Shown here: positions 1-57,474 of the stretch, piece after piece | Layout of the letters: each line of letters opens with the position of its first letter | How positions within the stretch are numbered: position 1 is the stretch's first letter | IMG/VR virus record: IMGVR_UViG_3300046777_000741 | Span: 1 to 57,474 of that record | Origin: a virus | Length of the DNA: 57,474 nucleotides | Strand: one strand, 5' to 3' | Position numbers and translations under genes: made by a program | Notes under the pieces: generated by a model | What the model was told of the DNA's origin: nothing | Seen by the model: the letters and a program-made list of their open reading frames with translations, nothing else | The model's database searches: none

Positions 1-93
1 GCCTTTCTGGACTGGGTCAAGGGTGGGGGGAAGGTGCTTCCGGGGCTGGTTCGCCGCCGGGAGGCTGAAAAGGCCCTTTTCCTGTCAAATTGA
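1..93 (+). CDS. Endolysin (GH24 lysozyme), C-terminal part
   Basis: Frame 1 is open from the first base to a TGA at 91-93 and encodes 30 residues ending in a basic segment with LPGLVRRREAEKA. This is the characteristic C-terminus of phage T4/P22-type lysozymes (glycoside hydrolase 24), which cleave peptidoglycan to release virions. The N-terminal 120 residues of what must be the same gene lie at the other window end (57114-57474). By comparison with the family, roughly 17-20 residues are missing between the pieces. There is no start codon here because the gene is cut by the window boundary. Confidence 0.85.
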   Translation, partial: AFLDWVKGGGKVLPGLVRRREAEKALFLSN

Positions 94-107
94 CCGTTTT
101 TGGGTTG

Positions 108-136
108 GTGACAAACATGCCCCCCCAACTTAAAAT
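108..136 (+). promoter_or_regulatory. Candidate sigma70-type promoter before the adaptor gene
   Basis: GTGACA at 108-113 and TAAAAT at 131-136 each match the sigma70 consensus at five of six positions and are 17 bases apart. They sit in the 69-base gap between the lysozyme stop and the adaptor start. This could give separate transcription of the tail and internal-virion genes. The call rests on motif match only. Confidence 0.4.
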
Positions 137-162
137 TCACACAATATAGAAAGGTGACCAGC

Positions 163-798
163 ATGACGGTTGCGGCAGTAATGACCTACGACAGCTTGGT
201 CGAGAATATCCAGTCCTATCTGGAGCGTTCTGACGCCGCCACTCTCGACAAAATCCCGCTGTTCATCATGCTGGCGGAGCAGACCATTGCTTCCCAGATC
301 AAGTTCCTTGGCAACCTGACGGTGCAAACGAGCACCATGACCGCCGGCCAGAATGTGATCGACAAGCCGGCCCGGTGGCACAAGACGGTCTCCATGAACA
401 TTACAGTCAATGGCCGGCGCCAGCCCGTGCTGATCCGCAAGTACGAGTACATGCGCGAATACTGGCCTGATCCGGCGTCGACCTCGGTTCCCAAGTTCTA
501 CTGCGACTACGACTACACCCACTGGCTGGTGGCCCCCACCCCGGATGCGGCATACAACTTCGAGGTGCTTTACTACGAGCGCCTTCAGCCGCTGGATTCG
601 TCCAACCAGACCAACTGGTTCACCATCTACGCCCCGCAGGCACTGCTGTACGGCTCTCTCCTGCAAGCTATGCCGTTCCTCAAGAACGATGAGCGTGTGC
701 AACTGTGGCAGGCCATGTATCAGCAGGCGATGGATGTGCTGGTGGCTGAGGACAAGCTTCGCGTGGCAGACCGTCAGGCTGTTGCGATTGACAGTTAA
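163..798 (+). CDS. Head-tail adaptor protein, SU10-adaptor-like
   Basis: This 211-residue protein opens with MTYDSLVENIQSYLERSD and has DKIPLFIMLAEQTIA at about 32-46. These are typical of the SU10-like adaptor family, which forms a ring between the portal and the tail nozzle of podoviruses. The middle is beta-rich with many aromatic residues (YWPDPASTSVPKFY, HWLVAPTPD), and the last 50 residues are helical. ATG 163 is preferred over GTG 154 because AAAGG lies 9 bases upstream of it. It begins the tail module after the lysozyme gene. A second adaptor-like protein is encoded at 43359, so one of the two may be the adaptor and the other a related tail-completion protein. Confidence 0.65.
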   Translation: MTVAAVMTYDSLVENIQSYLERSDAATLDKIPLFIMLAEQTIASQIKFLGNLTVQTSTMTAGQNVIDKPARWHKTVSMNITVNGRRQPVLIRKYEYMREYWPDPASTSVPKFYCDYDYTHWLVAPTPDAAYNFEVLYYERLQPLDSSNQTNWFTIYAPQALLYGSLLQAMPFLKNDERVQLWQAMYQQAMDVLVAEDKLRVADRQAVAIDS

Positions 799-807
799 GG
801 ATTGACC

Positions 808-2046
808 ATGAGCTTCAATAGCCCGTTTACCGGCAACGTGGTGCAACCCACGGATGTCTCCTACCGAGCGATCACCCTAACGGCCAATACCCAGTTGGAG
901 TGGCCGATCAACGGAAACGCCACGGACGACTACAGCGCCCGGATCATGGATGTGACGGCCTCCTCTGCGGGGCTGTCGCTCTATATGCCCCCGGCCAACC
1001 AGACCTCGGTGGGCAACGATGCGCTGATCCGCAACGTCGGTGCAAACACCTTCACGGTAACCACCTACAACGGCACGGGCACCATCATCTCTGTGGCCGC
1101 GGGTGAGGCCAAGTACATCTACATCAAGACCAATGCAACAGAAGCCGGAGTCTGGGGGAATATTTCGTTTGGCACCGGGACTTCTGCTGCTGACGCCGCC
1201 ACTTTGGCTGGCCTTGGTCTCGTGGCTTCTGGTGCTACGCTTAATCAGAGCCACCCTTCGGCGTCTCTAGTCGCCGCATACACCTTCGCTACCTCCGACC
1301 GGGCTCAGACCTATGTGTGGTCTGGCGGCGTGACCACGGCCACTTTGCCGGCCTCCTCGACTACCGGCAACAACTGGTTCGTTCTGTTCAAGAACAACGG
1401 CACCGGCACTGTCACGATCGGAACGACTGGCGGTGAGTTCATCGATGGTCTGACGACCAAGGCATTCGCTCCGGGTGAGTCGGCATTCATCATCTCCACT
1501 GGTGCCAGCTATGTGACCGTGGGGTATGGGCGCAGTACCGATTTTGAGTTTGGTGTTCTGACCAAGCCTGTGACCACGGGCTCGTATACCCTGACGGCCA
1601 GCGAGGCTGGAAACACGATCCAGTTCTACACCGGAACCCTCACGGGTAACGTGACGGTGACCTACCCGCCGGTGGTGAACCTGTATGTGATCTCCAACCA
1701 GACTGTGGCAGGGGGCTACTCCCTGACTGTGACCACCGGCCTTCCGGGAGCCGCAAGCGCCACCGTCCCCTCTGCTGGTCAGGCCACCCTGATCTGTGAC
1801 GGCACGAACTTCTACAACGCCAATACCACGCAGGCTGGCGCTACGTCCCTGAGCTTGCTCAACGGCTCGGCGGGCGCTCCTTCGCTGAACTTTGCCTCGG
1901 AGACCAATACCGGCGTGTATCGCCCTGGCGCTGGCCGCTTCGGCATTTCTGTGCTGAGTAACTTGGTGGCTGACTTTGATGCCAACGGGTTGACCATGCC
2001 GGGCACTGGTAATTTCGAGTCGGGCATCTCCGGTGGGGGCTTCTAA
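808..2046 (+). CDS. Fibre-like virion protein
   Basis: This is a 412-residue, Gly/Thr/Ala-rich, almost lysine-free protein with predicted beta character throughout, as in phage fibre and spike shafts. Near the C-terminus, NTGVYRPGAGRFGISV followed by DANGLTMPGTG resembles the repeat that ends many phage fibre and receptor-binding proteins. The last residues, SGISGGGF, match the end of the fibre at 45407-47401 (SGISGGTF). A TTG 6 bases upstream is in frame, but ATG 808 has TAAGGA at a normal distance. The stop overlaps the next start as TAATG, so the two are probably translationally coupled. The role is inferred from composition and motif. Confidence 0.6.
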   Translation: MSFNSPFTGNVVQPTDVSYRAITLTANTQLEWPINGNATDDYSARIMDVTASSAGLSLYMPPANQTSVGNDALIRNVGANTFTVTTYNGTGTIISVAAGEAKYIYIKTNATEAGVWGNISFGTGTSAADAATLAGLGLVASGATLNQSHPSASLVAAYTFATSDRAQTYVWSGGVTTATLPASSTTGNNWFVLFKNNGTGTVTIGTTGGEFIDGLTTKAFAPGESAFIISTGASYVTVGYGRSTDFEFGVLTKPVTTGSYTLTASEAGNTIQFYTGTLTGNVTVTYPPVVNLYVISNQTVAGGYSLTVTTGLPGAASATVPSAGQATLICDGTNFYNANTTQAGATSLSLLNGSAGAPSLNFASETNTGVYRPGAGRFGISVLSNLVADFDANGLTMPGTGNFESGISGGGF

Positions 2047-4322
2047 TGACCAAAAAGGTCTTTGCGCTCGATACGCAACCGGGCATCCAGCGAGATGGAA
2101 CCTTGTTCGACAAGGAGTTCTATGTCGATGGCCGCTGGGTGCGTTTTCAGCGTAAGCGCCCTCGCAAGATCGGCGGCTACCGCCAGATCACAGATAACAT
2201 CGCTGGCCCCTCGCGGGGCATCTTTGTTGTCCCTCGCAACAATTTCAACAACATCTACAGCGGCTACTCCGATGGCCTTCAGGTGATCCCGGTCGATGCG
2301 AACGGCACCGGTTCGGGTATCACTGACTACACCTTCGGCGGCTCGATCTCCACGGTCAATACGATCGTTGGCGGATCGGGCTACACCAACGCCACCTACA
2401 CCGCCGTCCCGCTGTCCTATGTGACCTCAGGCTTTGGCTCTGGCGCAACAGCCACGATCGTGGTCTCCGGGGGCGCTGTGACCTCCGTGACCATCACTGG
2501 CGCTGGATACGGCTACGTTCCCTACGACAAGCTCACGGCGGCCAATACCTACCTTGGCGGGGCGGGATCTGGCTTCTCGCTTCAGGTGGCCACCACGAAC
2601 TCGTGCTTTACGCCGTCGCCCTATAACCTGTGGCAGTTCGACACCTTTACTGATGCCTCTGGTTCTGGCAATAACTACCTGCTGGCGCACCCCTCCCGGG
2701 ATCTCAACGATATCGACGATGAGACCAATACCCCGGTTCTGGCCGGCCCGATTGGGTCAACCAACCTCAAGCCGGTAGGAGTGTTTACCGATACCGCTGC
2801 GCTGACCAGCGGCTCCTCGACCATCACTCTTGCTGCTGCCAACTTCAACGTGGGTGCTGGCCAGCTTGTGACCGGGCCCGGCATCCCTGCTGACACCCGC
2901 GTTGTCTCTGTCTCCTCGACTACGGTGGTTCTGGACAAGAACGCCACCGCGACGATTGCTGCCGCCTCCATCACCTTTGACAACGAGATCAGTGTCTCCG
3001 GTGGTGTGGTCTCGCTGCACCCGTATGTGTTCGTGTACGGCAACGATGGCCTGATCAAGAACTGCGCCTCTGGCAACCTTGATGACTGGGTCTCCGCGGA
3101 AGCCAACGAGGTCAACGTGGCTACCGGAAAGATCGTGCAGGGCTTCCCTGTCCGCGGTGGCTCTAACTCTCCCTCGGGCCTGTTCTGGAGCCTCGATAGC
3201 CTGATTCGGGTGTCCTTTGCGCCGACTTCGCTGGGTATCGGCGGCACCAACAACTTCGCAGCCCCTACCTTCTGGCGCTACGACATCATCACCAGCCAGT
3301 CCTCGATCCTGTCGTCTCAGTCGATCATCGAGTATGACGGGATCTATTACTGGTGCGGGGTTGACCGCTTCCTGCTGTACAACGGTGTGGTCAAGGAGAT
3401 CCCTAACCCGATGAACCAGAACTGGTTCTTCGATAACCTGAACTACACCCAGCGCCAGAAGGTCTATGCGACCAAGGTGCCGCGCTACGGCGAGATCTGG
3501 TGGTTTTACCCCCGCGGTGACTCTACCGAGTGCAACGATGCGATCATCTACAACATCCGCGAGGGTACTTGGTATGACGCAGGAACCGCCCTTGGAGCCC
3601 GCCGCTCTGCCGGCTACTTCTCGCAAGTGTTCCGCTTCCCGGTCAATGCTGGCTGGGAGCCCAACTATGTAGGCGGCGTCCTGAATGTGACCATCACCGA
3701 CCCTGGCACCGGGTACACCGATGGCACCTACTCCTACGAGGCCCTGACCGGAGGCACTGGATCTGGCGCTACGGCCACTATTGAGGTGGTCGGTGGCGAG
3801 GTGATTAAAATTGAGATCAACAACCGCGGCACTGACTTTACGGTGGGAGATCTTCTAACCGCCAGCATTCCTGGCGGCTCTGACTTCGAGATCTCTGTCG
3901 AAAGCACCATGAACTTCGTGTCTCTATGGCAGCACGAGGTGGGCACGGACGAGGTCAGGTTTGCTGAGTCAAACGCGATTGAGGCTTTTGTCGAGACCAG
4001 TGACCTCGGATGGGTGGCCGGCGGCCCCTCTCAACCCTCTCCGGTAGGTGAGAACCGCTGGCTGCATCTGGAGCGTCTGGAGCCTGACTTCATCCAGTCT
4101 GGTGACATGGAACTTTATGTGACGGGTCGCTCCTACGCTCAGGGCGAGGACAAGACCACTGGGCCGTATACCTTCGCCCCGGGAACCACGAAGATTGACC
4201 TGCGTGAGCAGCGCCGAGAGCTTCGCCTGAAGTTTGTCTCGAACGTCTCTGGAGGCAACTTCCAGATGGGTAAGGTTATCGTCAACGCAGACCTCGGAGA
4301 TACTCGTGGCTATACCTCTTAA
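2046..4322 (+). CDS. Tail nozzle-like virion protein with two inserted Gly-rich modules
   Basis: This 758-residue protein has an N-terminal motif (GRWVRFQRKRPRKIGGYRQI, about residues 29-48). The middle block IEYDGIYYWCGVDRFLLYNG, then GEIWWFYPRGDSTECND and EGTWYDAG, has the pattern seen in beta-propeller nozzle and stabilisation proteins of podovirus tails. Two homologous modules of about 75 residues (about 107-188 and 540-620) interrupt it. Both contain GSGATATI, a V-x-x-V-x-I strand and a GxGY or RGTDF turn. The C-terminus is another beta domain. It follows the fibre-like gene with a TAATG overlap. The nozzle assignment is inferred from pattern and gene order; a distal tail or fibre-attachment protein is the alternative. 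Confidence 0.5.
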   Translation: MTKKVFALDTQPGIQRDGTLFDKEFYVDGRWVRFQRKRPRKIGGYRQITDNIAGPSRGIFVVPRNNFNNIYSGYSDGLQVIPVDANGTGSGITDYTFGGSISTVNTIVGGSGYTNATYTAVPLSYVTSGFGSGATATIVVSGGAVTSVTITGAGYGYVPYDKLTAANTYLGGAGSGFSLQVATTNSCFTPSPYNLWQFDTFTDASGSGNNYLLAHPSRDLNDIDDETNTPVLAGPIGSTNLKPVGVFTDTAALTSGSSTITLAAANFNVGAGQLVTGPGIPADTRVVSVSSTTVVLDKNATATIAAASITFDNEISVSGGVVSLHPYVFVYGNDGLIKNCASGNLDDWVSAEANEVNVATGKIVQGFPVRGGSNSPSGLFWSLDSLIRVSFAPTSLGIGGTNNFAAPTFWRYDIITSQSSILSSQSIIEYDGIYYWCGVDRFLLYNGVVKEIPNPMNQNWFFDNLNYTQRQKVYATKVPRYGEIWWFYPRGDSTECNDAIIYNIREGTWYDAGTALGARRSAGYFSQVFRFPVNAGWEPNYVGGVLNVTITDPGTGYTDGTYSYEALTGGTGSGATATIEVVGGEVIKIEINNRGTDFTVGDLLTASIPGGSDFEISVESTMNFVSLWQHEVGTDEVRFAESNAIEAFVETSDLGWVAGGPSQPSPVGENRWLHLERLEPDFIQSGDMELYVTGRSYAQGEDKTTGPYTFAPGTTKIDLREQRRELRLKFVSNVSGGNFQMGKVIVNADLGDTRGYTS

Positions 4323-4569
4323 TCCACAGTCTCCACTGGTCTATGACCCTCGCTACCAGACCTTCGAGGACTGGGCCTCGCTGATGTGTGAGCAGTATGC
4401 TGGTCAGCAGCTTCAGATTCCTACTCCTGATATGGAGTGGAAGTCATGGGCTGCTGGATTGAACGCGATCGATGTGTTCACGAACAACGCCATCCCAGAT
4501 CCTTACGGCTTCGATAATTGGCAGGACTGGGCCGCCTCGCTGGTGAACGTAATGAACGGCGGAACCTAA
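4306..4569 (+). CDS. Small conserved late protein
   Basis: This 87-residue acidic protein is rich in Trp, Asp and Pro (TFEDWASLMCEQYAGQQL, then two further DW or SW motifs). The best start is GTG 4306, inside the end of the preceding gene, because GGAG lies 6 bases upstream and no ATG is available before 4440. There is no membrane segment or signal peptide. Its place between a tail protein and a large internal virion-type protein suggests a small virion or assembly component. I recognise no domain. Confidence 0.7.
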   Translation: MAIPLNPQSPLVYDPRYQTFEDWASLMCEQYAGQQLQIPTPDMEWKSWAAGLNAIDVFTNNAIPDPYGFDNWQDWAASLVNVMNGGT

Positions 4570-4572
4570 GAC

Positions 4573-7500
4573 ATGAAGAGAAAAAAGTCAGGTGCCCTCC
4601 AGCTTGCCGTTGGCGGCATGGCTGACCCCATTGCTATTGATGAAACTCCCAATTATGAGGACATAGTTCGTCAGGCGTATGGGAGCATCGGTCGCACCGG
4701 CGTAGGTGATGCGCCATCTAACATTGACCCCGAGGGTTTCGACTATTGGGTCAATACCTTGAAGACTGGCGCCTCGACGCCTGAGGCTTTCCAGCGCAAC
4801 TTCCAGACTGCTGTCCAAGACTATCTGCAAACCAAGCCGACAGATGAGGTCAGCCAGTACGTCAATCAATTTATTTCTAGCCCGGATTACGTTAATCCGT
4901 TGGCCGACGATGCCGCAAGCGCAGCAACCTCAGATGTATCTGGCGCCGAGACCGCCACATCGGCGGCAGACTCAACACCTGCTGTCCAGATGGTGCGGGA
5001 CTACCGTGGCCAAGAGTACAACCCAAATGAGGTATTGAAGCTCGCCCAGCAGGTGGCAAGCAATTTCGACACCTCCAGCATGAGTGGTGGCGTGTTTGGC
5101 ACCACCGGCGAGAGTGTGGGCTTCAACTACGAGGATGCCCTGAGGATCACCGGAAACAGCGCCCTGACTGCGCCTCAGCAGGTGGCTCTGGACATGGCTC
5201 GTTACTTGATTGATCAGGGCATCACTGACCTGAGCCAAATCCAAAGGCAAGAAATTCGAGAGAGCCTTCCGGTTTCCACCGTTTATGATGAATCTGGAGC
5301 CATGATTGGTTATCGGGCGGAATTTACGAATCCGTCCACCGGTGAAGTCACTTCTCGATATTTGAGCCCGGAAGAAGTTGCTCGTATCTCTTCGGTTGAA
5401 AAGACCAATGAAGAGGGGATTCCGTTCTCTCAACAAATTTTGGCTGATACCCCGCTGGGTTATCGATTGAATTTGCCGGGAGGATCTCAGTTGGCCAGTG
5501 CGGGTCTGGGTGAAATAGCCTCTGTGCCGATTGGCTCTACCTATACCGGCCCGGGCGGGACTCACTATTACCTGACCTATGACCCGGCCACCGGCCAGTA
5601 CAAGTTCAATACCGTTGGTGCCTCTAGCTCTGATCTAGAAGCCATTCAGCCATTCCTGACTGTTGCGTCTTTTATCCCGGGCGTAGCTCCGTTTGCTCAA
5701 GCTGCCAACGCGGTGATTGCGGCTAGTCAGGGAAATTATCTGGGCGCTGCACTCGGTGGTTTAGGCGCTTACGGCAGCTATCTCGGGGCAGAACTTGCTG
5801 CCGCCTCGAACCCGCTGTCTGCTGCTGCTGTCAACGGCATGGATCTGGCCAGTGATCTGGCCACCATGGGATCGACTACCGCCCAGACTCTGGCCAACGT
5901 AAATCTTGCAAGGGCCGGGATCGCTGGTCTTAATGCTCTGAATACGGGCAACGTGGGCGGCGTACTCGATGCCGCGCTTTCTGGGTATACGCAACTTGGC
6001 GGAACGCTCCCATCTGGCGTGGCCACTGGTGTTCAGGTTGGCAACCTGCTGATGGCCGTCAACAGGGGCGATGCGGCTGGAGCACTGAACGCAGCCGGCG
6101 ATCTGGCCGGCAGTAGCGATTTAAAGGTGGCCGCCTCTGGCTTGAGACTGCTCAACGCTCTTGAGTCTGGCGACCCGTTGGCCATCGTTGATGCGGCCAC
6201 TAACTTTGGCAGCAGGGTCTCTTCTGGCACCTCCAACGCAACAAATAACGCCTACGCGACCGCCATCCGATCTGGTGCTACGCCCGATGAGGCGCTGGCT
6301 GTTGCCAATGCAGTCTCCGGTGGGGACGTAACGGGCACCGAGCTTGGCCCTCTTGATCGGGATGAGGGCGAGTTCGCAGGTCTGGATACCGCGGCAGAGC
6401 AGACCCGTGCTGCAAATACGGTGACGATTGACAACTCCGAAGCAGATACTTTGGAGGAGGCGGCTGCTCTGGCGTCCGCACGGAATCCGACCGCAACCGC
6501 ATTCACCTTCGGCGGGAACACCTACAACATCAGCGCCTCCACCGATCGCGTCAACAGCATGCTGCGCGACAACGATCTGGCGCAGATCGAACAGCTTCCC
6601 AACTTCAACGATGCGTACGCTCAGGCCCGTGATTTGCTGGGGCCGGGGAAGACGTTCTCGTGGCAGGGCCGTGAGTACAGCACCTCCACCCGTGAGGAGA
6701 ACCCCGCGCTGGCCGCCGCATCTGACGCCACGAGGTTCGGCGCTGGAGCCGGTCGAGGTTCTGCGGGGTCTTATGCCGGGTTCGATGCCGCCGCTGCCGC
6801 AGAGGCTGCCGGTAGGTCTGGGGCCGCTACAACTGCCACTGACCTAAATCTTCCGACTGACGCCACCTATGACGCCATGGGCAACCTTATCGGTGGCCAG
6901 ACTGTCATGGGCTCGCCCGATCTCAATACGGTCTCGGGTCGGATTGCGAACAGCGTGGCTGGCGCCATCAATACGTTTGCCAATCAGGTGGCCACCTATC
7001 CGTCCTCTGCGGTTCGCGCTGGTGGAAACCTGCTCAGTAACGTAGGTGGCGTGATTGATCTTGCTGCCGGCACTTCTACGGATGCCGGGAACAAGCTGCG
7101 CGAACTGGCCGGTCAGGTAGATAGGTTCGCCAACTCTATTGAGAACCCGCAGGTTAGGGCGCAGCAGCAGGCCATCGGCAGCGCGATTGATCAAGCCGAA
7201 GGTGTTTTGGGCAAGACCGCCGCGTTTGGTAGCGCCATTCTCAACAACCCCCTTGGCGCTACCGGCTGGGTCTTTACGGAGGCTTTTGAGGAAGTGCCCG
7301 GAGTTGGTCTGGCCTTGAAGGCTGGCAGCAAGCTGGGTATGTACGGCATCTTGGTTGTCAACGACATGGTCGAGTCTGGCGGATCTGCCTACAACGACAC
7401 CTACAAAGCCGCGATTGCCAAGGGCATGCCCGAACAAGAAGCCCGCGATGCTGCCCGCAACGCCTCCCTTACATCCATGATGGCCACGGGCGTGACTCAG

Positions 7501-9282
7501 GGTTTGGTTGAGGGCAAGATTATTTCCAGAATGGTCGGGCGTGAGACGATCGGCGAGGGAGTTGAGGGGGCTGCTCAGTCCGTGGCTTCTCAGCTTGCTC
7601 TTGGCGAGGCGGTTGATCCCAACAAGGTCATCAAGAGCGCACTGATTGAGGGTGCGGTGGGTAAGGGCGCAAGCTCTACCGCAAGCGGCATCACGGCCAC
7701 CAACGATGCTGTCGTTTCTATTAACTCGGCCATCTCTTCTGCGGTAGCCTCTGGAGATACGCAGAACCTGCCGGCAACCATCTCTTCTTCCATCAAGTCG
7801 GCGGTTGAGTCTGGGGCTGACGCATCCACTGTAATTTCTTTGGCCGTTGATTCTGCGATTGATGCGGGGGCGGGGGTCGGGGAAATTGTTTCTTCCGCTG
7901 TAAATTCTGCCGTCGATTCCGGAGCGGATGTTGCAACCGCAATTTCTTCTGCGGTCGGGTCTGCCGTATCCTCTGGCGCGGACGCTTCTGAATCGGTTGT
8001 GTCTGCTGTCAATTCGGCCATCAACTCCGGCGCTGACGCCACTGTGGCCATCACCTCCTCGGTGACCTCTTCAATCAATGCTGGAGCCAATGCTTCCACT
8101 ACGGTAGCCTCTTCAGTGGGGTCTGCTGTTGCGGCTGGAGCAGATGTGAACACGGCTATCGCCGCTGCGGTTGAGGCCGCAACGAATGCCGGCTCGAATG
8201 TTCAGGTCAACTCCACGGTCAACCCCGACACAAATGTCTCGACCATTACCGCTGTTGACACCAATACCGGGGTGACCACCAACGTCACGGTTGATCCTTC
8301 GACCAAGACTGTCACCACGGTCACTGTGGACTCCACCACCAATACCGAGACCAAGGTTGTCACCAATACCGACACCAATACCTCGGTGACGACCAAGTCT
8401 GATCTGCCCGGCGGTGAAGTCTCCTCGGCGGGCGATGTAACTGCCAGCACAACCGGCGGCACAGAAGTCACCCAAGCCGAAGGGGCCGAGGCGGCTACAT
8501 CGACAACCGCTCCGACTACCGCAACCAGAGCCACAACCACTACCCGCCCGTCCCTGCCGGCCTCTGGGGGTCTGGCCGCTGGAATGCTCGGTGGTTTGAT
8601 GGCTCCCGGCCCCGCTCAGAATCCCCTTGAGGCCATGATGCTCAAATCGTGGGAGACGCAAAAGGCCGTAGATCCTTTGGCTCAAGTTAGGGCCGCCCAA
8701 GAACAACTTGAAAGAGATTCCATGATCCAGAATCTAGATCCCCGTCTTCTTGCTGTTATCCAGCAGCGCATGGGACAAACCGGCGAGATGCCGCAGCAGC
8801 CTGTCGAGCAAGCCGCACAGGAACCTAGTTACTACTCCTACGGCTCCGAAGACAGCATCGATGACATCCTTGAGGGTATCAATCGCATCGGGGAGCCGGT
8901 CTACAAGCAGGGTGGATATGTGGCCCCCCTGATGGCCCAAGGCGGGATGGCGCTGCCTCTGCTGGCCAAGTCTGGAGGAGCTCTCCAGCAGGCTCACCGG
9001 GGTGGCCGGGAGGACTTCAAGGACGGCAAGCACGTTGCCGGCGATGGCGACGGGCAGTCGGACGACATCCCGGCGTGGCTGGCCGATGGCGAGTTCGTGT
9101 TCCCGGCGGATGTGGTTTCCGCCCTCGGAAACGGCTCGACCAAGGCCGGAACCGACAAGCTCTATGAGATGATGCACAGCATCCGAGACCGGGCTCGCTC
9201 CAAGGGGCCAAAAGATCTCCCGCCCCCGGCTTTGAAATCCCCGCTGGATTACCTAAAATCCGCTAAAAGGAGCGCCAAATGA
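4573..9282 (+). CDS. Giant internal virion / ejection-type protein
   Basis: At 1569 residues this is the largest gene here. The N-terminus has a DUF4214-like stretch (DPEGFDYWVNTLKTGAST, about residues 50-67). A long Ala/Gly/Ser-rich, membrane-compatible central part follows, then eight exact-length 18-residue repeats (1070-1213) and a Thr/Val/Asn-rich beta region to about 1290. The C-terminus carries YKQGGYV, MAQGGMA and AKSGGAL, then QSDDIPAWLADGEFVFPADV with ALGNGSTKAGTDKL, a common C-terminal signature of phage internal proteins. Size, composition and position next to the tail genes fit a protein packaged in the capsid and ejected with DNA. No enzymatic motif was found, and the function is inferred. 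Confidence 0.6.
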   Translation: MKRKKSGALQLAVGGMADPIAIDETPNYEDIVRQAYGSIGRTGVGDAPSNIDPEGFDYWVNTLKTGASTPEAFQRNFQTAVQDYLQTKPTDEVSQYVNQFISSPDYVNPLADDAASAATSDVSGAETATSAADSTPAVQMVRDYRGQEYNPNEVLKLAQQVASNFDTSSMSGGVFGTTGESVGFNYEDALRITGNSALTAPQQVALDMARYLIDQGITDLSQIQRQEIRESLPVSTVYDESGAMIGYRAEFTNPSTGEVTSRYLSPEEVARISSVEKTNEEGIPFSQQILADTPLGYRLNLPGGSQLASAGLGEIASVPIGSTYTGPGGTHYYLTYDPATGQYKFNTVGASSSDLEAIQPFLTVASFIPGVAPFAQAANAVIAASQGNYLGAALGGLGAYGSYLGAELAAASNPLSAAAVNGMDLASDLATMGSTTAQTLANVNLARAGIAGLNALNTGNVGGVLDAALSGYTQLGGTLPSGVATGVQVGNLLMAVNRGDAAGALNAAGDLAGSSDLKVAASGLRLLNALESGDPLAIVDAATNFGSRVSSGTSNATNNAYATAIRSGATPDEALAVANAVSGGDVTGTELGPLDRDEGEFAGLDTAAEQTRAANTVTIDNSEADTLEEAAALASARNPTATAFTFGGNTYNISASTDRVNSMLRDNDLAQIEQLPNFNDAYAQARDLLGPGKTFSWQGREYSTSTREENPALAAASDATRFGAGAGRGSAGSYAGFDAAAAAEAAGRSGAATTATDLNLPTDATYDAMGNLIGGQTVMGSPDLNTVSGRIANSVAGAINTFANQVATYPSSAVRAGGNLLSNVGGVIDLAAGTSTDAGNKLRELAGQVDRFANSIENPQVRAQQQAIGSAIDQAEGVLGKTAAFGSAILNNPLGATGWVFTEAFEEVPGVGLALKAGSKLGMYGILVVNDMVESGGSAYNDTYKAAIAKGMPEQEARDAARNASLTSMMATGVTQGLVEGKIISRMVGRETIGEGVEGAAQSVASQLALGEAVDPNKVIKSALIEGAVGKGASSTASGITATNDAVVSINSAISSAVASGDTQNLPATISSSIKSAVESGADASTVISLAVDSAIDAGAGVGEIVSSAVNSAVDSGADVATAISSAVGSAVSSGADASESVVSAVNSAINSGADATVAITSSVTSSINAGANASTTVASSVGSAVAAGADVNTAIAAAVEAATNAGSNVQVNSTVNPDTNVSTITAVDTNTGVTTNVTVDPSTKTVTTVTVDSTTNTETKVVTNTDTNTSVTTKSDLPGGEVSSAGDVTASTTGGTEVTQAEGAEAATSTTAPTTATRATTTTRPSLPASGGLAAGMLGGLMAPGPAQNPLEAMMLKSWETQKAVDPLAQVRAAQEQLERDSMIQNLDPRLLAVIQQRMGQTGEMPQQPVEQAAQEPSYYSYGSEDSIDDILEGINRIGEPVYKQGGYVAPLMAQGGMALPLLAKSGGALQQAHRGGREDFKDGKHVAGDGDGQSDDIPAWLADGEFVFPADVVSALGNGSTKAGTDKLYEMMHSIRDRARSKGPKDLPPPALKSPLDYLKSAKRSAK
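7780..8211 (+). repeat. Eight tandem 54-bp coding repeats (18 residues each)
   Basis: Within the giant virion protein, eight consecutive units of exactly 18 residues follow the pattern [IV]-S-S-A-V-x-S-A-[VI]-x-[SA]-G-A-[DN]-x-x-x-x. The DNA units have diverged at synonymous and some replacement sites, while length and the Gly-Ala-Asp turn are kept. That suggests selection on the protein period rather than a recent DNA slippage event. Confidence 0.9.
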
Positions 9283-10286
9283 GCCTTTTCGATCCCGTCG
9301 CGCCACCGAACGTCACCAGCACCGAAACTACTGCGGCAGCAGCGCCGCAGTACCTGACCGATTACCTGACCAAACTTGCTGAGTCGGGGGTTGGCGCTCT
9401 GGGTACGACCTCTGCTGAAGGCACTCTGACCCCTTACACGGGCGAGGAGCTGATCGCCTCTCTGCCGCAGAACCTGAAAGACCTGTACGAAACTGCGCCG
9501 ACTACCCTGACGCGGTATCAGACGCCTATGGATGAGGCGCTGAAATCTCTTCAGTCGGGCGCTACAGGTGTCTCAGCCTCCGACATCTCGGCCTTCTACG
9601 ATCCCTATCAGCAGGATGTCATCGATGAGATGTCCCGCCAGAGCGCACAGAACGTCCAGCAGAGCATGCTGCCTGCGCTCAAGGCCGCATTTGCTGGGCA
9701 GGGCGCCTTCGGTAGCCGCCGCTACGCCGGAGCTCTAGGACAGGCCATGGGTGATGTCCAGCAGGATCTGCTGGGCCAGCAGGCCAAGCTGCGATCGGAA
9801 GGCTACAAGACGGCACTGGAGGCGGCTCTCAAGGAACGCGGCTACGACATCCAAGCCGGCCAAGGTCTGAGCACTTTGGGCTCGAACGAGGCTACTGCCG
9901 CATCGTCTGCTTCCAAGTCTTTGGGAGACATTGGCACTCAAGAGCTTGCCTACGAGCAGGCCAAGATGGATGCACCGCTGACCCGCGCAATGAATGTGGC
10001 TCAGATCCTTCGTGGCTACACCTACCCGACCACTACCGAGAAGAAGTACGAGGGCCCGGCTAGTGCTTACGGAACCTCGGCAATGGGTCAGGTTGCTGGA
10101 CTGGGCTCCTTGATCGGCTCCTTGTTCCCAACTTCAGTTGACCCGAGAACCGGTCAAGTTATCCAGTCTGGTATTGGCTGGAGCGGCCTGAGCACACTGG
10201 GTGATGCCTTCCGCAGCCTGTTCCCCAGCTCTAGTAGCTCAACTTCAACCGATTGGTCAAACGTACAGCCCAATACGCTTGATTGA
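9279..10286 (+). CDS. Virion-associated protein, probably internal or tail
   Basis: This 335-residue protein begins MSLFDPVAPPNVTSTETTAA and contains an amphipathic helical core (YDPYQQDVIDEMSRQSAQNV, about 109-128). A Gly-rich GQGAFGSRRYAGALGQAM segment and further helices follow. The C-terminal third has a Gly/Leu-rich stretch (VAGLGSLIGSLFP) that could insert in a membrane. Its ATG overlaps the preceding stop as ATGA, so it is co-translated with the giant protein. Similar proteins are common beside ejection proteins of environmental podoviruses, but I know no characterised function. Confidence 0.6.
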   Translation: MSLFDPVAPPNVTSTETTAAAAPQYLTDYLTKLAESGVGALGTTSAEGTLTPYTGEELIASLPQNLKDLYETAPTTLTRYQTPMDEALKSLQSGATGVSASDISAFYDPYQQDVIDEMSRQSAQNVQQSMLPALKAAFAGQGAFGSRRYAGALGQAMGDVQQDLLGQQAKLRSEGYKTALEAALKERGYDIQAGQGLSTLGSNEATAASSASKSLGDIGTQELAYEQAKMDAPLTRAMNVAQILRGYTYPTTTEKKYEGPASAYGTSAMGQVAGLGSLIGSLFPTSVDPRTGQVIQSGIGWSGLSTLGDAFRSLFPSSSSSTSTDWSNVQPNTLD

Positions 10287-10300
10287 AGGCGAGAACAAAA

Positions 10301-12142
10301 ATGTCATCGTCTCTCAAAATTCAACAAGCTCCTCTGGCGTATTCTTTTTCGGATGGTCAAAATGACCAAGGTGCTCTCGAAGAACTGAATCGATCTAGAG
10401 AAAACCTTCAGCAGGCGCTGTATGCCCGTCAGAATCAATTATTTGATCCTGTTCTGTTGGCAATGGCGCAGGGTTTTTTGTCGCCTACCAAAACTGGATC
10501 TTTTGGCGAAACGCTGGGTAATGTCGCCGCACGAATCGCGCCTGTTCAGGAGGCCGAACAGAAAAGGGCTCAAGAGATTGCTGAGATGAGGTATGCCCTT
10601 GCTCAACAAGAGGTGGCTCAAAATCAAGTCAATGCCGGCATGCGGATGGCTCAAGGTCTCTTTTCTGGCGCTAAACCTTCTGGCCCTCAACCGACTGGAC
10701 AGGCCACACCTGAGGGCGCACCTACAGCTCCTACTGGAGCGGCTCCTGAAGTTTCTGGTGGCGCCCCTGTCAGTGGCCTGCAAAACGTCACCGGGGCGCA
10801 CGTTGCTGCTCTTGGGATGATGCCCGGAATGAAAAGTTTTGCTGATGCTCTTGAGAAGGGCATCAAACTTGATCGTGATCGATTCAAGAGTGAAGGCGGG
10901 GTTTTTGTTGATGTTGGCGCCGCAGGCGGCCCAAAGGTGATCCTCGATCTTCGTGGTGGCGAGCAGAAGCCCACGGAAGTTGTGATTGACGGCAAACGTA
11001 TGGTCGTCAATATGAGCCCATCCGAAGAGTTCCAGTTCCGAACCGCTAAAGAAAAAGGGCAGGAATCGGCGTTCTTCGACAAGATGCTCAAGGGGCGACG
11101 CACGGATGTGGATCTGCCGGCCTCTGGTGGCCAGTTGCAAGAGATCAACGTCCCGCTGCTTGGCCCCGAGGTCAAGTTCATGGGCACCCCGCGTCAGGCG
11201 GCAATGGTCGAGCGCCTGTCTGAAGAGGCACAAAGAACCCGCAACCCGGCTGCTCTGAGTGATTACGTCAACGAGATCCGGTTTGGTATGCGTACCCCCA
11301 TGACCGGCGCTCCTGCCGCTCCCCGGGCTGCAACTCGTGCCGCGCCCATGTCTGCCGACGAGGCTTTTGCGTCTCGCCCCTCTGCTGCACAACCTGCTGC
11401 CGCGCAACCTGCCGCCGGACAACCCGCCCGGGCACAAGCTGCGCCACAACCGGTTACCAGTGATCTGGCGCAATTGCCGCTCAAGGAGCAGAACGAAGAG
11501 ATCATCAAGCGCATCTCTGCCGCAGATAAACCCGCTCAAGAGCAGCAGGCGTTGATTATGAAGTCCGCATCTCCTGAGGTGATCGCGGGTTCTAACCTAC
11601 GCCTCAAGGAAATTAATAACCTTGTGACCAAACACCCGAACGTGGTGGGCTTGATGAATCAGCAAGGTCTTCTGGCTGCTCTTGGGAGATTAGCTCAAGA
11701 GGGTGCAAGAGTCGGCCAATACTCTGTTTCTCTGCCGGTCAATGAGTTTTTGGAGAACCTCAAACTCAGCCCGCAAGAGCAGCGGATCGCTAGACGCATC
11801 ACCATGTTGCTTGATGAGGAGTTCTTCAATCGCGCACAGTTGTCCAAGAGTGCGCTGGGCCCGCAGATCTCCAACGCTGATACCGTGCTGATGAAGTCCC
11901 CGATGGCTCGACCGCAGGATGCCGCGCCGTTGATCAAGTACTGGGCTTTGCACGGCATCCTGACCAACAAGCAGCTTGACGATATGTACCGTGGCCTCAA
12001 TAGCTGGCAAGACAGAACCGGTGGCCGCGCTCCTGCTCGCCAGTTCTTTAATACTGACGCTCGCACGATTATGGATAGTTACACGCCGATGTACGAGCAG
12101 TTGCAGCAACGCTTCCTGCCTTCTTCTCCGCCCGCGAGGTAA
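10301..12142 (+). CDS. Internal virion-type protein with Ala/Pro linkers
   Basis: This 613-residue protein has an N-terminal helical region with ALYARQNQLFDPVLLAMAQGFL. Two low-complexity Pro/Ala linkers follow (about 127-155 and 335-390), then a C-terminal helical domain (LAALGRLAQEGARVGQYSVS onwards). ATG 10301 is preferred over an upstream in-frame TTG because GAAGGCGAG lies just before it. It belongs to the run of four large proteins at the end of the late operon. I see no catalytic motif. A structural or ejected role is inferred from context. Confidence 0.55.
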   Translation: MSSSLKIQQAPLAYSFSDGQNDQGALEELNRSRENLQQALYARQNQLFDPVLLAMAQGFLSPTKTGSFGETLGNVAARIAPVQEAEQKRAQEIAEMRYALAQQEVAQNQVNAGMRMAQGLFSGAKPSGPQPTGQATPEGAPTAPTGAAPEVSGGAPVSGLQNVTGAHVAALGMMPGMKSFADALEKGIKLDRDRFKSEGGVFVDVGAAGGPKVILDLRGGEQKPTEVVIDGKRMVVNMSPSEEFQFRTAKEKGQESAFFDKMLKGRRTDVDLPASGGQLQEINVPLLGPEVKFMGTPRQAAMVERLSEEAQRTRNPAALSDYVNEIRFGMRTPMTGAPAAPRAATRAAPMSADEAFASRPSAAQPAAAQPAAGQPARAQAAPQPVTSDLAQLPLKEQNEEIIKRISAADKPAQEQQALIMKSASPEVIAGSNLRLKEINNLVTKHPNVVGLMNQQGLLAALGRLAQEGARVGQYSVSLPVNEFLENLKLSPQEQRIARRITMLLDEEFFNRAQLSKSALGPQISNADTVLMKSPMARPQDAAPLIKYWALHGILTNKQLDDMYRGLNSWQDRTGGRAPARQFFNTDARTIMDSYTPMYEQLQQRFLPSSPPAR

Positions 12143-12144
12143 GC

Positions 12145-13305
12145 ATGGCCGACCAGAAACAAGACAAAGCGCCCGACCTTGCCGACATCGATCCGATCTT
12201 CAAAAAGGAGATCGATCGGCAGGATGAGGAGCGCCGTCGTCGTGACGAGGACATCGCCAAGGGCAGAAAGCCCGATGATGAGACTCAGCCGCCGTCCAAA
12301 ATCTCTTTTGAGGATCGGATGCTGTACGACTTGGCCGGGGTTTTGGGTGGCCAAAGCGTGGCAAGAATGCTCGATTCCGTTGCCAGACGCCTGCCGGAGC
12401 CTGTGGCTGGCCCGATGCGCTCTGCCGGCTTTGAGACCGCAGGGATGGGCACTCCTAAGTCTCCTCGCGCCCCTCTATCGGCTGCTCCTGCGGCCCCCAT
12501 GGGTGCCCCGATGGCCGGTGCAGCTCCTGTTGGCGGCCCAGCAGGCCCCGTTGGAGGCCCTCCAAGCGTTGTTCGTGTGCAACAGCCACCTATGGGCGGC
12601 CCCGGCGCCTACAACTATGGCAAAGCGTTTGGCTTGACCGACATCGAGGCCGCTCGGGCGCTGGATATGACCAAAAACCCCGGTGGTGCCAACGATCTAA
12701 TCCGCCAGCGGGCCGAGGCGCTCAACCGCATCCAGCAAATGGGTGGTGGATACGTCGAAAATCCCCGGTTTGGTGGCTTGATGACTCCAGAACAAGGGGC
12801 TGGACAGGGCCCTCGGGCATCTTTTGTCCAGCAGTCGGCTGTTCCTGCAAACCCTGATATGCCTGCCGGACGCCCCGGCGGCCTTTCTCCGGTTCCCACG
12901 CCTAAGCCAATCCCCCTCACGGAGCCGCCTCCCGGGGCGCTGGATCGCTTTTTGACGGCAGGTAAAGGGGTAGCCAAGGCTGTGGCCGGATCGCCTCTTG
13001 TAACGGGCGTTTTGGGTGGTTTGGCCACCGCTGAAGGGGTTCAGGAGTACTTCAAGCGCCAGCAAGAGGGTGACATCCCCGGTCAGGTGATGGCTGGAAT
13101 GGGCGCTCTGGGCGGCGGGATGACCCTGATGCCTCACCCGGTGACCAAAGCTGTTGGGGCGGGGCTGGGCGCCCTGTCTCCGCTGACCCTGTACCTGTAC
13201 GACAAGATGAGACAGCGGGAGCAGCAGCAGCCCCTGAAGCCGAGAATCCCTGAGCCGGGAACCAATTTCCCGCCCTCAGAGATGCTTCTCAGGCCCACCC
13301 CTTGA
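12145..13305 (+). CDS. Late protein with charged N-terminus and hydrophobic C-terminus
   Basis: This 386-residue protein starts with a highly charged helix (DRQDEERRRRDEDIAKG), continues through a Pro/Gly/Ala linker, and ends with two Gly-rich hydrophobic stretches (VAGSPLVTGVLGGLATA and GAGLGALSPLTLYLY). These could associate with membranes. GAGGTAAGC 9 bases before ATG 12145 is a strong ribosome site. It is the last gene of the rightward late operon; an intrinsic terminator follows 33 bases later. No family was recognised. Position suggests an internal virion component. Confidence 0.55.
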   Translation: MADQKQDKAPDLADIDPIFKKEIDRQDEERRRRDEDIAKGRKPDDETQPPSKISFEDRMLYDLAGVLGGQSVARMLDSVARRLPEPVAGPMRSAGFETAGMGTPKSPRAPLSAAPAAPMGAPMAGAAPVGGPAGPVGGPPSVVRVQQPPMGGPGAYNYGKAFGLTDIEAARALDMTKNPGGANDLIRQRAEALNRIQQMGGGYVENPRFGGLMTPEQGAGQGPRASFVQQSAVPANPDMPAGRPGGLSPVPTPKPIPLTEPPPGALDRFLTAGKGVAKAVAGSPLVTGVLGGLATAEGVQEYFKRQQEGDIPGQVMAGMGALGGGMTLMPHPVTKAVGAGLGALSPLTLYLYDKMRQREQQQPLKPRIPEPGTNFPPSEMLLRPTP

Positions 13306-13337
13306 GTGATTCTCACAGTTGCCATTGTGAGACTTTA

Positions 13338-13363
13338 GGCCCCCCTCACCGGGGGCCTTTTTT
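13338..13363 (+). terminator. Intrinsic terminator ending the rightward late operon
   Basis: GGCCCCC (13338-13344) pairs with GGGGGCC (13351-13357) around a 6-base loop and is followed by six T residues. The T-run overlaps the stop codon of the convergent leftward gene. A second 7-bp inverted repeat (TCTCACA / TGTGAGA, about 13311-13332) lies just upstream. Confidence 0.88.
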
Positions 13364-13601
13364 ATAGTGGGCCGCGCACCTCTTCGAGCTTGTCGGCCAC
13401 CACGGAGTTCAGGCTCCTGACCACCTTGATGCACATCTGCCGCTCGGTTCTGGCAATTGCCGGCATGGCCTCCATGATGAAGCCGGTGGCAATGGTCTCC
13501 AGATCCTCGGGCAAGAAAGAGTGGCTCTCTTCGAGTTGCACGGCGATCTTTTCGAGGAAGGTCTTGACGACCTCCTCTTGAGTCAGATACGGGTTTTTCA
13601 C
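13362..13601 (-). CDS. Hypothetical protein, last gene of leftward operon
   Basis: This 79-residue, mostly helical acidic protein (MKNPYLTQEEVVKTFLEKIA at the N-terminus) has no recognised domain. Its ATG overlaps the stop of the gp49-like gene as ATGA, so the two are coupled. Its stop codon lies in the T-run of the late terminator, so the two operons converge with no spare sequence. Confidence 0.7.
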   Translation of the reverse strand: MKNPYLTQEEVVKTFLEKIAVQLEESHSFLPEDLETIATGFIMEAMPAIARTERQMCIKVVRSLNSVVADKLEEVRGPL

Positions 13602-14035
13602 TTAGCGGGCCTCCCGGGGCGCTTCTTCGGGGTGCCGTCCTTTTTGTAGCCGTAGGGTGCATTAACCGACTTCTTGGCCGCTCGGGGCTTTTGGGCGCCT
13701 TTGAAGCGGGCGTAGATCTTCTTGCCCACTTGGTTGGTGACCCATCCGTCTTCGGTCATCTCATTGGCGGGGAGGCTTTTAGTGCCCTGATACATCCGCT
13801 CGGCCAATAGATAGCCCTCCAGAGGCCAGATCTGGCGGACGGCATCATCATAAGCAACTTGCCGACCGATGACGAAGTCGAAGTTGGCGGGGTCGACGCA
13901 GGCGCTCAGGCCCTTGATCGTGTAGCCGTTCTCCAACGAGAGCATGCAGATGGTCGTCTTGCCATCGGGCAGCACCATGTAGCACGATGCCTTGATCTTC
14001 GATTCGATATCTTTGAGAGTGACTTTGTTTTCCAT
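13598..14035 (-). CDS. N4 gp49 / Sf6 gene 66 family protein
   Basis: This 145-residue protein has all the family landmarks: GKTTICMLSLENGYTIKGLS, CVDPANFDFVIGRQVAYDDA and IWPLEGYLLAERM. The family is widespread in phage early regions, and its molecular role is unknown. The C-terminus adds a lysine-rich tail with KKRPGRPAK, an AT-hook-like GRP core that may bind DNA. TTAAGGAAAAATC before the ATG gives a good ribosome site. Confidence in the family is high; DNA binding is inferred. Confidence 0.85.
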   Translation of the reverse strand: MENKVTLKDIESKIKASCYMVLPDGKTTICMLSLENGYTIKGLSACVDPANFDFVIGRQVAYDDAVRQIWPLEGYLLAERMYQGTKSLPANEMTEDGWVTNQVGKKIYARFKGAQKPRAAKKSVNAPYGYKKDGTPKKRPGRPAK

Positions 14036-14044
14036 GATTTTTCC

Positions 14045-14212
14045 TTAAAAAATCCCGAACCAGATGCCAGTGCCGTGAATGCAACCTACGGGAAAAAAGA
14101 TTGCGCCGGCGATGAGAAAGCCCCAAGAGGCTGTTTTCAAGCAGGTGATGACATGGGTGAGCCATGCGCCGAGCACCCATACCACCAAAAGGATTGAGCC
14201 GATATCGCTCAC
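14045..14212 (-). CDS. Small two-helix membrane protein
   Basis: A 55-residue ORF from GTG 14212 reads MSDIGSILLVVWVLGAWLTH, then a second hydrophobic part with GFLIAGAIFFPVGCIHGTG and a WFGIF end. Two transmembrane helices are evident. This type of small inner-membrane protein recurs in phages of proteobacteria with unknown role. The GTG overlaps the stop of the upstream tiny ORF as GTGA, which supports coupled translation. Confidence 0.75.
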   Translation of the reverse strand: MSDIGSILLVVWVLGAWLTHVITCLKTASWGFLIAGAIFFPVGCIHGTGIWFGIF

Positions 14213-14286
14213 AGGTCTAGCTCCAGTTGGATGCAGACCGGCTCTTCAGGCGGCTCGATGAAGATGAAAATACGGAAGGGTGCCAT
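14209..14286 (-). CDS. Tiny ORF, 25 residues
   Basis: MAPFRIFIFIEPPEEPVCIQ plus LELDL, then stop. AAAGGA lies 8 bases before the ATG, and the stop overlaps the next GTG start, so translation of this leader-like peptide probably feeds the membrane-protein gene. A TGTGA / TCACA inverted repeat flanks the ribosome site (14287-14304) and could partly hide it. Too short for family assignment. Confidence 0.55.
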   Translation of the reverse strand: MAPFRIFIFIEPPEEPVCIQLELDL

Positions 14287-14299
14287 TGTGAGTTTCCTT

Positions 14300-15061
14300 T
14301 CACAGTTGAGATTTCGCGTACCAGTACGTCTTGAGAGCTTCAAACATCTTCCAGCCACGCTCTAGCTCTTCTTGTGTCCACTCCTTGACCACCACCAGCC
14401 CCGGCTCGATGACGGAGACGAAGATGTTGGCGCAGCGGGCCTTCGGCAGATCCAGCCCCATGCGGTAGGCGCTCAGTTGCATGACGTGCTCGTCATACCC
14501 CGTGGCCTTGTCGATGGTCTCGGTGGTGAATTCCTTGGTTTTGAAGTCAATCACCACGCCATCCCCGTCCGAGCTGGACAGGTCGAGCTTGCCGCCAAAC
14601 CCCAAGGGGCTGGCAAAGGACTTCTCGGTGGCCCAGTTCAGATCGCCAAAGTGCTCGTTGACCACCTTGTAGACAGGCTCAAGGTAAGGAAGGGCATCCG
14701 CGACGATCTGGCCATCGAAGAACTGCTCGATCGCCGTATGCACCTGCGTTCCACGATCGGCAGCCATCCGGGCCTGCTCTTTGGAGTCGGACTGGATTCG
14801 CTTGATGAAGGACTCCTCCGACTCATCCACGGCGCGTGGCAGGGTCAGGGCCGCCAGCATCATTTGGTTGAGCTTCCAGGCCTCTAGCCCGGGGCTGGCA
14901 GCCGCCTTGATGATGGTGGTGACCGATGGAACCAGCCCAAGCTTCCTGGCGTCTCGCAGGGTGGTCGGGCGCGGCTCTCCGTTCTTGGCAAGCACTGTGT
15001 ACGCTGGCGCTCCCGCCTTGTCGTACCAGTGGTTTGACTCTGATGCTCTGGCGACGATCAT
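14300..15061 (-). CDS. PD-(D/E)XK exonuclease, RecB/Cas4-like
   Basis: This 253-residue protein has the ordered motifs of a RecB-family nuclease: RGTQVHTAIE (103-112), GGKLD with D160, VVIDFKTK with D172 and K174, then the QLSAY motif (Q195, Y199). It probably resects double-stranded DNA ends for phage recombination or replication, in partnership with the SSB-like protein encoded two genes upstream. GGAGC precedes the ATG, which overlaps the previous stop as ATGA. The enzyme class is clear from motifs; polarity and partner are inferred. Confidence 0.82.
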   Translation of the reverse strand: MIVARASESNHWYDKAGAPAYTVLAKNGEPRPTTLRDARKLGLVPSVTTIIKAAASPGLEAWKLNQMMLAALTLPRAVDESEESFIKRIQSDSKEQARMAADRGTQVHTAIEQFFDGQIVADALPYLEPVYKVVNEHFGDLNWATEKSFASPLGFGGKLDLSSSDGDGVVIDFKTKEFTTETIDKATGYDEHVMQLSAYRMGLDLPKARCANIFVSVIEPGLVVVKEWTQEELERGWKMFEALKTYWYAKSQL

Positions 15062-15402
15062 GCTGGTGCTCCAAAAAGAAGTTTTTGCCTGCTCTTTGGA
15101 TTGATCTTGCGAAATTCAAAGAACCCTTCGGCTTGTGGGTGGGTCATCACATATAGCCGTCCAAGATATGGGACGCAGTGGTCGTTGATCTTGAAGGTGC
15201 TGTCGTTATCGGCAAGGGCCGTGTTATGACGCAGGTACTCCACAATCGTGCGAGACGAATAATGTGTTCGTCCCTTGTTCCTGACACTGGTGGCCTCTCT
15301 TTTGAAGGCCTCCCAAATGTGCAGGTTGTCCACAATCCAGTCAGTGAACTCTTCAGAAAACTGATCTGGATTGCCGCGAACGAGGTTCACGATTTCGCTC
15401 AT
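15058..15402 (-). CDS. Hypothetical protein between exonuclease and SSB-like genes
   Basis: This 114-residue protein contains WIVDNLHIWEAFKREATSV, HYSSRTIVEYLRHNTALAD and FKINDHCVPYLGRLYV. Similar small proteins occur in phage recombination cassettes, but I cannot name a function. It overlaps the exonuclease start by 4 bases and begins 2 bases after the SSB-like stop, so all three form one translational unit, which suggests a recombination or replication role. Confidence 0.72.
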   Translation of the reverse strand: MSEIVNLVRGNPDQFSEEFTDWIVDNLHIWEAFKREATSVRNKGRTHYSSRTIVEYLRHNTALADNDSTFKINDHCVPYLGRLYVMTHPQAEGFFEFRKINPKSRQKLLFGAPA

Positions 15403-15404
15403 GA

Positions 15405-16070
15405 TCAGAACGGCACGTCATCGTCCATGTCGTCGAACCCGGAGGCCGGGGCCTGCTTCTCAGGGGCCACCTGCTTGGCCGGGGGCGCTTTACGTCCAGT
15501 CAGGGCCTTGAACTCGGGGGACGCCTCAATTTTGGTTTTTAGGCCCTTAGAGAAGGTCTCGAACATCTCCCAGTCGGGCTCGGCAAGGCGGAAGACCTGA
15601 AGCTCGTTCATGCCCTCGGGCAGGCCAGCTTTCTTGATCATGGCCGGCACCGGGGCGATGCCTGCTACGTTGGCGTAGGTCTTGCCGTTCTCGCCGGGGC
15701 GGTGGATGACGTTGAGCATGCACCACTGGCCAAGGATGTTTTTGAGGTCAAAGCGGTTAGCTTCGGCGTCCGTCCACGGCTGGCCGCGCCATCCTTGCAG
15801 ATCCTTGCGAAGGTTGGCGTTCTCAGACCACGAAAGGGTGTAGTTCTTGAAGATGGCCAGCGGGGCGCCGTCATCGGTTGTCAGGGGGGTGCCATCTTCT
15901 TCCTCGCCGTGGATCTCCCAGCCGAGCATGACCTTGCGGAGGAACTTCATCTGGCCCATGTACTCCGACTGCTGGGTGCCCAGGTCGATGATGCGATAGC
16001 ACCGGGCAAGGTGGGTGCCTGCCGGGGTGAGCTTGAATTCTTTGCCGCCACTTTCAACGAAAAAAGACAT
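15405..16070 (-). CDS. Single-stranded DNA-binding-like protein
   Basis: This 221-residue protein has a beta-rich N-terminal region (MSFFVESGGKEFKLTPAGTH onward) followed by a Pro/Ala/Lys linker. It ends in DDMDDDVPF, the acidic tip that SSB proteins use to recruit partners (compare MDFDDDIPF of bacterial SSB). It likely coats ssDNA and recruits the neighbouring nuclease and replication factors. GGAG lies 6 bases before the ATG. The OB-fold is not proven from sequence alone; the acidic tail and neighbourhood carry the assignment. Confidence 0.7.
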   Translation of the reverse strand: MSFFVESGGKEFKLTPAGTHLARCYRIIDLGTQQSEYMGQMKFLRKVMLGWEIHGEEEDGTPLTTDDGAPLAIFKNYTLSWSENANLRKDLQGWRGQPWTDAEANRFDLKNILGQWCMLNVIHRPGENGKTYANVAGIAPVPAMIKKAGLPEGMNELQVFRLAEPDWEMFETFSKGLKTKIEASPEFKALTGRKAPPAKQVAPEKQAPASGFDDMDDDVPF

Positions 16071-16080
16071 CTGATACTCC

Positions 16081-16425
16081 TTAAACTTTCTTAACGGGTT
16101 TCTTGGTTGGTTTCTTTACTTGCTTTGCAGCGGGTCTGGCAGCAGGCTTCTTTTTTGCCTGTCCCTTTGCAGCCACTCCCGATACTCTTTTTGCGCCTGC
16201 GGGTCGTTTAGCCACTGCTGGCGCTCGATCTCCAAAAAGTAGGCGTCCTGCATCATCCGGAAATCGGGTTCCAAATGAGATGATGAGGTTGACATCGATT
16301 GTCTCGTTGAGGCCATCGCCCACTCCTATGAAATAAAAGACTTCGTTCTTCTCGTCGGTTGCTTTGACAATGCCTACGATTCCCCTGTTGCGGAACCACA
16401 GACACCTTTGAGCCGTCAGTTCCAT
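16081..16425 (-). CDS. Small early protein with Lys/Pro/Ala-rich C-terminus
   Basis: A 114-residue ORF with an N-terminal beta-rich half (FRNRGIVGIVKATDEKNEVF, then FGTRFPDDAGRLLFG) and a basic tail of KKP and KPA repeats, like histone H1 tails. The tail region overlaps a second frame (16116-16316) that fits the phage's GC-rich third-position codon use much better. The N-terminal half is therefore the more certain part, and the basic tail may be partly incidental. The start overlaps the preceding tiny ORF by 10 bases. Confidence 0.6.
   Translation of the reverse strand: MELTAQRCLWFRNRGIVGIVKATDEKNEVFYFIGVGDGLNETIDVNLIISFGTRFPDDAGRLLFGDRAPAVAKRPAGAKRVSGVAAKGQAKKKPAARPAAKQVKKPTKKPVKKV
16116..16316 (-). 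CDS. Nested ORF in alternative frame
   Basis: A 66-residue ORF lies wholly inside the preceding gene in another frame. AGGAG sits 6-7 bases before its ATG. The encoded helical, charged protein (RMMQDAYFLEIERQQWLNDP, then QKEYREWLQRDRQKRS) looks natural. Over 16200-16260 its codons end in G or C in about 17 of 19 cases, against 4 of 19 in the outer frame. It may be a true overlapping gene, or the real gene here with the outer frame's tail a by-product. Confidence 0.5.
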   Translation of the reverse strand: MASTRQSMSTSSSHLEPDFRMMQDAYFLEIERQQWLNDPQAQKEYREWLQRDRQKRSLLPDPLQSK

Positions 16426-16517
16426 AGCGGAGCGTCCTCGTGGTTGTCAGGATTGAAGGGGATGCGATCGCCCGGGCGGGGGTGCTGGAAGTCAGCAGGG
16501 GGGAATGGCCAGTTCAT
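16416..16517 (-). CDS. Tiny ORF, 33 residues
   Basis: The ORF reads MNWPFPPADFQHPRPGDRIP and ends in HEDAPLWN. It overlaps the membrane protein stop upstream as ATGA and the next start by 10 bases, so it fills the operon exactly. Pro, Trp and Asp are frequent. No domain was recognised; the arrangement supports that it is expressed. Confidence 0.5.
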   Translation of the reverse strand: MNWPFPPADFQHPRPGDRIPFNPDNHEDAPLWN

Positions 16518-16750
16518 TTAGATGCCCCCCAGGCCAGCAACAGGGAGATGGCGCCTACCAGCAGCGCACCATAGACCACCCATTCAGCGATCTCAATTAT
16601 TCCGAGGCGGGGGCGATGTCCAAGCAAAGCTGCCTGGATAAGCTCTTCGTCGGCGGTCAGGCGGGCGAGGGGGCGTTGATAGAGCGATCCAATCTGGATG
16701 CCCGTCTTGGTGGTGTACGGCACGATGCCGCTTTGACTTGCTTTCTTCAC
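16514..16750 (-). CDS. Single-pass membrane protein, first gene of leftward operon
   Basis: This 78-residue protein has a short polar N-terminus (SQSGIVPYTTKTGIQIGSLY) and a C-terminal transmembrane helix (WVVYGALLVGAISLLLAWGA). GTG 16750 is chosen because AAAGGA ends 6 bases before it. An in-frame ATG at 16756 directly abuts that site and is too close. It is the promoter-proximal gene of the leftward early operon. Function unknown. Confidence 0.65.
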   Translation of the reverse strand: MKKASQSGIVPYTTKTGIQIGSLYQRPLARLTADEELIQAALLGHRPRLGIIEIAEWVVYGALLVGAISLLLAWGASK

Positions 16751-16787
16751 TTTCATTCCTTTCTGAAAACGCCTACAGCGCAGAAGC

Positions 16788-16816
16788 ATTAGGCTCCCGC
16801 TTGAAGAAAAAGTCAA
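16788..16816 (-). promoter_or_regulatory. Leftward early promoter with overlapping operator-like repeat
   Basis: On the minus strand TTGACT (16816-16811) and CCTAAT (16793-16788) are separated by 17 bases, and the first leftward gene starts about 30 bases beyond the expected start point. On the plus strand 16801-16816 reads TTGAAGAAAAAGTCAA, a TTGA...TCAA inverted repeat one base shorter than the 17-bp operators. A repressor bound there would cover the -35. Confidence 0.55.
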
Positions 16817-16843
16817 AGAAACCCGAGAAGAATGTGGGGTTTT

Positions 16844-16860
16844 TTGAATTCCAGATTCAA
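16844..16860. promoter_or_regulatory. Operator O1, perfect 17-bp inverted repeat
   Basis: TTGAATTCCAGATTCAA is a perfect TTGAAT-N5-ATTCAA palindrome immediately upstream of TATACT (16863-16868) and the repressor gene. The same TTGAA-N7-TTCAA pattern occurs at 20295, 22237 and 24389. It is the natural binding site for the adjacent YdaS/Cro-like protein, giving autorepression. Confidence 0.65.
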
Positions 16861-16862
16861 GC

Positions 16863-16868
16863 TATACT
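16863..16868 (+). promoter_or_regulatory. -10 element of the repressor promoter
   Basis: TATACT ends 7 bases before ATG 16876. There is no Shine-Dalgarno sequence in those 7 bases (CCGGCGC). Transcription would begin at or next to the ATG, so the mRNA may be leaderless. The -35 region is poor (a T-run), so the promoter may be weak or need help. Confidence 0.5.
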
Positions 16869-16875
16869 CCGGCGC

Positions 16876-17076
16876 ATGAACCTAGCACAGTATTTTTCAG
16901 AGGAGCCGCGAGGGGCGAAGATCGAGATGGCCCAGTATCTGGGCATCAGTGCCGAATGGATGTCCAAGATCATCCATGGCAAGGTCAAGCCCGGAGCGGC
17001 CCTGTGCTACAAGATTGAGAAGGCTACGCAGGGGTTGGTGACGCGCAGGGAGTTGCGTCCTGACCTGTTTGCGTAG
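16876..17076 (+). CDS. YdaS/Cro-like helix-turn-helix repressor
   Basis: This 66-residue protein starts MNLAQYFSEEPRGAKIEMAQ and continues YLGISAEWMSKIIHGKVKPG, then KIEKATQGLVTRRELRPDLF. This is the layout of YdaS/Cro-like DNA-binding proteins, with a helix-turn-helix at about 18-42 and the conserved VTRRxLRPD end. It should bind a short palindrome as a dimer. O1 and an O2-like repeat lie in its divergent promoter region. ATG 16876 is used rather than further upstream starts because the family begins here. No YdaT-like partner and no CI-type repressor are visible. Confidence 0.82.
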   Translation: MNLAQYFSEEPRGAKIEMAQYLGISAEWMSKIIHGKVKPGAALCYKIEKATQGLVTRRELRPDLFA

Positions 17077-17086
17077 ACAATGTTTT

Positions 17087-17155
17087 GAAACCCGGCTAGG
17101 TGGGAAGTCATGAGCCCACCGAAAAGCGAACCGCATCCCGCCTGCCGTAGGTTTC
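17087..17155 (+). other. Structured leader element before the DUF1376 gene
   Basis: GAAACC (17087-17092) pairs with GGTTTC (17150-17155), CGGC (17093-17096) with GCCG (17144-17147), and inside these GGTGGG (17099-17104) pairs with CCCACC (17115-17120) around a 10-base loop. TTTAAGG follows. The fold could be an attenuator, a protein-binding leader or an origin hairpin. The identity is unknown. Confidence 0.5.
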
Positions 17156-17183
17156 TTTAAGGATGCACTTGAGGATCGCGGAA

Positions 17184-17954
17184 ATGCACTACTACCAATT
17201 CAACATTGGGGACTACGCTTCCCATACCGGCCACCTCGACCCCATCGAGGACATCGCCTATCGGCGAATGCTTGACTGGTGCTACCTGCATGAGCGCCCA
17301 CTGCCCGACGACATTGAGCAGATCAGCAAGCTCATCCGTATGCGTTCGCATACCGACTGCATAGCGTCCGTACTGCAAGAGTTCTTCGAGCGCACTCCGG
17401 ATGGATGGTGGAAGGGGCGCATCGGAGAGGAAATCGCTCGGGCCGACGAAAAGTCGAAGAAGGCGTCTGCCAGCGCAAAGGCTAGGTGGGGCAAGGAAAA
17501 AGATGATGCGAACGCATTGCAAGCGCAATCCAAACGCAATGCTACACAAGACACATTACCCAAGACACAAGACACAGAACACAGGACACAGGTTAAAAGC
17601 ATCGAGCCGCAAAGCGACTCTCCGCCGGTCATCGAGATCCCGATTCTTGGTGACAAGGTCTTTGGGGTTAGTAGCCAGATGGCTCAGGAGTGGTCTTCTG
17701 CCTACCCGGCTGTCAACGTGATGCTGGAGCTTGGGAAGATGCGGGCATGGGCTCTGTCGAACCCTACAAAGCGCAAGACTGCTGGCGGGATCATGCGATT
17801 CATCAACGCATGGCTGGCCAAGGCTCAAGACCAAGGCGGTAGCCCTGCTGCTGCCAGCTTCAAGAACCAAGGTGACCGCAACGCAGAGGTTTTGCAGGGT
17901 CTGACCCGTGGACTCGTTGGAGGAGGCAGCAATGTCAAATTACTCGGAAACTGA
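17184..17954 (+). CDS. DUF1376 (YdaU-type) replication-region protein
   Basis: This 256-residue protein opens HYYQFNIGDYASHTGHLDPI followed by EDIAYRRMLDWCYLHERPLP, the DUF1376 signature found in phage replication modules (for example YdaU of the Rac prophage). The C-terminal part, W-S-S-A-YPAVNVMLELGKMRAW then NPTKRKTAGGIMRFINAWL, resembles a primosome or helicase-loader-type end. ATG 17184 is chosen because GAGGA lies 8 bases upstream; ATG 17163 lacks proper spacing. It likely brings host replication proteins to the phage origin, an inference from context. Confidence 0.78.
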   Translation: MHYYQFNIGDYASHTGHLDPIEDIAYRRMLDWCYLHERPLPDDIEQISKLIRMRSHTDCIASVLQEFFERTPDGWWKGRIGEEIARADEKSKKASASAKARWGKEKDDANALQAQSKRNATQDTLPKTQDTEHRTQVKSIEPQSDSPPVIEIPILGDKVFGVSSQMAQEWSSAYPAVNVMLELGKMRAWALSNPTKRKTAGGIMRFINAWLAKAQDQGGSPAAASFKNQGDRNAEVLQGLTRGLVGGGSNVKLLGN

Positions 17955-18357
17955 TTTCTGCCAGCCCGAGGAGGGCTTGGACTACGTTTTTGGCTACATG
18001 AGCGCCGTCTACGGTGCCTCGTTCACCCGGCACTGGGAGCGGGTTGACCCGGAACTGGTGCGATCGGTTTGGGCCAAGGAGCTTGGGCGGTTCCTGACCT
18101 ACAAGCCTTCGCTGGAGTACGCCTTGAGCCACCTGCCGCCGAACCTGCCGCCGTCTGCGATTGCGTTCCGAAATACCTGCAACGCTGGCCCCGCCATCCC
18201 GGTCAAGCCCCTGACGCTGATCGAGAAGCAGCCCACGCAGTACGAGAAGGCTCGGGCCGAGATTGCCAAGTCCGAGGCGCTCCAGAAGCTCAAGGAACTT
18301 AAGGAGCAGATGTCTGCTGGTATAGCCCAGCGCAGGAGCCATGATGAACAAGATTGA
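17932..18357 (+). CDS. Replication-region protein of unknown function
   Basis: This 141-residue protein contains YVFGYMSAVYGASFTRHWER, VWAKELGRFLTYKP and HLPPNLPPSAIAFRNTCNAG. The pattern recurs in phage proteins beside DUF1376 genes, possibly acting as a replication accessory factor. It ends in a Lys/Glu helix (KSEALQKLKELKEQM). The start ATG 17932 follows GGAGGAGGC and overlaps the DUF1376 gene by 23 bases. The specific role is not known. Confidence 0.7.
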   Translation: MSNYSETDFCQPEEGLDYVFGYMSAVYGASFTRHWERVDPELVRSVWAKELGRFLTYKPSLEYALSHLPPNLPPSAIAFRNTCNAGPAIPVKPLTLIEKQPTQYEKARAEIAKSEALQKLKELKEQMSAGIAQRRSHDEQD

Positions 18358-19387
18358 GTTTGGAGATTGCCGCGACATTATGCGGCGATGGGCAACCGAG
18401 GGCGTAAAAGCGCAAACCTGCGTCACGAGCCCGCCCTACTTTGGGTTGCGCGACTACGGGCACGAAGGGCAGATTGGGCTTGAGCAGACGCCCGAGCAGT
18501 ACATCGCCGCCATGGTGGAGGTGTTCCGATGCGTGCGGGATGTGCTGGCCGACGATGGCACGCTGTGGCTAAACATCGGGGATAGTTACTTCAGCACGAC
18601 CAAGGGAACAGGTGGAACGGCAAAAAGTGGACTAAACGCCAAGCGGGATGATGATGGATCGCTGCACCCGGATCGAAAGTCCCAGCCAACCAATCAAGGC
18701 TACAAGCTGTCGGCAGGGGAAACCGGGTGCAAGACCAAAGACCTAATTGGCATCCCCTGGATGCTCGCTTTCGCCCTCCGAGCCGATGGCTGGTATCTGC
18801 GCCAGGACATCATCTGGCACAAGCCCAACCCGATGCCCGAGTCGGTGCGCGACCGCTGCACTAAGGCGCATGAGTATGTGTTTCTGCTGTCGAAGTCGGA
18901 GAGGTATTACTTTGACAGCGAGGCGGTGGCCGAGCCTTTAGCTGAGTCGAGCATTTCCCGGTTGATGCAAAACATTGAAGCTCAGGTTGGCAGTGCGAGA
19001 GCTCACGCTGGGCGAAAGACCAATGGGAACATCAAAGCCGCGGGTAATTTAGAAACTGGCAAGCGTAATCGCCGAAGCGTCTGGACAGTCGCCACCCGGC
19101 CTTACAAGGGCGCTCACTTTGCCACATTCCCCACCGAACTGATCGATCCATGCGTTCTTGCTGGTAGCAAGCCGGGAGATATTGTTCTCGACCCATTCAT
19201 GGGAAGCGGGACAACGGCTCAGGTTGCTCTACATCACGGCAGGCAGTATCTCGGATGTGAATTGAACGAGTCTTATCGGGAACTTCAAGAGCAGCGATTG
19301 AGGTCTCAAATAAAACCGAAAAAATATGGATCAAGTGATCGTTGCATCAAGACCATTGATCTTTTTGAGGAATGTTATGACCTATGA
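18344..19387 (+). CDS. Orphan DNA methyltransferase, beta class
   Basis: This 347-residue enzyme has catalytic motif IV TSPPYFGLRDYG (SPPY at 29-32) before the SAM-binding motif DPFMGSGTT (about 283-291). That order defines beta-class adenine-N6 or cytosine-N4 methyltransferases. GIPWMLAFALRADGWYLRQD and IIWHKPNPMPES are further family motifs. No restriction gene is adjacent, so it probably protects phage DNA or alters regulation. ATG 18344 fits GGAG spacing better than ATG 18341. SPPY favours N4-cytosine but does not prove it. Confidence 0.9.
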   Translation: MNKIEFGDCRDIMRRWATEGVKAQTCVTSPPYFGLRDYGHEGQIGLEQTPEQYIAAMVEVFRCVRDVLADDGTLWLNIGDSYFSTTKGTGGTAKSGLNAKRDDDGSLHPDRKSQPTNQGYKLSAGETGCKTKDLIGIPWMLAFALRADGWYLRQDIIWHKPNPMPESVRDRCTKAHEYVFLLSKSERYYFDSEAVAEPLAESSISRLMQNIEAQVGSARAHAGRKTNGNIKAAGNLETGKRNRRSVWTVATRPYKGAHFATFPTELIDPCVLAGSKPGDIVLDPFMGSGTTAQVALHHGRQYLGCELNESYRELQEQRLRSQIKPKKYGSSDRCIKTIDLFEECYDL

Positions 19388-19589
19388 AGAAGCCTGCGAA
19401 GTCCTCGATGCGGCCCGAGAGGGCCATCCTGTTGGAGCGTCCGCCATACACCTCGCCTTACGGGTCACCGGAGACCTTGGAACACATGAAGAACTGCGAG
19501 GCCAGGGAGTGGATAGCGAGGTTCAAGAAGAAGACTGGAGAGCTAGGACTCGTGCCCGCGCAATCATGGTGGGCAGAAGTTTGCAGTGA
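19377..19589 (+). CDS. Small early protein
   Basis: This 70-residue ORF starts MTYEEACEVLDAAREGHPVG and runs through ASAIHLALRVTGDL. The N-terminal helical motif is common in short phage early proteins. GAGGAATGTT gives a good ribosome site, and the start overlaps the methyltransferase end by 11 bases. The C-terminal half overlaps the next gene in another frame and is less protein-like, so a shorter ancestral gene may have been extended. Confidence 0.6.
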   Translation: MTYEEACEVLDAAREGHPVGASAIHLALRVTGDLGTHEELRGQGVDSEVQEEDWRARTRARAIMVGRSLQ

Positions 19590-19680
19590 CATCGAAAAAC
19601 GCCGCGGGGCTCAAGCCCTTGCGGATCTCAGAGACCGGATGAACAAGGAGCGCAAGAATGTCGGAGAAAAAAGAACTTAG
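19486..19680 (+). CDS. Small early protein, basic helical
   Basis: This 64-residue protein reads MKNCEAREWIARFKKKTGEL followed by a WWAEVCSDIEKRRG motif and ALADLRDRMNKERK. The AREW...WW...DIE...RG...RMN pattern is familiar from proteobacterial phages with no assigned role. The frame is open upstream to ATG 19384, but family-like sequence starts at 19486. It overlaps the preceding gene by 104 bases. Confidence 0.6.
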   Translation: MKNCEAREWIARFKKKTGELGLVPAQSWWAEVCSDIEKRRGAQALADLRDRMNKERKNVGEKRT

Positions 19681-19945
19681 CCAACTGGCCAAGACCATCC
19701 TCAGTGGTGCTGGCCACATCACCACCTTTACCCAGAGCGAATTCGATGAGGCGCTGGCGGTGGCCAAGGCAGAGATCATGACCGTGGCCATCGAGACCAC
19801 GAAGACCGCCATCAGGATCGAGCGTGAGGCATGCGCTGATCTGGTCGATGAGCTGGCGGGGCAGGAAGATGAGGGGGAACTGGCAACGGCCCTCAAGGAC
19901 GCCGCTAAGGCCATCCGCAATCGCATTCCGAGCCAGCGGCAATGA
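19658..19945 (+). CDS. Hypothetical helical early protein
   Basis: This 95-residue protein is mostly alpha-helical and acidic (EFDEALAVAKAEIMTVAIET, then REACADLVDELAGQEDEGEL). AAGGAGCGCAAGA gives a ribosome site. It overlaps the preceding gene by 23 bases and the RusA-like gene by 4. No domain was recognised. Confidence 0.72.
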   Translation: MSEKKELSQLAKTILSGAGHITTFTQSEFDEALAVAKAEIMTVAIETTKTAIRIEREACADLVDELAGQEDEGELATALKDAAKAIRNRIPSQRQ

Positions 19946-20298
19946 AGATCGAGCTTGACTTCCCGCCCGCGGAGCTTTTCCCGAATCGGTCGAAGGGCAA
20001 GCATTGGTCGGTCACGCATACAGCCCGCTCGAACTACCGGCAGGTCTCCGGCTGGCTGACCAAGCATCAGATGAAGGACTGGAAACCCACTGATGCCCAG
20101 ATCCGGCTGACCATCACCTTCCTGATGCCCGATAAACGCCTGAGGGACACCGATAACTGCCTTGCCGCGGCCAAGGCTGGTCTCGATGGCATGGCCGATG
20201 CACTGGGTGTGAACGATCGCCAGTTCCAACCCGTGATCGTTTATCGACAGCATGGTGAGAAGCCCGGAAAAATGATCGTGGAGCTTGACATTATTTGA
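19942..20298 (+). CDS. rusA: RusA-like Holliday junction resolvase
   Basis: This 118-residue protein has PNRSKGKHWSVTHTARSNYR (14-33) and RDTDNCLAAAKAGLDGMADA (68-87). D69, D71 and D92 are candidate metal-binding aspartates, and DN...K...DG is typical of RusA. It should resolve branched DNA before packaging and act with the phage recombination proteins. Start ATGA overlaps the preceding stop. Length matches RusA (about 120). Confidence in the fold is good; activity is inferred. Confidence 0.85.
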   Translation: MKIELDFPPAELFPNRSKGKHWSVTHTARSNYRQVSGWLTKHQMKDWKPTDAQIRLTITFLMPDKRLRDTDNCLAAAKAGLDGMADALGVNDRQFQPVIVYRQHGEKPGKMIVELDII

Positions 20299-20313
20299 AT
20301 ATTAAATTCAAAT
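20285..20313 (+). promoter_or_regulatory. Promoter with operator O3 in its spacer
   Basis: TTGACA (20285-20290) and TCAAAT (20308-20313) are 17 bases apart. The 17-bp palindrome TTGAATATTAAATTCAA occupies 20295-20311, spanning spacer and -10 and overlapping the RusA-like stop codon. ATG 20321 begins 7 bases after the -10, exactly as for the repressor gene, so this transcript may also be leaderless. Confidence 0.6.
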
Positions 20314-20320
20314 ATTGATC

Positions 20321-20791
20321 ATGAGGAAAAGGAGTCGATATCGCCCTCGTGCGGTGTTTGTGAACCCGGTTGCTTATGTGCTCGAAGGGTTCACGCCGGT
20401 CTCGCGTCATGGTCAGTACCTGATCGATCTGAAGATCAAGAACCACGATGCACTGGCGGCCCTGACAAGGGGTCAGGCAACGCAGGCGGAGATAGAGCTT
20501 CTGATCTCATGCGCCAACATCACTGAGGCCCTCTATCGCATGGGCTTTGGCAACGAGTATGGGGATGTGGTCAAGCAGGGACAGGACTCACTTGTGGCTG
20601 TTGGTAGGCGTGGTGTTCAAACTGGGAAATTCATTTTGAAGGCGCAGGAGATGTCTGCTCTGAATCAACTGATGGAGTTGCATGACGCCCAGATGGAGGT
20701 CATCACCATCAAGGACATGGAGCAGGCCGTTGCGATTGTCAAAAAAGAGTTTGAGCAAAAGAAGATGCGATCCATCGTGGAGAAATCATGA
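20321..20791 (+). CDS. Conserved early phage protein
   Basis: This 156-residue protein opens MRKRSRYRPRAVFVNPVAYV and has ALTRGQATQAEIELLISCAN, then NITEALYRMGFGNEYGDVV and MELHDAQMEVITIKDMEQAV. The type is common in phages of beta-proteobacteria and has no assigned function. It begins at ATG 20321 rather than TTG 20315. No Shine-Dalgarno precedes it, which agrees with leaderless transcription from the O3 promoter. Confidence 0.75.
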   Translation: MRKRSRYRPRAVFVNPVAYVLEGFTPVSRHGQYLIDLKIKNHDALAALTRGQATQAEIELLISCANITEALYRMGFGNEYGDVVKQGQDSLVAVGRRGVQTGKFILKAQEMSALNQLMELHDAQMEVITIKDMEQAVAIVKKEFEQKKMRSIVEKS

Positions 20792-21129
20792 ACAAGCTAC
20801 CAGTCTTTTTTGCCTTGGCCCTCTCGATGAGCGCCGCTCACGCCGAATTCAAAGATGGCAACAAGCTGCTTCGAGAGTTGAGGGGTGACAACATCGATCA
20901 AGTACATGCAATGGGCTATGTGATCGGCGTAGCTGATGCCCTTCGCGGGATAACTCATTGCCCCCCCTCGAATGTGACAGTCGGACAGCTTTCAGACATG
21001 GTCAAGCAACATCTTGAGGCGTCTCCCTCCACCCGTCATTTGACGGCGGATGTCCATGTGGGGTTTGTTCTCAAGCAGGCATGGCCGTGCGCGAACAACA
21101 ACTCCAAAGGCACGAGGGGTGGCGTGTGA
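20788..21129 (+). CDS. Secreted Rap1a/Tai-like protein
   Basis: This 113-residue protein has a signal peptide (MNKLPVFFALALSMSAAHA, cleavage after A19). The mature domain contains GNKLLRELR, MGYVIGVADALRGITHCPPS, VTVGQLSDMVKQHLEASP and HVGFVLKQAWPC. This is the pattern of the Rap1a/Tai family, first known as periplasmic immunity proteins against type VI amidase effectors. Two cysteines (in CPP and WPC) could form the family disulfide. In a phage it may block a periplasmic hydrolase or alter the envelope. The start overlaps the preceding stop as ATGA. Confidence 0.72.
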   Translation: MNKLPVFFALALSMSAAHAEFKDGNKLLRELRGDNIDQVHAMGYVIGVADALRGITHCPPSNVTVGQLSDMVKQHLEASPSTRHLTADVHVGFVLKQAWPCANNNSKGTRGGV

Positions 21130-21320
21130 TCTCGATCCGCAAGGCCAATCTGACCCTGCCGAACAGTTCTCCGCCTCAGCCGGCGCATAAGTTCCGGGTC
21201 TGCTCCAAGTGTGATGACAACCGCCCACCCGAGGGTGGCCTTGAACTGAGCCCGGGCCGATGGATCTGCGCCCGATGCTGGGCCGCCAGAGCAGCCAGAA
21301 GGAATGGAGGATTCAAGTGA
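21126..21320 (+). CDS. Small zinc-ribbon protein
   Basis: This 64-residue protein contains CSKCDD, then 16-17 residues later CARCW, a CxxC...CxxC arrangement that should bind one zinc. The spacer is basic and Pro-rich. GTG 21126 overlaps the preceding stop as GTGA, favouring this start over ATG 21081 inside the Rap1a-like gene. Role unknown; nucleic-acid binding is plausible. Confidence 0.65.
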   Translation: MISIRKANLTLPNSSPPQPAHKFRVCSKCDDNRPPEGGLELSPGRWICARCWAARAARRNGGFK

Positions 21321-21568
21321 GCGACAAAGAAAATCAGATCTCCGCAAAGCCTCGACTGGATCAAGGCCCGGACTACGAGCGTGGATTCATCGACGGGATG
21401 CAGCACCAGATGATGTCCAGCGTTGACAAGTTTGTGAACCGTTTGGAGGCGGCTGGCAAAAACACGGCGGCAGCCGAGCGCATCGCCATCTTGCAGATTG
21501 TCGAGAGGATCGAGACCCCCGAGACCAGACGTATCGCAGCCCTTATTCGAGACAGGATGAAAAAATGA
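21317..21568 (+). CDS. Hypothetical helical early protein
   Basis: This 83-residue protein has YERGFIDGMQHQMMSSVDKF and NTAAAERIAILQIVERIETP. GTG 21317 follows GGAGGATTCAA and overlaps the preceding stop as GTGA, so it is preferred to the longer frame from ATG 21260. No domain was recognised. Confidence 0.7.
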   Translation: MSDKENQISAKPRLDQGPDYERGFIDGMQHQMMSSVDKFVNRLEAAGKNTAAAERIAILQIVERIETPETRRIAALIRDRMKK

Positions 21569-21909
21569 CCGACAAGACGATCGACCCGAATGACGCCGTG
21601 GACTACATGATCGCCAAGTCCAAGGAGTACGCCCTGTCCAAGGCCAACCGGATCTACATGGAGGAGTATCGGAAAAGCCTGAAAAGCCAACTGATGAAGG
21701 CCGCCATGGTTGATGGTCACGCCGCGGTCAACGCTCAGGAGCGGGAGGCGTATGCCCACCCGGACTACGTCCAGCACCTGATGGCCCTGAAACAGGCTGT
21801 AGAGGCCGAGGAGACGCTTCGGTGGATGCTGGTGGCGGCTGAGGCTAGGGTGGAGGTCTGGAGGTCTCAGGAAGCCTCCAAACGGGCCGAAGGCAGGGCC
21901 GTGGTGTGA
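21565..21909 (+). CDS. Conserved early phage protein
   Basis: This 114-residue, strongly helical protein contains YALSKANRIYMEEYRKSLKS, AQEREAYAHPDYVQHLMALK and ARVEVWRSQEASKRAEG. The motif set is frequent in early or recombination regions of proteobacterial phages with unknown function. The ATGA overlap with the preceding gene and GTGA overlap with the next place it in one coupled operon with the HNH gene. Confidence 0.75.
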   Translation: MTDKTIDPNDAVDYMIAKSKEYALSKANRIYMEEYRKSLKSQLMKAAMVDGHAAVNAQEREAYAHPDYVQHLMALKQAVEAEETLRWMLVAAEARVEVWRSQEASKRAEGRAVV

Positions 21910-22193
21910 ACAACCGCCTGAACCAGCGTGAGAGGCTGCATTTGGCGGCCGTAAAGGCCCTTCCGTGCTCCGTTTGTGACGCACCCGGGCCCAGTGAGGC
22001 CCACCACGTAAAGCAGGGCCTGCAGTACACCTGCGTGGCTCTGTGCCCGGACTGCCACAGGGGGCCGGTGCTGGGGTTGCACGGGCAGAGGCGGATGTGG
22101 GCAATCCAGAAGATGGATGAGATCGACGCCCTGAACGTCACAATCGAACGCCTGATGGGCGAATCGCAAAAAAGCAACAAAACACCATTCTGA
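21906..22193 (+). CDS. HNH/Ref-type nuclease
   Basis: This 95-residue protein has C21-S-V-C24, EAHH with H33-H34, CPDCH (C47, C50, H51) and GLHG (H59). The spacing matches compact HNH zinc-finger nucleases such as P1 Ref and YbcO, which cut DNA in recombination contexts. The start GTG 21906 overlaps the preceding stop. With RusA and the exonuclease it completes a set of recombination-type nucleases. Fold confidence is good; substrate unknown. Confidence 0.75.
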   Translation: MNNRLNQRERLHLAAVKALPCSVCDAPGPSEAHHVKQGLQYTCVALCPDCHRGPVLGLHGQRRMWAIQKMDEIDALNVTIERLMGESQKSNKTPF

Positions 22194-22220
22194 GGGAAAA
22201 CCCCTAGAAAATAGTTGGGT

Positions 22221-22294
22221 AAGGACTTCCCTGTCCTTGAATATTTTGTTCAAATTCAGTTACCGCGAAGTGCGGGTTATCGAAAGGAACTGAA
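22221..22294 (+). promoter_or_regulatory. Promoter-operator-leader cassette A (operator O4)
   Basis: A 6-bp hairpin AAGGAC/GTCCTT (22221-22238) abuts operator TTGAA-N7-TTCAA (22237-22253). TCAAAT (22250-22255) sits where the -10 lies in the O3 and O5 promoters. The leader carries CCGC-gaagt-GCGG and GAAAGGAACTGAA before ATG 22295. From operator start to ATG is 58 bases, exactly as in cassette B at 24389. Confidence 0.6.
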
Positions 22295-22588
22295 ATGAAC
22301 GCCAACGACATCGCCCTGACCCAAGTTGACAAGCTGGGTCTCCTGCTGGCCCAGATCGCTGAACTGACTGCTCAGGCCGACGCGATCAAAGATTCCATCA
22401 AAGATGCAGCCACTGCTGGTGGCGAAAAGGTTGTCGAGGGCAACCTCTTCAAGGCCACCGTGGTCGAGGCCAACCGCAAGGTCACCGACTGGAAGGCCAT
22501 CGCCAAGGTCTGCAACATCCCCGAGGATGTGATCATCGAGAACACCAAGGTCACCGCAGTGTTCTCGGTCAAGACGACCGCCCGCTGA
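22295..22588 (+). CDS. Hypothetical helical protein
   Basis: This 97-residue protein has an N-terminal helical half (VDKLGLLLAQIAELTAQADA, possible coiled coil) and a C-terminal half with KATVVEANRKVTDWKAIAKV. The type recurs in phages without known role. It is the first gene after cassette A, with GAAAGGA upstream of the ATG, so its expression should follow that promoter. Confidence 0.72.
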   Translation: MNANDIALTQVDKLGLLLAQIAELTAQADAIKDSIKDAATAGGEKVVEGNLFKATVVEANRKVTDWKAIAKVCNIPEDVIIENTKVTAVFSVKTTAR

Positions 22589-22601
22589 TCAGGAGGCCAA
22601 G

Positions 22602-22814
22602 ATGAACAAGTTCCACTTCTTCGCCACCTCTGTCGCTGAGTACCACGTTGACTCCGACCTTCGAGCCCTGATGAAATTCATGGACAAGCGTGGGTTCGAA
22701 TACGGCATCTGGTATGTGCCCGGTGATGTCAACGGCAGTGAGTACGAGATCAAGAGCTTTCGACCGCAAGTCGAAGGCTCGGTATTCCTCGGCAAATATC
22801 AACCCAAGAAGTAA
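22602..22814 (+). CDS. Hypothetical small protein
   Basis: This 70-residue soluble protein (HFFATSVAEYHVDSDLRALM, then GIWYVPGDVNGSEYEI) looks like a small alpha/beta fold. AGGAGGCCAAG precedes its ATG. It is 13 bases after the preceding gene and before a very stable UUCG hairpin. No family was assigned. Confidence 0.68.
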   Translation: MNKFHFFATSVAEYHVDSDLRALMKFMDKRGFEYGIWYVPGDVNGSEYEIKSFRPQVEGSVFLGKYQPKK

Positions 22815-22821
22815 TTAACCC

Positions 22822-22839
22822 CGGGGGCTTCGGCCCCCG
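22822..22839 (+). other. C(UUCG)G tetraloop hairpin
   Basis: CGGGGGC and GCCCCCG form a 7-bp stem closed by a UUCG tetraloop. No T-run follows, so it is not a standard terminator. It may protect the upstream mRNA 3' end or tune expression of the next gene. Closely similar hairpins follow the capsid gene (40178) and the basic GG-repeat gene (41678). Confidence 0.75.
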
Positions 22840-22853
22840 ATCAGGAGATCACC

Positions 22854-23042
22854 ATGACCACTGAACTCGACACCCGAATTGAAGCCACCAAGCGCGGCTC
22901 CTGCGTCTTCGTTGATAAATACGACGAGGGTGTGTGGCTCTCGATCCAACTGTCTAACGGCAGCGCCAACTGCACCCTGAGCATCGAGGCCGCCAAGGAG
23001 ATGATCGCGGCTCTGACGCGCATCGTGGAGGCTTCAGAGTGA
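22854..23042 (+). CDS. Hypothetical small protein
   Basis: This 62-residue protein (CVFVDKYDEGVWLSIQLSNG, then LSIEAAKEMIAALTRIVEA) has a short beta part followed by a helix. AGGAG lies 7 bases before the ATG. It overlaps the next gene as GTGA. Function unknown. Confidence 0.68.
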   Translation: MTTELDTRIEATKRGSCVFVDKYDEGVWLSIQLSNGSANCTLSIEAAKEMIAALTRIVEASE

Positions 23043-23749
23043 CTACTGCACTGGTTCGCTCTACCATGAGCCTTATGGCTGATGCTGGTATCGATCCAGT
23101 GGAGATGCACTGGTTCGACATGAGTGGCGCGTTCTCGAACACGCAGCGCGTCACCCTTGATCCACTGATGACTCACCGTCCCCCGTTTGAGAAGTGCATG
23201 GTCGTCTGGCGTGGAGCCACAAAAAGCAACCCAAGCTATGACGTACTCATGATGGTTGCTGGAAATGACCCCGAAGAGGGTATTGTGGTGTCTATGTGGA
23301 AAGGGCCGACCGGAACTGTCCTGCGCCCGATTCCGGGGATGGTTTACCTGATCGAGGATGACAACATCCGATATGGTGGACTTGATGATGAGCAGCCGGT
23401 GGACAAGGAGCTTGCCGAACTAATGCTCGCGCAGATTGGCGCTTGGTACGGCGCGATGGACAAACGGGTTGAGGTTTATGTGCCGTCGGTCAAGGACACC
23501 TTCACCAATCGCCGCAAAATCGCGCAAAAGAAGCGGCCTACCTACGACTGGAAGACTGTCTACATTGAGCCTGTAGCGCCCAAGGCCGAGCCGAAGGGAG
23601 GTACTCACGCATCACCGCGCCTGCATGACCGCCGCGGTCACTTGCGTCGGCTAAAGACGGGAAAGAATGTATGGGTCAAGCCGCATAAAGTTGGTGACGC
23701 CAGCAAAGGTATCGTTTTCCATGACTACGCTATTAAGGAGCAGGCATGA
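23039..23749 (+). CDS. Conserved early phage protein with basic C-terminus
   Basis: This 236-residue protein from GTG 23039 has an alpha/beta N-terminal two thirds. The C-terminus THASPRLHDRRGHLRRLKTG, then VWVKPHKVGDASKGIVFHDY, is strongly basic with several His and Arg residues. That end recurs in phage proteins of unknown function and could bind nucleic acid. It is coupled to the upstream gene by GTGA and followed by a 44-residue ORF. Confidence 0.68.
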   Translation: MTTALVRSTMSLMADAGIDPVEMHWFDMSGAFSNTQRVTLDPLMTHRPPFEKCMVVWRGATKSNPSYDVLMMVAGNDPEEGIVVSMWKGPTGTVLRPIPGMVYLIEDDNIRYGGLDDEQPVDKELAELMLAQIGAWYGAMDKRVEVYVPSVKDTFTNRRKIAQKKRPTYDWKTVYIEPVAPKAEPKGGTHASPRLHDRRGHLRRLKTGKNVWVKPHKVGDASKGIVFHDYAIKEQA

Positions 23750-23880
23750 ACCGCGACGAAATCATCAAGCTGGCGCACAAAGCTCAGTTCGAAGGTTTTG
23801 GCAATGGCGATTGGGTTTGCACCACCGAAGAAATTGAACGCTTCGCCGCCCTTATCGCCGCAGCCAAGGAGCAAGCATGA
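23746..23880 (+). CDS. Small ORF, 44 residues
   Basis: The ORF reads MNRDEIIKLAHKAQFEGFGN and continues with DWVCTTEEIERFAALIAAAK. This pattern is common in small phage early proteins. AAGGAGCAGGC gives the ribosome site, and both ends overlap neighbours by 4 bases (ATGA). Function unknown. Confidence 0.7.
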   Translation: MNRDEIIKLAHKAQFEGFGNGDWVCTTEEIERFAALIAAAKEQA

Positions 23881-24275
23881 GCATCGACGTGATGAAACAG
23901 GCGCTGGAGGCGCTGGACTCAGACAACCCAGACATTCAACTTAGAGCAGCCGCCGCCCTACGCCTCGCCATTGAGCAGGCCGAGAAGCAGGAGCCGGTGG
24001 CGTGGACTGGACTGACAAACGCTGAAGCCTACATTTTCATCAATGAGTACATCGGCCCTGTCAATGAGTGGAATCTAAAGGCTGTCCGCGCCATTGAAGA
24101 CAAACTTCGCAAGAAGAACACCGCCCCGCCCCAGCGCCAGCCGTTGACGGATGAGGAGCTAGATACTGTTACCCAAAAGTGGGCAGGCGCTCCGGTCGAT
24201 CTCCATCGCTTGGTGTTGTGCCGTGAATATGCCCGCGCCATCGAACGCGCCCACGGGATCGGGGGTGAGGCATGA
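23877..24275 (+). CDS. Hypothetical early protein
   Basis: This 132-residue, mostly helical protein (MSIDVMKQALEALDSDNPDI, then QPLTDEELDTVTQKWAG and LVLCREYARAIERAHGI) resembles the variable small proteins that fill phage early operons. A PPQRQPLTD linker separates two helical parts. It overlaps both neighbours by 4 bases. No function assigned. Confidence 0.65.
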   Translation: MSIDVMKQALEALDSDNPDIQLRAAAALRLAIEQAEKQEPVAWTGLTNAEAYIFINEYIGPVNEWNLKAVRAIEDKLRKKNTAPPQRQPLTDEELDTVTQKWAGAPVDLHRLVLCREYARAIERAHGIGGEA

Positions 24276-24367
24276 CTGCGATCTTTGTTGTCCTGCTGGC
24301 CCTGCTTGCATTTGGCATCTCTTCCCTGCTGGCGCTACTGATCGTCTTGGATATATATTCCGACTAA
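24272..24367 (+). CDS. Single-pass membrane peptide, 31 residues
   Basis: Almost the whole peptide is a transmembrane helix: MTAIFVVLLALLAFGISSLL, then ALLIVLDIYSD. GGTGAGGC precedes the ATG, which overlaps the previous stop as ATGA. It may modulate a host membrane protein, but nothing specific can be said. Confidence 0.55.
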   Translation: MTAIFVVLLALLAFGISSLLALLIVLDIYSD

Positions 24368-24378
24368 ATTGTGTGGGC

Positions 24379-24446
24379 TTTACAACTCTTGAAGTTTCTG
24401 TTCAAATACAGATACGGCAATGACGCCGGTTTAATGAAAGACAGAC
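24379..24446 (+). promoter_or_regulatory. Promoter-operator-leader cassette B (operator O5)
   Basis: TTTACA (24379-24384) and TCAAAT (24402-24407) are 17 bases apart with operator TTGAA-N7-TTCAA at 24389-24405, the same geometry as the O3 promoter. The leader has CGGC-aatgac-GCCG. From operator start the first 30 bases match cassette A at 24 positions, and both are 58 bases long before the ATG. Confidence 0.62.
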
Positions 24447-24686
24447 ATGACCTACATCACCACGATCGAGACCCAGATCAACGGCGAGTCCGTGACCCTT
24501 GGCGTCACCCACTTCGAGCGCCATGAGGGCAATGGCTCCATGTACAGCGCCGCCACGGATCTGGACTACTACGGCTGGACGGAGTGCTACTACGACATCC
24601 TCGATGAAGAGGGCCGTAAGCTGGCTATCGAGCCGAGCGAAAAAGACCTTGACCGCCTGCACTGCCTGATCGCTGAAACCCTGTGA
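24447..24686 (+). CDS. Hypothetical acidic protein
   Basis: This 79-residue acidic protein (TTIETQINGESVTLGVTHFE, then DYYGWTECYYDILDEEGRKL) is probably beta-rich. It is the first gene after cassette B, so it should follow the same repressor as the gene at 22295. The next gene starts 12 bases after its stop. No family recognised. Confidence 0.68.
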   Translation: MTYITTIETQINGESVTLGVTHFERHEGNGSMYSAATDLDYYGWTECYYDILDEEGRKLAIEPSEKDLDRLHCLIAETL

Positions 24687-24697
24687 TGGAGACGACC

Positions 24698-25006
24698 ATG
24701 AAATACGCCAACCTCTGCATGTATTCCGATGTCACCCCCTACGAGATCGTTCGGGTGATCAGCGACAAGACCATCGAGATCCGCGAGATGGACGCCGAAC
24801 TGGCTCCTGGCGAGCGCCCCGAGATCATCCCGGGTGGATTCTCTGGCCACTGCACCAACCAGCGCAGCCTCAAGTACGTCATCACCAGCAACCCCGAGAA
24901 CAAGGTCATCCGGGCCCGTCTGCGTAAGGATGGGGACTACCACAGCCCCTATGGCCGCCACATCCTGAGCGAGGAGCCCCGCAGGTTCTACGACTACAAT
25001 TTCTGA
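24698..25006 (+). CDS. Conserved small phage protein
   Basis: This 102-residue protein contains TPYEIVRVISDKTIEIREMD, PEIIPGGFSGHCTNQ and ARLRKDGDYHSPYG. The combination YE-V-R...T-x-x-IREMD...PGGF-x-GHC-x-NQ is seen in other phage small proteins without known function. GGAG 6 bases before ATG 24698 is better than the upstream GTG. It is the last early gene before the structured 25-kb element. Confidence 0.7.
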   Translation: MKYANLCMYSDVTPYEIVRVISDKTIEIREMDAELAPGERPEIIPGGFSGHCTNQRSLKYVITSNPENKVIRARLRKDGDYHSPYGRHILSEEPRRFYDYNF

Positions 25007-25013
25007 CAGGCAA

Positions 25014-25216
25014 GCCCCCGAGAGGGGGCCAACACGCATGGGGATTGGTGGACGCCTGAAAAGGTCAAGAGGTCGCACCAATTGGACAGGATGGAAGGTC
25101 ATTAGTCCCCAGCCGTGTTGGTGAATGCGTAGGCTGATACGCGCCTCGGCTCAACAAAACCGAGAATTGGCGGCTAAGTACGCAGCGTTAACCGTATGCC
25201 GGAGATCAGCGCCGGC
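25014..25216 (+). ncRNA. Structured noncoding element upstream of the terminase genes
   Basis: The 287-base gap before the small terminase gene has no ORF with a plausible start, but many stems. GCCCCC-gaga-GGGGGC is at 25014-25029. CCAACACG (25029-25036) pairs with CGTGTTGG (25114-25121), inside it TGGGGA (25039-25044) with TCCCCA (25106-25111), and ATTGGTG with CACCAAT (25076-25082). GCGTA/TACGC follows at 25127-25142, then CTCGG/CCGAG at 25145-25164. CGGC/GCCG with GTACG/CGTAT (25171-25201) competes with GCCGG/CCGGC (25198-25216). Possible roles are a packaging-site RNA or DNA, a small RNA, or a switch before terS. Confidence 0.6.
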
Positions 25217-25293
25217 CACCAACAACCTACATTTGCCCCGATCTTGAACAAGGCGGTAAACTCTGGCCATCCAAATGTCTCTGAAAGAACGAG

Positions 25294-25842
25294 ATGGCAG
25301 ACGAAACACCAGATCAGGGTAAACCCGAGGGGTTGGCCGCAAAAAAGAAGACGGGCCGACCTTCTAAATACACCCCCGAGATAGCCCGTCAGATGTGCGA
25401 GATGCTCGCTGATGGCATTCCCCTCAGGGAGATATGCAGGAACGAAGGCTTCCCCGCTTGGAGGACGGTCTACGACTGGATGTATCAGGATGACGCTCGT
25501 GGGGCTGAGGGCGTCGGTCTTTCCGCAGCGATCGCCCGTGCGCGTGAGGTTGGGCAGGACGCCATGGCTGAGAGGGCCTACATGGAGATGTACGAGCCTC
25601 CTGAGCGCATCCTGAGCGAGGGCGGGGGCAAGATCGATCCTGGCTACGTCCAGCTAGTCAAGGCCCGGGCGGAGATCACCCTCAAGCTCCTGGCCAAGTG
25701 GAACCCTAAGCGGTACGGTGACCGCACCACGATCGCTGGTGATGCCGAGAACCCGATCGAGGTCAAGAACGAGGCTCTGGACATCATGTCCGACATCATC
25801 CGGAACCTAGAGCTTCAGCGCCAGAACCGCGCCAATGGCTGA
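25294..25842 (+). CDS. terS: Terminase small subunit
   Basis: This 182-residue protein has a basic N-terminus, then GRPSKYTPEIARQMCEMLAD and GIPLREICRNEGFPAWRTVY, a helix-turn-helix typical of Sf6 gp1-like small terminases. Helical oligomerisation segments follow (QLVKARAEITLKLLAKWNPK, RYGDR). It recognises the packaging site and recruits the large subunit. The stop overlaps the large terminase start by 8 bases. The structured element directly upstream is the obvious candidate for its recognition site. Confidence 0.88.
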   Translation: MADETPDQGKPEGLAAKKKTGRPSKYTPEIARQMCEMLADGIPLREICRNEGFPAWRTVYDWMYQDDARGAEGVGLSAAIARAREVGQDAMAERAYMEMYEPPERILSEGGGKIDPGYVQLVKARAEITLKLLAKWNPKRYGDRTTIAGDAENPIEVKNEALDIMSDIIRNLELQRQNRANG

Positions 25843-27277
25843 CATACTGGAGACCCTGCGCTCCCCGCTGGTGGCGGAGAACCTGCCCAAGCTGCCGCCC
25901 ACCCACCAGATGGCCTTCGCCAAACGGGCAGCATGGCTGGCGCAGGCCCACGATCACCAGATCCTGCCCCACGGGGACTGGTGGTCAATCTGGCTGCTGC
26001 TGGCAGGCCGCGGCGCTGGAAAGACCCGCACCGCCGCGGAACAGATCTGGTGGTGGGCGTGGGAGTTCCCCGCCACCCGTTGGCTGGTCTCGGCCCCCAC
26101 CTCCTCCGATGTCCGCTCCACCTGCTTCGAGGGTGACTCGGGGCTCATGTCCGTCATCCCGCCGATCCTGATCGAGGATTACAACAAAGCATTACATGAG
26201 TTGAAGCTGGTCAATGGGTCGCTGATCAAGGGCATCCCGGCCTCGGAGCCCGAGCGTTTCCGGGGGCCTCAGTTTCACGGGGGCTGGTGCGATGAGCTTG
26301 CGGCATGGGAGTACCTGCAAGAGGCCTGGGATCAGATGCAGTTCGGCATGCGCCTGAAGATCGCTGGTGACCCCGCCTTCAAGACCCGCCTGATCTGCAC
26401 TACCACCCCGAAGCCCAAGGATCTGATCGTCGAGCTTGTGGGCCGGGAGGGTGACGATGTCCACCTGACCACCGCCTCGACCTACTCGAACATCGCCAAC
26501 CTGTCGGACAACTTCCGCAAGCAGATTCTTCAGTACGAAGGTACTAAGCTGGGTCGGCAGGAGATCTACGCCGAGATCCTCGACCCGGAGGATGCCGGTA
26601 TCGTCAAGCGATCGTGGTTCAAGCTCTGGCCTGCGGACAAGCCCCTGCCTAAGCTGGAGTACATCGTCCAGTCCTATGACTGTGCGTTCACCGACAAGGC
26701 CAACAACGACCCGACCGCCTCGATCACGTTCGGGGTGTTCAAGCCCATGGACGGGCCGATGTCCGTGCTGGTGATCGATGCGTGGCAGGACAGGCTCCAG
26801 TACCCCGACCTCAAGCCCAAGGTGCTGGAGGAGTACGAGGTTATCTACGGGGATGGTAAGGACGCTCGCCGGGTGGATCTGGTGCTGGTCGAGGAGAAGG
26901 CCGCTGGCATCTCCCTGATCCAAGACCTCCAGCGAGCCCATGTGTTCGTGCGTGGCTACAACCCAGGCAGGGCCGACAAGATGCAGCGCCTGTCGATCAT
27001 CGCCAACATCATCCGGGCAGGCAGGGTCTGGATACCCGAGTCCAGTGTCAACAAGGGCTATGTCCGGGACTGGGCCGAGGGGATGGTCAGCCAGATCTGC
27101 GCCTTCCCCGATACGACCCACGACGACTTCTGTGACGCCATGAGTCAGGCCCTGCGCTATCTGCGGGACGCTGGGTGGCTCAACATCGATCCTCCCCCGC
27201 CGGAGGCATACGACGAGGAAGATGTGATTGACGCCGGCTGGGAGTTCCGGCGCAGGGAGAACCCCTATGCCGTTTGA
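25835..27277 (+). CDS. terL: Terminase large subunit
   Basis: This 480-residue packaging motor has Walker A GRGAGKT at 58-64 and a Walker-B-like GGWCDE with D153 and E154. The C-terminal RNase H-type nuclease domain has YDCAFT (D282), LVLVEEKAAG (E353/E354) and HDDFCDAM (D430, D431, D434). It cuts concatemers and pumps DNA into the prohead. Length is normal for the Terminase_6-type family. It starts inside the end of terS and overlaps the next small gene by 11 bases. Confidence 0.95.
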   Translation: MADILETLRSPLVAENLPKLPPTHQMAFAKRAAWLAQAHDHQILPHGDWWSIWLLLAGRGAGKTRTAAEQIWWWAWEFPATRWLVSAPTSSDVRSTCFEGDSGLMSVIPPILIEDYNKALHELKLVNGSLIKGIPASEPERFRGPQFHGGWCDELAAWEYLQEAWDQMQFGMRLKIAGDPAFKTRLICTTTPKPKDLIVELVGREGDDVHLTTASTYSNIANLSDNFRKQILQYEGTKLGRQEIYAEILDPEDAGIVKRSWFKLWPADKPLPKLEYIVQSYDCAFTDKANNDPTASITFGVFKPMDGPMSVLVIDAWQDRLQYPDLKPKVLEEYEVIYGDGKDARRVDLVLVEEKAAGISLIQDLQRAHVFVRGYNPGRADKMQRLSIIANIIRAGRVWIPESSVNKGYVRDWAEGMVSQICAFPDTTHDDFCDAMSQALRYLRDAGWLNIDPPPPEAYDEEDVIDAGWEFRRRENPYAV

Positions 27278-27470
27278 GCATGGATGCCACAACCGCCCGG
27301 AGTACAAGACCTCCAGCCTGATGCAGGACGGCTGGGTGGTGGTCGATTGCACCCGCTATCCCATCCTGATGGACGTCCCGTTCCGCATGGAGACCCTGTG
27401 CCAGTACACGCATACGGATCTGGGCAAACAGGACGAAAGATGCCACGGCTGTAAATGGAGAGTCCAATGA
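27267..27470 (+). CDS. Small cysteine-containing protein
   Basis: This 67-residue protein starts MPFEHGCHNRPEYKTSSLMQ and ends CHGCKW. Four cysteines (positions about 7, 29, 45 and the CHGC pair) and two histidines could bind zinc. The ATG lies inside the end of terL and the stop overlaps the next ATG as ATGA, so it is part of the terminase operon. Function unknown. Confidence 0.68.
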   Translation: MPFEHGCHNRPEYKTSSLMQDGWVVVDCTRYPILMDVPFRMETLCQYTHTDLGKQDERCHGCKWRVQ

Positions 27471-27742
27471 GCGAAAAAGTAGACATTGATACCGATCGGG
27501 AGATGATTAGGTGGGCCGGAATCCAGTACGAGGGGGACGACATCCCGATCCAGCTTCAGCGGCTGATCTGGGCGGCAAGGACGCAGGGGGCGAGGCTGGC
27601 GTGGCGGGATGTCTACCAGATCGCCTCGTCGCAGGTAGAGAACCACTCGCCTCGGCTTCCGGTCGTCCCACCCGATGTGAGTTCCTCGGCGTCTGTCACT
27701 CAGTCCGATGGTGCCCAGGCTGCCCCAACAAAAAGTGAATGA
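27467..27742 (+). CDS. Hypothetical protein after terminase
   Basis: This 91-residue protein has an N-terminal helical region (DREMIRWAGIQYEGDDIPIQ, then LQRLIWAARTQGARLAWRDV) and a disordered Ser/Pro-rich C-terminus. GGAGAGTCCA precedes the ATG. It is the last gene before a 493-base noncoding region. No family recognised. Confidence 0.65.
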   Translation: MSEKVDIDTDREMIRWAGIQYEGDDIPIQLQRLIWAARTQGARLAWRDVYQIASSQVENHSPRLPVVPPDVSSSASVTQSDGAQAAPTKSE

Positions 27743-27756
27743 AACTAGTTTTGTCA

Positions 27757-27799
27757 TTTTTCACCCTACCTGGGGTGCTTTTTCACCCTACCTGGGGTG
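27757..27799. repeat. Tandem direct repeat, two exact 21-base copies
   Basis: The unit at 27757-27777 recurs exactly at 27779-27799 with one base between. Each unit is a T5 run followed by CACCC-tacctg-GGGTG, a 5-bp hairpin. A CCCG-aaat-CGGG hairpin follows at 27809-27820. The copies could be protein-binding iterons. There are too few and they are too short for a CRISPR array. Confidence 0.85.
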
Positions 27800-27855
27800 T
27801 TTTAGTTCCCGAAATCGGGTGACAAATCTTGTTGGATCTTGTTGGCTCTTGGTGC

Positions 27856-27883
27856 TTGACTGGTTTTCTGGTTGTGGTAGAGT
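27856..27883 (+). promoter_or_regulatory. Strong sigma70 promoter with extended -10
   Basis: TTGACT (27856-27861), a 16-base spacer, and TAGAGT (27878-27883) preceded by TGG make a good extended -10 promoter. The nearest coding start is 350 bases downstream, past a terminator, so the immediate product should be a short RNA starting near 27890. Confidence 0.65.
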
Positions 27884-27889
27884 CAGTTC

Positions 27890-27990
27890 CGTTGTCGTAG
27901 CTGTCAACAGTTGAAGGCCACTTACTCATGCGTCCGTCCCTGGGGGTTCCCGGGGAACAGCTACCGGGCGCAGCAGTAAGTGGCTTTTTT
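27890..27990 (+). ncRNA. Candidate small RNA of about 100 bases with terminator
   Basis: GCCACTTACT (27917-27926) pairs perfectly over 10 bp with AGTAAGTGGC (27975-27984), and six T residues follow (27985-27990). The 48 bases inside hold a second hairpin, GTTCC-cgg-GGAAC (27946-27958), and GC-rich complementary stretches. The promoter 27856-27883 ends just before it. Promoter, compact closed fold and U-tract together fit an independently transcribed small RNA. It could also be only a large terminator. No known RNA family was recognised. Confidence 0.55.
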
Positions 27991-28235
27991 GTTGCCAATG
28001 CGCCAGCCCTGATGCCATGCGGTACGTCGGTGGTGGCTATACAGGAACCCCGTTACACGAGCGAGCCAGAGCGGGGGCGGTGGGCGAATCCCTAGAGCCG
28101 GGTGGTTGAGACAAGTCTGGGGTAGTGCGATGCGATGGCGTGGCTCCGAGGGTCAGGCATCCAGCACAGAGCGAAACTGGTGTTGTGACACGGTTAGGCT
28201 GTGCTTTGCTCAAACGTTCACCAAGGGTCAGAGGA
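27991..28235 (+). other. Noncoding stretch with long-range complementarity
   Basis: No convincing gene lies in these 245 bases. CAGCC (28004-28008) can pair with GGCTG (28197-28201), and GATGCC (28011-28016) with GGCATC (28156-28161). TGGCT (28034-28038) can pair with AGCCA (28064-28068) while CCCCG (28048-28052) pairs CGGGG (28072-28076), which would form a pseudoknot. It may be the 5' leader of the late operon or a separate RNA. Individual stems are short and could arise by chance. Confidence 0.35.
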
Positions 28236-28439
28236 ATGGAAATAACTAGAGAATGGCTCGACAGCATCAGTGACGAACGGGGGCTGACCAACGGTCAACA
28301 GCAACTTTTGCTGATCTGGTGCAAAGAGGCGCCTTATGTCGGCAAGGTAATCCCGGATCAGGTCGCCCATGTGATTGAGACCTGTCGGGGCTACAGGGGG
28401 ATTCCTCAGTCAGTGCGTGATCACCTCATGTGGACTTGA
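28236..28439 (+). CDS. Hypothetical small late protein
   Basis: This 67-residue protein (MEITREWLDSISDERGLTNG, then YVGKVIPDQVAHVIETCRGY) begins at ATG 28236 with AGAGG just upstream. The longer frame from 28125 runs through noncoding sequence. It opens the head gene block. Similar short proteins occur near phage terminases, with no assigned function. Confidence 0.65.
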   Translation: MEITREWLDSISDERGLTNGQQQLLLIWCKEAPYVGKVIPDQVAHVIETCRGYRGIPQSVRDHLMWT

Positions 28440-28488
28440 ATCCCGCTGCTGGGCATAATTCAAGCAAGTCAATCCCTTGAGGCCCGAC

Positions 28489-31485
28489 ATGCCCAAAAAG
28501 ACCGGCAAGCTGGCAGACGCTCTGTTCGGCCAACCCGAAGAAAAAGCTGCCTTCGGCGTCTTTCCCCAGATGAAGCCCCGCCGGTCTCAGCAAGACCCTG
28601 AGGCTGCCAAGAACTTCCCCGTTGACGTTGCCCGAGGATTCGCCTCTGGTGTTCTGGGAGCCCCCGGTGACATCGAGTCCCTGATCCGGCTGCTGCCCGG
28701 GCTGGATGAGAAGACCGTCCTGCCGACCAGCGAGGAAATCGAGAAGCGCATTCCCCTGCGGTCTGACACCCCCGTGAGCCGTGCGGCCACTGGAATGGGC
28801 CAACTGGGTGGCGGCTTCTACATGGGCCCGGGCTCCCCGCTTCGCCTTGCTGCTGGCCTGCCTGGGGCTGTTGTAAGCGCCAGCAAGGACTTTGCAATGG
28901 CGGCTGGATCGTCCGGCCCCCGCATCTTTGTTGGCCCGAAGGCCAAGACATGGGATCAGGCTGCTGCCGATGCCGCTGCTCGACTGGAGAAGCAAGGCAT
29001 TGATCCCGTCGAGATCTGGAAGCAGACGGGCACCTTCCGTGGGGTTGACGGCATCCTGCGCCAAGAGATCGACGATCGCGCCGCCTTGTTCCTTACGCCC
29101 GATGAGCGCAAGGAGATGGCCGCTGTGATTAAGGGCGGCATCGATGTCCTGAAGGAAAAAATCAAGACCACCCCGCAGAAGGATCTGTTCCCGAAAGCTC
29201 TGACCGAGGCCAAGAAGGATGTGCGCGAGAAGATCGCCACCGCCAAGGAAGAGCTTGCTGATTACAAGAAAGACCCAAGCCTGACCGAGGCAAAGGCGTA
29301 TACGGTCTTTCACCACCCGGAGCTTTACAAGGCATATCCAGAGCTTGCAAAAATTCCGGTCGAGACTGGCGGCTATGGCGGGGAAGGAACCCGCGGCAGC
29401 TTGAGCATTTTCGAGAAGAGTGACAAAAGCCCCGGCTCGATGTCGATGGACATTTATCAATCCGGCTTGCAGCGCAACCCGACCTCGACGACTCTGCACG
29501 AGATGCAGCATGCCGTGCAGACGCTGGAGGGCATGAGCCCCGGCGGCAATCAGGCTATGGCCTTCAAAGATCCTCGTGCGTTCGACATCCTTCAGCGCCT
29601 ACGCTATGAGATTCAGCAGCCTCCGAGCTTTGCTGAGTTTCAAAAGGCAAACCGCTACCCGACCGAGGATGAGGCCAAGAAGGCTTACTCTGAGTTCGTC
29701 AACAGCTACAACGTGCCGATCACTCCGGCGATAGAGCGCGACCTTCAGGAAAACGCCGCTCGGGAATACTACAGGCGACTTGCCGGTGAGGCTGAGGCTC
29801 GTGCGGTGCAAGACCGCCAGATGATGACGCCCGAGCAGCGCCGAGATACTCCGCCCGCCGCCAGCTATGACGTTCCGCAGGAGGATCTGCTGACCAAGCC
29901 CCCAAAACAGTACAAGAAGGGCGGCAAGGTTCAGATCTCGGACAACCCCGACACGATGCGAGCCGAGCTTGCCCAGATCAAGCCCACCGAGGTTCGCAGC
30001 AAGCCTGCCCTGGGCGCTGCCAAGGCCTTGCAAAAGGCGCATGAGTTCGTCTCCAAGCCCTTTGGCTACCCCAACCCTCCTGCCGCAATGATCAGCGAGT
30101 TCCTCGGTGTTCCCGCTATTGCCCGGACGCTGGAGCGCGTTGGTTATGGCCAGCCGATCACCAACATCGGCAAGGCCAACGTCCCGCTGCTGCCTGAAGA
30201 CACCTCAGAGACAATCCTGTCCGTGGCTCCATTGGCCTCTGTGACCAAAGGCCTTCCAGTGGGCGCCGCAATTAAAAAATCAGAAAAGGTTCCCGCGGTT
30301 CCGCTTGACATTCCTCGCGTCCGACCGACCAAGCAGGACATTCTGGAGGCCGCCGAGCGAGTGGGGCGCCAGCAAGCCGGAGAGCATGTCAGAAGTCCGC
30401 TGTTGAACAAAACCGAGAACCTTGCTGGCCGTTCAATGGCGGAGTCCAAGCGTGTTCAGGCGCTCAAGTACGAGTTGGAGCCGACAAAAGACATCCCGAA
30501 TCTAGGCGTTTATGAGCCCAAGATCGGCGAGGTAAACATCGCCCTTCCCGGAGATCAGACGGTTGCCGATGTCATCCTGAAGAGCGTTGATGACATTCCT
30601 GTGGGATCTGTCCAAGAGGGCGGCGCCAATTTTGGTCTTGGCAAGCTGGAGCTTCCTGAGGAGAAGCGGGCGTTCTGGGCGTCTAACTTTGGCCCGGCGC
30701 AGATATTCCAGAACAAAGTCACCGAAATCGCAAGGAAGTTTAATACCGATCTTGTCACTGCGTATCACCTTGCCATGGGCACTGATGCCAATAACTTTGC
30801 CCAGCATTTTGCTGACGCAAACCTTCGCGCCATCGACTACTCCAAGATGACAAAAGGTCAGATGGAGGCATTTGATCAAGCCATTGCATATGGGTACATC
30901 AAGAAGAACCCAAAGACCGGCGAGTATGTTCATACCTCATTCCCTGAGTGGCCCGGTATTGCAGATCCTGATGGCGCTTATCTGGCGATGAAGGAAAATC
31001 CAGAGCTTCGAAAGTGGTTCAACAACCGCATGAAGACGCCAAAGCTCACAGAGGCTACCAACATGCCTGATGGCCGCTCGATTGAATGGGCGATCACCGA
31101 GCCCGAGATTCGGAACATGGAGATCAACATGACCGGTTTGTCGGCTGGTCGCATGAAGCCGGGCGCGGAGCTTATCCCCGAGTCTGCCCACCAGACCTAT
31201 AGCCACGATATTCCGGGCACCGCACTGGGCCGTGCGCCAGAGCTTGCGCCTTTCTCGATTAGTTTTCCGGATGTCACAGAATTTGTCCGCCAGAAGTACC
31301 GCCCGCAGGACTTTACTGGCACGATTCAGAAAGTCTTCCCACATCAAGTGGTCGATGAGGCTTATCTGGAAGATCTGGCGACCTACTACAACCAGCTTCG
31401 CAAGGTGCGTGGATTTGCTGAAGGCGGAGCGGTTGATGGTGACATCACCGGTGACGACCTGACCATCGAGGAGCGCCCGCTGTGA
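28489..31485 (+). CDS. Large polyvalent-type protein with HExxH motif
   Basis: This 998-residue protein has a phage-specific N-terminus (KKTGKLADALFGQPEEKAAF). STTLHEMQHAVQTLEG follows, with HEMQH at 337-341, a zinc metalloprotease-like motif found in polyvalent-protein domains of phages and conjugative elements. It also carries YKKGGKVQISDNPDTMRAEL (around 478-495) and, near the end, FAEGGAVDGDITGDDL. ATG 28489 follows TTGAGG. Polyvalent proteins are thought to enter the host with DNA and counter defences or modify targets. That role is inferred here; a structural role is possible given its place before the portal. Confidence 0.55.
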   Translation: MPKKTGKLADALFGQPEEKAAFGVFPQMKPRRSQQDPEAAKNFPVDVARGFASGVLGAPGDIESLIRLLPGLDEKTVLPTSEEIEKRIPLRSDTPVSRAATGMGQLGGGFYMGPGSPLRLAAGLPGAVVSASKDFAMAAGSSGPRIFVGPKAKTWDQAAADAAARLEKQGIDPVEIWKQTGTFRGVDGILRQEIDDRAALFLTPDERKEMAAVIKGGIDVLKEKIKTTPQKDLFPKALTEAKKDVREKIATAKEELADYKKDPSLTEAKAYTVFHHPELYKAYPELAKIPVETGGYGGEGTRGSLSIFEKSDKSPGSMSMDIYQSGLQRNPTSTTLHEMQHAVQTLEGMSPGGNQAMAFKDPRAFDILQRLRYEIQQPPSFAEFQKANRYPTEDEAKKAYSEFVNSYNVPITPAIERDLQENAAREYYRRLAGEAEARAVQDRQMMTPEQRRDTPPAASYDVPQEDLLTKPPKQYKKGGKVQISDNPDTMRAELAQIKPTEVRSKPALGAAKALQKAHEFVSKPFGYPNPPAAMISEFLGVPAIARTLERVGYGQPITNIGKANVPLLPEDTSETILSVAPLASVTKGLPVGAAIKKSEKVPAVPLDIPRVRPTKQDILEAAERVGRQQAGEHVRSPLLNKTENLAGRSMAESKRVQALKYELEPTKDIPNLGVYEPKIGEVNIALPGDQTVADVILKSVDDIPVGSVQEGGANFGLGKLELPEEKRAFWASNFGPAQIFQNKVTEIARKFNTDLVTAYHLAMGTDANNFAQHFADANLRAIDYSKMTKGQMEAFDQAIAYGYIKKNPKTGEYVHTSFPEWPGIADPDGAYLAMKENPELRKWFNNRMKTPKLTEATNMPDGRSIEWAITEPEIRNMEINMTGLSAGRMKPGAELIPESAHQTYSHDIPGTALGRAPELAPFSISFPDVTEFVRQKYRPQDFTGTIQKVFPHQVVDEAYLEDLATYYNQLRKVRGFAEGGAVDGDITGDDLTIEERPL

Positions 31486-33242
31486 GCGGATTCAAACTTC
31501 TTAAGGGGCTGACCTCCAAGGCCGACGAGGCGCTAAACGCACTCAAGCGTGAGAAGGGCACCGGCGCGGAGTTCCTTCGGGAGTTGGAGAAGACCCCCGG
31601 CGTCAAGGCGCAGGAGATCAAGGATCGGGGGCTGGACAAGGCTTTGCCTGCCATGGGCAAGACCACCAAGGCCGAAGTCAAGAAGGTCATGGAGAAGAAC
31701 GCTCCTCCCAAGCTGGAGGAGACCGTCCATGGTGGACGCGACAACTGGCGCATCCGGCTCGATGTTCTGGAGAACAGGGGGCTTCGCAACCTGAGCCCCG
31801 CGGAGCGTGATGAGTATTTCCGCCTAATCGAGCAAGCCGACGAGCTTGGGCGGCAATCTGCGGCGTCTAATGCTAGGTTTCAGGACTACACGCTTCCCGG
31901 CGGCGAGAACTACCGCGAGATCTTGCTGCGTCTGCCAGATCCGATCACCAGTAGGCAGAACGAACTCAAGGCGTTTCAGGCGCAGATGCGCGAGAAATAC
32001 AACGCCGGAGTCAACTGGGGTCAGTTTGCAACGCCGGAGGAGCGCAATTACGCACGATCGCTGGCCGATGCTTCTACGCTGCCACAGATGTATCGCTCAT
32101 CCCACTGGAATGAGCCCAACGTCCTAGCCCACGCCCGAGTCAGTGACCGCACTGGCCCTAACGGCGAGAAGATCCTGCACATCGAGGAGATCCAGTCCGA
32201 CTGGCATCAGGCAGGCCGCAAACACGGCTACCAGACGCCGGAGAAGTTGGCTGAGATGGAGGAACTCAAGAAGGCCAAGATCAAAGCCAAGTCTGAATTG
32301 AACGAGATTCAGAAACGGTACGAACAAGCGAAGGAAAGCTCCGCGATCTTTGATGACAAGCTCAAGAGCCCGGAGTTCGCCACGTATTCTCCTGAGCGTC
32401 AGGCTCAGATCAGGGAGTCTGCCGAAAGCTGGGGCAGGGCTTGGCTCAACGAGCTTCCGAGGTTGATGGAAGCCAGACAGGCATACGACAGCATCCCCGA
32501 TGTCTCACGGGCCATGGGCAGCATGGTTCCCGATGCGCCGTTCAAGAAGAACTGGCACGAGTTGACGATGAAGCGGCTGCTCAATTACGCCGCGGAGAAC
32601 GGATACGACCGTGTGGCGATCACGCCGGGCATTGAGCAGGCCAAGCGGTACGACCTGAGCAAACAAATCGACAGCTTAAATTTCAGCAAGAACTCGCAGG
32701 GCACCGTGGATATCGCCGCCATTCGCGGTGGTGACGTAGTCATTGATAAAACAATGCAAACGCCGGAGCAACTGGAGAGTCTTGTTGGGAAAGAACTGGC
32801 GCGAAAAATTTTAGATGCGGCGGATACCGATGGATCTCTGACCGGCCTCGACCTCCAAGTCGGCGGCGAGGGGATGAAGGGCTTCTACGACAAGATCCTG
32901 CCCGATTACCTCAATAGCTTTGGCAAGCCGTACGGCGTCTCTGTCGGGCAATTTGAGATGGTCACCCAGCCATCAAAAATAGAGCAGGCCGGTCGATCTT
33001 TTTATCAGACCCCGCAAAAAACCGTTCCTGTTCACACCTTCGACATCACCCCCCAGATGCGCGAGGAGATCACCAAGAGGGGCCTTCCCCTGTACCAGCA
33101 AGTCGGTGTTCCGGCGCTGGAGGGCATCGGGGCTGGAGCGGCCGCTATCGGCGCGGCCCCTGATAATCAGCAAGTTCCACAAAAGGTTGAGTTCTCAGAT
33201 AATCCGGATGCGATGCGTCTGGAACTGATGCAGAGGAAATAA
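31482..33242 (+). CDS. Second polyvalent-type protein
   Basis: This 586-residue protein contains LHIEEIQSDWHQAGRKHGYQ, WHELTMKRLLNYAAENGYDR, VAITPGIEQAKRYDL, GGEGMKGFYDKILPDYLNSF and HTFDITPQMREEITKRGLPL. These motifs define a conserved domain seen in large polyvalent proteins of phages and mobile elements. The C-terminus EFSDNPDAMRLELMQ matches the SDNPDxMRxEL motif of the upstream protein. A hydrophobic Gly/Ala stretch (VPALEGIGAGAAAIGAA) precedes it. The GTG start overlaps the preceding stop as GTGA, so the two are co-translated and probably co-packaged. The biochemical activity is unknown. Confidence 0.55.
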   Translation: MSGFKLLKGLTSKADEALNALKREKGTGAEFLRELEKTPGVKAQEIKDRGLDKALPAMGKTTKAEVKKVMEKNAPPKLEETVHGGRDNWRIRLDVLENRGLRNLSPAERDEYFRLIEQADELGRQSAASNARFQDYTLPGGENYREILLRLPDPITSRQNELKAFQAQMREKYNAGVNWGQFATPEERNYARSLADASTLPQMYRSSHWNEPNVLAHARVSDRTGPNGEKILHIEEIQSDWHQAGRKHGYQTPEKLAEMEELKKAKIKAKSELNEIQKRYEQAKESSAIFDDKLKSPEFATYSPERQAQIRESAESWGRAWLNELPRLMEARQAYDSIPDVSRAMGSMVPDAPFKKNWHELTMKRLLNYAAENGYDRVAITPGIEQAKRYDLSKQIDSLNFSKNSQGTVDIAAIRGGDVVIDKTMQTPEQLESLVGKELARKILDAADTDGSLTGLDLQVGGEGMKGFYDKILPDYLNSFGKPYGVSVGQFEMVTQPSKIEQAGRSFYQTPQKTVPVHTFDITPQMREEITKRGLPLYQQVGVPALEGIGAGAAAIGAAPDNQQVPQKVEFSDNPDAMRLELMQRK

Positions 33243-33245
33243 TTC

Positions 33246-35771
33246 ATGGCTACAGAGTTCCCCATTGACCCGGAGTACGGACGATTTGTCCCGGGCATCT
33301 CCGATCAGACGGAGACTGAGGACGACCAGATGGAGTTCGAGCTTCCCGAAGGTGATGGCACCGAGGTCGAGGAGCTTCCTGACGGCTCCGCGGTGGTCAA
33401 GCTGGAGACCGAAGGGCCGATGGAGGACAAGGACTTCTACGCCAACCTTGCCGACGACATCGATGCGCTTGATCTGGATTCCATGGCCCTGCGCTATCTG
33501 GAACTGATCGACAAAGACAAAAAGGCCCGCGAAGAGCGGGACAAGCAATACGAGGAAGGCATCAAGCGCACCGGCCTGGGCAACGATGCCCCTGGTGGCG
33601 CTTCCTTTGCTGGTGCCTCCAAGGTTGTCCACCCGGTAATGGCTGAAGCCTGCGTGGACTTCGCCTCCCGAGCCATCAAGGAGCTTTTCCCGCCTGACGG
33701 GCCCGTCAAGACCAAGATCTTGGGTCAGGTCGATGAGGACAAGACCGCCCGAGCCGAGCGTAAGCGCGACTACATGAACTGGCAGCTTACCGAGCAGATC
33801 GAGGAGTTCCGCGACGAGGAAGAGCAGCTTCTGACGCAGCTTCCTCTGGGCGGCTCCCAGTACATGAAACTTTGGTATGACGAGGAGAAAAAGCGTCCTT
33901 GCGCCGAGTTCATGCCGATCGACCGGGTGATCGTGCCGTTTGCCGCCACCAACTTCTACACCGCCCAACGGGCTACCGAGGTGCATGACATCACGGAGTG
34001 GGAGTTCAAGCGCCGCATCCGTACAAAGCTGTACCGCGACATCTCCCTGATCCGGGCGACCATGCAGCCCGATGAGTCCAAGGCGCAAAAGGCCAACGAC
34101 AAGATCGAAGGCCGCAAGTGGCAGGACAACGAGGACGGCGAGCGCACCGTTTATCACGTTTACTGCTGGCTGGAGCTTGAAGACGACCCGTATTCCAAGG
34201 GCGAGATGGCCCCCTACATCCTGATGATCGACAAGCTCGATTCTGAGGTGGTGGGCCTGTACCGCAACTGGGAAGAGGGCGATGACACGATGACCAAGCT
34301 CGACTGGGTGGTCGAGTTCAAGTTCATCCCGTGGCGCGGCGCCTACGCGATTGGCCTGCCCCACCTCATCGGTGGCCTCTCCGCGGCTCTGACGGGCGGT
34401 ATCCGGGCCCTGATGGACTCGGCGCACATCAACAACGCCGCCACCATGCTCAAGCTCAAGGGAGCCAAGATCTCCGGGCAGAGCCAGCAGGTGGATGTCA
34501 CGCAGGTGGCCGAGATCGAGGGAGCCCCGGGCGTGGACGACATCCGCAAGATCGCCATGCCGATGCCGTTCAACCCGCCCTCCCAGGTGCTTTTTGAGCT
34601 TGTCGGCTACCTCGACAAGGCCGCCCGTGGCGTAGTTACAACAGCCGAAGAAAAAATTGCTGATGTCAACGCCAATACCCCGGTGGGGACGACTCAGGCC
34701 CTGATCGAGCAGGGAGCGGCGGTTTTCTCGGCCATTCATGCCCGTTTGCATGACTCTCAGGCCCGCATCCTGAAGATTCTGGGGCGCCTGAACCGCTGGT
34801 ATCTGGAAGACCAGCGTAAGGGTGAGATCGTCGCGGATCTGGAGATTGAGTCGGAGGACTTCCGCCGCAATACGGATGTGGTGCCGGTGTCCGACCCGCA
34901 CATCTTCTCCGAGACCCAGCGTATGGCTCAGATGCAGGCGGTGCTGGCCCGGGCGGACAAAGCCCCGGATCTGTACAACCGGCAGGCTGTTGAGCAGCGG
35001 CTCCTGAAGCAACTGAAGATTCCGGGCATTAACGAGCTTCTGAAGGACACCCCGGCCCCTGAGGAGCGGACTCCCGCGGATGAGAACGTGGCCATGGCCC
35101 TGGGCCAGAACGCCTTCGCCTACATCCAGCAGGATCACCTTGCCCACATCCAGAGCCATCTGGACTTCGCCCTGAACCCGGCCTTCGGCTCCAACCCGAT
35201 CATGGCCTCGTTCTACCTGCCGCGGTCGCTGGAGCACATCAAGCAGCACATGGTGCTGTGGTATCTGAACCGGATGAACGGCTATGTGGCCAAGTCCCGC
35301 GGTGACAAGGTGCTCACCGAGGAGGAGTACGAGGACAAGCGCCTGACCAGCCAGATCGACAAGGTCTTCGCTGTTGCATCGCAGCATGTCAAGCTCGACA
35401 GCGAGAAAGCCTTTAGCAAAATTGTCCCGATGCTCCAGCAATTGATCCAGGCCATGCAGCAACTGACCCCGCAGGGTCAACTGCCGCCCGAGGCTCAAGT
35501 GCTGCGCGAGACTTCGCTGGCTGAGACCCAGCGCCGCGCCGAGCGTGACAAGGCTGAACTGGCGCTCAAGGGCGAGGAGTTGAAGCTGGAGGCGTCTCAG
35601 AACCAGCGCCGTGACGACTTGGATATCGCTCTGAACTCGGCAGATAACTTGACGAAGGAGCGCATCGAGACTGCACGTTTGACCCAGAAGGATCAGGCGC
35701 TGCAACAAGAGCAGTACGACACTGCAACCCGCCTGCTCCAACAGGCACAACGTAACTTAGGAGAGATCTAA
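33246..35771 (+). CDS. Portal protein
   Basis: This 841-residue protein has an acidic N-terminal extension, then GASFAGASKVVHPVMAEACV, QLPLGGSQYMKLWYDEEKKR, KFIPWRGAYAIGLPHLIGGL and TGGIRALMDSAHINNAATML, hallmarks of large podovirus portals. The last 150 residues are helical and Gln-rich (MQQLTPQGQLPPEAQVLRET), as in portal barrel domains. It forms the dodecameric DNA gate of the capsid. Position after the terminase block and before the scaffold supports the call. Its length is normal for large portals. Confidence 0.85.
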   Translation: MATEFPIDPEYGRFVPGISDQTETEDDQMEFELPEGDGTEVEELPDGSAVVKLETEGPMEDKDFYANLADDIDALDLDSMALRYLELIDKDKKAREERDKQYEEGIKRTGLGNDAPGGASFAGASKVVHPVMAEACVDFASRAIKELFPPDGPVKTKILGQVDEDKTARAERKRDYMNWQLTEQIEEFRDEEEQLLTQLPLGGSQYMKLWYDEEKKRPCAEFMPIDRVIVPFAATNFYTAQRATEVHDITEWEFKRRIRTKLYRDISLIRATMQPDESKAQKANDKIEGRKWQDNEDGERTVYHVYCWLELEDDPYSKGEMAPYILMIDKLDSEVVGLYRNWEEGDDTMTKLDWVVEFKFIPWRGAYAIGLPHLIGGLSAALTGGIRALMDSAHINNAATMLKLKGAKISGQSQQVDVTQVAEIEGAPGVDDIRKIAMPMPFNPPSQVLFELVGYLDKAARGVVTTAEEKIADVNANTPVGTTQALIEQGAAVFSAIHARLHDSQARILKILGRLNRWYLEDQRKGEIVADLEIESEDFRRNTDVVPVSDPHIFSETQRMAQMQAVLARADKAPDLYNRQAVEQRLLKQLKIPGINELLKDTPAPEERTPADENVAMALGQNAFAYIQQDHLAHIQSHLDFALNPAFGSNPIMASFYLPRSLEHIKQHMVLWYLNRMNGYVAKSRGDKVLTEEEYEDKRLTSQIDKVFAVASQHVKLDSEKAFSKIVPMLQQLIQAMQQLTPQGQLPPEAQVLRETSLAETQRRAERDKAELALKGEELKLEASQNQRRDDLDIALNSADNLTKERIETARLTQKDQALQQEQYDTATRLLQQAQRNLGEI

Positions 35772-35923
35772 TGGCTACGAATCCGTACCACAATGAGGCT
35801 GTGCCTTTGCATAAGCGTATTGCCGCTGGCGAAAAGCTCGATGGCACTTCGCTCAAAACCCAAGGCGGCAACAACAAGCCGGCTCAACCCGCAAAAGGAG
35901 GCATCGCCCAGAAGAATAAATAA
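35771..35923 (+). CDS. Small basic protein, 50 residues
   Basis: The ORF reads MATNPYHNEAVPLHKRIAAG and continues EKLDGTSLKTQGGNNK to a KGG-containing basic end. The start overlaps the portal stop as TAATG, and GGAGAG precedes it. It sits between portal and GroES-like genes. It is polar, without a membrane segment. Possibly a minor head component. Confidence 0.62.
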   Translation: MATNPYHNEAVPLHKRIAAGEKLDGTSLKTQGGNNKPAQPAKGGIAQKNK

Positions 35924-36109
35924 ATGAAAACCCTTGGCGACCTGATCGGCGCAATAGAGTCTCGTCAGGCTGAGATACGCCTGTCCCTAGCGGATGGAAA
36001 TGCCGCGACATGGGAGTCCTATCAGCGCATGGTTGGTCATTACGCAGGACTTGCTGAGTCCCTGCAAATCCTCAACGATCTTTTGAAAGAAGACGATGAA
36101 CATGAATGA
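35924..36109 (+). CDS. Hypothetical small helical protein
   Basis: This 61-residue acidic helical protein (TLGDLIGAIESRQAEIRLSL, then YQRMVGHYAGLAESLQIL) starts immediately after the preceding stop and overlaps the GroES-like gene by 14 bases. No domain was recognised. Placement between portal and scaffold suggests a role in head assembly. Confidence 0.65.
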   Translation: MKTLGDLIGAIESRQAEIRLSLADGNAATWESYQRMVGHYAGLAESLQILNDLLKEDDEHE

Positions 36110-36533
36110 GCCGGTAGCGTTTACTGACGCTGACATTGCTTGGGCTTTCCCGAGTGTAGATCCCGGTGCGAAACCTCTTGGTGGGCGAATCCTTGTGCAA
36201 CTGCGCCGCACCAAAAAGAAAGCAACCGCCGCTGGAATCATCTTGGTTGAAGAGACCAAAGAAACCGAGAAGTGGAACAACATGGTGGCGAAAGTCATCG
36301 AGATTGGCCCTCTCGCATTCAAGAAACGCGACACCATGGAATCGTGGCCTGAGGGCTCGTGGTGCGCCGTTGGCGATTACATCCGTGTACCCAAGTGGGG
36401 TGGTGACCGTTGGGAAGTCAAAGTCCCGGGCGACGACGATCTGGAAGATCCGGCCCTGTTCATGATCCTCAACGATCACGAAGTCATTGCAAAAGTGACT
36501 GGCAACCCGCTCGAAATGCGCGCTTTCATTTGA
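36096..36533 (+). CDS. GroES-like co-chaperonin
   Basis: This 145-residue protein contains KPLGGRILVQLRRTKKKATA, AGIILVEETKETEKWNNMVA, KVIEIGPLAFKKRD and GDYIRVPKWGGDRWEVKV. This is the Cpn10/GroES beta-barrel pattern with its mobile loop (KKKATAAGIIL). Phage versions such as T4 Gp31 replace GroES so that host GroEL can fold the capsid protein. Its place just before scaffold and capsid genes fits. ATG 36096 or 36102 could be used. The family is fairly secure; dependence of the capsid on it is inferred. Confidence 0.75.
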   Translation: MNMNEPVAFTDADIAWAFPSVDPGAKPLGGRILVQLRRTKKKATAAGIILVEETKETEKWNNMVAKVIEIGPLAFKKRDTMESWPEGSWCAVGDYIRVPKWGGDRWEVKVPGDDDLEDPALFMILNDHEVIAKVTGNPLEMRAFI

Positions 36534-36541
36534 GGTGAAAA

Positions 36542-37528
36542 ATGGCACAAGAGAACGAAAACATTGAAGTCAAGGAAGAGCAGGACGGTTCTGCCGTTGT
36601 TGATCTTCCTGAGAGCATTCCGAACCCGCAGGCAGAAGATGCCAGCGAACCGGAAGAAAAGCCGGAGCCCGTAGAGGCATCCGATGACGCCGGTGAGGGC
36701 AACGACCCTGCCGACGACGACGATCCGGACGACACCGAGGCCCTTCGCGCCGCCAAGCGTGAGCGCCGCCGCGCCAAGAAGCAGTTGGTCAGACAGACCA
36801 ATGCCGAGAAGGAGCTAAAGCTCCAGATGCTTGAACGCCAGAATCAAGAACTACTCCAGCGGCTCTCGGTTATTGAGCGTAAGACGCATTCTGCGGATCT
36901 GGCCCGGATCGACAAGGCGATCGAAGACTCGGAACTGCGGGTCAACTACGCCAAGATGAAGCTGGCTGAGGCCGCCGAGGCCCGCGACGGGCAGGCTATG
37001 GCCAAGGCGCAGGAGATGTGGATGGAGGCTCGCCAGCAGGCCGAAAGCCTGCGGAACCTCAAAAAGAATGCCGCCTCTCCGAAGCAAGAATCGAACATTC
37101 CAGACCCCCGTTTGCAGCGAAATGCGGCGGACTGGATGGAGCGCAATATGTGGTTCAAGCCCGATGGCCGGGATTTGGACAGCAAAATTGCCAAACAGGT
37201 CGATGAATCTCTCAGTGCCGAGGGGTGGGATGCCACTAGCCCGGAATATTGGGAGGAGCTTGACAATCGCTTGCAAAAGTATCTACCCCATCGATACAAT
37301 TCAAACACCGACGAAAGTCAGAGTCGGCGGAGTAAACCGAGAGGTATCGTGACTGGATCTGGGCGCGAATCATCCGCAAGGGCAGGTGGCAAAAACACCT
37401 TCACTTTGTCTCCCGAACAAGTTCGGGCGATGAAGGATGCGGGTTTCTGGGACAACCCGGAGCAGCGCAACAAGATGATCAAACGCTATGCCCAAGAGGC
37501 GCGGCAATCTCAAGGTTACAGGAGCTAA
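36542..37528 (+). CDS. Scaffolding-like protein
   Basis: This 328-residue protein has a very acidic N-terminal 65 residues (EDASEPEEKPEPVEASDDAG), a long coiled-coil-like Lys/Glu/Gln helix (about 70-180), and a C-terminal motif KNTFTLSPEQVRAMKDAGFW with DNPEQRNKMIKRYA. Acidic, helical proteins directly upstream of the capsid genes are typical scaffolds that shape the prohead and then leave. GAGGTGAAAA is the ribosome site. A homing endonuclease gene begins 2 bases after its stop. Confidence 0.7.
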   Translation: MAQENENIEVKEEQDGSAVVDLPESIPNPQAEDASEPEEKPEPVEASDDAGEGNDPADDDDPDDTEALRAAKRERRRAKKQLVRQTNAEKELKLQMLERQNQELLQRLSVIERKTHSADLARIDKAIEDSELRVNYAKMKLAEAAEARDGQAMAKAQEMWMEARQQAESLRNLKKNAASPKQESNIPDPRLQRNAADWMERNMWFKPDGRDLDSKIAKQVDESLSAEGWDATSPEYWEELDNRLQKYLPHRYNSNTDESQSRRSKPRGIVTGSGRESSARAGGKNTFTLSPEQVRAMKDAGFWDNPEQRNKMIKRYAQEARQSQGYRS

Positions 37529-37530
37529 AC

Positions 37531-38106
37531 ATGACTGCCGTGTACTCGCTCTACATTGCTACCAACGTGGTGAATGGTAGGCAGTACATTGGTCTCACAA
37601 AGGAGTATCAAAAGCGTCTGATCTCCCATAAGTGCGCCAAGACAAAGTCCGTCTTTCATGAGGCCATCCGCCAACATGGTTTTGACAAGTTCGTCTTCTC
37701 TCATATTGCTGATGCCTTCGATTTAGAGGCGGCCTGTGATCTTGAACGCATGCTGATTCAACAGCACAACACCTTGACCCCCAACGGATACAACATGACC
37801 GTTGGAGGCCAAATTGGGCCTGTTGGATACAAACATAACGCGGAATCTAAGGCGAAGATCGCTGAGGCAAACCGCAATCGAAACCCCGAAGTCAAAGAGA
37901 AGTTCCGTTTGGCAAAGGTAGGCGTTAAGCAGACTGATGCCTTCAAGTCGAATGCTAGGGCCAAGTCAAAAGAGGTCTGGTCTGACAAAGCACGGCGCGA
38001 AGCGCAAAGTCTTCGCCTCAAGGAATCTTGGGCGAAACGTCGACTTGCCAAGGAGCAAGCTGATAGACTTCTACATAACTTAAGTTTGGAGAACTGTCAT
38101 GACTGA
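37531..38106 (+). CDS. GIY-YIG homing endonuclease
   Basis: This 191-residue protein has YSLYIATNVVNGRQYIGLTK at 5-24, a GIY-YIG active-site module with the family's SLY...YIG form, and a basic helical DNA-binding tail with a NUMOD3-like HNAESKAKIAEANRNRN. It is free-standing, set between scaffold and head genes in their orientation, with its own AGGAG site. Its end overlaps the next gene by 8 bases. Such genes spread by cutting genomes that lack them, and this one is not expected to serve virion assembly. Confidence 0.85.
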   Translation: MTAVYSLYIATNVVNGRQYIGLTKEYQKRLISHKCAKTKSVFHEAIRQHGFDKFVFSHIADAFDLEAACDLERMLIQQHNTLTPNGYNMTVGGQIGPVGYKHNAESKAKIAEANRNRNPEVKEKFRLAKVGVKQTDAFKSNARAKSKEVWSDKARREAQSLRLKESWAKRRLAKEQADRLLHNLSLENCHD

Positions 38107-38650
38107 CAGCAGGCTCAAAAAATCCCTTCAGGCCGGTGGCCGCGATGATCGCGCAAGTGAGGACGCAAGCCGCCGTCCCCCTGAAGAACAGTTCATGAGT
38201 TCGCAGGAGCGTCGAAAGATGTGGAGCGACGAGTGGACGCAATCGGCACTACCCAAAGTCCCTCCCATCCCGGGATGGCACCTGTGCTGGCTTTCGACTA
38301 CCAATGCGTACGACACCATCGACAAGAGGATGCGTCTTGGCTACGTTCCCGTGAAAGCGGATGAGTTGCCTGGATTCGACAACTTCAAAGTCAAGGCTGG
38401 CGAACACACTGGATACATCGCTTGCAATGAAATGCTTCTGTTCAAGCTGCCCATGGACGTCTACCAAGAAGTCATGACGCAGATGCACTACGAAGCTCCG
38501 CTGGAAGAGGAAGAAAAAATCCGAATCCAAGTGGAGAACCTTCAAGGCGCACGGGACAGCAGCGGCAAGCGTTTGGTGCAGTTGGAAGGCGGTGGGATGG
38601 GTCGTTTCGATCAACAGCAAACCCAACGTGCCCCCACTTTTGAGGGCTAA
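38099..38650 (+). CDS. Head-associated protein of unknown function
   Basis: This 183-residue protein has a polar N-terminus, then KVPPIPGWHLCWLSTTNAYD with TIDKRMRLGYVPVKADELPG, and a charged C-terminal helix (EAPLEEEEKIRIQVENLQGA). The pattern recurs just before capsid genes in environmental podoviruses. It may be a minor capsid or assembly protein. GGAGAACTGTC precedes the ATG, within the end of the homing endonuclease gene. Confidence 0.65.
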   Translation: MTDSRLKKSLQAGGRDDRASEDASRRPPEEQFMSSQERRKMWSDEWTQSALPKVPPIPGWHLCWLSTTNAYDTIDKRMRLGYVPVKADELPGFDNFKVKAGEHTGYIACNEMLLFKLPMDVYQEVMTQMHYEAPLEEEEKIRIQVENLQGARDSSGKRLVQLEGGGMGRFDQQQTQRAPTFEG

Positions 38651-38664
38651 TCCAAGGAGTTAAC

Positions 38665-39240
38665 ATGAGTGCAACCTCTGCTCCGTTCGGTCTGCGTCCT
38701 GCGTTCCACCCCTCCGGTTTGGATCGCGCTCAGGCGCTGGCTGGCGGCATCGTTTCGGCCTTCGGGTCGAACATTCTCAAGGGCCAACCGGTCAAGTATG
38801 TGACCGGCGGTGTTATCGAGCCGGCGGCTGCCGGTGACGCTTTCGTCGGCGCTTTCGCTGGCGTTGAGTGGACTGACACCACTGGTCGTCGTCGCGTCTC
38901 GAACTACTGGCCTGCCTCTACGGCTTACCAGACTGGTTCGTGCGTTGCCTACTTCTACAACGATCCCAACATCGTCTATGAAGTCCAGGCTGACGGCTCT
39001 CTGGCCCAGACCTCGATTGGCGACGAAGCTGATCTGAGCAATACGACTGCTGGCTCGGCCACTACCGGCCTGTCCGCAGCGACGATTTCCACCACCCTCG
39101 CTGGTGCTGGCAATACCGCTCAGATGCGAATCGTTGATCTCGCTCCGTACCCCGGCAATGCTTGGGGTGATTCCTACACCATCGTCCGTGCTACCGTGGC
39201 CAAATTCCAATTTGCCACCACCGCCGGCACTGCAATCTAA
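38665..39240 (+). CDS. Probable capsid decoration / minor capsid protein
   Basis: This 191-residue protein begins with SAPFGLRPAFHPSGLDRAQA, followed by SNILKGQPVKYVTGGVIEPA, VGAFAGVEWTDTTGRRRVSN and CVAYFYNDPNIVYEVQADGS. This family is regularly encoded immediately before the major capsid gene. Small size and Ala/Gly/Thr-rich beta composition fit a protein decorating or completing the shell. AAGGAG lies upstream. The biochemical role is inferred from position. Confidence 0.65.
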   Translation: MSATSAPFGLRPAFHPSGLDRAQALAGGIVSAFGSNILKGQPVKYVTGGVIEPAAAGDAFVGAFAGVEWTDTTGRRRVSNYWPASTAYQTGSCVAYFYNDPNIVYEVQADGSLAQTSIGDEADLSNTTAGSATTGLSAATISTTLAGAGNTAQMRIVDLAPYPGNAWGDSYTIVRATVAKFQFATTAGTAI

Positions 39241-39254
39241 GGAGGGAGTGAACC

Positions 39255-40172
39255 ATGGCCGCTCCGATGCGTAGTACCGACTTTCGTTCCATCGTCGAAC
39301 CCATTCTGAACGAGTGCTTCGACGGTGTTTACGATCAACGTGCCGACGAATGGTCGCGGGTTTTCCGCGAACAGCAAGGCATCCCGCGCAACTACCACGA
39401 AGAACCCGTCCTGTACGGATTCGGTGCTGCTCCGCAGATGCCTGACGGCACTCCGGTGACGTACCAACAAGGTGGTGTGCTGTTCCTCAAGCGTTACGTC
39501 TACAACGTCTATGGTCTGGCCTTCGCGCTGACCAAAGTTCTGGTTGAAGACGGCGACCACATCCGTATTGGTCAGGTGTATGCCCGCCATCTCGCTCAGT
39601 CCCTGATCGAGACCAAGGAAACCCTGTGCGCCAACGTGCTGAACAACGCCTTCACCGGCGGCCAGTACGCAGGCGGCGACGGTGTGGCACTGAACAGCGC
39701 CTCTCACCCGATCGTCAACGGCACGTTCTCCAACCTGCTGACCACGGCAGCCAACCTGTCCCAGACCTCTCTGGAGCAGATGCTGATCCAGATCCGTCAG
39801 GCTGTGGACAACAACGGCAAGAAGATTCGTCTGGTTCCCCGCCAACTGGTGGTGGCCCCGGGCAACATCTTCCAAGCCGAAGTGCTGCTCAAGTCCGTGC
39901 TGCGGGCTGGCAACGCGAACAACGACATCAACCCCGTCAAGTCCATCGGGCTGCTGGACGAAGGTGCTGCCGTGATCTCGCGTCTGACTAGCTCCACCGC
40001 ATGGTGGGTGCAGACCGATGCTCCTGAGGGCATGAAGCTGATGATGCGCCGTGGTCTGGAGAAGACCATGGAAGGCGACTTTGAGACCGACACGATGCGG
40101 TACAAGGCCACCGAGCGTTATGACGTTGGCTTCACCGATCCTCGTGCGATGTACGGTACTCCCGGCGTCTAA
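39255..40172 (+). CDS. Major capsid protein
   Basis: This 305-residue protein contains MRSTDFRSIVEPILNECFDG, YVYNVYGLAFALTKVLVEDG, AQSLIETKETLCANVLNNAF and DTMRYKATERYDVGFTDPRA. The conserved C-terminal R-Y-D-V-G-F block and long helical spine fit HK97-fold capsid proteins of podovirus-like phages. AAGGAGGGAG gives a very strong ribosome site, as expected for the most abundant product. A UUCG hairpin follows the stop. Gene order (portal, chaperonin, scaffold, decoration, capsid) supports the call. Confidence 0.87.
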   Translation: MAAPMRSTDFRSIVEPILNECFDGVYDQRADEWSRVFREQQGIPRNYHEEPVLYGFGAAPQMPDGTPVTYQQGGVLFLKRYVYNVYGLAFALTKVLVEDGDHIRIGQVYARHLAQSLIETKETLCANVLNNAFTGGQYAGGDGVALNSASHPIVNGTFSNLLTTAANLSQTSLEQMLIQIRQAVDNNGKKIRLVPRQLVVAPGNIFQAEVLLKSVLRAGNANNDINPVKSIGLLDEGAAVISRLTSSTAWWVQTDAPEGMKLMMRRGLEKTMEGDFETDTMRYKATERYDVGFTDPRAMYGTPGV

Positions 40173-40177
40173 ACCCA

Positions 40178-40199
40178 AGCGGGGGCTTCGGCCCCTGCT
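40178..40199 (+). other. C(UUCG)G hairpin after the capsid gene
   Basis: A 9-bp stem including one G-T pair (AGCGGGGGC with GCCCCTGCT) is closed by a UUCG tetraloop, 6 bases after the capsid stop. No T-run follows, so read-through is expected. It may protect capsid mRNA from 3' exonucleases. Confidence 0.75.
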
Positions 40200-40217
40200 C
40201 CAATAAAGGAGTAATAA

Positions 40218-40667
40218 ATGGCACAGACCTATTTCGGTTCTGCCGTTCGCATGGGTTCTGGTACTCTGACCGACACGGTGGATGGTGGTTTTGCGGTTCT
40301 GGCTCAGACCACGACCGTGACCACTGTTGCCGCGGGCACCGCCTCCAGCGCAACCATCACCATTCCGGCAAGCTCGCAGATCATCGACCTCAAAGTTGAT
40401 GGCACTACGGTTGCTGTGGCTGGTGCCGGTACTGCGACGGCGATTGCTGTGACGGTTGGAACCGCCGCTGCTGGCACCCAGTATATGTCGTCGACTGATG
40501 GCATTGCTGGCGGTCGTCTGACGTTCGCCCCGACTGCGGCTCAAACCGCGGCCATGGCTGATGTCACTACCAACCAGTCTGTGGTGATCACTGTTGACCC
40601 CAACGGCACGATCTCTACCACGCAGGGTGTCTTCCGCCTCACGGTGGTCTACGCTCAGAAAGTCTGA
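40218..40667 (+). CDS. Beta-rich virion protein
   Basis: This 149-residue protein is Thr/Ala/Val-rich (VLAQTTTVTTVAAGTASSAT, then SQIIDLKVDGTTVAVAGAGT) and ends VFRLTVVYAQ. It is probably an immunoglobulin-like or jelly-roll decoration domain. It lies just after the capsid gene with its own AAAGGAG site. No catalytic residues. Function inferred from position and composition. Confidence 0.6.
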   Translation: MAQTYFGSAVRMGSGTLTDTVDGGFAVLAQTTTVTTVAAGTASSATITIPASSQIIDLKVDGTTVAVAGAGTATAIAVTVGTAAAGTQYMSSTDGIAGGRLTFAPTAAQTAAMADVTTNQSVVITVDPNGTISTTQGVFRLTVVYAQKV

Positions 40668-40677
40668 GGAGTAAATC

Positions 40678-41673
40678 ATGGGCCAATTCAAGCCGATGGT
40701 GAAGATGATGACCACTGAGCCTTCAGTTGAACTGAAGCTCAAGAAGGGTGGCTCCGTCAAAGCTCCGAAGAAGATGATGAACGGTGGCGTTATGGGCGCT
40801 CTGTCTGCGGCTCCGGCTCCTGTCGGTGCCCGCGGCGGTATGCCCGCTGCTGCTCGTCCTGCCAAGCCCTCCATGGCCGCTCGTCGCGGCGCCATGGCTG
40901 GCCGCCGTATGCCCATGATGGCCGAAGGCGGTGAGTCCAAGGCCGAGCACAAGGCTGAGATGAAGGCCATCAAGGGCCTGAAGTCTGAGCTTAAGTCTCA
41001 TGAGGGCAAGCCTGCCTCGAAGGCGCACAAGGGTCTTAAGACCGGTGGTGTGATGAAGTCACCCAAGCCGGGCAACTACAAGACCGGCGGCGTTGTAATG
41101 GGTCAGGCTGGCTTCAAGGAAGGCGGCGCTATCGCCAAGAGCGGAATTATCAACACCGAGAATCAAGGTGGCGAGTATCGCAACACCAAGATGCACACGG
41201 CCAAAGTTGATACCAACTCTGCTCCGACTGGCGATGTGAAGCTGGGCAATGCTGGCGGCTACAAGAAAGGTGGCGCAGCAAAAAAAGCCTACGCCACGGG
41301 GGGAGCTGTTAACGACAGCGGCCACGCCGTGGCGTATCCGAAGAAGCCTGCTTCTAAGTCCGTCAAGAACAATCTTCAGTCTGGCACCTTCAAAAAAGGC
41401 GGCAAGGTGAAGATGGCCGAAGGCGGATCAACCGATGTGACCTCTCCTGCCGAGCAGCGCATGCTCGATAAGGCATACAGGGAAAGCATCGGCCCGGCCA
41501 AGGAAGAACTGGACATGGCCCGCAACATTCGCAGCATCCCCGGAAAGCTCTTCCGCGGTGCTAAGAAGATGCTGGGCATGGACACTACTCCCAAGGCTGG
41601 CAGCGTGACTGAGACCGAGAAATCGGTCACGGTGACCCCTGCCAAGAAGCGCGGCGGATCGGTTAAGTGCTGA
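40678..41673 (+). CDS. Highly basic GG-repeat virion protein
   Basis: This 331-residue protein is rich in Lys, Gly, Met and Ala. At least ten short motifs of the form hydrophobic-[KAE]-x-G-G-x-[VAM] are spread along it, for example LKKGGSVK, LKTGGVM, YKTGGVV, FKEGGAI, YKKGGAA, FKKGGKV and MAEGGST. The first 100 residues are Met/Pro/Arg-rich and probably disordered. The strong positive charge suggests DNA or capsid-interior binding. Similar GG motifs appear in four other late proteins. A UUCG terminator-like hairpin follows. No known domain. Confidence 0.6.
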   Translation: MGQFKPMVKMMTTEPSVELKLKKGGSVKAPKKMMNGGVMGALSAAPAPVGARGGMPAAARPAKPSMAARRGAMAGRRMPMMAEGGESKAEHKAEMKAIKGLKSELKSHEGKPASKAHKGLKTGGVMKSPKPGNYKTGGVVMGQAGFKEGGAIAKSGIINTENQGGEYRNTKMHTAKVDTNSAPTGDVKLGNAGGYKKGGAAKKAYATGGAVNDSGHAVAYPKKPASKSVKNNLQSGTFKKGGKVKMAEGGSTDVTSPAEQRMLDKAYRESIGPAKEELDMARNIRSIPGKLFRGAKKMLGMDTTPKAGSVTETEKSVTVTPAKKRGGSVKC

Positions 41674-41677
41674 ACCG

Positions 41678-41705
41678 AGTGGGGGCTTCGGCCCCCGCTT
41701 TCTTT
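41678..41705 (+). terminator. UUCG hairpin with T-rich tail
   Basis: AGTGGGGGC pairs with GCCCCCGCT (9 bp, one T-G pair) around UUCG, followed by TTCTTT. It looks like a partial intrinsic terminator that would lower transcription beyond the capsid block. The next gene begins 12 bases later, so some read-through is needed. Confidence 0.6.
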
Positions 41706-41716
41706 GAGGAATTGAA

Positions 41717-42022
41717 ATGAAAGTTCAGACGGTCTCCCGCACTGGCGCCGGCTCGACTGACGCAGTCGTCATCAATACGAACACCAACCCTGTCAACATC
41801 GGGTTCGCTGTTATTGTGACTGGCACGGTCAACTACTCGGTGCAGTTCTCCTACGATGATCCGGCATCTGGCTTTTCGACATGGTTTGACGATGCCACCA
41901 TCACCAGCAAGACTGGCAACGAAGATGGCTACATCAATTTTCCCATCACCGGCCTGAAGGTTCTGGTCAATTCCGGGACTGGCGTGGTGACCATGAAAGT
42001 CGTTCAAGCGGGGATTGCTTGA
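41717..42022 (+). CDS. Small beta-rich virion protein
   Basis: This 101-residue protein (MKVQTVSRTGAGSTDAVVIN, then YSVQFSYDDPASGFSTWFDD) looks like a small beta-sandwich. GAGGAATTGAA precedes the ATG. Its stop overlaps the next start. Similar short proteins occur between capsid and adaptor genes in related phages. Role unknown, probably structural. Confidence 0.62.
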   Translation: MKVQTVSRTGAGSTDAVVINTNTNPVNIGFAVIVTGTVNYSVQFSYDDPASGFSTWFDDATITSKTGNEDGYINFPITGLKVLVNSGTGVVTMKVVQAGIA

Positions 42023-42801
42023 TGCCAACAGTCATATCCTCGGTTACAAGACAAGGGGCATACGAGCCTTTTGAACTTCAAGTTTCTCGTGGTCAGATTC
42101 AGGGCCACAGGAATGTCACCGTCTTTGGGTTTAACCCTGACGTGGACGCGACTCAGGTATCGGTTTGGCCTTTGCCGAGCCTGATCACCTTCCCTGCCGC
42201 TGCTTTGCAGATGACTGTCAGTTCTACGAGCGCGAACGATACAGCCGCAGGTACAGGCGCCCGTACGGTAGTCGTGCAGGGCCTTGATGCAAACTACAAC
42301 GAAGTCACAGAGACCGTTACGCTGAATGGGCAGACCGCCGTCACGATGACCGCATCGCTTCTTCGTGTGAACTACGCTTATGTGAGAACCGCAGGCTCAA
42401 GCAATAGCGCCGAGGGCGACATCTACATCGGTACTGGCACTGTGACAGCGGGCGTCCCTGCGACCGCCTACGACATCATCAAACTTGACTACAACAACAC
42501 GACTACGGGCAGTTACACCATCCCAGCCGGGTATACGGGATATGTGTCTCAGGGTCTGTTTTCGACTGGTCAAGCAGGCGGATCTAACCCCGTGCAAGGC
42601 AGGCTCCTGAGCCGTGGCGTGAACAACATTCGGATGACCGCCGCAATCACCACGATCAACAACGGCGTGGCGAACTATGTGTTCGAGTACCCGCTGGCCG
42701 TTCCTGAGAAGACTACGCTTGAGGCGACTGCGATCGGCAGTTCATCAAATAACTCAGTGTCGTCCATGTTCATCATCGTTTTGGTGAAAGAGGGGCCGTA
42801 A
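42022..42801 (+). CDS. Beta-rich virion structural protein
   Basis: This 259-residue protein contains GAYEPFELQVSRGQIQGHRN, FGFNPDVDATQVSVWPLPS, VVVQGLDANYNEVTETVTLN and GGSNPVQGRLLSRGVNNIRM. Thr/Ser/Asn-rich composition and regular strand pattern suggest a capsid-fibre or decoration protein. TGATG joins it to the preceding gene and TAATG to the next, so the three are coupled. The exact place in the virion is unknown. Confidence 0.6.
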   Translation: MPTVISSVTRQGAYEPFELQVSRGQIQGHRNVTVFGFNPDVDATQVSVWPLPSLITFPAAALQMTVSSTSANDTAAGTGARTVVVQGLDANYNEVTETVTLNGQTAVTMTASLLRVNYAYVRTAGSSNSAEGDIYIGTGTVTAGVPATAYDIIKLDYNNTTTGSYTIPAGYTGYVSQGLFSTGQAGGSNPVQGRLLSRGVNNIRMTAAITTINNGVANYVFEYPLAVPEKTTLEATAIGSSSNNSVSSMFIIVLVKEGP

Positions 42802-43349
42802 TGCCTGCCAAGTCTCAAGCCCAGTTCCGCCTGATGAAGGCCGCGGAGAACAACCCGAAGTTTGCCAAGAAGGTCGGTATTCGTCCGGATGTGGCTGCTG
42901 AGTTCACCGACGCCAACAAGGGCAAGAAGGCGTATGGCAAGCTGCCAGAGAAGATGGCAGCCGGTGGTGGCTTGTACGCCAACATTCACGCCAAGCGTGA
43001 GCGCATTGCTGAGGGTTCTGGCGAGAAGATGCGAAAACCCGGATCTCCCGGGGCCCCCACGGAAAAGGCATTCAAGCAGGCCGCTAAGACCGCCAAGATG
43101 GCCAAGGGTGGGCCCAGCCTAGCGGTGGGGCGCGGCGAGAAGCTTCCTGCCGATCAAGGCGCTGGCCTGACCGCCAAGGGGCGGGCCAAGTACAACCGCG
43201 AGACGGGCTCGAATCTGAAGGCTCCGCAGCCTCAGGGTGGGGCTAGGCGCGATTCTTTCTGTGCCCGTATGGGTGCGATAGCTGAGAAGAGCGAAAAGGG
43301 CAGCAGATCCCGCGCCTCGATGAAGCGTTGGAATTGTCCGGGATGGTAA
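42801..43349 (+). CDS. DUF6321-like basic protein
   Basis: This 182-residue basic protein opens MPAKSQAQFRLMKAAENNPK and contains RPDVAAEFTDANKGKKAYGK. The C-terminal domain GLTAKGRAKYNRETGSNLKA, GARRDSFCARMGAI and GSRSRASMKRWNCPGW matches the DUF6321 pattern common in environmental phages. MAAGGGL and MAKGGPS are further examples of the GG motif. Basic charge suggests nucleic-acid contact. Function unknown. Confidence 0.72.
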   Translation: MPAKSQAQFRLMKAAENNPKFAKKVGIRPDVAAEFTDANKGKKAYGKLPEKMAAGGGLYANIHAKRERIAEGSGEKMRKPGSPGAPTEKAFKQAAKTAKMAKGGPSLAVGRGEKLPADQGAGLTAKGRAKYNRETGSNLKAPQPQGGARRDSFCARMGAIAEKSEKGSRSRASMKRWNCPGW

Positions 43350-43358
43350 AGGAGCGAT

Positions 43359-44429
43359 ATGGCCTACTCTGACACTTACGGACAGGTCTACAACGTCCAG
43401 ACGCTCATCGATCATGGCGCTCGGCGCTGCGGCAAGCTGGCCGAGGAACTGACTTCTGAGCAGCTTTTGAGCGCCCGGGAGTCTCTTGGCTTCGTTTTGT
43501 CGAACCTGATCAACATCGGCATCCAATACTGGGCCGTCAAGAAGGATGTGATCGGCCTGACGCCCGAGAAGTACATCTACACCCTGCCCAACGGGTCGAA
43601 TGATGTGCTCAACGCCCTGTATCGCACGATGAATCGACCCTCTGGCAGCTACACCACGAGCGCCGGCGGCACTGTTGCCAACGTAGCGGACAACAGCATC
43701 AATACTTTTTGCCAGCAAACCTCGGCAAACGGCAATATTTCGGTCAATTTCGGCACCGATAACCCCATTTATGCCGGTTCGATCGGCCTGATGCCCTATA
43801 TCGCGGGTGGCGGGAGCGCCGCTTGGTCGCTGACGCTCGAATACTCGACCGATGGGGTCACTTGGAACACCCTGGATGACCTGGGGCAGGTTGCGGTGAC
43901 CGATAAACAGTGGATTTGGACGGATATTGACCCCGGTCAGAGCGTTCAATACTACCGAGTGCGAGCTTCTGGCGGCACCACGCTGGGTTTGCGCCAGTTT
44001 TATGTAGGAAACAACTCCCGCGAGATCACAATGTCCCGCCTGAACCGGGACGACTACACCAACCTGCCGAACAAAAACTTCACGGCCAACCAGCCGTACC
44101 AATTTTGGTTCAATCGGACGGTTCCGAACCCGGAAATCTACCTTTGGCCGACCCCGAGCGACCCGTTCGTGCAGATGACGGTCTGGTACAGCAGGCAGAT
44201 CATGGATGTGGGCGATCTGACCGACGAATTGCAGATTCCGCAGCGGTGGTACATGGCCGTGGTCTCGATGCTGGCTCACCAGATGAGCCTGGAACTGCCT
44301 GCCGTGCCCATGGATCGCGTGACCTACCTCGAAGGGCAGGCCGAGAAGTATCTGGCGCTGGCTGAGGTCGAGGAGCGCGACAAAAGTCCTGTGTACTTTG
44401 CGCCTAACATTTCTCCGTATACACGCTGA
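43359..44429 (+). CDS. Second adaptor-like protein with an inserted beta domain
   Basis: This 356-residue protein has an N-terminal helical part (LIDHGARRCGKLAEELTSEQ, then LLSARESLGFVLSNLIN). Residues about 90-215 form a beta domain with NFGTDNPIYAGSIG, WSLTLEYSTDGVTWNTL and QYYRVRASGGTTLGLRQFYV, like discoidin-type sugar-binding folds. The C-terminal adaptor part has NRTVPNPEIYLWPTPSDPFV and ELPAVPMDRVTYLEGQAEKY. It lies after the head genes where a head-tail connector is expected. It is related in pattern to the adaptor at 163. GIY-YIG gene insertion follows. Confidence 0.6.
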   Translation: MAYSDTYGQVYNVQTLIDHGARRCGKLAEELTSEQLLSARESLGFVLSNLINIGIQYWAVKKDVIGLTPEKYIYTLPNGSNDVLNALYRTMNRPSGSYTTSAGGTVANVADNSINTFCQQTSANGNISVNFGTDNPIYAGSIGLMPYIAGGGSAAWSLTLEYSTDGVTWNTLDDLGQVAVTDKQWIWTDIDPGQSVQYYRVRASGGTTLGLRQFYVGNNSREITMSRLNRDDYTNLPNKNFTANQPYQFWFNRTVPNPEIYLWPTPSDPFVQMTVWYSRQIMDVGDLTDELQIPQRWYMAVVSMLAHQMSLELPAVPMDRVTYLEGQAEKYLALAEVEERDKSPVYFAPNISPYTR

Positions 44430-44430
44430 A

Positions 44431-45066
44431 ATGATTCACGCGACATACGCTCATTACAAGCCTGATGGCTCGATGTTTTACATCGGCAAGGGCAGTATTC
44501 GCCGTGCGTACAGCAAGGCTGGGCGTAATGTTGTCTGGAATCGAACGGTAGAGAAGCATGGCGGCTTCAAGGTAGAGATTCTTGGCCGCTGGAGCACTGA
44601 GCAAGAGGCTTTTGACCACGAGATCTTCTTGATTGATACCATCAAAAAGATGGGCACCCCGCTGGTCAATATTTCTGATGGAGGTCGTGGATCTACGGGG
44701 TTTAGGCACACTGATGAGCACAGAGCCTTCAAGGCAAAGATGATGCTTGAGCGCAATCCAATGAGCAGGCCCGAGATTCGAGCCAAACAGCGCGAGGCGT
44801 TGCTGGTTGCCATGAATCGGCCTGACATCAAGCGACATCAAAGACTTGCCAGAATCGGGAAAAAGCTGTCAGAGTCCCATGTGGAGTCTCTGCGAAACTG
44901 CCATCCTATGAAGCCCTGCGTAGTCAACGGGGTTCAATACAAGTCCCTGATGGAGGCATCCAGAATGCTTGGAATCCGGCATGGAACGCTCTACCGTTGG
45001 CTGAACAACCCGGAGGTCAAGCACACCGGGAAATACGCCCACATCACTGAGTGCAGGTGGCTGTAA
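44431..45066 (+). CDS. GIY-YIG homing endonuclease with NUMOD-type tail
   Basis: This 211-residue protein starts MIHATYAHYKPDGSMFYIGK, then GSIRRAYSKAGRN, a GIY-YIG-type catalytic start. The C-terminus CVVNGVQYKSLMEASRMLGI with RHGTLYRWLNN is a NUMOD1-like helix-turn-helix that reads DNA. The true start is ATG 44431, 1 base after the adaptor stop, and the end overlaps the next gene as TAATG. It is a second, different invader of the late operon. Confidence 0.8.
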   Translation: MIHATYAHYKPDGSMFYIGKGSIRRAYSKAGRNVVWNRTVEKHGGFKVEILGRWSTEQEAFDHEIFLIDTIKKMGTPLVNISDGGRGSTGFRHTDEHRAFKAKMMLERNPMSRPEIRAKQREALLVAMNRPDIKRHQRLARIGKKLSESHVESLRNCHPMKPCVVNGVQYKSLMEASRMLGIRHGTLYRWLNNPEVKHTGKYAHITECRWL

Positions 45067-45407
45067 TGGGGATGTTTCTGGACACCATCGGCAACCAGTC
45101 TCTGGCCATTTTCATCTGTGATCGCTGCCGCATGAAGCGGGCGATGGATGAGCAGATGTCCGACCCCAATTTCCCGGGGTTGAAGGTATGCCAGCAGGGC
45201 TGCGCCGACCAGATAGATCCCTACCGGCTGCCCGCTCGTAAAACCGAGCGCATCAACCTGCGTTTTCCCCGTCCGGATGTCTCCGTGGCCGTAGACCCGA
45301 ACAACCTTGTGACGGACAATCAGGGCGACTACATCGTCTCCACCGAGGGCAATACCCAAGATCCGGAGAACAACGGCAACCTTGACGGAATTTCGGTGAC
45401 ACCATAA
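45066..45407 (+). CDS. Zinc-ribbon-like late protein
   Basis: This 113-residue protein reads MGMFLDTIGNQSLAIFICDR with C18-x-x-C21 (CDRC), then LKVCQQGCADQIDPYRLPAR with two more cysteines, giving a likely zinc site. The C-terminus carries NLRFPRPDVSVAVD. This family normally follows the adaptor gene directly in related phages, so the endonuclease gene has split the pair. Likely a small tail or connector component. Confidence 0.68.
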   Translation: MGMFLDTIGNQSLAIFICDRCRMKRAMDEQMSDPNFPGLKVCQQGCADQIDPYRLPARKTERINLRFPRPDVSVAVDPNNLVTDNQGDYIVSTEGNTQDPENNGNLDGISVTP

Positions 45408-47401
45408 TGGCCAATCAAACCATCACCCAACTGCCGGATGCGGGCCCGATTCAGGGCAACGAGCTTGTCCCGATCGTCCAGAACGGCGGTACGGTCAAGA
45501 CCACCGCCTCCGCACTTGCTGGCTCTCCGGTTCAGACCCAGACCTTCCTGACTCAGGTCAACGAGCCGACCCTCAACAACAGCCGTTACCTCTCGACTGA
45601 CGCAAATCTGTCCATAACTGACGGCGGGGCGCAGTCTTTCCTGCGGATCAACCTCACTGGTGCTGCCGCCAGCCTAAATTCGGCCGGCAACGGCTTTGCG
45701 GTCAAGACCGGGCTGACCACGGTCGTCCCGCGCTCTATCACTGTCTCGACCTCGGGGCTGTCGATCACCAACGGCGATGGCGTCTCTGGCAACCCAGATC
45801 TGGCCCTGACGGGGCAGGTTTTGAGCCTTGCCAACGCCTCTGGCGCGGGCTTGGTGGCGCTGCCCAACAACGGCACCGTTGTCCCTCGATTTATCGTGGG
45901 CACGGCCAGCGAGATCGATGTAACCAACGGCAGTGGCGCAGCAGGCAACCCCACGATTGGGTTGTCCGACGATCCCGTCCTTCCCGGCTCTGGTGGTGTG
46001 CTGGTTCCCACTGGGAATACCGCTTCCCGCCCTGCCCTGCCTACCAATGGCCTGCTGCGCTACAACAGCCAGACCCAGACCTTCGAAGGCTATGCCAACG
46101 GTAGCTGGGGCTCTATTGCCGCGGGGGTGGGCGTTACCTCGGTCGGGCTGGTCATGCCGGCTCAGTTCACCGTCACGAACTCCCCGGTCACTTCTACCGG
46201 CGATCTGACAGCAGCATGGGCCTCGCAGGCCGCCAATCGCATTCTGGCGGCCCCGGATGGCACCTCCGGCGTCCCGACCTTCCGGGCGATGGTCAACGCC
46301 GATCTGCCGGCCTCTGGAGTCACCCCCAATACCTACGGCTCGACCACCGCCATCCCGGTCATCACGGTCAACGACAAGGGCGTGATCACCAGCGTGACCA
46401 CAGCGGGCATCGTCGGCGGGCTGGACTACAAGGGCGGCTGGAACGCCTCCACGAACACCCCGACCCTCGCCTCGGGCGTCGGCGTCAACGGCAACTACTA
46501 CGTTGTAACTACTGCTGGCAGCACGAACCTTGACGGGATCACGGACTGGCAGATTGGTGACTGGGCGATCTTCAACGGGACAACGTGGCAGAAGATCGAC
46601 CAGACGAACACGGTAACTTCGGTCAATGGACAGACTGGTGCGGTTAGCCTGACCTATAGCGATGTAGGGGCTCCGAGTACCGCTGGCACGAACGCCACGG
46701 GAACCTGGGCGATTAACATCTCTGGCAACGCCGCAACGGCCACCAGCGCCACTTCTGCGACCTCGGCCACCTCGGCTACCACCGCGACCAATCTGGCCGG
46801 CGGTACGGCCTACCAGATCCCCTACCAGACGGGGGCTGGAGCGACTAGCTTTATCACCGCTCCGGTGACGGCTGGGCACTACCTGAAGTGGACTGGATCG
46901 GCTTTCGAGTGGAACGTGGCCGGAACTGGCACCGTGACCTCCGTGGACGTATCCGGGGGTACTACCGGCCTGACGACCTCTGGCGGCCCGATCACCTCCT
47001 CGGGCACGATCACCCTGGCCGGCACTCTGATTCCGGCCAACGGCGGCACCGGCATCAGCAGCTACGCCGTGGGCGACTTGCTTTTTGCTAACACCACCAC
47101 AACGCTGGACAAGCTGACGGTCGGCACTAATGGATACCTGCTGGCCTCCAACGGCACTGCGCCGGCATACGTTGATCCGGCTGGTGTCACTGTCGGGACG
47201 GCGACCACCGCAACTACGGCGACCACGGCCACGAACGCTACCAACGTGGCCACCACCGCCACGGCAACCAACGCCAACTTCTACATCCCCTTTGTGGCGG
47301 CCTCGACAACAGGCAATCAGGCGCTTGGTGTAGACGCAGGGCTTTCTTACAATCCATCAACTGATGCCATTACCAGCGGCATTTCTGGAGGAACCTTCTA
47401 A
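45407..47401 (+). CDS. Tail fibre protein
   Basis: This 664-residue protein opens MANQTITQLPDAGPIQGNEL and VPIVQNGGTVKTTASALAGS, a typical N-terminal virion-attachment start of fibres. A long Thr/Ser/Gly/Ala beta shaft follows, with GGTGISSYAVGDLLFANTTT, then NTTTTLDKLTVGTNGYLLAS and a low-complexity AT-repeat stretch. It ends SGISGGTF, like the protein at 808-2046. It should recognise or reach the host surface. TAATG at both ends couples it to neighbours. Fibre identity is secure; the receptor is unknown. Confidence 0.8.
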   Translation: MANQTITQLPDAGPIQGNELVPIVQNGGTVKTTASALAGSPVQTQTFLTQVNEPTLNNSRYLSTDANLSITDGGAQSFLRINLTGAAASLNSAGNGFAVKTGLTTVVPRSITVSTSGLSITNGDGVSGNPDLALTGQVLSLANASGAGLVALPNNGTVVPRFIVGTASEIDVTNGSGAAGNPTIGLSDDPVLPGSGGVLVPTGNTASRPALPTNGLLRYNSQTQTFEGYANGSWGSIAAGVGVTSVGLVMPAQFTVTNSPVTSTGDLTAAWASQAANRILAAPDGTSGVPTFRAMVNADLPASGVTPNTYGSTTAIPVITVNDKGVITSVTTAGIVGGLDYKGGWNASTNTPTLASGVGVNGNYYVVTTAGSTNLDGITDWQIGDWAIFNGTTWQKIDQTNTVTSVNGQTGAVSLTYSDVGAPSTAGTNATGTWAINISGNAATATSATSATSATSATTATNLAGGTAYQIPYQTGAGATSFITAPVTAGHYLKWTGSAFEWNVAGTGTVTSVDVSGGTTGLTTSGGPITSSGTITLAGTLIPANGGTGISSYAVGDLLFANTTTTLDKLTVGTNGYLLASNGTAPAYVDPAGVTVGTATTATTATTATNATNVATTATATNANFYIPFVAASTTGNQALGVDAGLSYNPSTDAITSGISGGTF

Positions 47402-47874
47402 TGCCTCAGACCGGATATACCCCGATCAAGCTGTACTACAGCACCACGCCGACCAATGCTCCGACCGCGGGCAATTTGGTCGATGGTGAGCTTGCGATTA
47501 ATACCGCTGACGGCAAGCTGTTCTACAAGGACAGCGGCGGCGCAGTCCAGACAATCGCCACCAAGGCAGGTGCCAACGGTGATGTGGTTGGGCCCGCATC
47601 GGCTACGGATAGCGCCCTTGCTGCATTCGATGGCACTACGGGCAAACTAATTAAGCAGGCCGGCACTGTCACGGTCGCTCAGGGTGGTACGGGTGGAACG
47701 TCTTTCACGGCCAATAACGTGCTGCTGGGTAACGGAACATCGGCTTTCCAAGTGGTGGCCCCGGGCACTGCTGGAAACGTCCTGACCTCCAACGGAACCA
47801 CTTGGCAGTCAACGGCCCCGACCGGCGCCAGCAAGGGTCAGGCCATCGCTTTTTCACTTATTTTTGGCCTGTAA
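47401..47874 (+). CDS. Fibre-associated protein
   Basis: This 157-residue protein starts TPIKLYYSTTPTNAPTAGNL, then VDGELAINTADGKLFYKDSG, the repeat commonly found near the ends of phage fibres, and VTVAQGGTGGTSFTANNVLL. It resembles a short fibre or a distal fibre segment encoded separately. The start overlaps the preceding fibre stop. Probably trimeric and beta-structured. Confidence 0.7.
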   Translation: MPQTGYTPIKLYYSTTPTNAPTAGNLVDGELAINTADGKLFYKDSGGAVQTIATKAGANGDVVGPASATDSALAAFDGTTGKLIKQAGTVTVAQGGTGGTSFTANNVLLGNGTSAFQVVAPGTAGNVLTSNGTTWQSTAPTGASKGQAIAFSLIFGL

Positions 47875-47883
47875 GGAGAAACC

Positions 47884-48261
47884 ATGGCTAACCCGAATAT
47901 CGTCAACGTCACTGCGATTTATGGCAACTCTTCGCAGACTTCCCTGACCACTACAAGCGCCACCAGCTTGGTGAGCAATGCTGCTGCAAGCGGCAAGGTC
48001 TTCAAGATCAATTCGATCGTGGTGGCCAACGTGGATGGAACTTCTGCGGCAGATATCACCATCAACATCTACAGCCAAGCGGCGCTCGGTGGCACGGCGT
48101 ATCCGATCGCCTCGACCATCTCCGTGCCGGCAGATGCCTCCCTGATCGTTACCGACAAGACGACCAGCTTCTATCTGCTGGAGAACCAGTCAATTGGTGC
48201 GACGGCAGGTTCGGCAAGTGATCTGGTGGTCAACTGCTCTTGGGAAGAGATCAACAGCTAA
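47884..48261 (+). CDS. Small beta-rich tail protein
   Basis: This 125-residue protein (ANPNIVNVTAIYGNSSQTSL, then NSIVVANVDGTSAADITINI) is Ser/Ala/Thr-rich, likely a beta-sandwich. The pattern with strand pairs and SIGATAGSASDLVVNCSWEE at the end is common in fibre-adjacent phage proteins. AAGGAGAAACC gives the ribosome site. Function inferred as tail accessory. Confidence 0.6.
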   Translation: MANPNIVNVTAIYGNSSQTSLTTTSATSLVSNAAASGKVFKINSIVVANVDGTSAADITINIYSQAALGGTAYPIASTISVPADASLIVTDKTTSFYLLENQSIGATAGSASDLVVNCSWEEINS

Positions 48262-48273
48262 TAGGAGGGCTAA

Positions 48274-50529
48274 ATGCCGCTTCGTCCTCCTGCCGGTTTT
48301 ATTCGACCCGGCTATGACCCGCTGAAGGTTCCCAACGCCCCGACTAGCGTCACCGCTACCGCCGGCACATCTGAGGCGTCTGTTGCGTTTACCGCTCCCA
48401 CAAACGTGGGCGGCAGCGCCATCACGAACTACTACGCCGTCTCTAGCCCCGGTGGTTTTGTGGGGTCAAGCGCCACCTCGCCGATCACGGTAACTGGTCT
48501 GACTAACGGCACGGCTTACACCTTCACGGTCTTTGCTGAGAACAGTTTTGGCCCGGGCGTTGTGAGCGCGGCAAGCAACTCGGTTACTCCGCAGAACTTG
48601 TATGTCGAAGATGTTTTTTCGACATACCTTTACAACGGGAACGGCGCTCCCAACACCATCAACAACGGGATAGACCTCGCTGGCAAGGGCGGCATGGTTT
48701 GGGCAAAAGCCAGAACTCTAAGTGGCGGTACAACGGTTTATGGCACAGGAAGCAACATCCTGTACGACACAAATCGAGGAATTAACTCAGCCATCTCATC
48801 AAACAGAAATAACGCTGCTGACACTCAATCAGGACACCTGACAGCATTTAACAGCAACGGTTTTTCTCTTGCGGGGAACTGGGAGCCCAACGAATTTGGT
48901 TACCCTTATGTCTCTTGGACATTCCGCGAGCAGCCGAAGTTCTTTGATGTGGTGACGTATACGGGGAATGGAATCGGCCCTCGTGCTATAGCGCACAACT
49001 TAGGATCTGCGCCCGGTTGCATCATTGTCAAAAAGACAAGCGCGACTCAAAATTGGGCGGTATATCACCGAAGCGTTGGCACTTCTCAATGGTTAATTCT
49101 TAACTCAACATCAGCGGCGATTACTCAATCTGTTTGGGGCGATACAACTCCAACCAGCACAAATTTTTACGTTAGCGACACGCAAGACACTAATGGTTCT
49201 GGGCAAACTTATGTCGCCTACCTCTTCGCCCACGATGCAGGAGGCTTTGGCGCGTCAGGTTCGGACAACGTGATCACCTGCGGCAGTTTTACTGTCAACG
49301 CAAGTAACGTCGGTCAAGTTGTTACTCTGGGATATGAGCCGCAATTTATTCTTCTTAAATCATCCGGGCCTGATGCGACCAACTGGGAGATTTTTGACAA
49401 TATGCGTGGCATGCCTTTGCCACCAGAAAGCTCGGCAGTTTTATACCCAAATCAAAGTGCCGCAGAGGGCGGTAGTGAAATAAGTATCAGCGCAACCGGT
49501 TTTCAGTATAACGGTTTTGCTTCCAATACCTACATCTACATCGCCATCCGTCGCGGCCCGATGAAGACGCCGACGAGCGGGACGAGTGTTTTCTTCCCGC
49601 AGGCATACGCCGACATTAGCCTTGGTACAAGCAACCCAACTACCTTGGGAGCAAGTGCCGGGTTCCCTGTTGACTTCTTCATGCACTCTATCCGCACAGA
49701 CCCGACGTTCTGCGCGAATATCTTTGATAGGCTGCGTGGATCAAACCCCGCGCTCCTAACATCTTCCACAGCCGCTGAAGATACAGGGGAGCCGCTGAAC
49801 GGATACAGCAACGCCTTTGACACTATGTCTGGCGTCAAGTCGGCGTATAACAACAGGTACTACTACTACAGTTCCGCAGCAGGCACACGCAGTCATATTG
49901 GCTGGTTCATGCGCCGCGCTCCATCATTCATGGATGTGGTCTGTTACACGGGGACGGGTTCTGCTCGCACAGTAAATCACAACTTGGGTGTTGCGCCTGA
50001 GTTGATGATTGTCAAGAACAGACCAAATCCTGCCTCATGGGCTGTTTACTCTCCAATTGGGGCGACAAAAGTCCTGACATTAAACACAACAAATGCCGAG
50101 ACAACTTTTTCAGGTTCTTGGAACAACACCGCTCCCACTGCGTCTGTTTTTACTGTCGGAACAGCTACAGGAACTAACGGGTCTGGTGTTAATTACGTTG
50201 CCTATCTCTTCGCCTCCTGCCCCGGAGTGAGCAAGGTCGGCACTTACACAGGAACAGGCACAACGCAACAGATCAACTGCGGCTTCACAGCCGGAGCGCG
50301 ATTCGTTCTTATCAAGCGCACGGACAGCACGGGCGACTGGTACGTCTGGGATAGCGCACGGGGCATCGTGGCAGGTGACGACCCGTACCTCCTGCTCAAC
50401 TCTACCGCCGCTGAAGTCACAAACACTGATTACGTTGACACCTACTCGGCTGGTTTTGAGATCAGCAGCACCGCGCCTGCGGCGATCAACGCAAACGGCG
50501 GAACATTTATTTTCTTGGCAATTGCCTGA
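48274..50529 (+). CDS. Fibronectin-III fibre protein with repeated beta modules
   Basis: This 751-residue protein has a fibronectin type III domain at about 21-106 (NAPTSVTATAGTSEASVAFT). Related modules then begin near 224, 332, 557 and 655, with cores such as IAHNLGSAPGCIIVKK, VNHNLGVAPELMIVKN and W-x-V-Y. These DUF7483-like modules are common in aquatic phage fibres and probably bind glycans. From about 48.6 to 50.3 kb the DNA is clearly more A+T-rich than its surroundings, suggesting recent acquisition. AGGAGGGCTAA precedes the ATG. Confidence 0.72.
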   Translation: MPLRPPAGFIRPGYDPLKVPNAPTSVTATAGTSEASVAFTAPTNVGGSAITNYYAVSSPGGFVGSSATSPITVTGLTNGTAYTFTVFAENSFGPGVVSAASNSVTPQNLYVEDVFSTYLYNGNGAPNTINNGIDLAGKGGMVWAKARTLSGGTTVYGTGSNILYDTNRGINSAISSNRNNAADTQSGHLTAFNSNGFSLAGNWEPNEFGYPYVSWTFREQPKFFDVVTYTGNGIGPRAIAHNLGSAPGCIIVKKTSATQNWAVYHRSVGTSQWLILNSTSAAITQSVWGDTTPTSTNFYVSDTQDTNGSGQTYVAYLFAHDAGGFGASGSDNVITCGSFTVNASNVGQVVTLGYEPQFILLKSSGPDATNWEIFDNMRGMPLPPESSAVLYPNQSAAEGGSEISISATGFQYNGFASNTYIYIAIRRGPMKTPTSGTSVFFPQAYADISLGTSNPTTLGASAGFPVDFFMHSIRTDPTFCANIFDRLRGSNPALLTSSTAAEDTGEPLNGYSNAFDTMSGVKSAYNNRYYYYSSAAGTRSHIGWFMRRAPSFMDVVCYTGTGSARTVNHNLGVAPELMIVKNRPNPASWAVYSPIGATKVLTLNTTNAETTFSGSWNNTAPTASVFTVGTATGTNGSGVNYVAYLFASCPGVSKVGTYTGTGTTQQINCGFTAGARFVLIKRTDSTGDWYVWDSARGIVAGDDPYLLLNSTAAEVTNTDYVDTYSAGFEISSTAPAAINANGGTFIFLAIA

Positions 50530-50540
50530 GGAGAGACAAC

Positions 50541-51044
50541 ATGGAAATCAGACTTCGCACCAACGGCGTGGTTATGCTGGAGAACGAATGGCGCAACTAC
50601 ATCTTCAAGCAAACGGGCAAGCTATTTGGCCAGTTGGATGAGGCTACGATCAACAGCTTCGAGTCCGATGTGGTCTTCGAGGGGCCTCAGGCTACTGGTG
50701 GCACTGTGTATCAATACTCCATTCGTAACGGCATCGAGCAAGGCGATGACGGCAAGTGGTACACCAAGTACATCCTCGGCCCCATCTTCGTCGATCGTGT
50801 CAATGATGAAGGCAACTTCGTCAGCGCCGCCGAGCAGGAAGCTCAATACAAAGCCCAAAAGGATGCTGATCAAGCCAAGGCTGTTCGTGAGCGGCGCAAT
50901 AAAATGCTGGCTGACTGCGACTGGACGCAACTGGCTGATTCTCCGGTCGATAAGGCTAAGTGGGCTGTCCACCGCCAAGCCCTTAGGGACATCACGGCGC
51001 AAGCTGGTTTCCCTTGGAACGTGCAGTGGCCCACCGTTGATTGA
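50541..51044 (+). CDS. Tail fibre assembly chaperone-like protein
   Basis: This 167-residue protein ends with the signature RRNKMLADCDWTQLADSPVD followed by WAVHRQALRDITAQAGFPWN and VQWP, the Phage_tail_APC (tail assembly chaperone) pattern. An N-terminal MEIRLRTNGVVMLENEWRNY region and a helical middle precede it. These proteins help fold or trimerise fibres. Its place between the fibronectin fibre and the glycine-rich proteins fits. GAGGAGAGACAAC is the ribosome site. Confidence 0.75.
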   Translation: MEIRLRTNGVVMLENEWRNYIFKQTGKLFGQLDEATINSFESDVVFEGPQATGGTVYQYSIRNGIEQGDDGKWYTKYILGPIFVDRVNDEGNFVSAAEQEAQYKAQKDADQAKAVRERRNKMLADCDWTQLADSPVDKAKWAVHRQALRDITAQAGFPWNVQWPTVD

Positions 51045-51056
51045 TAGGGGCCCCTG

Positions 51057-52649
51057 ATGCCGACCTATTCTGGTATTTGGACTCTCCCAGCGCAGATGCA
51101 GGCGCTGGCTGCTGGCAACTGGCCTGTAAACGGCCCGTTTCCGGTCGTGCAGACCTTTACATCTTCTGGCACGTGGACTTGCCCGGCTGGCGTCACCGAG
51201 GTTGAATACCTTGTAGTGGCCGCGGGCGGCGGTGGCGGTTGGGGTGGTGGCGGAGCCGGTGGATTTCGGACGGGAACTGGGTTGGCAGTAACCGCTGGAA
51301 CTGATTACACGGTCACAGTTGGCGGCGGTGGGTCGGCTGGTAATTCCGGTGCTAACGGGGTCAATGGCACGAATAGTGTGTTTAGCTCCATCACTTCTAC
51401 TGGTGGTGGTTATGGCTCCCGTACGGGTACGACCGCCGCTGGCGGCAATGGTGGTTCTGGTGGCGGCTCCGGTGGTGGCTCCAGTGGCGGGACTGCTGTT
51501 TCAGGCCAAGGAAATGTCGGCGGATCATCTGGGTTTACTAGCGTTTTCGTGGGTGGCGCTGGTGGCGGCGGTGCTGGTGCTGCTGGTGAGTCTGACCTGT
51601 CTAGTGGTTTTGAAAATGGTCGAGAGGGCGGCGTAGGACTGTCCTCTTCTATTTCTGGCGCTTCCGCTTTTTACGCTGGCGGTGGCGGTGGAGGATCTTC
51701 CGGTAATGCTGGAGGCGTAGGGGGCACTGGCGGTGGTGGCGCTGGCGGGAAGAGCGGCGGAACCACCGGAACTGCTGGCACTGCGAATACTGGCGGCGGG
51801 GGTGGAGGTGGTGGCGGTTCGCCATCCGTATCTGGCGGTGCGGGCGGCTCGGGCATCGTAATTATTAAATACTACGTCCCTGCCCAGTCTACGTTTGTCT
51901 TTAAATCCTCGACTAAGTGGGTAGCCCCTGCTGGCGCAACTACTGTTGACTATCTGGTGGTAGCTGGTGGTGGTGGCGGTGGTAGAGGCCGAGGCGGTGG
52001 CGGCGGTGCTGGTGGATTTAGAACTGGTACAGGTTTATCTATAACAGCAGGTACTGAATACACCATCACAGTCGGTGGCGGCGGCGCTGGGGGCCCATCG
52101 ACCGACACAGTTGGTAGTACTGGCTCAAACTCCGTTTTTTCTTCGATCACCTCTAATGGAGGTGGCGGTGGTGGGACATATAACGGTGTGGACGGACTCT
52201 CCGGGGGTTCTGGCGGTGGCGGTGGTGGAGGAGTTAGCAACGATGCCAACGGTGGCGCGGGTAACACCCCAAGCACCTCGCCTTCTCAAGGAAGCAGCGG
52301 CGGCTCAACCCCAAATGCGGGGAACATAGTCAACGGTGCTGGCGGGGGCGGTGCTAGTGCGGTTGGTTCAAGCGTTGTAGCGCCTAGTTATCTTTGTGGT
52401 AATGGCGGCGCGGGGACTGCTTCTAGTATCAGCGGTTCATCGGTAACTTATGCTGGCGGCGGAGGCGGTGGCGGAGATGGCCCCGCACCGGCTGGGGCTG
52501 GTGGTTCTGGCGGCGGTGGAAACGGTTCGGTGGGCGGTGCTGCATCGTCTGGAACTGCAAATACTGGCGGTGGCGGTGGCGGTTCTATTTTTGACGCAGC
52601 CTCTGGCGCAGGCGGTTCGGGTATCGTCATCATCAAGATCACGGGGTAA
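51057..52649 (+). CDS. Glycine-rich tail protein, two modules
   Basis: This 530-residue protein has a short N-terminal attachment part (YSGIWTLPAQMQALAAGNWP) and two homologous glycine-rich modules (about 35-275 and 276-530). Each starts with a W-x-x-P-x-G-x-T...V-[ED]-Y-L-V-V-A strand, has GGFRTGTGL and TVTVGGGG turns, and ends GGSGIVIIK. Runs of Gly dominate between strands. Such modules form the tips of short fibres or adhesins. The neighbouring gene has two further copies. No signal peptide. Confidence 0.75.
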   Translation: MPTYSGIWTLPAQMQALAAGNWPVNGPFPVVQTFTSSGTWTCPAGVTEVEYLVVAAGGGGGWGGGGAGGFRTGTGLAVTAGTDYTVTVGGGGSAGNSGANGVNGTNSVFSSITSTGGGYGSRTGTTAAGGNGGSGGGSGGGSSGGTAVSGQGNVGGSSGFTSVFVGGAGGGGAGAAGESDLSSGFENGREGGVGLSSSISGASAFYAGGGGGGSSGNAGGVGGTGGGGAGGKSGGTTGTAGTANTGGGGGGGGGSPSVSGGAGGSGIVIIKYYVPAQSTFVFKSSTKWVAPAGATTVDYLVVAGGGGGGRGRGGGGGAGGFRTGTGLSITAGTEYTITVGGGGAGGPSTDTVGSTGSNSVFSSITSNGGGGGGTYNGVDGLSGGSGGGGGGGVSNDANGGAGNTPSTSPSQGSSGGSTPNAGNIVNGAGGGGASAVGSSVVAPSYLCGNGGAGTASSISGSSVTYAGGGGGGGDGPAPAGAGGSGGGGNGSVGGAASSGTANTGGGGGGSIFDAASGAGGSGIVIIKITG

Positions 52650-52652
52650 ACA

Positions 52653-54326
52653 ATGAGCAAGAACTGGCCCGGTGGCTTTATCACGAAGACGGCCCCCACG
52701 CCCACCGGGGGCGTGAATGGCACTGCGCCCGGCATTTGGACGCTGGCTCAGGCTACTAACTACATCAAGTTAAATCAGTGGCCTGTTTCTGGCTATCGCG
52801 TCATTCAGATTTTCAACTCCTCGTCCTCATGGACTGCTCCGACTGGGGTCACGCAAGTTGATTACCTAGTGGTGGCTGGTGGAGCCGGAGGCGGCGGTGG
52901 CGGAAACCAAGCGGGCGGAGGCGGTGGTGGTGCGGGTGGATTTCGCACTGGCACTGCTTTAGCGGTAACTCCCGGAACGGTTTACACGATTACCGTGGGC
53001 GCTGGGGGTGCAGGAGCTAGTGGTGCCGCAGACACTGATGGTGCAAGCGGAGGAAATTCTGTTTTCTCTTCCATAACTTCAGCCGGTGGTGGCGGTGGTG
53101 CAAGTGAGGGCAGCACCGCCCCCGCATACTCAAACGCTGGTGCTGATGGAGGTTCTGGTGGTGGTGGCACGGGTCGAGCCAGCAGCCCGGGCGGAACGGG
53201 AAACACGCCCTCTACATCTCCAAGCCAAGGCAACAATGGAGGAGCGGGAAGCACCACTAACCTGTCTGGTGGAGGCGGTGGTGGAGCAAGTGCGGCTGGT
53301 GGAACCGTATCTGGTTCGACGGCTGGTGCTGGCGGTAACGGCACCGCATCCACCATTTCTGGATCTTCTGTGACCTACGCCGGAGGCGGTGGGGGTGGAA
53401 GCTATAACGGAACCGCTGGCCCTGCTGGTAGCGGCGGCGGCGGTGCTGGTGGAACTGTCCCCAACGGGATTGGAACTGCGGGCACGGCCAATACTGGCGG
53501 TGGCGGTGGTGGCTCTAGCGGCCCATCTGGCCCGTCTCGGGTAGGCGGCGCAGGCGGCTCTGGCGTAGTCATCCTGTCCTACCTTGCTCCCACCTCCACA
53601 AAAACTGCAATTTTCAATACCTCTGGTACTTGGACGGCTCCCGGTGGCGTGACCAGCGTTGACTACTTGGTCGTAGCTGGTGGAGGGGGTGGCGGTAATA
53701 ACGGCTCTGGCGGCGGCGCTGGCGGCTTTCGTACAGGCACGGGACTATCAGTAACTGCGGGTACGGGGTACGCAATAACAGTAGGCGGCGGCGGAGGTGG
53801 GTCAACTAATCTTAGTACCATAGGGTCAAAAGGATCAGACTCAACTTTTAGCACCATCACATCTACAGGTGGCGGTGGGGGCGGATCAGGTCTAAGCGCA
53901 AATGGTGGTTCTGGGGGATCTGGCGGCGGCGCTTGGGACAATACTGGATCGGCTGGCGCAGGAAATACGCCTTCGACTTCCCCAAGCCAAGGGAATAATG
54001 GTGGTACGGGGGCCAACTCCGGCGGTAACGGGTTGGGCGGCGGCGGCGGCGGTTCAAGTGCTGTTGGCAACAACGCCAATACTTCTGTTGCTGGAGCGGG
54101 CGGCGCGGGAACTGCGTCTACTATTTCTGGGACTTCCGTAACTTATGCTGGTGGCGGCGGCTCTCTTGGTTTGTCTGGCGCTGGAAGTAGTGGTGGCGCT
54201 GGCGGCGGTGGTAGTGGCGGGTCTTCTAATACTGCTGGCACAGCTAATACCGGAGGCGGTGGCGGGGGTGGAGCCACAAACGGAGCAGCGGGCGGCTCCG
54301 GTATCGTAATAATCAAATGGAGTTGA
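52653..54326 (+). CDS. Glycine-rich tail protein, paralogue
   Basis: This 557-residue protein repeats the plan of the preceding gene, with an N-terminal GIWTLAQATNYIKLNQWPVS part and two modules (about 50-310 and 311-557). Conserved elements are QVDYLVVAGGAGGG, AGGFRTGTAL, SVFSSITS, NTPSTSPSQGNNGG and SGVVILSY or SGIVIIKW. The N-terminal GIWTL...W-P-V motif is shared with its neighbour and is probably the shared attachment site, so the two proteins may be alternative or heteromeric fibre tips. Confidence 0.75.
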   Translation: MSKNWPGGFITKTAPTPTGGVNGTAPGIWTLAQATNYIKLNQWPVSGYRVIQIFNSSSSWTAPTGVTQVDYLVVAGGAGGGGGGNQAGGGGGGAGGFRTGTALAVTPGTVYTITVGAGGAGASGAADTDGASGGNSVFSSITSAGGGGGASEGSTAPAYSNAGADGGSGGGGTGRASSPGGTGNTPSTSPSQGNNGGAGSTTNLSGGGGGGASAAGGTVSGSTAGAGGNGTASTISGSSVTYAGGGGGGSYNGTAGPAGSGGGGAGGTVPNGIGTAGTANTGGGGGGSSGPSGPSRVGGAGGSGVVILSYLAPTSTKTAIFNTSGTWTAPGGVTSVDYLVVAGGGGGGNNGSGGGAGGFRTGTGLSVTAGTGYAITVGGGGGGSTNLSTIGSKGSDSTFSTITSTGGGGGGSGLSANGGSGGSGGGAWDNTGSAGAGNTPSTSPSQGNNGGTGANSGGNGLGGGGGGSSAVGNNANTSVAGAGGAGTASTISGTSVTYAGGGGSLGLSGAGSSGGAGGGGSGGSSNTAGTANTGGGGGGGATNGAAGGSGIVIIKWS

Positions 54327-54329
54327 TCA

Positions 54330-54611
54330 ATGGCAGACAAAATCTACATGCTCTATGGCATCGATACTGCGATGCACCTACTGCGCCCGGGAGCTAAGTG
54401 GGAAATCTCGAACACTATGTTCACCCGGTGGGAAGACCCCCGCCCGTGCCCCACATGGGAAGAGGTCATGGAGACCATGGAGAAGATCAAAGCCTTTGAA
54501 GACTCCATCAATACCGTGTGGCTTCCTGAACAAGTAGCCCAGATCAAGGGCTACTCTGAGGCCCAGCAGATGGCTGCCGACATGGCTCAGGAGCAGCATG
54601 CAACTGCATAA
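54330..54611 (+). CDS. Fibre-linked accessory protein
   Basis: This 93-residue protein (YMLYGIDTAMHLLRPGAKWE, then WEEVMETMEKIKAFEDSINT) has a conserved RPGA-x-WEI...W-ED-RP-CPTWEE pattern found beside fibre genes of aquatic phages. GGAG lies upstream. It overlaps the oxygenase gene by 14 bases. Possibly a fibre chaperone; not proven. Confidence 0.62.
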   Translation: MADKIYMLYGIDTAMHLLRPGAKWEISNTMFTRWEDPRPCPTWEEVMETMEKIKAFEDSINTVWLPEQVAQIKGYSEAQQMAADMAQEQHATA

Positions 54612-55194
54612 CCTGTTCCCCACTGCTGTCGGCATGTTCGACCTTGGCAGGGAGTTCTCTGCCGAGGAGACCGAGTTTTTTCTCGGTCTTGAGCAAAAGC
54701 CGAATCTAGGGAACACCTCCAGCCAGAACACCAAGGTGCTCAGTAGCGATCCGATGGCCTCCATCAAGGAGTTTGTCGAGGCTTCGGTTGCTGAGTATCT
54801 GGGTTCGGTGTACGCCCCCAAGAATGAAGTGGGCATGCGGGTGACGCAGTCATGGTGCAACTACACCAAGCCGGGTCAGTTTCATCACAAGCACGAGCAC
54901 CCCAACTCTTTCATCTCTGGTGTTTTGTATTTGCAGTCTGGGCCGAGCGATCGGATCTACTTCTACAAAAACGGCTACCAACAAATCAAGCTGCCTACCG
55001 AGAACTGGAACCTATACAACTCCGAGTCTTGGTGGTTCGAGGCTACCAAGGGTCGCCTGATTCTCTTCCCATCCTCCCTGACTCACATGGTTGAGGCCGT
55101 AAAGGGGGATGACACAAGAGTCAGCTTGTCTTTTAATACTTTCCCTGTTGGTCACGTTGGCGATGACCAAGCACTAACCGGCCTTTATCTTTAG
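54598..55194 (+). CDS. 2-oxoglutarate/Fe(II) oxygenase-like protein
   Basis: This 198-residue protein has LFPTAVGMFDL at the N-terminus, then TQSWCNYTKPGQFHHKHEHP with NSFISGVLYLQ (H96-H101 cluster) and GRLILFPSSLTHMVEAVKGD followed by DTRVSLSFN (H163, R174). These are the metal- and 2OG-binding motifs of the PF13759-type phage oxygenase family. It presumably hydroxylates a protein or small molecule; its place beside the glycine-rich fibres suggests a fibre or surface substrate. The classical HxD is not clear, so the exact ligands need checking. Confidence 0.72.
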   Translation: MQLHNLFPTAVGMFDLGREFSAEETEFFLGLEQKPNLGNTSSQNTKVLSSDPMASIKEFVEASVAEYLGSVYAPKNEVGMRVTQSWCNYTKPGQFHHKHEHPNSFISGVLYLQSGPSDRIYFYKNGYQQIKLPTENWNLYNSESWWFEATKGRLILFPSSLTHMVEAVKGDDTRVSLSFNTFPVGHVGDDQALTGLYL

Positions 55195-55203
55195 GAGATC
55201 AAC

Positions 55204-55575
55204 ATGGCACATTTTGCTGAAATTGACCAATTCAACAGAGTCAAGCGGGTGGTCGTCGTCTCAAATGCCGACACTTCCGATGCTTCTGGTGTAGAGAAGG
55301 AGCACATCGGTCGCGCCTTCTGCGAGCGTCTGTTTGGCGGCAACTGGGTGCAGACCTCGTACAACGGAAACTTCCGAAAGAACTACGCTGGCATGGGTTA
55401 CACCTGGGATGCAACCCGTGATGCCTTCATCCCTCCGCAGCCGTATCCGAGTTGGACTCTCGTGGAGGCTACCTGCCAATGGCAGGCCCCTGTTGCGATG
55501 CCTACTGACGGCAAGATGTATTCGTGGGATGAGCCGACCACCTCTTGGAAAGAGATGGCCTCTGCCGCCGCTTGA
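55204..55575 (+). CDS. Conserved tail-region protein
   Basis: This 123-residue protein contains MAHFAEIDQFNRVKRVVVVS, GGNWVQTSYNGNFRKNYAGM and GYTWDATRDAFIPPQPYPSW. The family is widespread in cyanophages and other aquatic phages, always near tail genes, and is probably a virion component. AGGAGATCAAC is the ribosome site. The function has not been established as far as I know. Confidence 0.75.
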   Translation: MAHFAEIDQFNRVKRVVVVSNADTSDASGVEKEHIGRAFCERLFGGNWVQTSYNGNFRKNYAGMGYTWDATRDAFIPPQPYPSWTLVEATCQWQAPVAMPTDGKMYSWDEPTTSWKEMASAAA

Positions 55576-55598
55576 TCAACTGAAGATGTAGTGAAGCC

Positions 55599-55829
55599 AT
55601 GAGCACGGAGATCGACCCTGTGCGGTATGGAGTCCTGTGGCAGAAGGTTCAGGACTACGAGCGCCGCTTTGATGATATGGGCAAGAAGATTGACCGCATG
55701 GAGGGCCAGCTAGAGACACTTGTCGCTCTGGCCAACCAAGGCAAGGGCGGCTTCTGGGCTGGCATGGCTCTGGTATCTGCGATCTCATCGGCCATCGGGT
55801 ATATCTCGCACTGGTACGGGAACAAGTGA
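55599..55829 (+). CDS. Lysis-cassette coiled-coil membrane protein
   Basis: This 76-residue protein has an N-terminal coiled coil (KVQDYERRFDDMGKKIDRME) and a C-terminal transmembrane helix (GGFWAGMALVSAISSAIGYI). This XhlA-like plan is common for proteins that assist holins. The ribosome site is weak (GTAGTGAAGCC). Its stop overlaps the next ATG as TGATG. It opens the lysis cassette. Confidence 0.65.
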   Translation: MSTEIDPVRYGVLWQKVQDYERRFDDMGKKIDRMEGQLETLVALANQGKGGFWAGMALVSAISSAIGYISHWYGNK

Positions 55830-55939
55830 TGCGAGACTGGATCATCGGCACCTTGGGAGGGGTTGGTTTAATTGCCTTCTTCCTTCTGGTGGCGAAGATC
55901 GTTCTTCCTTTTATGGAGGCTATCCGTGGACAAGCATGA
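55829..55939 (+). CDS. Small membrane protein, 36 residues
   Basis: MRDWIIGTLGGVGLIAFFLL followed by VAKIVLPFMEAIRGQA encodes one transmembrane helix. TGATG joins it to the preceding gene, and the next gene begins inside its end. It may be a small holin or antiholin. Too short for family assignment. Confidence 0.6.
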   Translation: MRDWIIGTLGGVGLIAFFLLVAKIVLPFMEAIRGQA

Positions 55940-56339
55940 ACTGTCCGTCTTCAAGGCTCAGGCTCAGGCGGAACTTAGCAAGCTGGAGGCCGAGGCCACC
56001 GCCAAAGATGTTGCCGGCAAGGCGATCGGCAAGCATGGACTTGCCTACATAACCGCCATCGTTGTCGTCGGCGTAGGAGCCAGTCTGGTGCTGGAGGAGT
56101 CCAAGATTGCCGCCGTGATTGGCCTTGTATCTGCCGCGCTGACCGCGCTGATTGCAATGCTCAACGGGATAGCTGGGGCATCGCCAAAACAGGACAAGCC
56201 CGAGTTCGAGATCATGAAGCAACTGATCGACAAGCTCGATCGCCTGGATCGCCAAGAGGCCGCCATGAAGGTGGAGGTTGAGGGCAACAAGGTCACCGTC
56301 CGTAAGGGCGAGGATGTCGTAACCACCGGAGGCCACTGA
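55926..56339 (+). CDS. Holin-like two-helix membrane protein
   Basis: This 137-residue protein from GTG 55926 has a charged N-terminal helix (KAQAQAELSKLEAEATAKDV), two transmembrane segments (YITAIVVVGVGASLVL and AAVIGLVSAALTALIAMLNG), and a charged C-terminus. TGGAGG lies 6 bases before the GTG, favouring this start over the upstream ATG. The plan fits a class II holin or lysis accessory protein. The stop overlaps the next start as TGATG. Confidence 0.6.
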   Translation: MDKHELSVFKAQAQAELSKLEAEATAKDVAGKAIGKHGLAYITAIVVVGVGASLVLEESKIAAVIGLVSAALTALIAMLNGIAGASPKQDKPEFEIMKQLIDKLDRLDRQEAAMKVEVEGNKVTVRKGEDVVTTGGH

Positions 56340-56614
56340 TGGCATGGTCAGATGTACTTAAAGCGGTCATCCCGATTGTGGTGGCCGCTCTTGCTTGGCT
56401 GCTAGGGCAAGTGGCCTCTTTTTCCGAGCGCCTGACCAAGATTGAGGGGGCAATGCCCGCTTTGATTACCAAGGAGGGTACACCAACCGACAGCCCAATT
56501 AGTGCAGAAAAACGGGCGCAGCAGCGAGAGCAACTGATGGTTCATATCCATGAATTGCAAGTCAAGGTTCGGTTGCTCGAAGAGCGTGAGCGGCTTACAA
56601 AAGGAGCCAAATAA
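56339..56614 (+). CDS. Membrane-anchored coiled-coil lysis protein
   Basis: This 91-residue protein has an N-terminal transmembrane anchor (VIPIVVAALAWLLGQVASF) and a periplasmic-type coiled coil (QREQLMVHIHELQVKVRLLE). The arrangement resembles inner-membrane spanins (Rz-like). No overlapping lipoprotein Rz1 partner was found. It overlaps neighbours at both ends. A structural lysis role is likely; spanin activity is unproven. Confidence 0.55.
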   Translation: MAWSDVLKAVIPIVVAALAWLLGQVASFSERLTKIEGAMPALITKEGTPTDSPISAEKRAQQREQLMVHIHELQVKVRLLEERERLTKGAK

Positions 56615-57117
56615 TGCTATCTCTCATTTCAACCCTTGGGGGCCTGCTGATCAGCGGCCTGCCTAAGCTGCTGGAGTTCTTCCAGAACAAGGCTGACCAG
56701 AAGCATGAGTTGGAGATGATGCGGGTGCAGACTGAGCGCGAACTCCAGCTTGCCGCCGCCGGGTTTGCTGCTCAAGCCCGAATGGAGGAGATTCGCACCG
56801 AGCAGGTGGCCATGGAGACCGATGCCCGGATGACCGAGGCGGCCCTAGCGCACGATGAGAAGGTGCTGGAGAAGGCTTCCCGCTGGGTGGCCAACTATGT
56901 GGGAACCGTGAGACCTACAGTTACCTACATCTTCGTGATGGAGTTGGTGCTGATCAATGCCTTCATGGCGTGGTATCTGTGGAACCACCCGACCCTGATC
57001 CAGTCCATCGATGATGTGATCCGCTACTCCGAACTGATCTTCTCGACCGATGAGATGGCCATGCTCGGGGGCATCATCGGTTTTTGGTTCGGGTCTAGGC
57101 AGTGGAATAAGAAATGA
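56614..57117 (+). CDS. Holin, 3-TM (GTA-holin-like) family
   Basis: This 167-residue protein has an N-terminal hydrophobic segment (SLISTLGGLLISGLPKLLEF) and a long helix (FQNKADQKHELEMMRVQTER). The block NYVGTVRPTVTYIFVMELVL then a second segment and GGIIGFWFGSRQWNKK follow. The VRP-x-xTY and FWFGSR motifs match the three-transmembrane holin family (PF11351). It should permeabilise the inner membrane for the lysozyme encoded next. AAAGGAG precedes it and ATGA couples it to the lysozyme. Confidence 0.8.
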   Translation: MLSLISTLGGLLISGLPKLLEFFQNKADQKHELEMMRVQTERELQLAAAGFAAQARMEEIRTEQVAMETDARMTEAALAHDEKVLEKASRWVANYVGTVRPTVTYIFVMELVLINAFMAWYLWNHPTLIQSIDDVIRYSELIFSTDEMAMLGGIIGFWFGSRQWNKK

Positions 57118-57474
57118 AGTTAAGCCCGAAAGGCGAGGCCCTGATGCACCGCTTCGAGGGCTTTAAGAACAAACCCTACCTTTGCCCAGCCCATATTTGG
57201 ACGATCGGTTATGGCCATGTTTTGTACCAAAACCAGATCAGGCTGCCAGTAGTCAGAAAGGAAGGTTATGAAGGTGCAATCCGCAAGGAATACCCCCTAT
57301 CTGAGCAAGATAACCGGGTCTGGGGCAAGGATGAGATCAACGAACTATTCCGCGTTGACGTTTCAAATTTTGAACGCGGTGTTCTTCGTCTTGTTCCCGG
57401 CGTGGTTGGCCGTCAAGGCAGCTTCGACGCTCTGGTCTCTTTTGCCTTCAATGCTGGGCTAGGAAACCTCCAGA
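57114..57474 (+). CDS. Endolysin (GH24 lysozyme), N-terminal part
   Basis: This 120-residue ORF runs off the window end. It reads MKLSPKGEALMHRFEGFKNK, with E15, C24 and T30 spaced as E-8-C-5-T, the catalytic arrangement of T4-family lysozymes such as P1 Lyz, then WTIGYGH. The Cys variant is known in P1. FDALVSFAFNAGLGNLQ near the end is also typical. The C-terminus is at 1-93. It degrades peptidoglycan once the holin opens the membrane. No signal-anchor is seen at the N-terminus. Confidence 0.9.
   Translation, partial: MKLSPKGEALMHRFEGFKNKPYLCPAHIWTIGYGHVLYQNQIRLPVVRKEGYEGAIRKEYPLSEQDNRVWGKDEINELFRVDVSNFERGVLRLVPGVVGRQGSFDALVSFAFNAGLGNLQ

What the first reader, a model, noticed from the sequence alone, without database searches (positions are those of the whole stretch)
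22237..24446. Duplicated promoter-operator-leader cassettes with a covarying hairpin
Sequences 22237-22294 and 24389-24446 are both exactly 58 bases from operator start to start codon, match at 24 of the first 30 positions, and then carry CCGC-gaagt-GCGG and CGGC-aatgac-GCCG. The second base pair is C-G in one and G-C in the other, a compensatory change that points to selection for RNA structure. Each drives a separate set of small unknown genes. This looks like a dedicated early-expression element, possibly bound by an antiterminator or translation regulator.
Basis: seen in the sequence. Interest (0 to 1): 0.7.

Follow-up and report, generated by a model that had tools for sequence, protein, structure and literature searches.

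The report
Phage early mRNAs begin with hairpins
In this phage and many of its relatives, promoters of small early-type genes seem to start their messenger RNA with a little hairpin at the very first bases, most likely to protect the message from the host's RNA-degrading machinery; it looks like an undescribed standard part, but its function still has to be tested.

Summary
TTGAA-N7-TTCAA occurs exactly four times in the window (expected 0.05). One copy lies in the promoter of a YdaS/Cro-like gene, so it is probably that repressor's operator. Among 35 leader clusters (33 from relatives of the 97-aa gene, plus both window copies), a stem starts 6-8 nt after an independently predicted -10 in 19, against 1.7 in shuffles. 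Permuting 3' halves gives 5.2, maximum 13 in 10,000. In close relatives, pairs pass through C-G/U-G/U-A and G-C/G-U/A-U, so selection acts on RNA. The module precedes many unrelated small genes on both strands, but not the repressor gene (1 of 26 clusters). Best explanation: a repressor-controlled early promoter whose transcript begins with a 5'-terminal hairpin that blocks RppH/RNase E-type decay; start site and function are inferred. Nut- or put-type antitermination is not supported. Loop bias leaves a dedicated binding protein possible.

The parts
22237..22253 (+). operator-like inverted repeat TTGAA-N7-TTCAA (copy 1), overlapping the predicted -10
22250..22255 (+). predicted -10 TCAAAT; predicted start A at 22262
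   Evidence: 7 nt before the hairpin as in relatives; the weight matrix preferred another hexamer here; no transcript mapped; -35 poor
22263..22275 (+). 5'-terminal hairpin CCGC-GAAGU-GCGG
   Evidence: (model R2 trained without window copies, E 0.017)
22283..22288 (+). Shine-Dalgarno AAAGGA
   Evidence: sequence
22295..22588 (+).
24389..24405 (+). operator-like inverted repeat TTGAA-N7-TTCAA (copy 2)
24402..24407 (+). predicted -10 TCAAAT with TTTACA 17 nt upstream; predicted start A at 24414
24415..24428 (+). 5'-terminal hairpin CGGC-AAUGAC-GCCG
   Evidence: (E 1.1e-5)
24436..24441 (+). Shine-Dalgarno-like GAAAGA
   Evidence: sequence
24447..24686 (+). 79-aa gene of unknown function; homologues at 30 places of the held sequences, some with the same kind of leader
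16769..16781 (-). third, weaker hairpin at the head of the leftward transcript (CGCU-GUA-GGCG with a U.G pair), 7 nt after CCTAAT; G instead of A before it
   Evidence: homologous genes in 24 loci including the window. Not found by model R2
16514..16756 (-). first leftward gene (80 aa), family whose leaders carry the hairpin
16844..16860 (+). operator-like inverted repeat TTGAA-N7-TTCAA in the promoter of the repressor gene
16876..17076 (+). YdaS/Cro-like HTH gene, ATG 7 nt after -10 TATACT (leaderless or nearly so), no hairpin
20295..20311 (+). operator-like inverted repeat; -10 TCAAAT, ATG at 20321 is 7 nt after it (leaderless type, no hairpin)

Best explanation
The two sites are members of a standard early-promoter module of a large phage group; one member lies in a contig of a Limnohabitans MAG. 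Step 1 (inferred): the phage's YdaS/Cro-like repressor binds TTGAA-N7-TTCAA, which overlaps the -10 box in the hairpin promoters, and so controls this set of promoters and its own. Step 2 (shown by comparison, not by mapping): transcription starts at about the A that ends the 7 nt after the -10, and the RNA folds a 4-8 bp hairpin beginning at about +2. Step 3 (inferred): with only one or two unpaired 5' nucleotides, the transcript is a poor substrate for RppH and for 5'-end-tethered RNase E, so early mRNAs from both arms are stabilised. The Shine-Dalgarno sequence lies downstream, outside the hairpin. The repressor gene is made from the same kind of operator as a leaderless or nearly leaderless mRNA without a hairpin; that this keeps it from being boosted is a guess.
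For: Operator: 4 exact copies in the window, expected 0.05, one in the promoter of a YdaS-family HTH gene (E 1.7e-11). In L010, L015, L024 and L025 the hairpin promoter and the repressor promoter share TTGAA-N7-TTCAA. Position: -10 predicted without use of the hairpin; stem start 6-8 nt after it in 19 of 35 clusters against 1.67 shuffled; windows wholly outside 5-10 give at most 4 of 35. All-start scan of 103 non-redundant loci: 92 stems at 7 nt (77 unique 30-mers), 2 to 21 at each spacing outside 5-8. Covariation: 19 of 35 against 5.2 (max 13 in 10,000) after permuting 3' halves; 100% of 88 cells paired with C-G/U-G/U-A and G-C/G-U/A-U in 11 distinct close relatives. Other families: leftward gene 9 of 11 clusters against 4.9, p 0.0016; g24698 6 of 11 against 1.5, p 0.003; negative control, repressor gene, 1 of 26 against 2.0. 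Stems free in sequence: 30 of 50 loci with two or more hairpin leaders use different stems, though a few of these pairs include a likely false hit. Decay enzymes: RppH and RNase E families score over cut-off in a Limnohabitans MAG that holds a relative. [quoted passage not shown]
Against: No transcript start, half-life or repressor binding has been measured. The stems are short; with coding sequence present copy 1 forms the hairpin with probability 0.36. Loops are not random: first loop nt A in 16 of 19 clusters, closing C-G in 15 of 19, AATAA in 29 of 80 unique pattern sites; a pure 5' cap would not need that. 16 of 35 clusters score no stem at 6-8 nt (five of these, one being copy 1 of the window, by eye have one with another -10; about six have none). 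When the stem may lie anywhere in the leader, only 3 of 35 clusters reach p below 0.05. g24447 is weak (4 of 20, p 0.046) and f205 not significant (3 of 9, p 0.14). In one search two of five measures are not exceptional (pairs changed on both sides 102/500, further pair types 458/500). Model R2 finds nothing in Limnohabitans phage DC33, zth2-2, Itty13, Pavpe01 or CRP-902, although the first two have the gene; DC33 shows no such leader by eye.
Confidence: 0.55

Rival explanations
1. The hairpin is a recognition tag: a phage or host RNA-binding protein binds the stem plus the A-starting loop and regulates translation, stability or elongation of the early mRNAs.
For: Biased loop (A first in 16 of 19 clusters, closing C-G in 15 of 19; AATAA in 29 of 80 unique pattern sites); presence on both arms.
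Against: Stems vary freely within one phage; accepted loops range from 3 to 14 nt (settings); the loop bias may be common descent of a copied module; the tight spacing to the -10 needs a separate reason.
Confidence: 0.2
2. It is a transcription antitermination site of nut or put type acting on both early operons.
For: Hairpin leaders stand at the head of leftward and rightward operons.
Against: boxA-like 8-mers in 2 of 143 leaders against 4 shuffled; GNNNA pentaloops in 2 of 61; one small hairpin only, whereas put RNAs are about 70 nt with two stem-loops and putR lies about 270 nt from its start (PMC9378689, passages). Sites beyond the start codon were not tested.
Confidence: 0.06
3. The element mainly helps translation: a 5' hairpin keeps the Shine-Dalgarno region open or serves as a standby structure.
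For: Distance from the pattern end to the start codon is restricted (mostly 16-24 nt); the Shine-Dalgarno lies outside the hairpin.
Against: Does not explain the fixed distance to the -10. In copy 2 the leader MFE pairs part of the Shine-Dalgarno region in a second weak stem. Accessibility was not tested systematically.
Confidence: 0.1
4. The inverted repeat is a second DNA operator, not an RNA structure.
For: It is an inverted repeat beside an operator-like palindrome.
Against: G.U states keep 100% pairing and would break a DNA palindrome; stems differ within one phage; the loop bias is strand-asymmetric.
Confidence: 0.03
5. The Cro/YdaS-like repressor binds both the DNA operator and the RNA hairpin, as reported for Aca2 (recalled; searches did not bring up that paper).
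For: Operator and hairpin stand side by side at 22237 and 24389.
Against: Stems vary within a phage whose operator is constant; the repressor's own leader lacks the hairpin.
Confidence: 0.05

Closest known systems
5'-terminal stem-loop mRNA stabilisers (E. coli ompA, papA; cited in PMC3997798, passages and reference lines seen)
   Same: stem close to the RNA 5' end, pairing rather than sequence kept, RppH/RNase E decay machinery in a related host
   Different: here a repeated module before many genes of many phages, at a constant distance from the -10 and beside a shared operator; no stability measured
T4 gene 32 5' leader / CUUCGG hairpins (PMC8948821, passages)
   Same: phage hairpin in a leader, reported to stabilise mRNA
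   Different: not a UUCG loop; at the predicted start and multi-copy
HK022 put RNA (PMC9378689, passages)
   Same: phage early leader RNA; putL also begins to pair at nt 3
   Different: put is about 70 nt with two stem-loops and acts on RNA polymerase; this is one hairpin of 12-19 nt (commonest forms) in a leader of median 36 nt
lambda nut (boxA-boxB; features recalled)
   Same: hairpins on both early arms
   Different: no boxA, loops not GNNNA, position at the predicted start
Lambdoid operator sets (Cro/CI-type control; recalled)
   Same: several copies of one palindrome at early promoters and at the repressor gene
   Different: operators are scattered over 7.5 kb before separate cassettes, two of which have the hairpin leader

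Membership tests
5'-terminal stem-loop stabiliser | stem begins within a few nt of the RNA 5' end | tested here: inconclusive
   Spacing to the predicted -10 puts it at about +2; start not mapped
5'-terminal stem-loop stabiliser | pairing, not sequence, is conserved | tested here: met
   but the loop is biased
5'-terminal stem-loop stabiliser | host has RppH and RNase E | tested here: met
   one Limnohabitans MAG; the window's own host is unknown
5'-terminal stem-loop stabiliser | prolongs mRNA half-life | not testable with these tools
   needs an experiment
lambda nut site | boxA next to boxB | tested here: not met
   between hairpin and ATG: 2 of 143 leaders against 4 shuffled; boxA forms recalled
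lambda nut site | boxB GNRNA-type pentaloop | tested here: not met
   2 of 61 five-nt loops are GNNNA
HK022 put RNA | two long stem-loops, about 70 nt | tested here: not met
   median 36 nt from one nt before the stem to the ATG; put features from PMC9378689
Any Rfam 15 family | match over the gathering score | tested here: not met
   0 in the window; at E up to 10 in 20-26 kb three weak hits, one (PhotoRC-I, E 2.9) on the reverse strand of copy 2
Cro/YdaS-controlled operator set | same palindrome at several promoters and at the HTH gene | tested here: met
Cro/YdaS-controlled operator set | the HTH protein binds the palindrome | not testable with these tools
   needs EMSA or footprinting
Aca2-type DNA- and RNA-binding regulator | hairpin carries a constant recognition sequence | tested here: not met
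   stems differ within one phage while the operator is constant; a loop-only signal is not excluded; Aca2 features recalled

The most novel reading that the evidence does not exclude
The hairpin is a phage 5' tag: a structure with an A-starting loop closed by C-G at the first nucleotides of the hairpin class of early mRNAs, read by a dedicated phage or host factor that marks phage messages for preferential survival or translation over host messages.
Probability: 0.2. Interest if true: 0.8.

Novelty: new variant of a known kind. Interest (0 to 1): 0.56.

Why it matters
5'-terminal hairpins that protect single mRNAs are known. Here the hairpin is a standard part of what looks like an early regulon, copied before dozens of unrelated small genes (49 families among the candidates, some of them false; 33 among the pattern sites), including an ArdC-type anti-restriction gene and one candidate before a DNA methyltransferase. 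The stem is rewritten again and again while position and pairing stay. That makes an open question testable: do phages shape their early mRNAs against the host's 5'-end decay pathway? A 2010 review of T4 says that the role of RppH in T4 mRNA turnover had not been determined (PMC3014915, passages). The module also gives a way to find early, perhaps anti-host genes in uncultured phages.

Tried and rejected
DNA palindrome instead of RNA hairpin: rejected by G.U states and by different stems in one phage. Nut and put sites: not met. Intrinsic terminator: no T-run after the + strand hairpins; near the cassettes one search lists only the reverse strand of copy 2 and a different stem at 22220, in a scan with 20 found against 13.5 in shuffles. 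Known Rfam RNA: none. Single-leader folding significance: weak. MAFFT alignments A2 and A3 do not align the stems because loops differ in length; model R1 built on A3 and the pair count on it are therefore void, with pairing below the shuffles, and R1 was not used for any search. A5 and R2 use only loop-6 leaders chosen for a stem, so the pair count on them is partly circular; R2 served only as an out-of-sample search. The 171 leaders and the fold statistics come from leaders chosen for a stem, and the 171 hold some likely false hits (for example L073 minus 5844, L109 minus 7219, L018 5750). Several loci are pieces of the same contig; duplicates were removed by sequence, not by contig. A search with the 79-aa protein of copy 2 found no relative in viral contigs, though several seeds found homologues in held loci. 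Near-DNA search in phages: no match. Cultured phages with the module: the proteins were used as bait; only records were looked at. No binding protein was sought. Prior reports were sought (open-access library only); their listings, and the passages read, showed no description of this element.
Full report
OBSERVATION. The two 58-nt cassettes are exactly as described: 24 of the first 30 positions and 34 of 58 are identical, and the ATGs are at 22295 and 24447. Their shared 27-nt pattern occurs nowhere else in the window with up to 3 mismatches. The left part is an inverted repeat, TTGAA-N7-TTCAA, with four exact copies in the window at 16844, 20295, 22237 and 24389, against 0.05 expected.

THE OPERATOR. 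The copy at 16844 lies in the promoter of a 66-aa HTH protein of the YdaS family (Pfam PF15943, E 1.7e-11; PHROG 35, transcriptional repressor, E 2.2e-10). In L010, L015, L024 and L025 the same palindrome stands both at the HTH gene and at the hairpin promoter of the 97-aa gene. In other relatives the hairpin promoter carries a different palindrome, for example TTTAACnnnGTTAAA. The simplest reading is repressor operators that change with the repressor; binding is not shown, and I did not test co-variation of operator and repressor.

TWO KINDS OF PROMOTER. At 16844 and at 20295 an ATG follows 7 nt after the predicted -10 (TATACT, TCAAAT), so these mRNAs are leaderless or nearly so. At 22237 and 24389 the hairpin starts at that same distance, after 7 nt that end in TA. 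The leftward gene (ATG 16756, minus strand) has a third, weaker hairpin 7 nt after CCTAAT, with a U.G pair and a G instead of A before it; model R2 does not find it.

RELATIVES. Relatives of the 97-aa protein gave 80 loci from viral contigs (98 confirmed, best 80 kept). Two GenBank phages, Limnohabitans phage DC33 and phage zth2-2, also have the gene. From 154 loci, some of them pieces of the same contig, I took 154 leaders. With the two window copies these are 91 unique 55-nt leaders and 35 clusters at 75% identity; the representatives are the two window copies and 33 leaders of this gene from relatives.

POSITION TEST. The -10 was chosen by a weight matrix alone. A stem of at least 4 Watson-Crick pairs starts 6-8 nt after it in 19 of 35 clusters, against 1.67 when the downstream part is shuffled; windows wholly outside 5-10 nt give at most 4 of 35. 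Five further clusters (W1, L126, L142, L153, L068) show the stem by eye with another -10, and about six (L110, L115, L067, L071, L082, L086) show none; these are not added to the count. Over ATG starts with a Shine-Dalgarno-like site in 103 non-redundant loci (1.14 Mb, window included), 92 stems lie at 7 nt, against 2 to 21 at each spacing outside 5-8. The stem is preceded by CA or TA in 12 of 19 clusters, the usual initiating dinucleotide (recalled). The hairpin thus starts at about +2. When the stem may lie anywhere in the leader, single leaders are not significant (3 of 35 with p below 0.05).

COVARIATION. Exchanging 3' halves among the 35 clusters lowers the count from 19 to 5.2 on average (sd 1.9, maximum 13 in 10,000). 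In 13 close relatives (11 distinct rows) with an 8-bp stem, all 88 cells pair. One pair occurs as C-G, U-G and U-A, another as A-U, G-U and G-C. The covariation score, the share of paired cells and the cells changed on both sides are each reached by 3 of 500 shuffles; the number of pairs changed on both sides (102/500) and of pair types (458/500) is not exceptional. G.U pairs hold in RNA but break a DNA palindrome.

OTHER GENES. The leftward gene family is independent evidence: 24 homologues, 11 clusters, stem at the right place in 9 (permuted 4.9, p 0.0016). g24698: 6 of 11 (1.5, p 0.003). g24447, the gene behind copy 2: 4 of 20 (1.5, p 0.046); by eye many of its homologues lie inside an operon. 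f205: 3 of 9 (1.5, p 0.14). The repressor gene as negative control: 1 of 26 (2.0, p 0.88). In all, 171 candidate leaders in 80 loci precede 49 protein families (some are false). Among them are an ArdC-type anti-restriction protein (PF08401, E 8.3e-12), DUF932 and a cytosine methyltransferase. Of 72 loci with accepted leaders, 50 have two or more, and 30 of these use different stems; a few of those pairs include a likely false hit.

MODEL SEARCH. A covariance model from 13 leaders of relatives, none from the window, has the two reported sites as its two best hits in the window on both strands (E 1.1e-5 and 0.017; the third and last, E 0.92, has no stem). In 50 loci that I chose it gives 58 matches at E up to 5 (I did not check each one). 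In six stretches of GenBank phages it finds two sites, both in MW202545 (E 0.0007 and 0.001), and nothing in Itty13, Pavpe01, CRP-902, DC33 or zth2-2. By eye, the Pseudomonas phages Itty13 and Pavpe01 have similar leaders before the g24698 homologue, with an ambiguous -10 in Itty13.

COLLECTION SCAN. Of 125 sites in the 114 new test loci (80 unique 28-mers) 119 are followed by a Shine-Dalgarno and start within 55 nt, of 12 control sites 2. 61 of the 114 test loci hold a relative of the 97-aa gene in the DNA held; for the rest the gene may lie outside the stretch.

FUNCTION. RppH and RNase E rely on single-stranded 5' ends, which explains stabilisation by 5' structures (PMC3997798), and both families are over cut-off in a Limnohabitans MAG. 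A stem at +2 is what such protection needs. Leaders alone fold the stem with median probability 0.98; with 36 nt of coding sequence 0.91 (n=143, leaders chosen for a stem; window copies 0.36 and 0.93). Against a pure end cap stands the loop bias (A first in 16 of 19 clusters, C-G closing in 15 of 19; AATAA in 29 of 80 unique pattern sites), which leaves room for a binding protein. Antitermination is not supported.

KNOWN OR NEW. No Rfam family matches, and six literature searches in the open-access library showed no description. The mechanism proposed is known from single genes; the regulon-wide use is the new part.

Noticed in passing
16863-16878, 20308-20323; L010:182, L015:1479 and 4813, L024:784, L025:2446: The YdaS/Cro-like gene and the gene at 20321 start with ATG about 7 nt after the -10: predicted leaderless or nearly leaderless mRNAs, also in these relatives.
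   Followed up: partly
22822, 40182, 41681 (+), 28946 (-); also L089, L021, L154 before g24447 homologues: Stable GC-rich hairpins with a CTTCGG loop between cistrons, mostly without a T-run; they may be 3' stabilisers or processing sites.
   Followed up: no
L285 (Roseobacter phage CRP-902) 5749, 6377, 6965, 7514: Another phage with a repeated promoter-operator (around TGTGACAGATGTCATATAT) before several small genes, but no hairpin at the start by eye.
   Followed up: no
L021:2755-3519, L023:4852, L152:6187, L085:7572: ArdC-type anti-restriction protein family behind a hairpin leader; the L021 member also has an IrrE-like peptidase domain: a possible marker for early anti-host genes.
   Followed up: partly
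PQ492659.1 (L082): Limnohabitans phage DC33, tailed according to its paper, carries an Inoviridae taxonomy line in the GenBank record; likely a labelling error.
   Followed up: no
   Followed up: partly

Follow-up and report, generated by a model that had tools for sequence, protein, structure and literature searches.

A candidate family of small phage RNAs with a predicted tRNA-like scaffold and a hypervariable insert in place of the anticodon arm

The window analysed here (i.e. the whole 57,474-nucleotide stretch of IMG/VR virus record IMGVR_UViG_3300046777_000741) is noncoding from the end of an ORF at 25006 to the start of terS at 25294. This downstream gene (25294–25842, + strand) encodes an Sf6-like small terminase (PF20901, E 8.8e-23), lies outside the RNA described below and is followed by terL (25835–27277, + strand; PF03237/PF17289), which provides context and served to find relatives sharing the slot. 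An earlier note on this DNA had proposed a multi-stem noncoding element at 25014–25216. All of its stems (i.e. an 8-bp, a 6-bp and a 7-bp stem and a GAGA hairpin) were present at the positions it gave, and its reading that no ORF fits was borne out, as only mechanical ORFs overlap the region and none is convincing. The 3' half of the proposed interval corresponds to the conserved core of an RNA, whilst its end omits the seven bases of the 3' strand of helix P1. The 5' stems (i.e. the GAGA hairpin and a hairpin within loop V1) are present but belong to a variable part outside the conserved core.

The core RNA spans 25117–25223 and comprises the 7-bp helix P1, hairpin P2, insert V2 and hairpin P3, all features of the element being given for the + strand. 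The 5' strand of P1 (GTTGGTG, 25117–25123), identified from covariation and fold, would be the equivalent of one strand of an acceptor stem. It is joined to P2 by an AAT linker (25124–25126) that is the equivalent of tRNA positions 8-9 and is nearly invariant, including in the 3'-anchored set of relatives described below. P2 (GCGTA-GGCTGA-TACGC, 25127–25142), the putative D-arm equivalent, has a loop that pairs with the loop of P3 and is followed by V2 (25143–25197), a 55-nt hypervariable insert that replaces the anticodon arm and is swapped as a cassette among relatives. P3 (GCCGG-AGATCAGCG-CCGGC, 25198–25216), the putative T-arm equivalent, is stacked on P1 with a 0-nt linker, and TCAGC in its loop (25206–25210) is predicted to form a kissing helix with GCTGA of the P2 loop (25133–25137). 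The 3' strand of P1 (CACCAAC, 25217–25223), beyond the coordinates originally proposed, is followed by A-ACC.

Upstream of the core, helix P0 is formed by a 5' strand (CCAACACG..TGGGGA, 25029–25044) and a 3' strand (TCCCCA..CGTGTTGG, 25106–25121), which in the window make a single helix from the 8-bp stem (25029–25036 with 25114–25121) and the 6-bp stem (25039–25044 with 25106–25111). Its variable loop, V1 (25045–25105), contains in the window the 7-bp hairpin (25044–25050 with 25076–25082). The CCAAC of the P0 5' strand duplicates part of the P1 3' strand, and the final 5 bases of the P0 3' strand are also the start of P1. The GCCCCC-GAGA-GGGGGC hairpin (25014–25029) lies directly after the upstream ORF, and a counterpart was not identified in most relatives; it is part of the variable 5' side and may lie outside the conserved RNA. 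Folding of the core alone produced exactly P1, P2 and P3. With the upstream part included, the P1 strand paired with 25029–25036 instead, indicating that the 8-bp stem and P1 are alternatives. Folding energies were not used as evidence because they were weak and were stronger on the wrong strand (z-scores of -1.8 for 25014–25216 on the + strand, -3.6 for its reverse complement and -1.5 for the core). The case for structure above chance is drawn from comparative evidence, i.e. a covariance model and covariation.

On the evidence of sequence comparisons, the window element is one member of a family of small phage RNAs that is widespread and had not been catalogued before. With BLAST and pattern scans, this RNA was located in no fewer than 185 distinct elements of phages and prophages. 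Of the 79 and 158 records obtained when phage genomes were searched twice by blastn, most have in common only a short block at P2 and another at P3/P1, the part between them being unalignable. Carriers include HK620, HK633, P7, mEp460, phiEt88 and Ackermannviridae (Taipeivirus), as well as the N4-like Pseudomonas phages ZC03/ZC08 and Aeromonas phage ST4. A pattern for the 5' block matched at least 120 IMG/VR stretches, and a pattern for the 3' block only matched at least 120 further stretches, the counts from IMG/VR scans being lower bounds obtained from non-random samples. The 5' block was present in 121 of the 131 distinct 3'-anchored elements among the matches listed, and in bacteria its pattern matched 80 contigs, mostly from Gamma- and Betaproteobacteria. 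The HK620 element was matched, at least partly, in 1049 of 5426 complete E. coli genomes (about a fifth), with no annotated feature at that place among the matches listed.

A covariance model was trained on 34 elements, one of them from the window, which scored 74.3 bits (E 3.7e-17) as a member of that training set. This model was positive in 7 of 296 genomes of one order (2 known beforehand) and in 3 of 190 genomes in the class of a Bradyrhizobium genome (1 known beforehand), a sporadic occurrence as expected of an accessory gene. A weak second match at 45193–45273 (- strand) of the window (15.6 bits, E 0.063) is probably due to chance. The earlier note had recognised no known RNA family, and a search of the window and its relatives with the 4227 models of Rfam 15 likewise found nothing at the gathering threshold over the element. 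The best sub-threshold match, to the E. coli sRNA rydB, covered 18 nt of the P3 hairpin (25198–25215; 17/18 identical, E 0.18) and was taken as chance; a sub-threshold similarity to MS2 was also set aside. No description of this RNA was found in a search of the open-access literature. As it has no Rfam entry and none of the examined records annotates it, the element escapes current pipelines.

Two observations on individual loci were made in the course of these searches. In phage P7 (L007, 2395–2545), the element lies between tRNA genes and ban and is common to P7 and D6; no other P1-like record matched at the search sensitivity used, which is a possible P1/P7 difference. Tandem copies were observed in L052 (3145–3250 and 3572–3690), L192 and L284, and a tRNA-like RNA with the same frame adjoins an element in L284 and L401.

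Covariation was observed for P1, P2, P3 and the P2-P3 loop-loop helix. In the 34-sequence alignment, 98.7% of cells were paired as compared to 91.5% in shuffled alignments, whilst double-changed cells numbered 46 as compared to 10.3 and the covariation score was 0.237 as compared to 0.097. None of 500 shuffles reached the observed value on any of five measures, and sliding the partners destroyed the signal. For 117 distinct elements among the matches listed, P1 positions 4-7 were paired in 95–98% of cases as compared to 50–91% with the partners swapped. The covariation of P2 recurred in the independently anchored (i.e. 3'-block) set, which contained fully compensated variants of this helix (e.g. 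GCCCG/CGGGC and GCACA/TGTGC). The P2 loop GCTGA and the P3 loop TCAGC (i.e. GCUGA and UCAGC) form a fourth helix with 95 G-C, 11 G-U and 4 A-U combinations, the changes from G-C to A-U and G-U occurring in the correct partners; the loops are near-invariant across phages of many genera. Compensatory changes, whose lack in homologous phages had been named in the earlier note as counting against its proposal, were thus abundant in the stems. By our own tally for the 117-element set, G-U cells exceeded A-C cells by 59 to 9, indicating that the element acts as an RNA and is transcribed from the + strand. P0 was found directly 5' of P1 in 63% of 181 elements as compared to 8% of swapped controls, and extended into the P1 strand in 60 of 115 P0-bearing elements, in both cases among the matches listed. 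Where P0 enters the P1 strand, its 5' strand copies the 3' strand of P1, so that the P0 and P1 folds would be mutually exclusive.

The predicted topology resembles that of a tRNA, with a 7-bp P1, a 3-nt linker to P2, a 5-bp P3 that directly abuts the P1 3' strand and loops that touch; the element is also found in tRNA arrays. Both the acceptor- and T-arm-like helices covary. The contact equivalent to that between D-loop and T-loop covaries as well, yet consists of 4-5 Watson-Crick pairs and not of the tRNA consensus. The element differs further from tRNA (RF00005) in having neither a TTCRA T-loop nor a D-loop consensus, and the anticodon arm with its 7-nt loop is absent, its position being occupied by V2, which has no common fold. 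Among the matches listed, the discriminator was A in 100 of 185 elements and CCA was encoded at its tRNA place in 13 of 185. At its gathering score (29 bits), RF00005 gave no match at the element, in the window or at the element-bearing loci, and ARAGORN detected no tRNA anywhere in the window. Given the absence of an RF00005 match, of an anticodon arm and of a match to any other Rfam family, the element would represent a new RNA class.

Kinship of the element with phage tRNA genes is nonetheless apparent from sequence, most strongly from what fills the same slot in the window's own relatives. The site before terS was compared for phages with a TerL 82–86% identical to that of the window. It holds the element in L315, L316, L319, L321, L323 and L324, an Rfam-scored tRNA with the acceptor stem GTTGGTG in L311 (43.2 bits) and L325 (35.4 bits) and a T-arm-bearing relative in L307, and is empty in L308–L310; in the related phage ctpbd312 (MW202545.1), only 56 nt separate the preceding gene from terS. 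The same-slot relatives share the kind of P0 (CAACACGCATGGG...CAGCCGTG) and a P1 of GTTGGTG/CACCAAC or GATGGTG/CACCATC. A scan for the frame combined with a canonical D-arm pattern yielded at least 41 stretches (28 distinct), most of the RNAs being 70–127 nt in length. Rfam takes most of those tested as tRNA (31–49 bits) and ARAGORN accepts 2 of the 28; the D-arm and T-arm are kept and a normal anticodon arm is mostly absent. Chimeras with a canonical tRNA D-arm on the 5' side and the P3 of the element on the 3' side were found at L399:2089–2166, L403:12317–12394 and L418:5762–5839 and scored 27 bits with the element model. Separately, the same-slot tRNA-like RNAs of L396, L405, L412 and L415 (70 nt) were near-identical save for a 6-nt loop at the anticodon place (CTTTGT, CTGTGT, CTGGGT and CTGCGT, respectively), as if it were mainly the loop that changes.

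Variation within the family appears to be modular. V2 measures ~31–178 nt and is unalignable across the family. Near-identical V2 sequences occurred in different surroundings in 28 pairs of elements, and different V2 sequences in near-identical surroundings in 14 pairs; between L164 and L098, for example, V1 is 100% and the downstream sequence 98% identical with only 33% identity in V2. This cassette exchange suggests that V2 sets the specificity of the RNA and may be a domain under diversifying selection. The fold stability of V2 was nothing unusual as compared to shuffles (mean z of -0.5), leaving V2 as an independently stable fold unsupported and a 'structured decoy' without direct support.

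We consider it probable that the element is a trans-acting accessory phage RNA on a tRNA-shaped scaffold. P1 would serve as the acceptor stem, P2 as the D-arm and P3 as the T-arm, with the kissing P2 and P3 loops forming the elbow and the hypervariable V2 standing in place of the anticodon arm. The RNA would be produced from its own short gene, with a promoter at P1 and a terminator ~15 nt past P1, or within longer transcripts (i.e. tRNA arrays, a late leader or a CI-containing transcript). The 5' hairpin P0 could keep the acceptor strand occupied while the 3' strand is still being made and, as P0 can sequester this strand, folding or processing may be timed. The mature RNA, presumably acting in trans and mimicking tRNA in the cell, may be recognised as tRNA-like by host factors. 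A role of phage tRNAs against tRNA-targeting defences has been proposed or shown (PMC10264068, PMC11555353), and the most natural guess is therefore that the RNA interferes either with systems of this kind or with tRNA enzymes of the host. We put forward only tentatively that the RNA is a decoy or inhibitor that disturbs either host machinery directed at tRNA or anti-phage defences that target tRNA. Counting against the reading as a whole are the rarity of an encoded CCA, the small share of elements close to a tRNA with none in the window, and the unremarkable folding stability of V2. A small RNA had been among the options of the earlier note; that option is plausible, and the note was right to see a multi-stem noncoding RNA here.

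The main rival is a small RNA that acts by base-pairing, in which the tRNA-like core would be a stability scaffold (i.e. a 'tRNA scaffold') and V2 and/or V1 would be antisense guides to host, phage or rival-phage transcripts. A guide function would fit with the hypervariability of V2 and its exchange as a cassette, stand-alone genes with promoter and terminator exist, and pairing is the mode of other prophage sRNAs (PMC13192938). However, V2 was not complementary in excess to the phage DNA around it (i.e. the phage's own flanks; mean excess of 0.04 ± 0.07 nt), cis-antisense action by V2 was rejected on this result, and we judge the base-pairing explanation to be unlikely, albeit the foremost of the alternatives. 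Two isolated sequence recurrences were observed: a 14-nt identity at 30406 of the window falls on the sense strand and appears fortuitous, and a 25-nt stretch in V1 of L164 recurs antisense elsewhere in the same prophage region.

The neighbours of the element include tRNAs, Q, CI, lysis and tail genes and terminase. Among the matches listed, nearby tRNAs were on the strand of the element in 52 of 55 cases and on the opposite strand in 3, a detectable tRNA being within 1 kb of only 29 of 185 elements. The upstream neighbours comprised members of a CI-like repressor family (15/120) and a Q-like antiterminator family (11/120), and the downstream neighbours endolysins (9/142) together with terminases and N-like proteins, again among the matches listed. 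CI-adjacent and pR' positions are sites of lambdoid accessory genes expressed in lysogens. Some copies carry putative signals for stand-alone transcription. Among the matches listed, a -10 hexamer was present at one fixed position in 5 of 185 elements (2.7%) as compared to a background of 0.13%, each of the five placing the predicted transcription start within ~1 base of P1, and an intrinsic terminator was found within 100 nt on the 3' side, often at ~15 nt, in 17% as compared to 1–7% of controls.

These surroundings bear on a second alternative, i.e. that the element belongs to the leaders of early or late operons and acts in cis, either by antitermination in the manner of put or by regulating the gene that follows (terS in the window); V1 and V2 would then be expansions of no relevance. 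The HK620 element lies between pR'/qut and the terminator tQ, Q-like genes upstream and lysis genes downstream recur in the counts above, a boxA-like GCTCTTTAACAAT precedes some copies, and the P0/P1 overlap is also in keeping with such a role. As the window copy has no terminator directly 3' and continues into terS, a cis role may apply there. Against this explanation, the genes beside the element are of too many kinds (tRNAs, CI, tail genes and others), several copies stop at their own terminator, and neither same-slot replacement by tRNA-like RNAs nor V2 cassette exchange is expected of an antiterminator. A cis role in late leaders thus ranks next after base-pairing by V2 and is improbable for the family. 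In several enterobacterial prophages (L030, L177, L187 and L206), the boxA-like GCTCTTTAACA(AT) was observed ~60 nt before P1.

Our preferred reading of an accessory RNA on a tRNA-shaped scaffold also has to be set against one in which the elements are decaying phage tRNA genes that have lost the anticodon arm and are now drifting. The elements are clearly akin to the tRNA-like RNAs found in the same slot, and tRNA fragments occur inside V1 and V2; V1 differs among elements, and T-arm hairpins within it were ~16-fold commoner than across the loci as a whole. A promoter at P1 argues against decay, and strong covariation and near-invariant loops need purifying selection, which largely refutes this reading and makes it very improbable. 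Pieces of tRNA (i.e. T-arms) were observed in V1 of L013, L014, L035, L041, L048, L064, L073, L126, L140 and L212, the V2 of L103 contains a D-arm and a T-arm, and in L135 a whole tRNA-Gly forms V1, with its acceptor stem part of P0. The least credible explanation is a DNA-packaging element (i.e. a pac/cos-associated structure or a pRNA analogue), as the earlier note had suggested from the position before terS that the window shares with some relatives: the loops might conceivably pair between molecules, as they do in phi29 pRNA, but the same RNA occurs in tRNA arrays, behind CI-like repressors and between Q and lysis genes, such varied neighbours making a packaging role unlikely, is near terminase only sometimes and often far from it with no obligate linkage, and is missing from close relatives with a homologous terminase whose slot is empty or tRNA-like, whilst the wobble pairs indicate RNA and not DNA.

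Several known systems resemble the element in part. The bacterial Y RNA YrlA has canonical D/T-arm motifs, a Ro-binding stem and an rsr gene nearby, and has in common with the element a tRNA-like module without decoding function within a noncoding RNA; unlike for YrlA, no rsr-like gene family was enriched beside the elements in a survey of neighbour families. The put antiterminator of HK022 is a cis RNA with paired hairpins in lambdoid operons, but consists of two simple hairpins, acts in early operons and has no hypervariable domain. In the purine-riboswitch fold, P1 closes P2 and P3 with kissing loops; the element differs in having neither the conserved junction core nor the gene context, and in its hypervariable J2/3. 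The pRNA of phi29 is likewise a phage RNA with loop-loop pairing, and the window element precedes a terminase, but pRNA is found in unrelated phages, has another secondary structure and, unlike it, the element is not tied to terminase. GOLLD and ROOL are large structured phage RNAs, often near tRNAs, that differ in being several hundred nt in length and homo-oligomeric, and the element had no Rfam match to them. These ornate RNAs have been described by cryo-EM (PMC12286853). HDV-like theta ribozymes are also structured RNAs beside phage tRNA genes (PMC10879173), but have a nested double pseudoknot and self-cleave, whereas the element is composed of one stem and two kissing hairpins; comparison with the Rfam ribozyme models gave no match, and an HDV-like fold was not found.

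Novelty is meant here for the putative RNA class and not for a demonstrated mechanism, the theme of tRNA-like RNAs being known. As a possible overall interpretation, advanced with caution, these elements may constitute a new class of viral RNA genes in which the anticodon arm has given way to an exchangeable specificity domain, and which would supply phages and prophages of Gram-negative bacteria, partly from positions expressed in lysogeny, with diversified inhibitors or decoys against tRNA-directed defences or host tRNA machinery. Roughly one in five complete E. coli genomes carries the RNA, as do several well-known coliphages, and the function of phage tRNA genes is debated. Through its kinship with tRNA and its exchangeable domain, the family opens to test the old question of whether tRNA-shaped RNAs serve phages in roles outside translation. 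Should V2 set specificity, the element would be a modular effector made of RNA that genome sequences reveal directly and, if the decoy or inhibitor reading is true, the class would be an RNA counterpart of protein anti-defence genes.
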